Shown here in pieces: positions 1-32,529 of a DNA stretch of 32,529 bases (position 1 is the first letter of the stretch; each line of letters begins with the position of its first letter). Both the position numbers and the translations under genes were made by a program. Source of the DNA: an uncultured archaeon (lineage in GTDB: Archaea > Halobacteriota > Methanosarcinia > Methanosarcinales > Methanoperedenaceae); the NCBI GenBank assembly GCA_902386255.1, contig CABMII010000102.1, positions 1 through 32,529 of the forward strand, given 5' to 3'. Below the pieces are notes generated by a model, which searched no databases, was not told the origin of the DNA, and saw only the letters and a program-made list of their open reading frames with translations.

Positions 1-2
1 TA

Positions 3-1325
3 GGTCATATCCTTATCCTGTTCATCACTATTCTTGGAGTTGGCATGATAACCCTGTACGGCGTGCCTGCGATTTACAGCCTTGAGGATATGGCAAATGC
101 CAAGAATGCGGAACAGTCATTTACTGTCCTTGACTCAAGGGCGAGCAGGGTAACGCTGGGAGAGTCGCCGCTTCAGGTAATGAATATTAATCTTGGCGGC
201 GGCACACTGACGGTTGAGCCGAACAGCACAAGAAATCCTAGTTTCATGGTTGTAAATATCAGTAATATTCCTCCAATCACCGTTCCAATGGGAAAGGTAA
301 AATATACTCTTGATGACAGGATAGTCGCTTACGAGGGCGGCGGGGTATGGTCGCAATATCCAGGCGGGGGAGCCGTTATGCTTTCTCCACCTGAAATACA
401 TTATAACGGCTGGACATTAACACTTCCAGTAATTAATGTTAGCGGCAGTGCATCTGTCGGGGGAAAGGGGACTGCGGTAATTTCTTTTAAGAAAGTGGCA
501 ACCATAATATGGTATCCTAATGCAAGTATCACAGGAAGGATGAACCCGGTAAACGGCAATAATACTGGAAAAGTCAATTTAAATATCACAAGTGAATATT
601 ATAAGGCATGGGCGGACTATGCAAAAACCCTCAGCTATACAAATGTCACAGTTAATGATAAGAATAAAACTGCTATTATCGAGCTTGAAGTGGTTTCCCC
701 TATGGGGACTTTTGTTTCCATACCCGGAACGATAACCTTGAGGGATATAAATACTAGTAACTTGACCCCATTAACTAATCTTTCATTTAATCTATATAAA
801 CTGGGTTCAGGAGAATCTTGTGGCGCTCGAGATTGGTATGCTACTGCAACACAAGGAACTGCAACATTAGAAATAGGTGTTCAGCACCATGAGCAACACG
901 ATGAACATGACGGCAGTGGATGCAGTTATAATGTGTATATAGAATATACTTCGACTGGGGTACCCAGTGTTCATGAAGACTGGGAAAGCGGAAATTCTCC
1001 TCAGACTGACCCTGAAAGAGTTGATTTCTTGAACAAGAGCCTGAACCTCACATATCAAGAAGATAGTCCATGCCCCACATGGAGCCCATCATCATGTCAA
1101 GACCACGTCACCAATTACAGTGCATACGATTTAATGCAACATTACATCTTGCTCATGGGGAATGATGTTATTTTCCAGACATGCCAAAGCCAAGGTCATG
1201 ATGAACATGGTTGCAATAAAGTGGATACCACCAAATCAACGTACACCCTGTATTACGACCCCGGCCCCGGGGCTCTCACCTACCTCCACATCACGGAGAA
1301 CAAAGCTGATGTTGGGATAAGCTGA
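3..1325 (+). CDS. Secreted, membrane-anchored His/Cys-rich protein, 5' end outside window
   Basis: The reading frame is open from base 3, so the gene starts before the window; the ATG at 45 is internal. The first visible residues form a hydrophobic segment (about residues 1-25 of the visible part) followed by a polar exodomain. This resembles the single N-terminal anchor of archaeal type IV pilin-like or surface proteins. The exodomain is rich in N-x-S/T sequons (about a dozen), as expected for an N-glycosylated archaeal surface protein. The last third has six cysteines and two His/Asp/Glu clusters (near bases 882-915 and 1192-1218) that could bind divalent metal. I do not recognise a named family with confidence; an archaeal pilin-like/DUF surface protein is the best guess. 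It converges on rpl11 and shares a hairpin with it. Confidence 0.6.
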   Translation, partial: GHILILFITILGVGMITLYGVPAIYSLEDMANAKNAEQSFTVLDSRASRVTLGESPLQVMNINLGGGTLTVEPNSTRNPSFMVVNISNIPPITVPMGKVKYTLDDRIVAYEGGGVWSQYPGGGAVMLSPPEIHYNGWTLTLPVINVSGSASVGGKGTAVISFKKVATIIWYPNASITGRMNPVNGNNTGKVNLNITSEYYKAWADYAKTLSYTNVTVNDKNKTAIIELEVVSPMGTFVSIPGTITLRDINTSNLTPLTNLSFNLYKLGSGESCGARDWYATATQGTATLEIGVQHHEQHDEHDGSGCSYNVYIEYTSTGVPSVHEDWESGNSPQTDPERVDFLNKSLNLTYQEDSPCPTWSPSSCQDHVTNYSAYDLMQHYILLMGNDVIFQTCQSQGHDEHGCNKVDTTKSTYTLYYDPGPGALTYLHITENKADVGIS

Positions 1326-1340
1326 TTAAAAAAGTATATT

Positions 1341-1365
1341 CGCTGTAACCAAAAAAATTACAGCG
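1341..1365. terminator. Shared hairpin between convergent genes
   Basis: Perfect 8-bp arms, CGCTGTAA at 1341-1348 and TTACAGCG at 1358-1365, enclose a loop containing seven A residues (seven T on the minus strand). The right arm contains the rpl11 stop codon. An A/T-rich tract (1326-1335) lies just after the upstream gene. This is a plausible two-way terminator; it was not tested. Confidence 0.5.
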
Positions 1366-1840
1366 GCTCGGAAAACTCCGAGTCGAATTTACCGCTATTA
1401 ATAGCCGCAATAGCTTCCTTAGGATTTAAGCCTTCAAAAGTAACTCCAAGCGGGACGCATGAGCCAACAACCTCTTTCACTGTATTTTTCAATGATTTTG
1501 CAAGAGTGTCGTTCTTCTTCATGCGTGCAATCTTTACTGCCTGTTTCACAGTAATATTGCCCACGGTTTTCGTATTGGGCGTCCCTGAGCCGGTCTCGAC
1601 TCCTGCCTCTTTCTTTATGAGGGCCGAAGTCGGCGGAGTTCCAACCTGTATCGTGAATTGTTTCTTATCATCCACGATGACTTTAACCGGGACTTGCATT
1701 CCGCTGAACGCTTTTGTTTGCTCATTTATCTTATCTATAATCGCTTTTACATTTACGCCAAGCGGCCCGAGTGAAGGACCAAGCGGCGGACCCGGGGTAG
1801 CTGAACCGCCGGAGACTAATGCTTCTACAACGCTTACCAT
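1358..1840 (-). CDS. rpl11: Large-subunit ribosomal protein L11 (uL11)
   Basis: This 160-residue protein has the complete uL11 pattern: the N-terminal Pro/Gly-rich segment GPPLGPSLGPLGVNV (about residues 17-31), which contacts factors at the GTPase centre, then the RNA-binding C-terminal domain with KQAVKIARMK and a conserved VGSCVPLGVTFEG near the end. It binds 23S rRNA in the stalk-base region. It is third in a minus-strand secE-nusG-rpl11 run, 21 bp after nusG. In many euryarchaea rpl1-rpl10-rpl12 follow; here a convergent unrelated gene follows, so the stalk genes must lie elsewhere. Confidence 0.96.
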   Translation of the reverse strand: MVSVVEALVSGGSATPGPPLGPSLGPLGVNVKAIIDKINEQTKAFSGMQVPVKVIVDDKKQFTIQVGTPPTSALIKKEAGVETGSGTPNTKTVGNITVKQAVKIARMKKNDTLAKSLKNTVKEVVGSCVPLGVTFEGLNPKEAIAAINSGKFDSEFSEPL

Positions 1841-1861
1841 TTTATATTTCTCCTATTAATA

Positions 1862-2347
1862 TTATTTCTCTTCTTCCTCTCGTTTCAATATTCTCACATT
1901 ATCTCCGCGAACTGTGACCGGAATGGGAACCATCGCCTCGAACAGTTCAACGGTAATCTCTTCATGAGTTTCATCAATCCTTTTTACTCTGGCTTTTTCA
2001 CCCTTGAAAGGACCTGAAATAAGTTCTACTATACTTCCTTCCGTTATACCGGTTACGGTAAGTTTTGGTATGAGAAAGTGCGCGATTTCGTCAAAACTTG
2101 ACTGGCCTTTCACCAGAGTCCTTGCATGCGGCACGTTCTGGATGACCTGGTCAACGACCTCAGGACCCTCCGCCTCGACAAGAACATATCCTTTTAACTC
2201 GTCAGGTGCAAGGATGGCATGAATTGCAAGATGTTCTTTTTTTGCCACCTTCTCCATAAGGTTGGCAACAGTTCTCTCCTGGTTTGCTGTTGTCTTTACA
2301 ACATATATGGCAGTTGAAACCTCTTCATTCATTTTAACATCCCTCAT
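1862..2347 (-). CDS. spt5: Transcription elongation factor Spt5 (archaeal NusG)
   Basis: It has an N-terminal NGN domain (IYVVKTTANQERTVANLM, about residues 14-31) that binds the RNA polymerase clamp with Spt4, and a C-terminal KOW domain (VELISGPFKGEKARVKRID, about residues 107-125). The length of 161 residues is normal for archaeal Spt5. The first ATG (2347) overlaps the secE stop as ATGA, suggesting translational coupling. A second ATG at 2332 has GAGG 9 bases upstream and could be the real start, giving 156 residues. The position between secE and rpl11 is the classic archaeal arrangement. Confidence 0.95.
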   Translation of the reverse strand: MRDVKMNEEVSTAIYVVKTTANQERTVANLMEKVAKKEHLAIHAILAPDELKGYVLVEAEGPEVVDQVIQNVPHARTLVKGQSSFDEIAHFLIPKLTVTGITEGSIVELISGPFKGEKARVKRIDETHEEITVELFEAMVPIPVTVRGDNVRILKREEEEK

Positions 2348-2538
2348 ATAGATTTAGGCAATACGGTGATTAACAGGTATATGACAAACCCTATAAATCC
2401 GACCAATAATATACCTGCCCCGGCTACTTTTGCTATTACGTTAAACTCCTCTCTGGTTGGTTTCCTTGTCAGCTTCAGCACCCGGATATATTCGCCCAGT
2501 CTTAAGGGAATATTGCCTGGTAATTCTTTATCTTCCAC
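2344..2538 (-). CDS. secE: Preprotein translocase subunit SecE (Sec61 gamma)
   Basis: This 64-residue protein has an amphipathic N-terminal half (KLTRKPTREEFNVIAKV, about residues 22-38) followed by one transmembrane helix (about residues 40-60). This is the standard architecture of archaeal SecE, which clamps the two halves of SecY in the membrane. It is the first gene of the secE-spt5-rpl11 unit and overlaps spt5 by four bases. A TATA element lies about 34 bp upstream of its ATG. Confidence 0.93.
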   Translation of the reverse strand: MEDKELPGNIPLRLGEYIRVLKLTRKPTREEFNVIAKVAGAGILLVGFIGFVIYLLITVLPKSI

Positions 2539-2571
2539 TATATTTCACATCCGATTTAATTATTGTAATAA

Positions 2572-2581
2572 TTTATATAAA
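2572..2581 (-). promoter_or_regulatory. TATA box of secE-spt5-rpl11
   Basis: TTTATATAAA lies about 34 bp before the secE ATG, which places the transcription start roughly 10 bases ahead of the gene. The element is palindromic, so orientation is inferred from the gene. Confidence 0.5.
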
Positions 2582-2740
2582 AGCTATCCTAAAATAATAG
2601 CAGTCTATAATTAGACTCAACGTAAAAATAGTTTTCGCACATCACCAGGGATAGCGCAACGAAGAAAAGCAGCAAAAATCAGTGAAAAAGAATACGATTC
2701 TAAATTCAGGGATGCTACACCAGGGAAAACTCGACGTAAC

Positions 2741-2749
2741 CTATATATA
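2741..2749 (+). promoter_or_regulatory. TATA box of the heat-shock operon
   Basis: CTATATATA sits about 25 bp upstream of the centre of the palindrome at 2758-2774, so the expected start of transcription falls inside that palindrome. Confidence 0.55.
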
Positions 2750-2757
2750 CTATCGTC

Positions 2758-2774
2758 ACTAACCTAAGGTTAGT
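2758..2774. promoter_or_regulatory. HSR1-type operator, CTAAC-N5-GTTAG
   Basis: Perfect palindrome with arms ACTAACCT and AGGTTAGT around one base. Its core reads CTAAC-CTAAG-GTTAG, an exact fit to the CTAAC-N5-GTTAG motif reported for the Archaeoglobus fulgidus heat-shock regulator HSR1, which controls its own regulator-hsp20-cdc48 operon. A GTCACTAAC half-site overlaps it at 2755-2763 and is repeated at 2783-2791. The location between TATA box and start codon fits autorepression. Confidence 0.8.
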
Positions 2775-2809
2775 AACCTCAAGTCACTAACTCGGGGTGA
2801 AGCATAAAT

Positions 2810-3442
2810 ATGGAATCGGCACAACTGTTGGACATACTCGGGAACGAAAACCGAAGGAAAATACTGCACCTCCTTGCAAGCCGCCCCTGCTACATGAGCG
2901 AAATAGCAGAACGGCTCGATGTAGGCGCCAAAGCTGTCCTCGGGCATCTTCTGCTTCTTGAGAAAGCGGGTCTGATTGAAGGCAACGTGGACGACCAGCG
3001 GCGCAAGTACTTCCATATAACAGACAACCTCCGTCTTGAAGTATTTGTGTCGCCTTACTCCTTTGAAGTGGAGACAACGACAATCGCTATCACTGATGCG
3101 CCCATGAACCATGTGAAATCCCAGGAAGCCATCTCGGGGTTAAAATCCGTCTATAGTGAGGTAGAGGGGCTTCTTGAACATCGCCGCTCCCTGATGCAGG
3201 AGTACCAGGAAGTCCAGTCAAGCATAACCGAGGCGATGGGGCGTTGTATGAACGCCATCGAGGATGTCGCGGAAGACCACATAGAGGCTGAAATACTCTA
3301 TGCGCTCCTTAAAGGCCATATGACCCAGCGTGTGTTATCCATGCAGCTTGGAATACCCGAATATGTGCTTGAGGAATACCTGGATAGAATGGAACGAAAA
3401 GATATCATAAAAAAAGATGAAAATAATTACATTATAGGCTAA
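2810..3442 (+). CDS. Winged-helix heat-shock regulator (HSR1/Phr-like, ArsR family)
   Basis: The protein has 210 residues. An ArsR-type winged helix-turn-helix occupies about residues 5-75 (LLDILGNENRRKILHLLASR at the start, then AEIAERL-type recognition helix and a KYFHITD wing). A helical C-terminal region of about 100 residues follows, probably for dimerisation. Size, N-terminus and gene order match the euryarchaeal heat-shock repressors Phr (Pyrococcus) and HSR1 (Archaeoglobus), which repress hsp20 and an AAA+ ATPase gene. The next two genes are exactly these, and the operator at 2758 matches the HSR1 site. Inference: at normal temperature it represses its own operon and is released on heat shock. 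A GGTGA about 9 bases before the ATG supports the start. Confidence 0.85.
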   Translation: MESAQLLDILGNENRRKILHLLASRPCYMSEIAERLDVGAKAVLGHLLLLEKAGLIEGNVDDQRRKYFHITDNLRLEVFVSPYSFEVETTTIAITDAPMNHVKSQEAISGLKSVYSEVEGLLEHRRSLMQEYQEVQSSITEAMGRCMNAIEDVAEDHIEAEILYALLKGHMTQRVLSMQLGIPEYVLEEYLDRMERKDIIKKDENNYIIG

Positions 3443-3444
3443 AG

Positions 3445-3452
3445 TATATAAA
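3445..3452 (+). promoter_or_regulatory. Internal TATA box before hsp20
   Basis: TATATAAA begins 3 bp after the regulator's stop codon, about 25 bp ahead of the expected start and with GAGG at 3474-3477 before the hsp20 ATG. It suggests hsp20-cdc48 can also be transcribed separately. No CTAAC-N5-GTTAG site is visible here. Confidence 0.45.
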
Positions 3453-3484
3453 AACAAAAAAGAAATAAAAATAGAGGTACAAAT

Positions 3485-4009
3485 ATGTTCGAAGGATGGA
3501 GAAGAAATGATAAGGGAATTTTTGAAGAATTCGAGAAGCAAATCGAAGAAATGAACGAACTTATGGAGAAAATGATACGCGAAACCGGAAAAGAACCTAT
3601 GGTTTACGGATTCAGCATGCATATCGGTCCTGACGGTATCCCGCATGTAGAGCAATTCGGGAACATGAGGGAGGAAGATCTTCCGCAAATAGCCGGATTG
3701 CCTGGTTCAAAAGGGCAAGATGTGAGAGAGCCATTTGCCAGTTCCATAATTGATGAGAAAAATAAAGAACTGTGCATAACCGCAGAAATGCCGGGAATTC
3801 GAAAAGAGGATATCGAACTCAATGCAACAGAGAACCATTTGGTCATAAAAGCGGAGAGCTCGGACAGAAAATACTTTAAGAACATAGCAACTCCCTCGCC
3901 CGTCAACCCCGACAGCGCGAGAGCAAAATATAACAACGGCGTCCTTGAAGTCACTCTCAAACTCAAAGGCTCAGTCAAACCTGAAGGAAAAATTGTCAAA
4001 ATCGAATAA
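3485..4009 (+). CDS. hsp20: Small heat-shock protein Hsp20 (alpha-crystallin family)
   Basis: This 174-residue chaperone holds unfolding proteins in large oligomers. An acidic, helical N-terminal arm of about 75 residues precedes an alpha-crystallin domain (about residues 85-165). That domain shows the conserved blocks ITAEMPGIRKEDIEL and AKYNNGVLEVTLKL, the A-x-x-x-N-G-V-L signature of the family. A short tail ends IVKIE, which can serve as the inter-dimer anchor. It lies between the heat-shock regulator and the Cdc48-like ATPase, 42 bp and 27 bp away. Confidence 0.93.
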   Translation: MFEGWRRNDKGIFEEFEKQIEEMNELMEKMIRETGKEPMVYGFSMHIGPDGIPHVEQFGNMREEDLPQIAGLPGSKGQDVREPFASSIIDEKNKELCITAEMPGIRKEDIELNATENHLVIKAESSDRKYFKNIATPSPVNPDSARAKYNNGVLEVTLKLKGSVKPEGKIVKIE

Positions 4010-4036
4010 TTATTACAGGAGTTTAATAAGAGAATT

Positions 4037-6223
4037 ATGGATAAAAAAGATAAAGCTGTGACTTTAAAAGTCATCGAAGCAAAATCATACGACGCAGGGC
4101 GCGGTATTGCGCGGATAGACCCTGAGGCCGCCTATGAGCTCGGGCTTCAAACAGGCGATGTCATAGGTATTGAAGGCACGAAAAGGACGGCCGCAATAAT
4201 ATGGCCTGGTTATCCTGAGGACAGTAACAGCGGTCTCATACGCATTGACGGGACAGTCAGACGAAATGCAGGCGTAAGCATCGACGACAGGGTGCATGTA
4301 CGAAAGATACATACGGCGCCAGCTGAAAAAATCCTGTTTTCACCGACGCAGCCGCTGAAAATCCAGGGCGGTGAGGCATATCTTGCCCATAACCTTGAAG
4401 GAAGGGTAATCACCCGCGGTGATGTAGTGGAACTGAATATCATGGGACGACGCGTTGACCTTGTGGTCATATCCATAAAACCCGTCGCAGACTCTGTCAT
4501 AATCGGTTCGGGCACGACTATAGAGATAAGCGATAAGCCTGCAAAAGAAATGCCCTCCATTCCGAGGGTTTCGTATGAGGATATCGGCGGGCTGGGAGAT
4601 GAAGTAAGGAAAGTACGGGAGATGATCGAACTTCCGCTCCGGCATCCTGAGCTATTTGAACGCCTTGGGGTTGAAGCCCCGAAGGGTGTACTGCTTCACG
4701 GTCCGCCGGGAACCGGAAAAACGCTTCTTGCAAAAGCCCTCGCATCAGAAACTAACGCGAATTTCCTCACACTCAGCGGGCCTGAGATCATGAGTAAATT
4801 CTACGGTGAGTCGGAAGAAAAACTCAGGGAGATATTCCAGCAGGCTGAGGACAATGCACCCAGCATCATACTGATTGACGAGATAGACAGCATCGCCCCG
4901 AAAAGAGAGGAAGTCACAGGTGAAGTGGAGCGGCGCGTCGTGGCGCAATTGCTGGCTGTGATGGACGGCCTCAAGGCCCGCGGCAAAGTCGTGGTCATAG
5001 GCGCCACGAACAGGCCGAACGCCATTGACCCGGCGCTTCGCCGCCCAGGAAGGTTTGACCGTGAAATCGAGATTGGCGTCCCGGACAGGAAAGCGCGTTT
5101 TGAGATTCTGCAAATCCACACAAGGGGAATGCCCCTGGCTGATGATGTGAAACTTGAAAAATTTGCCGACCTTACCCACGGCTTCGTGGGCGCAGACCTT
5201 GCAGCCCTGGCCAGGGAAGCGGCCATGAATTCCATAAGACGCGTGCTGCCTGAACTTGACCTTGAGGTTCAGAGCATTCCGGCAGAAATCCTGAACAAGA
5301 TGACTGTGACAGCAGAGGACTTCGGTAATGCCCTGCGTGAAATTACCCCATCGGCGCTTCGCGAGGTGTTCATAGAAACGCCAAATGTCCACTGGAGCGA
5401 CATTGGCGGGCTTCTTGATGCAAAACAGGAATTAAAAGAGGCGGTTGAATGGCCGATGAAATATCCAATGCTGTTCAAGCAGACAAACGCAAAACCGCCG
5501 AAGGGAATCCTGCTTTACGGCCCGCCCGGAACAGGCAAGACAATGCTTGCAAAAGCTGTCGCTGCCGAAAGCGAGGCGAATTTCATAAGCGTAAAAGGCC
5601 CCGAATTCCTGAGCAAATGGGTCGGTGAAAGCGAAAAGGCGGTCCGTGAGACCTTCAGGAAAGCAAAACAGGCATCGCCATGCATCATCTTTTTTGATGA
5701 GATTGATTCAATAACACCTGTACGAGGAACGGGTTCAGATTCCCATGTTACAGAGAGGGTTATCAGCCAGTTGCTTTCAGAAATCGACGGGCTTGAAGAA
5801 CTGCACAACATTACCGTGATTGCGGCAACGAACAGGCCCGATATCATAGACCCGGCGCTTCTCCGACCCGGAAGGATTGACCGGCTTATCTATGTCACGC
5901 CGCCTGACAGGAACGCAAGACTTGAGATATTCAAAGTCCACACTACTAAAACCCCGCTTGATAGCGATGTTGACCTTGATACGCTTGCTGATGATACCGA
6001 AGGTTTCACCGGTGCGGATATTGCATCCGTGTGCAATGAAGCCACGATACTTGCTATCAGGGAGTATGTGACCTCGGGGAAGCCTACAGACGATGAAAAC
6101 TCTGCCAGAGGACTGAAAGTTGGCTACCATAATTTCAGAGATGCCATGACGAAAGTGAAGCCGCATTCGAAGAAGGAACTTGAGAAATACACGAAGATAT
6201 CAGAGAACTTCATATATCAGTGA
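4037..6223 (+). CDS. cdc48: Cdc48/p97-type AAA+ ATPase (VAT)
   Basis: This 728-residue unfoldase has an N-terminal double-psi-barrel substrate domain (about residues 5-180) and two AAA+ modules. D1 has Walker A GPPGTGKT at residues 222-229 and Walker [10 protein letters not shown]2 has Walker A GPPGTGKT at residues 495-502 and Walker [10 protein letters not shown]. Arginine-finger segments (RPGRFDRE and RPGRIDR) are present in both, and the protein ends in a short tail finishing YQ. It unfolds proteins for the proteasome and other degradation routes. Position third in the heat-shock operon suggests joint induction with hsp20. Length is normal for archaeal VAT. Confidence 0.95.
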
Positions 6224-6226
6224 ACA

Positions 6227-6274
6227 AAACCTGGTTTAGGGATATGATTTGGAATCCCCAGGTTTCATTTTTTT
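6227..6274 (+). terminator. Terminator of the heat-shock operon
   Basis: AAACCTGG (6227-6234) pairs with CCAGGTTT (6258-6265), followed by CATTTTTTT. It begins four bases after the cdc48 stop codon. Confidence 0.6.
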
Positions 6275-6317
6275 ATACGAAAACTTATTTTAGTTAAACC
6301 AATGATTTTGAGTTAAA

Positions 6318-6329
6318 TTTATATATAAT
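6318..6329 (+). promoter_or_regulatory. TATA box of amt-glnK
   Basis: TTTATATATAAT lies about 25 bp upstream of the palindrome at 6341-6356 and about 50 bp before the amt ATG. Confidence 0.6.
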
Positions 6330-6340
6330 AAGTAGACAGT

Positions 6341-6356
6341 AGGTATCCGCATACCT
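6341..6356. promoter_or_regulatory. Operator candidate of NrpR type, GGTA-N6-TACC
   Basis: AGGTAT-CCGC-ATACCT is a perfect inverted repeat containing GGTA-N6-TACC. It sits where transcription should start. Methanogen nitrogen repressor NrpR recognises GGAA-N6-TTCC and related spacing variants, so this is a reasonable NrpR-type site for an ammonium-transport operon. No nrpR gene is in the window. Confidence 0.5.
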
Positions 6357-6376
6357 TATAGAAAGGAGAAACTGGC

Positions 6377-7678
6377 ATGAAAAAATCAATTAACCTGTTA
6401 TTACTGATTGGCATTTTTTTGTTTGCGGTTGCTGTTCCTGTCCAGGCCGCGGAAGCATCGAAAATAAATGGCAGCGATACTGCATGGGTTCTTATAAGCT
6501 CGGCTCTTGTGATGTTGATGATACCCGCCGTGGGTTTATTCTACGGCGGTATGGTAAGGAAGAAAAATTCTCTCTCGACCCTGATGTTCAGTTTTGCCAT
6601 CCTTGCATTGATAAGTGTGCAATGGGTGCTTTTTGGCTACAGCCTTGCCTTTGGTCCTGATGTACATGGTTTGATTGGCAATCTTAACTGGGTAGGGCTT
6701 AATGGAGTAGGACAGGAACCAAATCCGGATTATGCGGCGACCATTCCCTCGCTTGCGTTTATGATATTCCAGGCAATGTTCGCAATAATTGCAGTAGTGC
6801 TTATCACGGGCGCATTCGTTGAACGCATCAAATTCAGTGCGTTCTTAATTTTCTCCTTACTCTGGGCAACCCTTGTATACGACCCAATAGCTCACTGGGT
6901 ATGGGGTGCAGGAGGCTGGCTTCGAAACATGGGCGTTCTTGATTTCGCCGGGGGAACCGTTGTGCACGTGAGCGCAGGGGTATCTGCGGTTGCAGTTGCG
7001 ATCGTGATAGGTGCCCGCAAAGGATTCGGGAAACATCAGATGGAGCCGCATAGCATACCCATGACAATGCTTGGCGCAATTCTTCTCTGGTTCGGGTGGT
7101 TCGGATTCAATGCAGGAAGTGCGATAACAAGCGGCGGGCTTTCTGCCAGCGCATTTGTAGTAACCAATACAGCCGGGGCATCTGCAGCGCTTGTGTGGAT
7201 GCTCCTTAGCTGGTATCATAAGAAACCAAGTGTTCTCGGCACTGCAACCGGCGGCGTGGTAGGTCTTGCAGCCATTACTCCCGCCTCAGGTTTCGTCACA
7301 CCCCTTGCAGCAATAGCAATTGGCGGAATCGCGGCCTTGATAAGTTATTATGCAATGCTTTTCAGAATGAGGCAAAACGTAGATGAATCACTTGATGTAT
7401 GGGCATGTCACGGCATGGGCGGGGCATGGGGTGTCATAGCAACAGGCATCTTCGCTACGACTCTTGTAAATCCCGCAGGCGCAAACGGCCTGATTCATGG
7501 TAATTCCGCGCTTCTCACAACGCAGATAACTGCCGTCGGAGTTACATGGGTATATGCATTCGTTGTGACATACATAATTGCAAAAGTCATAGACGCAACC
7601 ATAGGAATGCGTGTAGGCGAGGATGAGGAAGCCATTGGTCTTGATATTGCACAGCATGCTGAAAGAGCATACGCATGA
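6377..7678 (+). CDS. amt: Ammonium transporter Amt
   Basis: The protein has 433 residues with an N-terminal signal peptide (MKKSINLLLLIGIFLFAVA, cleavage after VQA) and about eleven membrane helices. Family blocks include GLFYGGMVRKKNSLSTLM, DFAGGTVVHVSAG, WFGWFGFNAGSA and WACHGMGGAWGVIATGIF; the last carries a conserved pore-lining histidine. It imports ammonium/ammonia across the cytoplasmic membrane. glnK follows by 9 bp, the universal partner that blocks the channel when nitrogen is sufficient. AAGGAGA before the ATG supports the start. The GGTA-N6-TACC palindrome suggests nitrogen repression. Confidence 0.96.
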   Translation: MKKSINLLLLIGIFLFAVAVPVQAAEASKINGSDTAWVLISSALVMLMIPAVGLFYGGMVRKKNSLSTLMFSFAILALISVQWVLFGYSLAFGPDVHGLIGNLNWVGLNGVGQEPNPDYAATIPSLAFMIFQAMFAIIAVVLITGAFVERIKFSAFLIFSLLWATLVYDPIAHWVWGAGGWLRNMGVLDFAGGTVVHVSAGVSAVAVAIVIGARKGFGKHQMEPHSIPMTMLGAILLWFGWFGFNAGSAITSGGLSASAFVVTNTAGASAALVWMLLSWYHKKPSVLGTATGGVVGLAAITPASGFVTPLAAIAIGGIAALISYYAMLFRMRQNVDESLDVWACHGMGGAWGVIATGIFATTLVNPAGANGLIHGNSALLTTQITAVGVTWVYAFVVTYIIAKVIDATIGMRVGEDEEAIGLDIAQHAERAYA

Positions 7679-7687
7679 GGTGAAAAA

Positions 7688-8026
7688 ATGAAAAAAATCG
7701 AGGCTATAATTAGACCTGAAAATCTTGATGCGGTTCGAGCAGGGCTTGAAAAGAAAGGCATTGTGGGCATGACTGTTACGGATGTGCAGGGGCGCGGGCG
7801 CCAGAAAGGCGTCTGCCTGCAATGGCGGGCCGGTGAGTATTGCGTGGAGTTCCTGCCAAAACTCAAGCTTGACATTATAGTGGACGACGATAAGGTGGAA
7901 CCTGCGATAGAGGCCATAAGTGAGGTAGCAAAAACAGGCAGGAACGGAGACGGTAAGATTTTCATCTATCCTGTTGAAGAGGTCATACGTCTGAGCACCG
8001 GCGAGCGCGGAAAGCAGGCCATTTAA
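7688..8026 (+). CDS. glnK: P-II nitrogen regulatory protein GlnK
   Basis: The protein has 112 residues with the P-II fold: beta-alpha-beta start KKIEAIIRP, T-loop from about residue 36 to 54 (GRGRQKGVCLQWRAGEY), B-loop TGRNGDGKIFI and C-terminal VIRLSTGERG. Gln39 and Tyr51 of the T-loop are kept; residue 46, usually Tyr, is Trp, and two Cys (43, 52) are unusual. GlnK trimers bind ATP/ADP and 2-oxoglutarate and plug Amt. Translated directly after amt, with GGTGA ahead of the ATG. Confidence 0.95.
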   Translation: MKKIEAIIRPENLDAVRAGLEKKGIVGMTVTDVQGRGRQKGVCLQWRAGEYCVEFLPKLKLDIIVDDDKVEPAIEAISEVAKTGRNGDGKIFIYPVEEVIRLSTGERGKQAI

Positions 8027-8039
8027 GTCTGCTTTTTTT
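8011..8039 (+). terminator. Terminator of amt-glnK
   Basis: AAAGCAG (8011-8017) pairs perfectly with CTGCTTT (8029-8035), continuing into a run of seven T. The stem overlaps the glnK stop codon. The next gene converges 18 bp away. Confidence 0.7.
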
Positions 8040-8044
8040 AAAAT

Positions 8045-8944
8045 CTATATTATCGGAGAACCTGCTATCAGGCTTCCGGCCACGTACCCAAGGATTACCC
8101 CACCATTTAGGAACGGCAGGCCGGCCTGGGGTTTACCCTTCATCACAAATCCCAGGAGCACTGCGAACCCTGCAAATGTCCCGATTATGGCGCCAATTGC
8201 GGGAATATTCACGGAGCCTATGAGCGGAAGTGAATAATAGGTTGCCTCAGTTTTGAAAAAGTTAGCTGAAACAACAAGTATCGTGGGCATCACGGCATCT
8301 CCGAGTCCCATAAAGAATGCCTCCCGTTCTTCCTTGTCGAACTTCTCAGTAAGGAAGGAATAATTCCAGTGTTTCGGGATGACCAATAATATGGGAAGCC
8401 TCAAATCCATCACGCCTTCAGCAAGCGTTATCATGTGTTTTGTCCTGTACACCGCAATATAATCATATACTAACAGCAGGACAAGTAACAGCAAAGTCGG
8501 AATAATATCAAGCGAGATGCCAAAAATCGAAGCCGCGCCCGCCCCAATGATTATGCCAACGATATCGATTACATACCATTCGGGGAATTTATAAAGGACA
8601 ATCGTCAAACCTGCTGAAAGTATAAGGGTTAAAAAGAAATTCGTTACAGGTGGTAAGAAATATGTGAAAATGGCAAAGAAAACATAATATAAGGTCGAAA
8701 TCACGGTAAAAAAGATAAAAGCCTGTATCATCCATTTTTTATTCAGTTTTATCACAACCAATATGAAAGCTGTAAAAATGAGGATAATCGCCACCCAGTA
8801 AATCACATTACTTGTAGCTTCCGGGTTGGAAAAAGCTTTGATCTGATTCACGTCAAATGGTTTGCTGAGCGCTACCGCAATCATCTGGACGAGCAGCAGC
8901 ACGAAAGCCATGCCAATGAATGGTATATATTTTGTCAGTTTCAA
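8045..8944 (-). CDS. Presenilin/signal-peptide-peptidase-like intramembrane aspartyl protease
   Basis: This 299-residue membrane protein has about nine helices. The two catalytic aspartates of the GxGD family are visible: YD at residues 160-161 and GLGD at 213-216. The third conserved element, equivalent to the PAL motif, is QAGLPFLNGG at about 273-282. Archaeal members cleave membrane-embedded substrates such as leftover signal peptides; the natural substrates here are unknown. The start codon is TTG, with GGAG five bases upstream. It is a single gene, convergent with glnK and divergent from pheA, so the neighbours give no hint of its role. Confidence 0.88.
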   Translation of the reverse strand: MKLTKYIPFIGMAFVLLLVQMIAVALSKPFDVNQIKAFSNPEATSNVIYWVAIILIFTAFILVVIKLNKKWMIQAFIFFTVISTLYYVFFAIFTYFLPPVTNFFLTLILSAGLTIVLYKFPEWYVIDIVGIIIGAGAASIFGISLDIIPTLLLLVLLLVYDYIAVYRTKHMITLAEGVMDLRLPILLVIPKHWNYSFLTEKFDKEEREAFFMGLGDAVMPTILVVSANFFKTEATYYSLPLIGSVNIPAIGAIIGTFAGFAVLLGFVMKGKPQAGLPFLNGGVILGYVAGSLIAGSPII

Positions 8945-9055
8945 ATTGATCTCCGCTCTTAATACGGGAGATTGGTTTTAAAAGTTTGCTAAAAATCCAG
9001 ATAACCTTCACATTATTAACAAACTATTTCTTTATCCCTTCAATATATAGGGCAG

Positions 9056-9862
9056 ATGATAATCGGGACTTTAGGGCCTCAGGGCTCTTATTCGGAAAAA
9101 GCCGCAAGACAATGGAATGAAAAGGCGGAATTGCGATACTACGATGATATATTCGATACAGTGGATGCGCTCTTGCGAAAGGAAGTGGATTACAGCATCG
9201 TGCCCATAGAAAATTCCATTGAAGGGTCTGTAACACTAACGCTTGACATTCTTATGGAGCAACAATTGAAAATCTCAGGCGAGGTAATAGTCCAGATAGA
9301 ACACTGTCTTCTTTCAAAAGGGAAACGCAGCGAAATCAAAAGAATCATGTCCATTCCCCAGGCATTATCACAGTGCAGGAAATATATTAAAAAGAATTTC
9401 AATAATATAGAGGTGCACTCGACCCTGAGCACATCGCAGGCAGCAAAGCTTGCACTGGAATCAAAGGAATTTGCTGCCATTGCATCCCGGGAATCTGCCA
9501 GGACGTATGGGCTGAATATACTGGATGAAAACATACAGGACGCAAGCGAGAACTTCACCCGCTTTGTCGTAATTGGAAGAACCACACCGAAGCCCACAGG
9601 CAATGATAAGACCTCTATCATCGTGTATCTTGAAAAAAACAGGCCTGGTGCGCTTTATGAAATTCTCGGGGAATTTGCAAACAAGGGAATCGACCTGACA
9701 AAGATAGAATCGCGCCCGACGAAAAAAGTCCTCGGTGATTATCTTTTTTATATCGACATGAAAGGACATAGCGAGGACTGGATAATAAAAGACGCTCTTG
9801 ATAAAATAAAAAATAAAGTCGGGATGCTCAAAATACTGGGTTCTTACCCGGTGGCAAAGTAA
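9056..9862 (+). CDS. pheA: Prephenate dehydratase
   Basis: This 268-residue enzyme converts prephenate to phenylpyruvate in phenylalanine synthesis. The catalytic domain (residues 1-about 180) starts IGTLGPQGSYSEKAA and contains the substrate motif VPIENSIEGSV and the catalytic TRF motif (NFTRFVVIG, near residue 165). The C-terminal ACT domain shows GALYEIL and ESRP, the phenylalanine-binding motifs for feedback inhibition. There is no fused chorismate mutase. It stands alone, divergent from the presenilin-like gene. Confidence 0.95.
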   Translation: MIIGTLGPQGSYSEKAARQWNEKAELRYYDDIFDTVDALLRKEVDYSIVPIENSIEGSVTLTLDILMEQQLKISGEVIVQIEHCLLSKGKRSEIKRIMSIPQALSQCRKYIKKNFNNIEVHSTLSTSQAAKLALESKEFAAIASRESARTYGLNILDENIQDASENFTRFVVIGRTTPKPTGNDKTSIIVYLEKNRPGALYEILGEFANKGIDLTKIESRPTKKVLGDYLFYIDMKGHSEDWIIKDALDKIKNKVGMLKILGSYPVAK

Positions 9863-9926
9863 TCAACGAAAAGTTTTATCCCTTATTAAATCCATTATTG
9901 AGTAGCATCCCAAAAATGAGTGGCTT

Positions 9927-10574
9927 ATGGATATAATTTCTTTAAAAAAACTTGCGCTTCTCGGCGCGCATAATAAACCTCTGGAATTATCATCGGTTGA
10001 ATTTGCTTCATATATAGATTCAAGCCAGCAAACCGCAGCGAGAAAGCTCAAAGCTCTGGAAGATGAGAACCTCATTTCAAGGCAGGTTTTACCTGATGGG
10101 CAGAAGGTTTCCATAACAAAAAATGGCCTCCTTGCCCTGCAAAAAGAATTGTATGACTACCAGGAAATATTCTCAGGGAATGGAAGCACAAAAATCCTAT
10201 CCGGAAAGGTTGTCACGGGGCTAGGTGAAGGCCAGTATTATATTTCACTTGAGGGCTACAGGAAACAATTCCGGGAAAAACTCGGGTTTGACCCCTATCC
10301 CGGCACATTGAATGTCAAACTTGATGCGAAAAGTATTGAGCTTCGCAAAAGAATTACCGGGCATATCAGGATTTCAGGATTTACAGACGAGAACAGGACA
10401 TTCGGGAAAGGCTCCTGTTTTAATGTCAGGATTTCAGATGTTAAAGGAGCTGTTATTACACCAGAAAGGACGCACTATCCTGAAGATATAATTGAAATAA
10501 TTGCCCCTGTTAACCTCCGGAATCACCTGGATATCAGGGATGGGAGCGCGGTCCAGGTGGAGGTCATCAAATGA
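9927..10574 (+). CDS. rbkR: RbkR: DNA-binding regulator fused to CTP-dependent riboflavin kinase
   Basis: This 215-residue protein has an N-terminal winged helix-turn-helix (about residues 1-80, with SSQQTAARKLKALEDENLI as recognition region) and a C-terminal CTP-dependent riboflavin kinase domain (about 88-215). The kinase domain has the GLGEGQYYISLEGYRKQF and GFDPYPGTLNVKL blocks. The kinase makes FMN from riboflavin using CTP; the fusion type is the archaeal RbkR, which also regulates riboflavin genes. ribB follows with an ATGA overlap, so the regulator probably controls its own unit with riboflavin or FMN as signal. I could not identify its operator by eye. Confidence 0.92.
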   Translation: MDIISLKKLALLGAHNKPLELSSVEFASYIDSSQQTAARKLKALEDENLISRQVLPDGQKVSITKNGLLALQKELYDYQEIFSGNGSTKILSGKVVTGLGEGQYYISLEGYRKQFREKLGFDPYPGTLNVKLDAKSIELRKRITGHIRISGFTDENRTFGKGSCFNVRISDVKGAVITPERTHYPEDIIEIIAPVNLRNHLDIRDGSAVQVEVIK

Positions 10575-11242
10575 ACCTCAAAGATGCAATCGATGCGATA
10601 CGCAAAGGCAAAATGATACTGCTTTATGATGCGGATGACAGGGAAGGCGAGACCGACCTCGTAATCCCGGCGATTTCAATCACGCCTGCCGACATTGCCA
10701 GGATGCGGCGGGATGGCGGAGGGCTGATTTGCGTTGCAATTCACGGAAGCGCCGCTGAAAAGCTTGGATTGCCTTTTATGTCAGATGTCTTAAGAAGTGT
10801 CTCTTTAAATGGAAATAAGGCTTTGCGCACGCTTGTTGAAAAAAAAGGGGATATCCCTTATGACTCTCGTTCATCATTTTCATTGTGGGTGAACCACAGG
10901 AACACGTTTACCGGAATTACCGATAACGATAGGGCTCTCACCATCAGAAAAATAGGCGAAACCGTATACAGGGTTTTAAATGGGGAAATTATTGATTTTG
11001 GCGAGGAATTCAGGTCACCGGGGCATGTCGCCCTGCTTCGCGCGGCTTCAGGTCTTTTAAATGAGCGGCGGGGGCAGACAGAATTATCAATAGAACTGGC
11101 ATTAAAAGCAGGAATTAACCCTTCTATGGTAGTATGCGAGATGCTTGATGAAAATACAGGGAAAGCCCTTTCAAAAGATGATGCAAGGAAATATTCCACC
11201 ATGTACAATATGCCTTTCATTGAGGGCAAGAACATCCTGTAA
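10571..11242 (+). CDS. ribB: 3,4-dihydroxy-2-butanone 4-phosphate synthase
   Basis: This 223-residue enzyme converts ribulose 5-phosphate to the four-carbon precursor of riboflavin. Active-site motifs are intact: DDREGETDLV (about residues 22-31), HRNTFTGITDNDRALTI, SPGHVALLRA and RRGQTELSIELALKAG. There is no GTP cyclohydrolase II fusion, as usual in archaea. It starts inside the stop of rbkR (ATGA), which strongly indicates co-translation with the riboflavin kinase/regulator. Confidence 0.95.
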   Translation: MNLKDAIDAIRKGKMILLYDADDREGETDLVIPAISITPADIARMRRDGGGLICVAIHGSAAEKLGLPFMSDVLRSVSLNGNKALRTLVEKKGDIPYDSRSSFSLWVNHRNTFTGITDNDRALTIRKIGETVYRVLNGEIIDFGEEFRSPGHVALLRAASGLLNERRGQTELSIELALKAGINPSMVVCEMLDENTGKALSKDDARKYSTMYNMPFIEGKNIL

Positions 11243-11263
11243 ATTGATGCTAATTAAACATTA

Positions 11264-11683
11264 TCAGCGTAAACGCCGCCGTTGTGGCTGAGGTTGAATA
11301 GTGAGTTCAATAAGTTTTTGTGTTTTCATATCCCATTTGTTATCCAGAACAGCTGATTTTATAGTTCCGTTTTCCATGACGATTACGGCAGTATGATTTG
11401 TAACCACAGGATTTACAATGACATTTGTCCTATCACCGTATCCGGAATTCCTGCTCTGGTATTCAAAATAGAATTCCCAGCAATACATGCATTTCAGAGG
11501 GAGTGTATAATTTAATTTGAATGAGCCGGGAATCCCATCAAATTTATATGTTGCCTCATTTTTTATAAAATTCGTGGCGATTAGGGCGTTTCCTTCTTTT
11601 GTGTAAGTAAGTGTAAAAAAAGCTATTGTTAATGCAACTAATAAAAATATTATGATTGCTGCTATTAGCTTTTTTCTTTTCAT
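11264..11683 (-). CDS. Small membrane-anchored protein with an outward CxxC motif
   Basis: The protein has 139 residues. A Lys/Arg-rich start followed by one hydrophobic helix (about residues 5-25) anchors it with the rest outside. The exodomain has a single CMYC motif (about residues 65-68) flanked by aromatic residues (WEFYFEYQ), N-glycosylation sequons, and a basic C-terminus (RRRLR). I do not recognise the family. The CxxC could be a redox or metal pair. It converges on ribB and lies 42 bp downstream of the HTH gene in the same direction, so the two may be co-transcribed. Confidence 0.6.
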   Translation of the reverse strand: MKRKKLIAAIIIFLLVALTIAFFTLTYTKEGNALIATNFIKNEATYKFDGIPGSFKLNYTLPLKCMYCWEFYFEYQSRNSGYGDRTNVIVNPVVTNHTAVIVMENGTIKSAVLDNKWDMKTQKLIELTIQPQPQRRRLR

Positions 11684-11725
11684 GCAGCTTCACATTACAC
11701 TTATTCCCCACTCTCCCGGAAAAGA

Positions 11726-12100
11726 TTATTTTGTTAATTCCTTCAGACGTTTGATGCTTGCCATCATGGCCTGCGATTCTTTTTTCTTCTGGTTTTCAAG
11801 ATGCTCAATGATTGAATCGATATCTGTTTTGAGCTGGTAAATCTTATACGGTCTGCCTTTTCCGGGTTTTTTCTCTTCCCTTTCTGCAATCCAGCCGAGC
11901 TCCTCCAGTTCTCGCATGGCGATACTGACCTCAGGCTGCCTCAAATCCGAACCCATCTCAAGGTCCCTGGAAGTTACATCTTTAACGTTTTTTAAATATG
12001 TAAGCACTTTTGCTACGTTTCTCTTTAATCCCAAATCGATAAGCGTGTCCGCAAATTCCTCGTCGGCTTTGTCGAGCACATTGACTGAAAGACTTTTCAT
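11726..12100 (-). CDS. Winged-helix transcriptional regulator
   Basis: The protein has 124 residues. Residues about 22-95 form a winged helix-turn-helix: LKRNVAKVLTYLKNVKDVTSRDLE, then a recognition segment with PEVSIAMRELEELGWI and a basic wing (KKPGKGRPYKIYQL). A predicted coiled-coil tail of about 30 residues follows, typical of small archaeal dimeric regulators of the TrmB/MarR-like type. Targets are unknown. It is divergent from ilvE across about 190 bp of AT-rich DNA. Confidence 0.75.
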   Translation of the reverse strand: MKSLSVNVLDKADEEFADTLIDLGLKRNVAKVLTYLKNVKDVTSRDLEMGSDLRQPEVSIAMRELEELGWIAEREEKKPGKGRPYKIYQLKTDIDSIIEHLENQKKKESQAMMASIKRLKELTK

Positions 12101-12291
12101 TATATTTCACCCTACTGCTTTAAATGTATTCATTAAATATAAATCTTACGTTTTAATATAAATTAAAAAAGAAAAGTCTTTATAATCAAAACTTTTTGGA
12201 TAATTGAATTCATTAATTTCTCTGCGAACCTGCAGACAATGACTATCAAAACGCATATATGATAGTTTTTCCCTATGAGACTGGGATTCTC
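12101..12291. promoter_or_regulatory. Divergent promoter region, regulator / ilvE
   Basis: AT-rich DNA between two divergent genes. A CATATATG element at 12254-12261 is well placed as the TATA box for ilvE (about 30-38 bp before the ATG at 12292). Several AAATATAAAT-like tracts near 12135-12165 could serve the regulator. No clear palindrome was seen. Confidence 0.4.
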
Positions 12292-13164
12292 ATGGATTTA
12301 GTAATCTATTTCAATGGAAAATTTGTGCCAAAACCGGAGGCAAGAACTTCAATATATGACCACGGTTTTTTGTATGGCGATGGTGTTTTTGAAGGTATAA
12401 GAGCATATAACGGCAGGATATTCAGGCTCGATGGGCATCTTGACAGGATGTACGATTCCGCAAAAGCGATTGACCTGAAAATCCCTCTTTCAAAGGAGGA
12501 AATGAAGAAAGCGATTATAGAAACGCTCAAGAAGAACAAGTTGGAAGACGCCTATATCCGACCCATCGTTTCACGGGGTGACGGGGACCTGGGCCTTGAC
12601 CCCAGGAAATGTCCCAAACCCAATGTGTTCATTATCACACAGGAATGGGGTGCAATGTACGGCGACCTGTATGAAAAAGGTCTTACGGCGATTACGGTTG
12701 GCGTCCGGAGAAATGCGCCTGAAGCCCTGCCCCCAAACATTAAATCATTAAATTATCTCAATAACATCCTCGCCAAGATAGAAGCGAATGCAAAAGGCGG
12801 CGATGAAGCAATAATGTTTGACGTTCACGGAAATCTTTCTGAGGGTTCAGGAGATAATATTTTTGTCGTAAAGAACGGCAGGATTATCACCCCTCCCACA
12901 CTTAACAATCTCAGGGGAATAACAAGGACAGCAGCAATAGAACTTGCAAGGAAGGAAGAGATAGAAGTATCTGAGGTCAATATGGGCCTGTTCGATATTT
13001 ATACGGCAGACGAGGTATTTGTAACCGGCACGGCGGCGGAAATAGCCCCGATTACCAAAATCGATGGTCGTTTGATCGCTGACGGGAAGCCCGGCAAGAT
13101 TACAAAAAAGTTAATGGCCGCCTTCAAGGAATTAACAAAAACAGAAGGCACACCCATTAAGTAA
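12292..13164 (+). CDS. ilvE: Branched-chain amino acid aminotransferase
   Basis: This 290-residue class IV PLP aminotransferase does the last step of Leu/Ile/Val synthesis. Visible features are the N-terminal IYFNGKFVP, the [20 protein letters not shown] block, the PLP lysine K151 in [10 protein letters not shown], and the phosphate-binding [10 protein letters not shown] and VTGTAAEI motifs. An upstream in-frame ATG at 12259 lies inside the TATA-like CATATATG, so the ATG at 12292 is preferred; it also gives the usual family N-terminus. It ends 2 bp from a convergent small gene. Confidence 0.93.
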
Positions 13165-13166
13165 TT

Positions 13167-13373
13167 TCACAATTCCCTGACAATGTGAATGTTTGAGAAC
13201 GGTATATAGTGTTTCTTTCCTGCCTGTTCTCCCTCAAGCGGGAAGAACACCAGATACTGGTCGTTATGTTTTATTTCGATGACGTTTGAACTTGTGACCC
13301 ACCTGTCAAATGTGGGTTTCCCATCTTCGCCTATATATCTTCTGGATTCTATAACATATTTTCTTTCTGGCAT
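13167..13373 (-). CDS. Small conserved-looking protein, function unknown
   Basis: The protein has 68 residues and is soluble, with a basic N-terminus (MPERKYVIESRRYIGEDG) and a likely all-beta body that includes QYLVFFPLEG and HYIPFSNIHIV. The start is well supported by AGGAGG 7 bases upstream and a TATA-like TTATAAAA just ahead on the minus strand. I do not recognise the family. It lies just downstream of the nickel transporter genes in the same direction, with its own promoter signal. Confidence 0.6.
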   Translation of the reverse strand: MPERKYVIESRRYIGEDGKPTFDRWVTSSNVIEIKHNDQYLVFFPLEGEQAGKKHYIPFSNIHIVREL

Positions 13374-13446
13374 AGTTGCCTCCTTTTATAACAATTCTGT
13401 ATATGATGGTATTTCAATCTTACTGAAAAGGCAAAAATAAAATCGC

Positions 13447-14256
13447 TCAGACGACCCGAACCTGCGCTGCCGCGATGATGGCAATGGTGAGAGTGAATAT
13501 AAAAATATCAGGAGCGGTTATTTTTTTCCTGCCCACATACACATGCGCATCAGCGTTATAACCCCTGCATAGCATACTCTGGTACGTCCGCTCCCCCTGT
13601 TCATATGAGCGGACAAAAAGGGAACTGATGGTGTAGCCAATCTGCTCAAGAGTCCATTTTCTCGGCACATTCTTATTCCATATCTCAAAGCACCGCGTTT
13701 TCTGGGCGGTTCTTATCCTTCCAAGCATGTTCCAGAAAACAAAAAGGTAGCGCACCATCATGGTAAAAAGGAGAGCGAGTTCCTTTGGCAGCCCCAGGCG
13801 CCGCGCCGACGAAACAAGCTCGCTCATAGGAATGGTGGACGATAGAAGTATAACTGCGCTTATACACACTAGGAATTTTGCAAATATGATTACTCCAAAA
13901 AGCGCACCCTCACGGCTGACCTCGATTCCAAGCGGGAGGGTATATAATATTGTAAAATCTTGTATGAATGGCTGTCTCACGAATGGCTGGAATGCCGCAA
14001 TACCAAGGCCGAAAGGAAGCGCAATCGCAAACCGCATTGCAAGATATGAGAATTCAAGCCTTGCGAACATCATGAGAATTATAAGATATATCTCAAGTAA
14101 GCCAAGTTTAATTAAATCAAGGGAATCCATGCGTGGAAGAGCTACGGCATATACAATAATTGCAAGAGTCATAAGAATCTTAATCCTGCCATCTATGCGA
14201 TGGATGGGTGATTTCCTATATGTTTCGCGCTCAAATTCCGTGATGGACATATGCAT
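13447..14256 (-). CDS. nikQ: ECF transporter T component, NikQ/CbiQ family (transporter A)
   Basis: This 269-residue membrane subunit couples ATPase movement to the substrate-binding M subunit. It has about five helices and the two cytoplasmic coupling helices with Ala-Arg-Gly-type motifs near the C-terminus (GERTYQSMLCRGYN). MELVSSARRLGLP precedes the first. It is last in the minus-strand order M-O-Q, immediately after the ATPase (stop TAA adjoins ATG). An alternative ATG lies two codons in. Metal assignment to nickel is inferred from the MN-fusion partner and the NikR-like site upstream. Confidence 0.85.
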   Translation of the reverse strand: MHMSITEFERETYRKSPIHRIDGRIKILMTLAIIVYAVALPRMDSLDLIKLGLLEIYLIILMMFARLEFSYLAMRFAIALPFGLGIAAFQPFVRQPFIQDFTILYTLPLGIEVSREGALFGVIIFAKFLVCISAVILLSSTIPMSELVSSARRLGLPKELALLFTMMVRYLFVFWNMLGRIRTAQKTRCFEIWNKNVPRKWTLEQIGYTISSLFVRSYEQGERTYQSMLCRGYNADAHVYVGRKKITAPDIFIFTLTIAIIAAAQVRVV

Positions 14257-15081
14257 TTATTTCACGACCCGCAAAAGCTCATCCCTAGCCTCTTCAAGCG
14301 TGAACTTGACACCGACAGGCACACCTGCCTCCTGCAGCATTTCCATGAGCCGGGCTACAATGGGCAGGCGCAGGTGAGTTTTTTTGATGAGTTCGGGCGA
14401 TGAGAACATTTCAAGAGGCGTTCCATCGCCAATTATTTTACCTTTCGACATTATGCATACCCTGTCTGAAAGCAGCGGCACTATGTCCACTTCATGCGTT
14501 GCCGTTATGATGGTTATCCCGAGGTACCTGTTCATTTCATTTATGAGCTTTATGAGACGCATCGCACCGCCAGGGTCAAGTCCTGCTGTGGGTTCATCCA
14601 ACACGAGCACCTCAGGACGCATGGCAAGTATGCCTGCTATGGCGACTTTCTTTTTCTCGCCCGTACTCAGGTGGTGCGGCGCCCTTTCTTCAAAGCCGGT
14701 GAGCCGCACGGTTTCAAGTGACTCCCGCACCCGTTTTTCGATTTCACCAGGGCTTAAACCCAGGTTCATTGGGCCGAAAGCCACATCCTGTTTGACAGTC
14801 GGCGCGAATATCTGGTCGTCAGGGTCCTGAAATACGACGCCAACAGTCCGCCTTACATCAAGGATGTTCTTGCTGCTTATCGACTCGCCTTTTATCAGAA
14901 CATCGCCGCTTGTCGGTTTGAGTATCCCGTTGAAGTGCTTGAAAAGTGTGGATTTTCCTGCTCCATTCGCTCCTATTATGGAAATTCGTTCACCCGGTTT
15001 TGCAGTGAAGTTGACGCCATCCAGCGCTGTTATTTTTCCACGGTACACGTGTGTGAGTTCTCGGGTTTCGATTATGTTCAC
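14257..15081 (-). CDS. nikO: ECF transporter ATPase, NikO/CbiO family (transporter A)
   Basis: This 274-residue ABC ATPase has Walker A GANGAGKST (about residues 36-44), Q-loop VVFQDPDDQIFAPTVKQDVAFGP, the signature LSTGEKKKVAIAG, and Walker B VLVLDEPTAGLDP. The ECF-specific Q-helix region (DPDDQIF) is intact. Start codon GTG with GAGGTG upstream. It lies 19 bp after nikMN and directly before nikQ. It supplies ATP hydrolysis for nickel uptake. Confidence 0.92.
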   Translation of the reverse strand: MNIIETRELTHVYRGKITALDGVNFTAKPGERISIIGANGAGKSTLFKHFNGILKPTSGDVLIKGESISSKNILDVRRTVGVVFQDPDDQIFAPTVKQDVAFGPMNLGLSPGEIEKRVRESLETVRLTGFEERAPHHLSTGEKKKVAIAGILAMRPEVLVLDEPTAGLDPGGAMRLIKLINEMNRYLGITIITATHEVDIVPLLSDRVCIMSKGKIIGDGTPLEMFSSPELIKKTHLRLPIVARLMEMLQEAGVPVGVKFTLEEARDELLRVVK

Positions 15082-15100
15082 AAAGAGACACCTCGTTTTA

Positions 15101-16033
15101 TCATGTTGAACCTTTTTTGAGTATTTTTGCTGCTACAAACCAGACTGCGATTATAGCTGCGAATCCGATGACTATTGCAGCCACTTTCCCCATCTCTCCC
15201 ATACCCGGTATTGAGTAACTTGAGAAGAGAGGCGTTATCGCACTGTTAATTTCATGTTTCAGGACAACGTTTGCTGTTTGCCCGAGCCCGTCAGGATTGG
15301 AAGACGTAAGGAACGGCGCTGCAATGGCAAGCCCGAATAAAGCAACGATTCCGGCAGCAGCCACTTTTATTGTGCTGACTTTCTGGGGTGCATCCTCTTC
15401 AACTATGTCGGGGCGCGCTTTTATGATGGCGCCAAATACTATGACCGTAATAAGTCCTTCTCCTATTCCTGCCACGCCCTGGAATGTGCCCATGAGGAGC
15501 GCACCCTGTTTTAGTGGGAATGTGCCGGCGAACCATAACTCAAATGCAAGGGCGATTGCTGGTAAAATCATGCTTAGCCACGCGCCTGTGAATATTGCAA
15601 TCGGACGCTTTATTGATAATTTGCTTAAACCTATATAGCTATAATATCCAATGAAACCAGCGATAATTCCCATATTCAGTATGTTCGCCCCCATGGCTGT
15701 TATGCCGCCGTCCCCGAAAAGAGATTGGACTGCGAGCACAAGCGTTATCAAAAGAACTGCAGCCCACGGGCTTGCGAATATTATCGCGGCAAGCGTTGCA
15801 CCGACCACATGCCAGCTTACGCCTGTGAGCATCGGAACCGGTATGAGCAGGTTGGCTGCGATATTTATAGTCTGCAGAACGAACATGCCGGCCGCAAGCA
15901 CGCCGAAGAGCGGTATCATGTTTTCGTTTAAGTCTTTACGCGCCCATTTTATCGACCTTGCGATAAATAATATTGCGATTATCCAGTAGACTGCTGCCTG
16001 TTCCAATGGGATGTAACCATCAGGGATATGCAA
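15101..16033 (-). CDS. nikMN: ECF nickel-binding component, NikM-NikN fusion (transporter A)
   Basis: This 310-residue membrane protein starts MHIPDGY. The free N-terminal Met-His forms the metal site of this family. The M domain (about residues 1-215) contains VSWHVVGATLAAI and GDGGITAMGANILNMGI. A C-terminal N domain with two more helices contains SNPDGLGQ, the PDGL motif of NikN. The start codon is TTG with AGGAGG upstream; the Met-His requirement fixes this start. It is the first gene of nikMN-O-Q. A NikR-like box lies 57-82 bp upstream. Confidence 0.9.
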   Translation of the reverse strand: MHIPDGYIPLEQAAVYWIIAILFIARSIKWARKDLNENMIPLFGVLAAGMFVLQTINIAANLLIPVPMLTGVSWHVVGATLAAIIFASPWAAVLLITLVLAVQSLFGDGGITAMGANILNMGIIAGFIGYYSYIGLSKLSIKRPIAIFTGAWLSMILPAIALAFELWFAGTFPLKQGALLMGTFQGVAGIGEGLITVIVFGAIIKARPDIVEEDAPQKVSTIKVAAAGIVALFGLAIAAPFLTSSNPDGLGQTANVVLKHEINSAITPLFSSYSIPGMGEMGKVAAIVIGFAAIIAVWFVAAKILKKGST

Positions 16034-16089
16034 ATTTATACCTCCTTAATTGAAAATTATTAATAGTTTTCTAAATATTACAAATATTG

Positions 16090-16115
16090 TATTACGAATT
16101 TATAATTTTGTAATA
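16090..16115. promoter_or_regulatory. NikR-type operator candidate upstream of transporter A
   Basis: TATTAC (16090-16095), a 14-base spacer, then GTAATA (16110-16115): a perfect 6-bp inverted repeat. It straddles an ATTATAAAT element that can act as the minus-strand TATA box. An additional TATTAC half-site occurs at 16076-16081. A near copy of the whole element precedes transporter C. Confidence 0.6.
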
Positions 16116-16223
16116 TCCAGATAATGCACAATAAATCATTATAGTATATTAGATTTTGCACAATATTAGACAGCAGGCGGTCATCCTGAAAATCATTTGT
16201 AATATTGATTGGAAAATAAGGTT
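16116..16223. other. AT-rich intergenic DNA without a recognised gene
   Basis: This stretch upstream of the nikMN operator holds no ORF with a start and ribosome site. It is AT-rich with scattered TATTAG/AATATT motifs. No convincing further element was identified. Confidence 0.4.
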
Positions 16224-16275
16224 GCAATTGGAAAAAATAGGAGGTGGGGGAGTTAAACCCCCGATAAGCCCACTC
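16224..16275 (-). terminator. Strong GC-rich terminator after the 83-residue gene
   Basis: On the minus strand GGGGG-TTTAACT-CCCCC forms a five-bp GC stem, extended outward by GGAG/TGGG pairing with CCCA/CTCC, followed by a run of six T. It starts directly after the stop codon at 16277. The 7-base loop superficially resembles a tRNA T-arm, but no tRNA surrounds it. Confidence 0.65.
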
Positions 16276-16276
16276 C

Positions 16277-16528
16277 TTACCAGTCCATGGTGTCGCCGCA
16301 TGGTATCCTCATAGCGAGGAGCTTCTGTTCCTTCAGACCAAGTTTTGGGTACATGACGTCCAGGATCGCCAGAGCGTGGTAGCCTTCCCCATGCTGGTCT
16401 TTAATCGTATCCACAGCCCAGTTGAAGGCATCTAGGACTTTTTGACCCTGCTTGTATATTTTGTTCACTGCCTCGTTCACAACCGATTCGACCTCATTTT
16501 TTATGCTTTCCGTACTTTCGTTAACCAT
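16277..16528 (-). CDS. Small helical protein divergent from nikR, function unknown
   Basis: The protein has 83 residues and is acidic, predicted almost all helical (ESIKNEVESVVNEAVNKIYK, then VLDAFNWAVDTIKD). A tail contains HGEGYHALAIL and ends IPCGDTMDW. His, Cys and Asp in the tail could bind metal, but this is inference. GAGGTGATAAAAAG gives a good ribosome site. It shares a promoter region with nikR that contains two inverted repeats, suggesting joint control. Monocistronic, with a strong terminator. I do not recognise the family. Confidence 0.6.
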   Translation of the reverse strand: MVNESTESIKNEVESVVNEAVNKIYKQGQKVLDAFNWAVDTIKDQHGEGYHALAILDVMYPKLGLKEQKLLAMRIPCGDTMDW

Positions 16529-16552
16529 CTTTTTATCACCTCATCGACATAC

Positions 16553-16575
16553 AAATATGAAAGTATTTCATATTT
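16553..16575. promoter_or_regulatory. Perfect palindrome AAATATGAAA-GTA-TTTCATATTT
   Basis: Ten-bp perfect arms with a 3-base centre, 25 bp ahead of the 83-residue gene and about 110 bp ahead of nikR. It lies near the expected start of transcription of the small gene, so it is a likely operator. The binding protein is unknown; the NikR box at the transport operons has a different sequence. Confidence 0.6.
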
Positions 16576-16587
16576 AGTAACACGATA

Positions 16588-16608
16588 GTTAATAAAAGTA
16601 TTATTAAC
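16588..16608. promoter_or_regulatory. Second inverted repeat GTTAATA-N7-TATTAAC
   Basis: Perfect 7-bp arms around AAAGTAT, overlapping the upstream edge of ACATATAAAC, the probable nikR TATA box (16608-16617). It may mediate autoregulation of nikR. Confidence 0.5.
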
Positions 16609-16687
16609 ATATAAACTTTTCCTTGCGGTTTCAAAAATGCAAAAGATTATACTCTACAATTTCAATTCTTGATAAAGGAGACTTTAT

Positions 16688-17110
16688 ATGGAGCAAGACC
16701 TGTCAAGAATTGGCGTTTCTCTTCCCGAGAACCTGCTTGTAAAATTCGATGAAATCATAACAAAAAGAGGGTACTCATCCCGTTCTGAAGGCATACGCGA
16801 CGCAATACGAAGCTATATCCGTTACTATGACTGGATGAGCGAGGTCGAAGGCGAGCGAATTGGTATTTTATCTATGACTTATGATCATTCCCAGCGCGGG
16901 CTTGTTGGTTCGCTTCTGGACTTAGAGCATGAGTTCTCTGCTATTACAAGGTCGGCTGTACACGTTCATATAAGCCATGATGAATGTATGGAAGTGCTCA
17001 TGCTCCAGGGCGATGGAAAAGAAGTAAAAGCAGTCGCTGAAAAGATCATGGCGCTAAAAGGCGTAAAGAACGTGAAGCTGACCACGATAAAGCCTGGGCA
17101 GGAAGTATAA
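16688..17110 (+). CDS. nikR: Nickel-responsive regulator NikR
   Basis: This 140-residue protein has an N-terminal ribbon-helix-helix (SRIGVSLPENLLVKFDEII, then SRSEGIRDAIRSYI, about residues 6-45) and a C-terminal ACT-like nickel domain. All four ligands of the square-planar site are present: H81, H92, H94 and C100, matching E. coli H76, H87, H89, C95 at a constant offset of five. With Ni bound it represses nickel uptake genes. Its position between transporters A and B, and the TATTAC-N14-GTAAYA sites before A and C, point to A and C as targets. AGGAG before the ATG supports the start. Confidence 0.95.
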   Translation: MEQDLSRIGVSLPENLLVKFDEIITKRGYSSRSEGIRDAIRSYIRYYDWMSEVEGERIGILSMTYDHSQRGLVGSLLDLEHEFSAITRSAVHVHISHDECMEVLMLQGDGKEVKAVAEKIMALKGVKNVKLTTIKPGQEV

Positions 17111-17183
17111 AATAGCACTGGTATAACGCTTCAACCAATAATCACATCCGAGGTTCAAGTAGTTAAAACGATAGACAAACCAA

Positions 17184-18560
17184 CTATAATGATGCCTGGA
17201 TAGCCAGTGATGAAAATTTAATTTCCTGCCCACTATGCTTATTGTTGCTTTCTATTTTCTGAATAACACGTTCAATCATACCGCCAGTGGCAAACACCAT
17301 AACATTTAGTCCCCTCAGGGCAGCAAGTATGCTTGATTGGATTACGTCCACCTCAAAATCGCATTGAATACCTGCTTTTCTAACCACTACTTTTGCAGAG
17401 GTTCCCATAGCCCCTATTTTGTGTGGGCTGTGCTCGGCTATTACTGCACGTATCGTTTCCAGGTCGACTGCTCTTGAGCCACCTTCTATTATACGCGGGA
17501 TGGGCACTATATTAATCTCCCCGGTTTTTGGTGTAATTGTTCCTGTTATTTCGCTAACCACAATATCCTCGCCAGCTTTTGCATTATGCATTACTCTGCC
17601 GAAGGCAGTAGTTTTAGCGTTCAAATCAGCATCAACTCTGATTGTGCAGAGTGTACCGTTTTTCATAATCAGACCTACATTTTCCCCAGCACATACATCT
17701 GCGCCCGCTATAGTGCATCTCGCTTTAAGAACATCAAAAGGTTTCGACACCGACTCAACAAAATTCAACATAGTTAGCGGTGAGTCTCCTCCGGATATTC
17801 CTCTCACCTTTAACTCACGGAAAGTCTGAACAAAGGTTGGAAGTCTAAGCCCGGTCTCGGAAATCATTGTATGGTCGGCAAATATCTGGTCCGGAGTGCC
17901 GTGTTTTATAATTTTTCCTTCATTAAGAACGCATATGCTATTTGCCCACATAGCTGCCAGGTCTATATCATGGGTAGAGAAAATAATAGTTTTTCCATCG
18001 GCATTTAATTCATCCAGAATCTCAATAATATCTAAAGAACCTTGTGGATCCAATGCTGAAGTAGGTTCATCCATCACTATGATTTCCGGTTCCATCGCAA
18101 GTACACCAGCAATCGCCACACGCTTCTTCTGTCCACCGCTTAGAAAGTGCGGCGGTTTATCAGCATACGCTTCCATCCCCACAGATTTCAAAGCATATTT
18201 AACACGTCTATCCACCTCGTCTCTTGGCAGGTCAAGATTCAGGGGACCGAATGCAACATCCTGCTTTACTGTTGGCGCAAAAATCTGGTCATCCGGGTCT
18301 TGAAAGACCATTCCCACTTTTGTTCTAAGGTTTATGAGAGATTTACTATCGTATTTGATGGGTTTTCCTTCAATTATTACCATACCTCTTGTAGGTCTCA
18401 AAGTCCCGTTAAAGTGAAGAAAAAGAGTGGATTTCCCCGCGCCATTGTTACCAACAAGAGCAACTTTTGAACCCTTTTCTATAGCTATGCTTATTCCTTT
18501 CAATGCCTGCGTCCCGTCTGGATACGCATATTCAAGTCCTTCTGTTTTTATAATATCCAT
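17184..18560 (-). CDS. cbiO: ECF ATPase CbiO with a large C-terminal extra domain (transporter B)
   Basis: The protein has 458 residues, where the family is normally about 270-280. The ABC ATPase (residues 1-about 270) has Walker A GNNGAGKST, Q-loop VFQDPDDQIF, signature LSGGQKKRVAIAG and Walker B IIVMDEPTSALDP. A further region of about 180 residues, probably beginning near GISGGDSPLTML, contains LIMKNGTLCTIRVDADLN, VSEITGTITPKTGEI and a C-terminal block KIGAMGTSAKVVVRKAGI followed by LAALRGLNVMVFATGGM. I do not recognise it. The ATG at 18560 is 1 bp after the cbiQ stop; a TTG at 18569 is less likely. It is last in the cobalt transporter operon. Confidence 0.88.
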   Translation of the reverse strand: MDIIKTEGLEYAYPDGTQALKGISIAIEKGSKVALVGNNGAGKSTLFLHFNGTLRPTRGMVIIEGKPIKYDSKSLINLRTKVGMVFQDPDDQIFAPTVKQDVAFGPLNLDLPRDEVDRRVKYALKSVGMEAYADKPPHFLSGGQKKRVAIAGVLAMEPEIIVMDEPTSALDPQGSLDIIEILDELNADGKTIIFSTHDIDLAAMWANSICVLNEGKIIKHGTPDQIFADHTMISETGLRLPTFVQTFRELKVRGISGGDSPLTMLNFVESVSKPFDVLKARCTIAGADVCAGENVGLIMKNGTLCTIRVDADLNAKTTAFGRVMHNAKAGEDIVVSEITGTITPKTGEINIVPIPRIIEGGSRAVDLETIRAVIAEHSPHKIGAMGTSAKVVVRKAGIQCDFEVDVIQSSILAALRGLNVMVFATGGMIERVIQKIESNNKHSGQEIKFSSLAIQASL

Positions 18561-18561
18561 A

Positions 18562-19341
18562 CTAAACAATCCTGAGATCTTTTGTTAAATACATCACCAT
18601 AAAAATCAGTCCTTCAAAGGTGATTAATGCTAACATTGTTAACTTATGAATAGAATCTTCATCCAGCAATTCTATTTTTCCATTATAGCATCTCGACTCC
18701 ATGGCAATATGAAGCTTTTCTCCTCTATTCATAGCCCTGATAAAAACATTGGTGGAAAGTAAAGATAATGAGTTCAGGGATTTTTTGAAAGTAGTGTATC
18801 CTAACCTCGTTCTTTGGGAAAGTTCCATTCTGGTCAGCTCGTCCAAAACCACGAAGATATACCTGTATATCAGCATAGAAAGTTCAATTATGATATCCGG
18901 TACCTTCAGTAGTTTCAAAGCGGAAGATATCTTTGCCATGGGCGTGGTAAACGCAAGAAAGAGCAGACAGGAAGTTCCGCTCAGCACTCTGCTTACCATA
19001 AGCAAAGCATTATTAAAGCTGTCCTTGTACATCATCAGCTTAAACCCGAGCAAATTGAATTGTATCCAGGGTTCAAAACCCCCAAAGAAAAAAATCATGG
19101 CGAGAAATAGAGGAATGGCATAAAACAGTGGTATGGAAAACCACGTAAAATAATCTCTTGCAGGAATTTTAGCCATAACTATGGTTAAAAAGACCATAGT
19201 ACAAAAAATTATAAAAGGCACTATTGGAGAATTGGAAAAAACACCAAAAATAACGTTAGAAAGTACAAATAGCACTTTTAACCTGACACTGGTATTTTTC
19301 AGTGCATTAGAATATGCGTACTCTTCCATGAACAAGCGCAT
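18562..19341 (-). CDS. cbiQ: ECF transporter T component CbiQ (transporter B)
   Basis: The protein has 259 residues and about six membrane helices. Coupling-helix motifs occur near ISSALKLLKVP and GEKLHIAMESRCYNG. The start is the ATG at 19341 (MRLFMEEYAYSN). The frame stays open 83 codons upstream, but that part overlaps cbiN out of frame and reads as a shadow. A copy of its first codons survives upstream between the two cbiN genes, followed by a stop codon, which shows that the duplication unit included the cbiQ 5' tip. Confidence 0.9.
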   Translation of the reverse strand: MRLFMEEYAYSNALKNTSVRLKVLFVLSNVIFGVFSNSPIVPFIIFCTMVFLTIVMAKIPARDYFTWFSIPLFYAIPLFLAMIFFFGGFEPWIQFNLLGFKLMMYKDSFNNALLMVSRVLSGTSCLLFLAFTTPMAKISSALKLLKVPDIIIELSMLIYRYIFVVLDELTRMELSQRTRLGYTTFKKSLNSLSLLSTNVFIRAMNRGEKLHIAMESRCYNGKIELLDEDSIHKLTMLALITFEGLIFMVMYLTKDLRIV

Positions 19342-19345
19342 GCTT

Positions 19346-19654
19346 TCACTTCCCTGAAACTTCTTTTTTACCTTTGTAGTAGCCGGCGTAATACCCAACG
19401 AAAATTGCCCCAATGGCAGCCTGGAAAGAGAACAGGAACGTTTCGACCTCGCCGCTCGGTGGCTCCCATACAGGCGTAAACCAGGGCTTGTACTGGCCGT
19501 CAGATATCCCTCCGATCTGGTTAACGAGAAGATTGTCATCGTCACCGCCTGCCAACGTTCCTGCTCCATTTGTTGCCTGGTTACCTGCAATATAAACCAG
19601 CAATAGCAGAGCTGCTATGGATATGAAGATTATTAAGTATCCCATTTTTTTCAT
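19346..19654 (-). CDS. cbiN: ECF cobalt transporter subunit CbiN, copy 1
   Basis: This 102-residue protein has two membrane helices (about residues 5-23 and 73-92) with an extracellular loop containing YKPWFTPVWEPPSGEVE, the hallmark of CbiN. CbiN helps CbiM load Co2+. It is about three quarters identical to the next gene upstream, from which it differs by a two-residue insertion (DDDN for DS). Both copies are intact. AGGTGA precedes its ATG. Confidence 0.88.
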   Translation of the reverse strand: MKKMGYLIIFISIAALLLLVYIAGNQATNGAGTLAGGDDDNLLVNQIGGISDGQYKPWFTPVWEPPSGEVETFLFSFQAAIGAIFVGYYAGYYKGKKEVSGK

Positions 19655-19721
19655 TGAGTATCACCTGCCATTTTTCAGTGCATTAAATATTGCCTACTCT
19701 TCCATGAACAAGCGCATGCTT

Positions 19722-20024
19722 TCACTTCTCTGAAGCTTCTTTTTTACCTTTGTAGTAGCCGACGTAAAGCCCTACGAACAGTGCCCCCATGGCAGCCTGG
19801 AAAGAGAACATGAAAGTTTCGACCTCGCCGCTCTGTGGCTTCCATATAGGCGTAAACCAGGGCTTGTACTCGCCGCCAGTTACCCCCGCGATCTGGTTCA
19901 CGAGAAGAGAGTCACCGCCTGCCCACGCTCCTGCTCCATTTATTGGCTGGTTAGCTGTAATATAAATCAGCCATAGCAGGGCTGCTATGGATATGAAGAT
20001 TATTAAGTATCCCGTTTTTTTCAT
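19722..20024 (-). CDS. cbiN: ECF cobalt transporter subunit CbiN, copy 2
   Basis: This 100-residue paralogue of the following gene has the same two-helix layout and the loop [17 protein letters not shown]. It starts within the end of cbiM (ATGA overlap), the ancestral arrangement of cbiM-cbiN. About 24 residue differences from copy 1 are mostly conservative (I/V, L/M, A/G), suggesting both copies are under selection rather than one decaying. Confidence 0.88.
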
Positions 20025-20725
20025 TGAGCATCACCTGCCACATGAGGTGACTCTGTAACCTGAGGTGACCCTTCAACCCTCAACTTGGTGAGTATATCGG
20101 GTCTTATCTGTTTGAGGTATTTGAACAGACCGGCTGTAACAATACCCTCTATAGCTGCAAGAGGCAACTGGGTGACAGCAAATATTGCAAAAAACAGTTT
20201 AAACGAGGCAAACACGCCGCCGACAGCTGCCGGGAATGCGAGGGCAAGCTGGAAAGAAGTTGTAACGTATGTAGCTATATCTCCCAGGAAAGAAGCCAGG
20301 AAGACCGAGGAATAAAAGTTCATTCCGGATTTAGTGCATGCTTTATAAACAATAAACGCTATTACCGGGTCGACTATTCCCATGGAGAAGGTATTAGCAC
20401 CGAGCGTAGTAATACCGCCATGTGCAAGAAGCAATGCCTGAAATAAGAGTACTATAAACCCGAGCACAGCAGTAATTGAAGGCCCGAACAGGATAGCTCC
20501 AAATCCAGTCCCTGTCGGATGCGAGCAGCTCCCTGTGACAGATGGTATTTTCATTGCTGATAAAACGAAAGCGAAGGCGCCTGCCAAAGCCAGGGTTGGC
20601 TTTATTCCTGGTTCTAATCTGACCGCTTTTTTTATCTTCCATATTCCATACGCTACCACAGGTAAGCTCAAAGCAAACCATATCTCCCACCACGGGTGGG
20701 GTAAAAATCCTTCTGCTATGTGCAT
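20021..20725 (-). CDS. cbiM: ECF cobalt-binding component CbiM (transporter B)
   Basis: This 234-residue membrane protein starts MHIAEGFLP, giving the N-terminal Met-His metal site. It contains [18 protein letters not shown], the CbiM block typical of cobalt transporters, whereas the two nickel-type M proteins in this window have HVVGAT and HAVGGT there. [16 protein letters not shown] is also present. About seven helices. ATG start. It is first in cbiM-N-N-Q-O and sits 83 bp downstream of the ArsR-DUF4430 regulator on the same strand. Confidence 0.93.
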
Positions 20726-20782
20726 ATTAAATCAGACGCTTCATGCAGACAATAACAAAAGAACATGTGTTTTTGGGTGCTA

Positions 20783-20806
20783 ATTATTACTTGAACGGGT
20801 AATGAT
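20783..20806. promoter_or_regulatory. Inverted repeat before the cobalt operon
   Basis: ATTATTAC-N8-GTAATGAT has one mismatch in 8-bp arms. It lies between the regulator's stop codon and cbiM, about 60 bp before the cbiM ATG, where an operator or promoter element for the cobalt operon is expected. The half-site resembles the NikR-like TATTAC, but the spacing differs (8 rather than 14). Confidence 0.4.
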
Positions 20807-20808
20807 GA

Positions 20809-21315
20809 CTATGTTTCAATTTTAACGAATATTTTCTTCCGCGTCACAGGCACCAGTTTTTTCCATTCTATGGTGGAATCTTTTTCAATCTTGAATTCTC
20901 CGACAGTAGTATCAGGAGACTTTCCATTGACTTCATAAATATAGAAGCCCTGCTCGCCGTCGATTGATATGACAAACTCTTTGTCCCGGACTTCCTTTAC
21001 CTCCACCCCACCGACCTTTTTTAACGCCTCAAGAATACTCGATCCCTTTGGCACATTAACTTCACAGGTGCCTGCAAGCTCATTAAGCAGATTGTCAATA
21101 TTCTCTATTTTACTTCTCAGCACATGGGTTTTGCCAAATTTCCTTCTCTGAATTAACCCGGCAGTTTCTAAAATTTTAACATGCCTTGCCACAACAGGAT
21201 TTGAAAGATTTAGCTCTCTTGCAAGCCCTGAGATATGCATTTCTTTTTTTGCCAGTGTTTTAAGCATTTTCAACCGAGTTGTGCTGCTCAGTACTTTGAA
21301 TAAATCATTGCTCAT
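20809..21315 (-). CDS. ArsR-family regulator fused to a DUF4430-like domain
   Basis: This 168-residue protein has a winged helix-turn-helix (about residues 1-75: STTRLKMLKTLAKKEMHISG, then ELNLSNPVVARHVKILETAGLI). The remaining part reads as a DUF4430-type domain: GSSILEALKK, VISIDG, FYIYEVNGK and EFKIEKDSTIEWKKL in the expected order. DUF4430 is related to the beta-domain of cobalamin carriers such as transcobalamin and to SLBB folds. Metal-binding cysteines of classical ArsR sensors are missing (one Cys only). Location directly upstream of cbiMNNQO suggests it senses a corrinoid or related ligand and controls cobalt uptake; this is inference. Confidence 0.75.
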   Translation of the reverse strand: MSNDLFKVLSSTTRLKMLKTLAKKEMHISGLARELNLSNPVVARHVKILETAGLIQRRKFGKTHVLRSKIENIDNLLNELAGTCEVNVPKGSSILEALKKVGGVEVKEVRDKEFVISIDGEQGFYIYEVNGKSPDTTVGEFKIEKDSTIEWKKLVPVTRKKIFVKIET

Positions 21316-21377
21316 ATAGGTAACAATTATTGCTTAAAGCTAATACCTTTTGTTGGATGCTGGAAGATTTAAGATTT

Positions 21378-21401
21378 TATATTAATTGAACAATTAATAT
21401 A
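21378..21401. promoter_or_regulatory. 24-bp palindrome upstream of the ArsR-DUF4430 gene
   Basis: Perfect 11-bp arms, TATATTAATTG and CAATTAATATA, around AA. A TATTTAAA-type element at about 21410-21417 would place transcription of the regulator (minus strand) to start within the palindrome, fitting autoregulation. A related CAATTATTG sequence lies at about 21326-21334. Confidence 0.6.
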
Positions 21402-21439
21402 CCACAAGTTATTTAAACCTTCATGATTATTCATACTTT

Positions 21440-21465
21440 TATTACAAAAGTTAATATTCGTAACA
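21440..21465. promoter_or_regulatory. NikR-type operator candidate upstream of transporter C
   Basis: TATTAC (21440-21445), a 14-base spacer, then GTAACA (21460-21465): same half-site and same spacing as the element before transporter A (TATTAC-N14-GTAATA). A further TATTAT-N6-GTAATA lies at 21480-21497, overlapping the likely TATA region. Confidence 0.55.
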
Positions 21466-21552
21466 CTAAAGATATATTGTATTATAAAATTGTAATACTA
21501 TATACTAACTAAAATAGAATCGTTGCGAAATATTATTCAAGGAGGTAAAAAC

Positions 21553-22272
21553 TTGCATATTCCAGATGGATACTTGGGACCAATAACATGGATGGCTTTA
21601 TGGATTGTGATGATACCTTTGTGGATCATTGCATCAAGAAAACTGAAAAAAGACCTGAAAACAAAAAACGTTCCCCTGCTGGCGATGGGAGCAGCTTTTT
21701 CATTTGTAATAATGATGTTCAACGTTCCTGTACTCGGAGGTTCAACCGGCCATGCAGTGGGCGGCACGCTCATAGCTATAGTTTTAGGACCATGGGCGGC
21801 TCTGGTAGCGGTTTCTGTTGCCCTGGTAATTCAGGCGCTCTTCTTTGGAGACGGTGGGATTACCGCAATCGGCGCCAATTGTTTCAATATGGGAGTTGTA
21901 CTGCCTTTTGTAGGATACTATGTGTATAGACTGATAAGCGCCAATGCTGATACAAGCTCATCACGACACTGGATAGGAGCGGGAATTGGAAGCTATATAG
22001 GTATAAACGTTGCAGCCACATTAACTGGATTTGAGTTCGGTTTACAAACGATTCTTTATCCGGCAGTTAACGGAAAATTCCAGTATTTCATGTACCCTCT
22101 CAGCGTTTCAGTACCAGCAATGGCTTTCGAACATCTGCTGGTATTCGGTTTTATTGAAGCTATCGTTACAGCTCTGGTTGTCAGATACCTGCAGCAGACA
22201 GACCCATCGCTATTAAGACTTACAGAAAGAACAATTTCACAGGATAAAATACCTGCCGGGGTGAGTGTATGA
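21553..22272 (+). CDS. nikM: ECF nickel-binding component NikM (transporter C)
   Basis: The protein has 239 residues. The start is TTG at 21553, seven bases after AGGAGGT; it yields the N-terminus Met-His-Ile-Pro-Asp-Gly needed for metal binding. The longer frame from 21523 would bury this motif. The protein has about seven helices and the blocks STGHAVGGTLIAIVLGP and GDGGITAIGANCFNMGV. It resembles the M part of transporter A more than cobalt CbiM. It heads nikM-N-Q-O and overlaps the next gene by ATGA. Confidence 0.9.
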   Translation: MHIPDGYLGPITWMALWIVMIPLWIIASRKLKKDLKTKNVPLLAMGAAFSFVIMMFNVPVLGGSTGHAVGGTLIAIVLGPWAALVAVSVALVIQALFFGDGGITAIGANCFNMGVVLPFVGYYVYRLISANADTSSSRHWIGAGIGSYIGINVAATLTGFEFGLQTILYPAVNGKFQYFMYPLSVSVPAMAFEHLLVFGFIEAIVTALVVRYLQQTDPSLLRLTERTISQDKIPAGVSV

Positions 22273-22613
22273 ACAAGAATACGCAAAAGAAATTATGGAT
22301 AGGACTGCTTATACTGGCTGTACTTACACCAATTGGACTTCTTGCACAGGGAACCGCCTTCGGTGAATGGGGCTCTGGAGAGTTACAGCAGACTCTGGGT
22401 TATGTGCCTGCCGGTATAAAGAGCGGAGAAACACTCTGGCAGGCAATATTCTCAGGTTACAGTATGCCAGGTTTTGGGAATAGCTTCCTGCATTCAAGCA
22501 TTGGCTACATTCTCTCTGCTGTAATAGGAATCGCTTTGATTTATACCGCGACGCTTACCCTCGGAAAAATCATCGCGAAAAGAGAAGAGGAACAGAGAAA
22601 TGAAAATCCCTGA
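22269..22613 (+). CDS. nikN: NikN-like auxiliary membrane subunit (transporter C)
   Basis: This 114-residue protein has two membrane helices (about residues 9-28 and 78-99) bracketing an outside loop with GTAFGEWGSGEL and GYVPAGIKSGETLW. The start LTPIGLLAQGTAFGEWG is typical of the PDGLE/NikN-type subunit of nickel ECF systems, although a literal PDGLE motif is absent. ATGA overlap with nikM and a 14-base overlap with nikQ show tight coupling. Confidence 0.8.
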   Translation: MNKNTQKKLWIGLLILAVLTPIGLLAQGTAFGEWGSGELQQTLGYVPAGIKSGETLWQAIFSGYSMPGFGNSFLHSSIGYILSAVIGIALIYTATLTLGKIIAKREEEQRNENP

Positions 22614-23538
22614 TTGGCTCTCTGAGAGCGCTCCCTGCCCGTGCTGTAGTATCGGCGTGGGCGGGAAGAAAAATTTTGTTGAGAAAACACTTGTCGAGAT
22701 AGCAGGCATGATGGAGCGTTCCATTTTCTCTGAAAAATATGCCAATGCTAAAGGTTTTCTCCAGAGTATTGATCCAAGGGTCAAATTAGTAACCATACTG
22801 CTTTTGATAGTAACGACCAGTTTTATCAGTAAAACAGAGATTATCCTGGGAATATATGCATTGACGTTGTTCTTTGCTTATCTCTCGAAAGTAGAACTAT
22901 TTTTCTTTATTAAGAGAGTCTGGCTTTTCATCCCTATTTTTTCGGGGATAGTAGCCTTCCCGGCCATGTTTAATGTAGTTACTCCAGGCGAATCGCTTGT
23001 TACACTCCTGCGCTTTAACAGCACTATCCACATCTGGGTGTTTCAATTCACAGAGATATCGATTACAAAAGAAGGAGCACTTGGAGCACTGTTATTCATT
23101 TCCAGAGTAGCTACCTCAGTCTCATTAATAGTTCTATTGACCCTCACAACCCGGTGGGTTGATGTTATGAAGTCATTGAGGACATTGGGTGTGCCTCAAA
23201 TATTTGTCCTTGTCCTCAGCATGACATACCAGTACATCTTCTTACTTGTCAGGATAGTACAGGAAATGCACCTTGCCAAAAAGAGCAGGACAATTAAAAC
23301 TAACACGACACGTCAGGGAATAAAGAAGGAGCAGAACTGGGTAGCCTCACGGATAGGAACTGTTCTTATGAAATCCTATAAAATGAGTGACGAGATACAC
23401 TCTGCAATGGTGTCGCGGGGTTTTCACGGGGAAATTAAATCCCATGGAACTTTCAAAATAAGAAATATCGACCGCATCTGGACTGGTTTCTCATTGGCAT
23501 TTATCACAGGAGTTATCTGGCTGAACTATCTGGTATGA
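22600..23538 (+). CDS. nikQ: ECF transporter T component NikQ/CbiQ (transporter C)
   Basis: The protein has 312 residues, longer than the two other Q proteins in the window because of a soluble N-terminus. That N-terminus carries a CPCC motif (about residues 13-16) followed by KKNFVEKTL. The membrane part starts after DPRVKLVTIL. Coupling regions are SLRTLGVP and DEIHSAMVSRGFHG. The Cys cluster could bind metal or be a family trait of nickel-type Q proteins; I cannot decide. It starts inside nikN and ends 6 bp before nikO. Confidence 0.88.
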   Translation: MKIPDWLSESAPCPCCSIGVGGKKNFVEKTLVEIAGMMERSIFSEKYANAKGFLQSIDPRVKLVTILLLIVTTSFISKTEIILGIYALTLFFAYLSKVELFFFIKRVWLFIPIFSGIVAFPAMFNVVTPGESLVTLLRFNSTIHIWVFQFTEISITKEGALGALLFISRVATSVSLIVLLTLTTRWVDVMKSLRTLGVPQIFVLVLSMTYQYIFLLVRIVQEMHLAKKSRTIKTNTTRQGIKKEQNWVASRIGTVLMKSYKMSDEIHSAMVSRGFHGEIKSHGTFKIRNIDRIWTGFSLAFITGVIWLNYLV

Positions 23539-23544
23539 GGAAAC

Positions 23545-24369
23545 ATGACCATATTTGAAATAAAAAACGTAAATTACCTCTACTTAAACAAGATACCTGC
23601 GCTCAATGACATTAATCTCTCGATAGAAGAGGGCGAACAGGTAGCAATACTCGGCGCAAATGGTAGCGGTAAATCCACACTTCTGAAGCTTCTTGACGGT
23701 CTGATTTTTCCTTCATCAGGTGTTGTCAAAGCATTCGGCAAAATTCTTACCGAAAATATTCTGGATGGAGAAGGAGGAGATTTTCCACAGTTTTTCAGGA
23801 AAAAAGTGGGATTGATATTCCAGAACTCGGAAGCACAACTATTCTGCCCGACAGTTCTGGATGAAATCAAATTCGGTCCACTACAACTAGACATTAAAGA
23901 GAAGGAGATTAATAAAAGGGTACATGATGTAATGGAGATGCTGAATATCGAAAATCTCAAAGATCGTGCCCCTTACACGCTGAGCGGCGGCGAGAAAAAA
24001 AAGGTAGCTATAGCTTCGGTACTAACTATAAATCCAGATGTGATACTGCTGGATGAGCCAACTAACGGGCTTGATCCGCGAACCCAGAGATGGCTTGTCG
24101 AATTGTTAATTGAACTTAGAAAAACCGGGAAGACAATTATAATTGCAACGCACGATCTGGGTATCGTAGAAGAGGTTTCCGAGCGCGCAGTCGTTTTCAG
24201 TGAAGACCACAGGATAGTAGCAAACGGTGAAGCAAAGGCTATCCTGAATAATACAGAACTGCTAATGCAGGTGAATCTTATTCATGAACATCATCACAGG
24301 CACGAAGAAATCGTACATAAACACAGACATGAACACTCTTCAGAACATGATCATGGCCATGTCTTGTAA
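23545..24369 (+). CDS. nikO: ECF ATPase NikO/CbiO with a His-rich C-terminal tail (transporter C)
   Basis: This 274-residue ABC ATPase has Walker A GANGSGKST, Q-loop LIFQNSEAQLFCPTVLDEI (NSEAQLF replaces the more usual DPDDQIF), signature LSGGEKKKVAIAS and Walker B VILLDEPTNGLDP. The last 26 residues hold a dense run of His with Glu/Arg/Lys, including HEHHHRHEE and HSSEHDHGH. Such tails bind Ni2+ in nickel proteins such as HypB, so this may store or sense cytoplasmic nickel at the transporter. Last gene of the operon. Confidence 0.9.
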   Translation: MTIFEIKNVNYLYLNKIPALNDINLSIEEGEQVAILGANGSGKSTLLKLLDGLIFPSSGVVKAFGKILTENILDGEGGDFPQFFRKKVGLIFQNSEAQLFCPTVLDEIKFGPLQLDIKEKEINKRVHDVMEMLNIENLKDRAPYTLSGGEKKKVAIASVLTINPDVILLDEPTNGLDPRTQRWLVELLIELRKTGKTIIIATHDLGIVEEVSERAVVFSEDHRIVANGEAKAILNNTELLMQVNLIHEHHHRHEEIVHKHRHEHSSEHDHGHVL

Positions 24370-24395
24370 TAATAAACTTGTTTATCTCCAAGCAC

Positions 24396-24417
24396 GGCAT
24401 GGCTTTTGCCATATGCC
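24396..24417 (+). terminator. Hairpin after the transporter C operon
   Basis: GGCAT-GGC and GCC-AT-ATGCC form an 8-bp stem with a two-base bulge around TTTT, followed by ATTTTG. A small TAAAC/GTTTA hairpin (24372-24383) precedes it. Confidence 0.45.
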
Positions 24418-24511
24418 ATTTTGATGGATATGGAGTCATAGGAGTCTAAAAGAGCAGAAGCAATTTGGAATATAAAGAAACGTGGATAAAATTGTTAAAA
24501 TTGATGACTTA

Positions 24512-24584
24512 TAGCCCGGCAAGGATTCGAACCTTGGTCGCAGGATCCAGAGTCCCGCATGATTGACCGCTACACTACCGGGCT
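24512..24584 (-). tRNA. tRNA-Gln (anticodon CTG)
   Basis: Minus strand, 73 nt. The acceptor stem AGCCCGG pairs with CCGGGCT over seven bp, discriminator A. The anticodon stem CGGGA/TCCTG encloses the loop CTCTGGA, giving anticodon CTG (CUG) after T33. The T-arm reads AAGG-TTCGAAT-CCTT within a standard frame. CCA is not encoded and no intron is present. It lies between two converging genes. Confidence 0.93.
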
Positions 24585-24648
24585 TCGTGTATACCCCGTA
24601 TTTAAATACGGGGTCTAAATAAGGCTTTTTACGTATTAATCTATCGGC

Positions 24649-25680
24649 TCAAATATGCCAGTATTTGCGCTGGATTTTTTTTATTTCTTCTAACCGCACC
24701 CTGACCTGCGGATTGACGGCTGATTCTCTCCTCACAGGTTCCCGCCCCATAAAAACATTGAGCACCGCCGCAACAGAATGCGAAAGCAGCTCAAGGTCGT
24801 ATCCTCCTTCAAGGACAGCGCCAAGCTTTCCATTGCATGTTTGTCTGGCTATTGATTTTACGATAGAGGCAAGCACAGCAAAACCACCCACGCTCATTCT
24901 CATATTTGCAAGCCCGTCGTTAGCGCAGGCATCCTGTCCAGCGCTTACAAGAATCATGTCCGGTCTGAATTCAAGCGCAACAGGAACAAGTATCTCCTCA
25001 AATGCCGCAATGAACCCGGCGTCATCTGTTCCAGCAGGCAGAGGCACATTGATATTATAGCCCTCACCGTTTCCCCTTCCAACTTCGTTTAGCCATCCCG
25101 TTCCCGGATAATGGGGATACTGGTGAGTTGAAAAATAGAGAACTGTGGGGTCATCATAAAATGCCTCCTGCGTCCCGTTCCCGTGGTGGACATCCCAGTC
25201 CACTATCAGGATGCGCTTTTTTCCTTTTTTCTGTGCATGGCGCGCTGCGATTGCAATATTGTTGAAAATGCAGAATCCCATCCCTCTCCCCGGTTCTGCG
25301 TGATGCCCCGGCGGTCTTACAAGAGCAAAAGAGGAATCTGCCCCATCGAGCAGCGCATCAACCCCGGTAATCGCGCCGCCGGCCGCAAGAAGCGCCACAT
25401 TGTATGAATCACGGCATAGTATCGTGTCGGAGTCAAGCGGAATCTCAAGTTCGGAGTACCTTCTGGCTTTTTCCATGTATTCCTGCGAATGAATATATTG
25501 AATTTCCTCAGGAACTGCAGATCTTGGTTCAATGAGTTCAAGCTGTTCCATCATTCCAGTCTTTTCAAGATGAGCAATTATAGACAGCAACCGCTCTTTA
25601 TTTTCAGGATGCAAACCCGTTTCGTGTTTTAAATAATCCTGGTGATAAATAATGCTGGTGATGTTATTGGTTTTGGGCAA
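24649..25680 (-). CDS. Histone-deacetylase-family Zn amidohydrolase (AcuC/acetylpolyamine type)
   Basis: The protein has about 343 residues. Catalytic features of the arginase/deacetylase fold are present: RPPGHHAEP (His pair), DWDVHHGNGTQ (Asp and His Zn ligands), SAGQDA (third Zn ligand) and LEGGYD (catalytic Tyr). The family removes acetyl groups from lysine or polyamines; the archaeal substrate is uncertain. The start is unclear: TTG at 25680 gives the usual family N-terminus (TSIIYHQDYLKHETG soon after). The longer frame to TTG at 25755 runs through a short-repeat sequence and is probably not translated. No good ribosome site is visible for either. Confidence 0.88.
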   Translation of the reverse strand: MPKTNNITSIIYHQDYLKHETGLHPENKERLLSIIAHLEKTGMMEQLELIEPRSAVPEEIQYIHSQEYMEKARRYSELEIPLDSDTILCRDSYNVALLAAGGAITGVDALLDGADSSFALVRPPGHHAEPGRGMGFCIFNNIAIAARHAQKKGKKRILIVDWDVHHGNGTQEAFYDDPTVLYFSTHQYPHYPGTGWLNEVGRGNGEGYNINVPLPAGTDDAGFIAAFEEILVPVALEFRPDMILVSAGQDACANDGLANMRMSVGGFAVLASIVKSIARQTCNGKLGAVLEGGYDLELLSHSVAAVLNVFMGREPVRRESAVNPQVRVRLEEIKKIQRKYWHI

Positions 25681-25689
25681 AGCTGTAAA

Positions 25690-25757
25690 AACACTTTGCA
25701 GTTCTTTGCGACTTTGCAGTGAGTATTTTGCACCGCAAAGACGCAGAGTTCGCAAAG
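25690..25757. repeat. GCAAAG-rich dispersed-type repeat
   Basis: CGCAAAG or close variants recur, including at 25734-25740 and 25751-25757, with TTTGCAG/TTTGCGACTTTGC on the left. The string CACCGCAAAGACGCAGAG (25731-25748) resembles a short sequence seen repeatedly in environmental bacterial and archaeal genomes. It lies between the deacetylase gene and the flavin-fold gene. Confidence 0.5.
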
Positions 25758-25769
25758 ATAAGTTAAAAA

Positions 25770-26168
25770 TTAAGCCAGCTTTTTCCCGGCATTCGGTCCG
25801 TATGTCGCATCGTATATTTCTTTAACATGAAAGACCATTGCCGCTTTTCCGGGTAATTTCTTTGCATCGGCCATCTCTTTTGCGGCTGAAAATCTATCGC
25901 CTTTATTTTCGATATCCACCGTTCCTTTTATCTGGTAGGATTTCTTGGCTTCGCCATCATAAGCAACTATTGCCATATTCGGGTTTGCTTCAAGGTTCTT
26001 TCTTGTCTTGTTGAAAAAGTTATCAACAAATAATATAGTTTCATCATCAAGAATTTTCCACATGGTCACAAATACAACGTTTGGTTTCCCGCTTTTATCT
26101 GCTGTCGCAATCGGCAGGGGTTTTTGCTTGGAAACGATATCCTTTATATCGGGGGGCATTTTCACCAT
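25770..26168 (-). CDS. Pyridoxamine-5'-phosphate-oxidase-fold flavin-binding protein
   Basis: The protein has 132 residues and a split-barrel FMN-binding fold: ATADKSGKPNVVFVTMWKIL (about residues 21-40), then TILFVDNFFNKTRKNLEANPNMAIV, which supplies phosphate contacts. The end contains VFHVKEIYDATYGPNAGKKL. This is one of the short flavin/F420-fold proteins common in methanogens; the substrate cannot be read from sequence. Two in-frame ATGs (26168, 26159) each have GGTGA close upstream. It is divergent from hisD. Confidence 0.85.
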   Translation of the reverse strand: MVKMPPDIKDIVSKQKPLPIATADKSGKPNVVFVTMWKILDDETILFVDNFFNKTRKNLEANPNMAIVAYDGEAKKSYQIKGTVDIENKGDRFSAAKEMADAKKLPGKAAMVFHVKEIYDATYGPNAGKKLA

Positions 26169-26279
26169 TATTTATCACCGTCATTCGTTTAGTATGCATT
26201 GGTCATAAAGTTTTTGATTAAGGTTTCGATAAATTTCAATAACAATCTTTATCATATTTTAGCCTGAAATCAGCGTATA

Positions 26280-27542
26280 ATGTTAATCAAACCTATTTCT
26301 GAACTTACGGCAGAGGAGTCGGCACGGTTGTTCAATCGCAGCGCAGGGCTTTCGGATGTATTGGCGCCGGTAACCTCGATACTCAATGATGTAAGAGAAA
26401 ACGGCGATGCTGCCGTTCGTAAATATACAGAACAGTTTGACAGGGCAAAAATAAATGAAATCGAAGTTTCCCACAATGAAATCCATGAGGCGCTTTTTTC
26501 ACTGGATAAAAACTTACTTTCCCATATCAAAAAAGCAGCCTCGAACATTCGCGCATTCCATGAAGCCCAAGTCTCGAAGGATTGGATAAAGGAGTTTGCG
26601 CCAGGGCTTAAACTCGGGCAGCGAATCATTCCGCTTGATATCGCAGGCGCATACGTTCCCGGGGGCAGGGCAGCATATCCCAGCACGGCACTCATGACCG
26701 CAATACCGGCAAAAGTAGCAGGAGTGAGCGAGGTCATCATATGCACCCCGCCAAAACCCGATGGAACCGTGAACCCGCTGACGCTTGCCGCGGCGCATAT
26801 CGCAGGCGCTGACAGGGTATTCCGTGTCGGAGGCGTACAGGCGATAGCAGCTATGGCATACGGGACAGAAACCATCCCGAAGGTGGATAAGATAGTTGGA
26901 CCGGGCAATGTTTACGTCACCGCCGCCAAGATGGCATGCGGTACAGCTATTGATTTTCCTGCTGGCCCAAGCGAGGTTTTGATAATTGCAGACGGTTCGG
27001 GAAGGGCTGATTTTATTGCGTCAGATATGATTGCACAGGCAGAGCATGACCCCAATGCTGTTTCAATTCTTGTAACCACATCGGAAGAACTTGGAGAGCA
27101 GGTAAAACAAGAGATAGAGAACAGGTTAAAAAAAGAGGACAGGGCAGAAATCATCGGGAAATCGCTTGAAAATGCAGCCATACTAACAGGAACCCTGGAT
27201 GAATGTATCGAATTCTCAAATAAGTTCGCGCCCGAGCATCTTGAAATAATGACAGGGCAGGATATCCTCGGAAGCATCAGGCACGCAGGCTCAATATTTG
27301 TTGGTTCACATGCGCCCGTATCCGCAGGAGATTACGCATCGGGCACAAACCATGTGCTTCCCACAGCGGGATATGCGCGGATGTTCTCTGGACTCAACAC
27401 AGATCATTTTGTAACAAAGTCAAGTATCCAGATAATTGATAAGAAAGGGCTGGATGGAATTAGTGAGACGATTATCGGTCTTGCGGAGGCTGAAGGGCTT
27501 TCAGCACATGCAAATGCGGTGAGGATAAGGAAAGGAGCCTGA
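26280..27542 (+). CDS. hisD: Histidinol dehydrogenase
   Basis: This 420-residue Zn enzyme oxidises L-histidinol to histidine with two NAD+. Visible blocks are [48 protein letters not shown], the Zn ligands in AQAEHDP, the catalytic Glu-His pair in [22 protein letters not shown] and the C-terminal His in [10 protein letters not shown]. The ATG has almost no leader after a TTTATCATATTTT promoter-like tract, suggesting a leaderless transcript. polC follows by 3 bp, an unusual but translationally close partner. Confidence 0.96.
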
Positions 27543-27545
27543 TAA

Positions 27546-30500
27546 ATGAAATTCGCCGCCAGCGATGCGATGCTTGCGTATTTCGGCGCTCTTGAATCGG
27601 AGTTAAACCGCGCCATCGACCTCGCCAATCGCGCGCGTGCCAATGGCGCCGACCCGACGCCTGCGATAGAAATTCCAATAGCAAAAGACCTTGCAGACAG
27701 GGTTGAGAAACTCCTCGTCATCGAAGGCGTGGCGAAACGGCTGCGGGAACTTGAAACCACCATGTCGCGAGAAGAGGCTGCACTCCAGTTAGCACTTTCT
27801 GTGGCTAAAGGGGAAATTAAAAGTTTTGAATCGCCAAGGGATGCCATCGAGGCTGCGGTAAGGGTTGCGATGGCCGTCCTCACCGAAGGGGTCGTTGCAG
27901 CGCCAATAGAAGGCATCGCAAAAATAGACCTTGCAAAGAACGATGACGGCTCTGATTATATCAGGATATATTATGCCGGCCCGATAAGGAGCGCGGGCGG
28001 CACTGCACAGGCGCTGTCTGTTCTGGCTGCTGATTATATCCGTGCAAATCTGAAAATTAACCGTTTCATCCCGCGGACTGAAGAGGTTGAGAGGTATGTG
28101 GAAGAGATAACCGCGTATCACAGGGCGGTCCACCTCCAATATCTGCCGACAGATGAGGAAATCAGGTTGATTGTCAGGAACTGCCCGATATGCATAGATG
28201 GCGAGCCCACGGAGGAGGCAGAGGTAGAAGGACGGCGCGACCTTGCCCGCGTCGAGACGAACAGGATACGCGGCGGCATGGCGCTTGTTCTCGCAGAAGG
28301 GATAGCGCTTAAAGCCCCGAAAGTTAAAAAACATGTGGATAAATTGAAACTGCCGGGCTGGGACTTTCTTGAGAAATTCGTTGTAACGGTAAAAACGGAT
28401 GATGCCTCGGCGCAGTTAAAACCAAAGGATAAATATCTGCAGGATTTGATTGCGGGGAGACCGGTTTTTTCTTACCCTTCAAGAGCAGGAGGATTCAGGC
28501 TCAGGTACGGCAGGGGGAGGAATACGAGTTTTGCTGCAGCCGGAATAAGTCCTGCAACGATGGTAATGATGGACGACTTTATAGCCGCGGGGACGCAGAT
28601 TAAGGTGGAGCGCCCGGGTAAAGCAGCAGGCATCGGGCCTGTGGACACAATAGAAGGTCCGACCGTACGTTTATTCAACGGGGATGTTTTAAGGGTGGAT
28701 ACCCAGGAAGAAGCTTCCATGATAAGACCATCGGTGCAGAGGATTCTCGATATCGGGGAGATTCTAATAAACTTCGGGGATTTTCTTGAGAATAACCATC
28801 CGCTTGTGCCTTCATCATATTGCTATGAATGGTGGCTTCAGGAGCTTGCAGCAAAGACATCTATAAAGGAACTTGAGGATTTGAGAAACCCTGACCAGAA
28901 AACAGCGCTTTCACTGTCTGATAACTATAAAGTGCCGCTTCATCCGAAATACACTTATCTCTGGCATGATATTAGTCTTAATGAATATACAGCCCTTGCT
29001 GATTACATCAGGGAGAATGGAAAATATTCTGAAAAACTCTCATTTGCGCTTGATGAAAAAATAAAAAATATACTGGAAACTCTTCTCGTGCCTCATATCG
29101 TGCGCGAGAAACATATTTTTATCGAAGAGCCGCTCCCGCTGATGAGATGTCTCGGGCTTGATGCAAATTTGAAAAAGTCATGGATTTGCGCTGAACCAAA
29201 TATTATAGACACTGTTTCGAAGGTGAGCGGAATAACTATCCGGAGCCGCGCGCCCATCAGAATCGGGGGGAGGATGGGAAGACCTGAAAAATCGGACAAA
29301 AGAGAAATGAAACCTGCGCCGCATGTGCTGTTCCCTATCGGTGAAGCAGGAGGGCGCCGAAGGTCGCTTAAGAGCGCAAGGGATTATATCGATGATACCG
29401 ACAATGGCGGGAAAAATAATAATGAGTTTAAGACAAAACTTTCAGATCAGACAGAAAAGGCAGGAACGATAAAAGTCCAGATCGGCCAGCGCATCTGCCC
29501 TTCATGTAAAACAAAAACGTTCAAGAACAGGTGCACATGCGGTAAATTTACGCATCCGCTTCTTCGGTGTTCGTCCTGCGGGATCGAAGTCCCAAAACCC
29601 GTGTGCCCGAAGTGCAAGAAAGAGACCACATCTGTCACGGAACTGGGGATTGATTTCAAGTCAGAATACCAGCAGGCGCTTGATAACGTGGGTGAGAGGG
29701 ACAACTTTGACTCGATAAAAGGAGTTATCGGTCTTACCTCAAAAAATAAAACGCCTGAACCGCTTGAAAAAGGGATTCTTCGTGCAAAACATGATATTGT
29801 GATGTTCAAGGATGGGACTGTAAGGTATGACCTTTCTGACCTGCCTCTGACACATATAAAACCCAAGGAGCTGGGAGTTTCGGTTTCGAAGCTGAAAGAA
29901 CTAGGATATGTGAACGACACATACGGAAAACCGCTTATTGATGAAAACCAGGTACTTGAACTTAAAGTGCAGGACATTGTCGTATCAAAGGACTGCGCAG
30001 AATACCTGCTTAAGACTGCAAGGTTCATAGACGACCTGCTTGTGAAATATTATAAAGTCGACGCTTACTACAATATTAACAAGGCAGATGACCTCATAGG
30101 GAAACTGGTAATCGGGCTTGCGCCTCACACCTCTGCCGGCGTGCTCGGGCGCCTTATCGGGTTCACAACCGCATCCGTGGGCTACGCGCATCCCTTTTTC
30201 CACGCTGCCAAAAGAAGGAACTGCGACGGCGACGAAGATTGCGTGATGCTGCTAATGGACGGGCTCCTTAACTTCTCGCGTTCGTACCTCCCGGACAAGC
30301 GTGGCGGACAGATGGATGCGCCTCTTGTGCTGACCTCGCGCATCGACCCGAATGAGGTGGATAAGGAGGCGCATAATGTGGATTTGCTTTTCCAGTATCC
30401 ACTTTCGTTCTATGAAGCAACGCTTAAGTACACGCATCCGAAGGAGATTGTGAAGATTATGGATACCGTTAGCGGTAGGCTGGGGACGCCTGCGCAATAT

Positions 30501-30974
30501 GAAGGCATGGGCTTCACCCATGACACAGCCGATATCGCGGCAGGCCCGAGGAACAGCGCATACAAGACACTCGGGACGATGATAGAAAAGATGGATGCGC
30601 AGCTTGCCCTGGCGCGGAGGATTAAGGCTGTTGACCCGCAAGATGTTGCCGAGCGCGTAATCGAATCGCATTTCCTTCCCGACCTTATCGGGAATTTGCG
30701 CTCGTTCTCAAAGCAGAAGGTAAGATGCACGAAATGCAACGCAAAATACAGGCGCCCGCCCCTGCGTGGCACATGCCCGAAGTGCGGGGGGAATATCGTG
30801 CTTACGGTGCATGAGGGTTCGGTGAGGAAGTATCTTGAGACAAGCTTGCGGATTGCGGATGAGTATAATGTGAGGCATTATACGAAGCAGAGGCTTGAGC
30901 TGCTGGAACTTGAGATGAGGTCGCTTTTTGAGAGCGATAAGGTGAAGCAAAAGGGGCTTGCGGATTTTATGTGA
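27546..30974 (+). CDS. polC: DNA polymerase D large subunit (DP2)
   Basis: The protein has 1142 residues, normal for an intein-free DP2. It is the replicative polymerase subunit of Euryarchaeota and works with the exonuclease subunit DP1, which is not in the window. The catalytic pair lies in NCDGDED (D894 and D896), equivalent to the two essential Asp of Pyrococcus DP2. [19 protein letters not shown] occurs near residue 140. Zn-finger-like Cys clusters lie at about 650-690 (CPSCK, CTCGK, CSSCG, CPKCK) and 1060-1082 (CTKCN, CPKCGG). The last residues QKGLADFM fit a PCNA-binding PIP box (QxxLxxFF-like). AAGGAGCC precedes the ATG. Confidence 0.97.
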
Positions 30975-30982
30975 AAACCACT

Positions 30983-31018
30983 CCAGAAATTTATAATTCT
31001 AATTAGATTAATTTCTGG
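30983..31018 (+). terminator. Hairpin after polC
   Basis: CCAGAAATT (30983-30991) pairs perfectly with AATTTCTGG (31010-31018) across an 18-base AT-rich loop, starting 8 bases after the polC stop codon. Confidence 0.5.
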
Positions 31019-31076
31019 CGCTTTTGCAAAACCCCAGCGCGCCGTTATTTTACTTTGTGCGACAGCGATGATGATT

Positions 31077-31151
31077 AACAACGAACTCACAGCGAACTCA
31101 ATACGAACTCACGACTACGGAGTTAGTACGAGTTCGTACCAGTTCGTTGTT
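31077..31151. repeat. Helically phased inverted array of CGAACT motifs
   Basis: Three direct copies of CGAACTCA start at 31082, 31093 and 31104 (11-bp period). After 9 bases, three copies of the reverse motif AGTT[AC]G start at 31121, 31131 and 31141 (10-bp period). The outer edges form AACAACGAACT/AGTTCGTTGTT, the inner TACGAACTC pairs with GAGTTCGTA, and GTACGAGTTCGTAC is itself palindromic. The whole lies 100 bp beyond polC and upstream of a toxin-antitoxin locus. Function unknown. Confidence 0.8.
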
Positions 31152-31248
31152 GATTTTTAATAGGGTTATTTTAGTTAAGCTTATTTTATGTTTGTTTTAT
31201 GCTCCAGTATCTAGCGTTTATTTACATTAATCAGCGACTGTTGCAATA

Positions 31249-31260
31249 ATTATATATTTT
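31249..31260 (+). promoter_or_regulatory. TATA box of the vapB-like gene
   Basis: ATTATATATTTT lies about 25-30 bp ahead of the ATG at 31282, so the transcript would be nearly leaderless. Confidence 0.5.
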
Positions 31261-31262
31261 CT

Positions 31263-31280
31263 TGTAACACATGTGTTACA
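31263..31280. promoter_or_regulatory. Perfect 18-bp palindrome, toxin-antitoxin operator candidate
   Basis: TGTAACACATGTGTTACA is fully self-complementary and sits between TATA box and start codon. This is the position where VapBC-type complexes bind to repress their own promoter. Confidence 0.65.
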
Positions 31281-31281
31281 T

Positions 31282-31437
31282 ATGGAAGCAGTCATGAAGA
31301 TGATCAGTGAAAGGCTCGGGCATCAGAAGAAAAAGAAGAGGAGCATTACTGAAATACGACCTGAGCATTTCGGTCACGCGTATCGAAATCTGAGCAGAGA
31401 GATAGATGAAGTGATGTATAAACAGGCTTCTGCTTGA
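31282..31437 (+). CDS. VapB-like antitoxin, 51 residues
   Basis: This short ORF encodes a basic, mostly helical protein (MKMISERLGHQKKKKRSITE, then HFGHAYRNLSREIDEVMYKQ). No family is recognised with certainty. It is called an antitoxin because of its size, its palindromic promoter, and a PIN-domain toxin frame starting within its stop codon (TTGA overlap). It could itself be decayed. Confidence 0.5.
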   Translation: MEAVMKMISERLGHQKKKKRSITEIRPEHFGHAYRNLSREIDEVMYKQASA

Positions 31438-31788
31438 TATTCCCTTAATACTAGCGCTATCCTCGCATATAATGCAGGGGAATATGGAATCGGGGTAATA
31501 TCGGAATTCGTTTTCTCGGAGGTCACAACAGTACTGGCGCTTCGGAAAAATTTGGAGGCTGCAAAGGAAGTGGGGAATATTTTGCTTGAGGCAAGGGAAA
31601 TCGAGATAATGAAAGCGAGTGAAGTGTTTGAAAGGTCATGGGAGATTTTTATGAATCAGGAGGATACTGGTTTGAGCTTTGTGGATGCTTCGAATCTTGC
31701 ATGTATGGAGAAGAGGGGGATAAGGAAGATTGCGACTTTTGATAAGGATTTTTTGGGGATGGGAGAGGTAGAGGTTGTGGGTGGGTGA
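31434..31788 (+). pseudogene. VapC-like PIN-domain toxin, frameshifted
   Basis: The downstream frame reads LNTSAILAYNAGEYGIG, then VISEFVFSEVTTVLAL, and later SFVDASNLACMEKRG and IATFDKDFLGM: a PIN ribonuclease domain. Two defects are visible. The natural start (TTG at 31434, overlapping the antitoxin stop) is separated from the domain by a +1 shift in the CCC run at 31442-31444, and the first catalytic Asp is replaced (LNTS instead of LDTS). The segment between LAYNA and GEYGIG looks shorter than in typical PIN toxins. A TTG at 31552 could start a truncated product, but it would lack the N-terminal part of the active site. Confidence 0.7.
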
Positions 31789-31807
31789 GATGGTTAATTG
31801 GCTTAGA

Positions 31808-31844
31808 ACACGGATGACACGGATTGGACGGATTTACACGGATA
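31808..31844. repeat. ACACGGAT short-repeat cluster
   Basis: CGGAT occurs four times in 37 bp as ACACGGATG-ACACGGATT-GGACGGATTT-ACACGGAT. Similar strings are scattered in many environmental prokaryotic genomes. It lies between the toxin pseudogene and the polC 3' end copy. Confidence 0.55.
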
Positions 31845-31862
31845 CTTTATTATTTGACAATA

Positions 31863-31949
31863 TATACGAAGCAGAGGCTGGAACTGCTTGAGTTGAGGTC
31901 GTTGTTCGAGAGTGGTATGGTGAAGCAGATGGTTTGGTGGACTATGTGA
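31863..31949 (+). pseudogene. Degenerate second copy of the polC 3' end
   Basis: The DNA reads [11 protein letters not shown], then RSLFES and VKQ, and ends in a TGA. It aligns with the last 30 or so codons of polC (30879-30974), less two codons in the middle. Many differences are synonymous (CTT/CTG, GAG/GAA, CTT/TTG, TTT/TTC), so the copy diverged while coding, and only later lost its role. It is in the same orientation, 975-984 bp downstream of the polC end. The PIP-box ending is not kept. Confidence 0.75.
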
Positions 31950-32049
31950 GTTTACAGGAAAATGGTGGAAATTTATATCTATGTTAGTACTATTAAAACA
32001 CACATACTAACAGACTAAATCAGATTACAAAAACAAACCCTAGGTACTA
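31950..32049. other. Intergenic DNA, no gene seen
   Basis: AT-rich DNA with repeated TACTAA / TAGTACT motifs (for example near 31983-31990, 32008-32012 and 32044-32050). No ORF or clear hairpin. It probably contains the promoter of the truncated ORF at 32050. Confidence 0.35.
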
Positions 32050-32145
32050 ATGGTTAAAAAAAATAAATTTTCAGATTGGACAAAGGAAGAACTAATTAAA
32101 CGTATTGAAGCGCTAGTGTCACGTCAAGTCTCAAGAGTCGGATAG
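32050..32145 (+). pseudogene. 5' end of a DNA-methyltransferase-like gene, cut by an IS element
   Basis: The 31-codon frame reads MVKKNKFSDWTKEELIKRIE, then ALVSRQVSRVG and a stop. The first 22 residues resemble the N-terminal helix found at the start of archaeal site-specific DNA methyltransferases (KEELIKRIEALEKRKKYG type). The resemblance ends at a TA dinucleotide (32114-32115), exactly where the IS630-like end begins, so the gene appears interrupted. The methyltransferase identification is from memory of the motif and is tentative. Confidence 0.4.
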
Positions 32146-32407
32146 AGTCTGGATAATTTAATCCGTGCATCTTCTGTTGTAAATCGCCAATTTACTTTTG
32201 CATTTTTGTTGTTTCTGTTTTTCTCCCATGCCAGCACCTCTTTCCTGACAACCTCAATGCTATCGATTCTTCGGTTTAAACACTGTCCTGTGAGCACATT
32301 CAGCTCAATTTCAGCTATATTTAACCAGCTCCCATGCTTCGGAGTATACACAAACTCGAATCTATCCCATATTGCTTTTGCCTTTTCCGGCGGAAATGTT
32401 TCAAACC
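32116..32407 (-). mobile_element. IS630-family element remnant (3' part)
   Basis: Only the 3' portion of the transposase is present, with one flank at a TA dinucleotide (32114-32115), the target used by the IS630/Tc1 group. The other side is truncated near 32405, where the transposase similarity stops; the catalytic core and the second terminal repeat are missing. It is not expected to move by itself. Confidence 0.65.
32124..32405 (-). pseudogene. IS630-type transposase, C-terminal fragment
   Basis: The frame contains ETFPPEKAKAIWDRFEFV, then the very characteristic YTPKHGSWLNIAEIELNVL with the last Glu of the DDE triad, QCLNRRIDSIE and WRFTTEDARIKLSRLYP at the C-terminus. The N-terminal helix-turn-helix and the first two catalytic Asp are absent, and the frame runs into a stop codon upstream of KIAELRFETF. 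About 95 residues remain of about 340. Confidence 0.8.
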
Positions 32408-32527
32408 TTAACTCCGCAATTTTTTAGGGAATATATTCAGTTCTAAAGAATCTGCAAACTTCATTACCTTATCTGGAATCTCACTCAATTTCCTCTTTTC
32501 ACCAAGATGGATTTCATATACTTTTGA
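32408..32527 (-). CDS. Unidentified ORF, 5' end outside window
   Basis: An open frame enters from the right edge and ends at 32408. It encodes 39 visible residues, VYEIHLGEKRKLSEIPDKVM, then KFADSLELNIFPKKLRS. It is not part of any IS630 transposase I know. It may be the broken end of a gene cut by the IS insertion or deletion, or the C-terminus of an intact neighbour. No function is proposed. Confidence 0.3.
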   Translation of the reverse strand, partial: SKVYEIHLGEKRKLSEIPDKVMKFADSLELNIFPKKLRS

Positions 32528-32529
32528 AA

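Follow-up and report, generated by a model that had tools for sequence, protein, structure and literature searches.

Our combined analyses point to a small archaeal protein that probably acts as an autoregulated one-component repressor of cobalt acquisition and senses a cobamide or other corrinoid through an SLBB domain, a reading to which we assign a probability of roughly 60%. The protein (168 aa) is encoded on the minus strand at positions 20809-21315 of the DNA analyzed here, a 32,529-nucleotide stretch from an uncultured Methanoperedenaceae archaeon (hereafter the window). Computational analysis revealed its domain architecture, its fold and its association with genes for cobalt and corrinoid uptake, along with a conserved candidate operator at its own gene and at its predicted target. 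That it controls cobalt genes is very likely, given the support from co-occurrence, gene context and a palindrome common to the promoters of the regulator and its targets. That its ligand is a corrinoid has slightly better than even odds, argued from the fold, from neighbors of the BtuFCD and CbiZ types and from corrinoid binding by an isolated human beta domain (PMC5599065).

The idea of such sensing has been published before. Burroughs, Balaji, Iyer and Aravind, who defined the SLBB superfamily in 2007, proposed B12, its precursors or some other soluble ligand as the signal read by a Methanosarcina ArsR-SLBB fusion (gi:72395507) (PMC1796856). An earlier note on this DNA, made from the sequence alone, had taken this sensing mode to be undescribed for ArsR proteins; at the level of prediction this does not hold, as both the fusion and the proposal are found in the 2007 paper. 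The two proteins share the fusion, the archaeal order and the proposed role, a likeness drawn from architecture and not from the gi:72395507 sequence. The available portions of the 2007 account name no target genes and report no ligand test for the fusion; what this analysis adds is a candidate operator together with target genes. Searching the literature for SLBB and ArsR together returned no paper other than this one, and no experimental test of the predicted sensing was found in the literature searched. A paper on Methanoperedens plasmids notes a CbiMNQO possibly under the control of “an Ars regulator”, whose second domain goes unmentioned in the available portions of that paper (PMC9674854).

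The open reading frame is genuine and conserved, and profile searches confirmed both of the domains that the earlier note had proposed. Residues 13-56 match Pfam HTH_5 (E 4.6e-11, 42.9 bits vs a cutoff of 22) and the protein matches the ArsR/SmtB subfamily NF033788 of NCBIfam (61.9 bits, cutoff 55); with the Foldseek matches given below, the winged-helix DNA-binding domain spans residues ~3-76 (21088-21309, minus strand). Residues 91-152 match DUF4430 (PF14478; E 1.2e-7, 32.5 bits, cutoff 23.8), the sole Pfam family found in the C-terminal part and one that is matched by 47 of 66 homologous domains. From this match and a domain model, the DUF4430/SLBB domain, similar to the transcobalamin beta domain, spans residues ~85-154 (20854-21063, minus strand). 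The protein is thus built as an ArsR-type winged helix directly fused to a transcobalamin-type SLBB domain, with no further domain. The fusion is present in one copy in the window's genome, was found in 32 places (42-92% identity) in a search of the 60 nearest genomes, and its full-length profile matched in 110 of 393 genomes of a phylum sample, from the window's order and a few further families. This conservation across the nearest genomes and the phylum sample means that it is neither a chance reading frame nor an assembly artefact. The nearest named relatives are Candidatus Methanoperedens records (81-92% identity), which assigns the window to Candidatus Methanoperedens; Methanosarcinales records are also among the named matches, and a plasmid search for the regulator yielded partial winged-helix matches only.

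A full-length structural model, built from 29 sequences, was of good quality in the winged helix only, and its Foldseek matches were the winged helices of CzrA, SmtB and NolR (probability 1.00). Since this search returned the winged helix only, we modeled the C-terminal domain alone from 66 sequences. The resulting model (pLDDT 89) consists of a helix followed by strands, in overall keeping with the beta-grasp fold of the transcobalamin clade, in which a hairpin insert comes after the helix, and its best PDB matches are all domains of the transcobalamin clade: ranks 1-17 are transcobalamin, haptocorrin, intrinsic factor and the DUF4430 protein 3u7z (probability 0.85-1.00), including the transcobalamin beta domain in apo and cyanocobalamin-bound forms as well as whole transcobalamins. 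At rank 18 the probability drops to 0.51, with ThiS, another beta-grasp protein. The E-values of the transcobalamin-type matches are weak (0.03-0.8) and the ranking is clean, so it is the ranking and not any single E-value that carries the argument. When the domain alignment was run as a sequence profile against PDB chains, it recovered no transcobalamin and nothing convincing. Within the domain, G91, L98, G123, Y127, E128, G131, K152, L154 and P156 are nearly invariant. The model supports a fold like that of the transcobalamin beta domain, as the earlier note had suspected. The beta domain of human transcobalamin, crystallized without its partner domain, was seen to bind both cyanocobalamin and cobinamide, indicating that such a domain can accommodate a corrinoid by itself (PMC5599065). 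While the SLBB domain is predicted to share the fold of the beta domains of transcobalamin, intrinsic factor and haptocorrin, it differs from those proteins in being part of an intracellular DNA-binding fusion and in lacking the alpha/alpha toroid that completes their B12 site.

ArsR/SmtB is classically a family of metal sensors. It is conceivable that the regulator governs the uptake of cobalt while responding to free Co(II) itself, bound by conserved histidine or acidic residues in either the winged helix or the SLBB domain. H27, H45, H64 and E128 are indeed near-invariant, H27 has no histidine counterpart in two aligned ArsR-family chains, the nearest solved relative of the C-terminal domain, 3u7z, carries the title “putative metal binding protein”, and the predicted targets in Methanoperedens are transporters of cobalt ions. 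Yet the 67 full-length regulator sequences contain not one conserved cysteine, in agreement with the earlier note, which had found the metal cysteines of ArsR sensors to be missing, and they have no conserved histidine in the C-terminal domain. Furthermore, a Cys/His sensor site of the alpha3N or alpha5 type is missing, the helix after the wing carries no conserved His/Asp cluster, the recognition helix and the wing house H45 and H64, and some of the linked systems described below (a BtuFCD-type transporter, CbiZ) handle corrinoid rather than cobalt ion. We thus consider Co(II) sensing unlikely, although it is the strongest of the alternatives. With no conserved Cys or His/Asp site and with H27, H45 and H64 as its only conserved histidines, the regulator is, judging from its sequence, a member of ArsR/SmtB by fold and not a classical metal sensor. 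It has in common with ArsR, SmtB, CzrA, NmtR and KmtR the winged helix and probably the binding of an operator as a dimer, and differs from them in the missing conserved metal cysteines and the additional C-terminal beta-grasp domain.

The placement of the gene next to cobalt uptake genes was borne out. Downstream on the same strand, from 20725 to 17184, lies a cbiM-cbiN-cbiN-cbiQ-cbiO operon, the predicted target: cbiM of the classical cobalt type (TIGR00123, 291 bits, cutoff 184; 20021-20725), cbiN (PF02553, 57 bits; 19722-20024), a second cbiN copy (PF02553, 58.8 bits; 19346-19654), cbiQ (TIGR02454, 161 bits, cutoff 111.8; 18562-19350) and a cbiO ATPase with a C-terminal DUF7839 domain (PF00005, PF25211; 17184-18569), all on the minus strand. 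Both members of the tandem cbiN pair score above the Pfam cutoff. This CbiO carries DUF7839 (66 bits), for which the window's other two CbiO proteins, at 274 aa, lack the length. A second cluster, cbiM-PDGLE-cbiQ-cbiO (21523-24369), diverges from the regulator at 21523 and begins with a cbiM of another subfamily that has a separate PDGLE-domain partner (21523-22272, plus strand). In both this cluster and a third cbi cluster, cbiM belongs to other subfamilies and the partners are of the PDGLE type. The ribbon-helix-helix regulator NikR is encoded at 16688-17110, and between the third cluster and nikR is an 83-aa reading frame with no Pfam match (16277-16528). A riboswitch search of the window found none.

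Across related genomes, presence of the regulator follows that of cobalt transporters. Among 31 Methanoperedens genomes it is found in 14, which are exactly those with CbtA (8 genomes) or a TIGR00123-type cbiM (6 genomes), each counted as present only above its profile cutoff; the remaining 17 have neither transporter. For an exact match among all sets of 14 the nominal probability is 3.8e-9, a value inflated by the kinship of the genomes. One genome (G021) even carries two regulators and two CbtA genes, which share two contigs. In the same family, a genome of another genus (G032) has the regulator and a TIGR00123-type cbiM, and two further genomes (G031 and G033) have neither. Outside Methanoperedenaceae the rule is looser, with a TIGR00123-type cbiM but no regulator in some genomes of families f2 and f3.

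Gene context in other genomes shows the same association with different systems. The regulator-cbiMNQO order is kept in the sister genomes G002, G003 and G004, and in other Methanoperedens the regulator is divergent from cbtB-cbtA (PF09489, 46-49 bits; PF09490, 141 bits). In family f2 it is followed by a BtuF-like binding protein, a permease, an ATPase and CbiZ, and in one group of genomes of f5, a family that appears to be Methanosarcinaceae-like, it is divergent from DUF2162-ExbB-DUF2149-CobN. Further loci place it beside CbiZ, NicO with CbiMNQO, or BtuFCD. With a fixed marker set that left out BtuFC-only matches, a cobalt or corrinoid marker was present within about 6 kb at 34 of 71 regulator loci vs 1 of 40 loci drawn at random from these genomes, a difference for which a Fisher value is only indicative because the loci are related. 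One locus (L056, in G026) enters this count through a 102-aa cbiM remnant (8205-8513) that follows the regulator. In that genome the intact cbiMNQO is some 6 kb distant, so the operon has apparently been rearranged while the operator was kept. Some f5 genomes also carry short paralogs (108-132 aa; L141, L142, L143, L144) that resemble the winged-helix part of the regulator, and two of these adjoin BtuCD-type genes.

About half of the surveyed loci, including those of f10 (another class) and several of f5/Methanosarcinaceae, have no cobalt-gene neighbor within that distance, as might be seen if the regulator were unrelated to cobalt and its neighborhood in the window a coincidence. This we regard as very improbable in view of the separate linkages to several cobalt and corrinoid systems, the far lower count at random loci, the exceptionless co-occurrence in the genus and an operator common to targets that are not linked to the regulator. 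Thus, the association with cobalt genes elsewhere, on which the earlier note's interpretation depended, was recovered both within the genus and beyond it.

The candidate operator is a palindrome of the form GGTAAYA-NN-TRTTACC. Directly before the ATG of the regulator lies a near-palindrome, AGCAATAATTGTTACC on the minus strand (predicted operator O1, 21319-21334), which occupies the same place in Methanoperedens relatives and is the sole zero-mismatch match located in a promoter in its own genome. A degenerate copy, AGTAATAATTAGCACC (predicted operator O2, 20776-20791), is found 50 nt before the cbiM ATG. We built a scoring matrix from regulator promoters only and then applied it to other promoters. 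O2 itself scored 9.4 (P~0.018), but its position is kept in sister genomes, and in G026 and G029 it is a perfect palindrome. In seven Methanoperedenaceae genomes the TIGR00123-type cbiM is preceded by the palindrome at a distance of 45-51 nt, or 45-50 nt in the five that comprise the window, G026, G004, G003 and G002, with scores of 19.5 in G026 (perfect palindrome GGTAATAATTATTACC), 17.8 in G004, 13.7 in G003, 11.3 in G002 and 9.5 in G032. The intergenic site between cbtB and the regulator in G006 scored 19.2, and the promoters of btuF in two genomes of f2 scored 11.2. A genus-wide search for exact sites found 11, of which just two were found at a gene start, both of them before cbiM: one in G026, whose regulator lies some 6 kb off, and one in G029, whose regulator is on a different contig. 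Allowing one mismatch genome-wide performed no better than the control, and we therefore used only exact or promoter-located sites.

The Methanoperedens matrix did not extend to most Methanosarcinaceae. In families f2 and f4, and upstream of the regulator at L084, L086, L077 and L074, a related but different palindrome, ~GCTMATA..TATKAGC, could be seen by eye overlapping the start codon of the regulator, which suggests that the operator drifted along with the protein. Within the window, the operator is missing from both nickel-type cbiM promoters and from that of nikR (scores 0.9-2.2), with the promoter of the divergent cbiM (21523) at 2.2 (P~0.37). About 55 nt before this divergent cbiM there is a different inverted repeat, with core GTATTATAAAATTGTAATAC (21479-21498, within 21473-21504). 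We considered it as the operator of the regulator and set it aside, as it is missing at the regulator's own promoter and at TIGR00123-type cbiM promoters; it is probably the site of another regulator, which may be NikR. An AT-rich stretch similar to the GTATTATAAAATTGTAATAC repeat precedes the cbiM starting at 16033, and these are possibly NikR sites. NikR is likewise a regulator of metal uptake in the same neighborhood, and differs from the regulator studied here in its ribbon-helix-helix fold and in a promoter with no such operator.

These promoter data also bear on whether the ligand might be another tetrapyrrole or organic molecule typical of methane-cycling archaea, for example coenzyme F430 or a common precursor, with the cobalt genes being only part of the regulon. 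The finding of the regulator, within the sampled phylum, in the window's order and in a few further families would fit such a ligand, as would the several loci with no cobalt gene nearby, and ligands besides B12 were allowed for by both reviewers and authors in the available portions of the 2007 paper (PMC1796856). However, two observations argue against this reading: in Methanoperedens the regulator co-occurs exactly with cobalt transporters, and the operator is missing at the nickel-type cbiM and nikR promoters. We find it quite improbable, more so than Co(II) sensing.

For the favored reading, that of a corrinoid-responsive repressor, the following mechanism can be proposed. A dimer of the winged helix would bind GGTAAYA-NN-TRTTACC, which sits at the likely transcription start of the regulator gene and of the CbiMNQO operon, and of cbtBA in sister species. 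The SLBB domain would bind a cobamide or a corrinoid intermediate and so set the affinity for DNA, with ligand binding presumably strengthening it. When cellular cobamide is sufficient, the regulator would thus block transcription; repression rather than activation is suggested by the position of the operator between the likely TATA element and the start codon. Bacterial cobalamin riboswitch regulons cover CbiMNQO, CbtAB and BtuFCD, a set that overlaps the predicted targets of this regulator, and here a protein would take the place of the RNA.

Methanogens and anaerobic methanotrophs all need corrinoid for the Mtr methyltransferase, and to our knowledge little is known of how archaea regulate their supply of cobalt and cobamides. 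With the proposed operator, the targets and the naturally unlinked cases, the domain-based prediction of 2007 becomes a circuit open to direct testing. Should the ligand prove to be a cobamide, an organometallic cofactor would join the ligands sensed by ArsR proteins, and the regulator could yield a genetically encoded B12 sensor. We see an even chance that methane-cycling archaea use an ArsR-class protein with a transcobalamin-like domain as a cobamide sensor to control the acquisition of cobalt and corrinoids. If so, this protein would be the counterpart of the bacterial B12 riboswitch, responding to a class of ligand not demonstrated for ArsR proteins.
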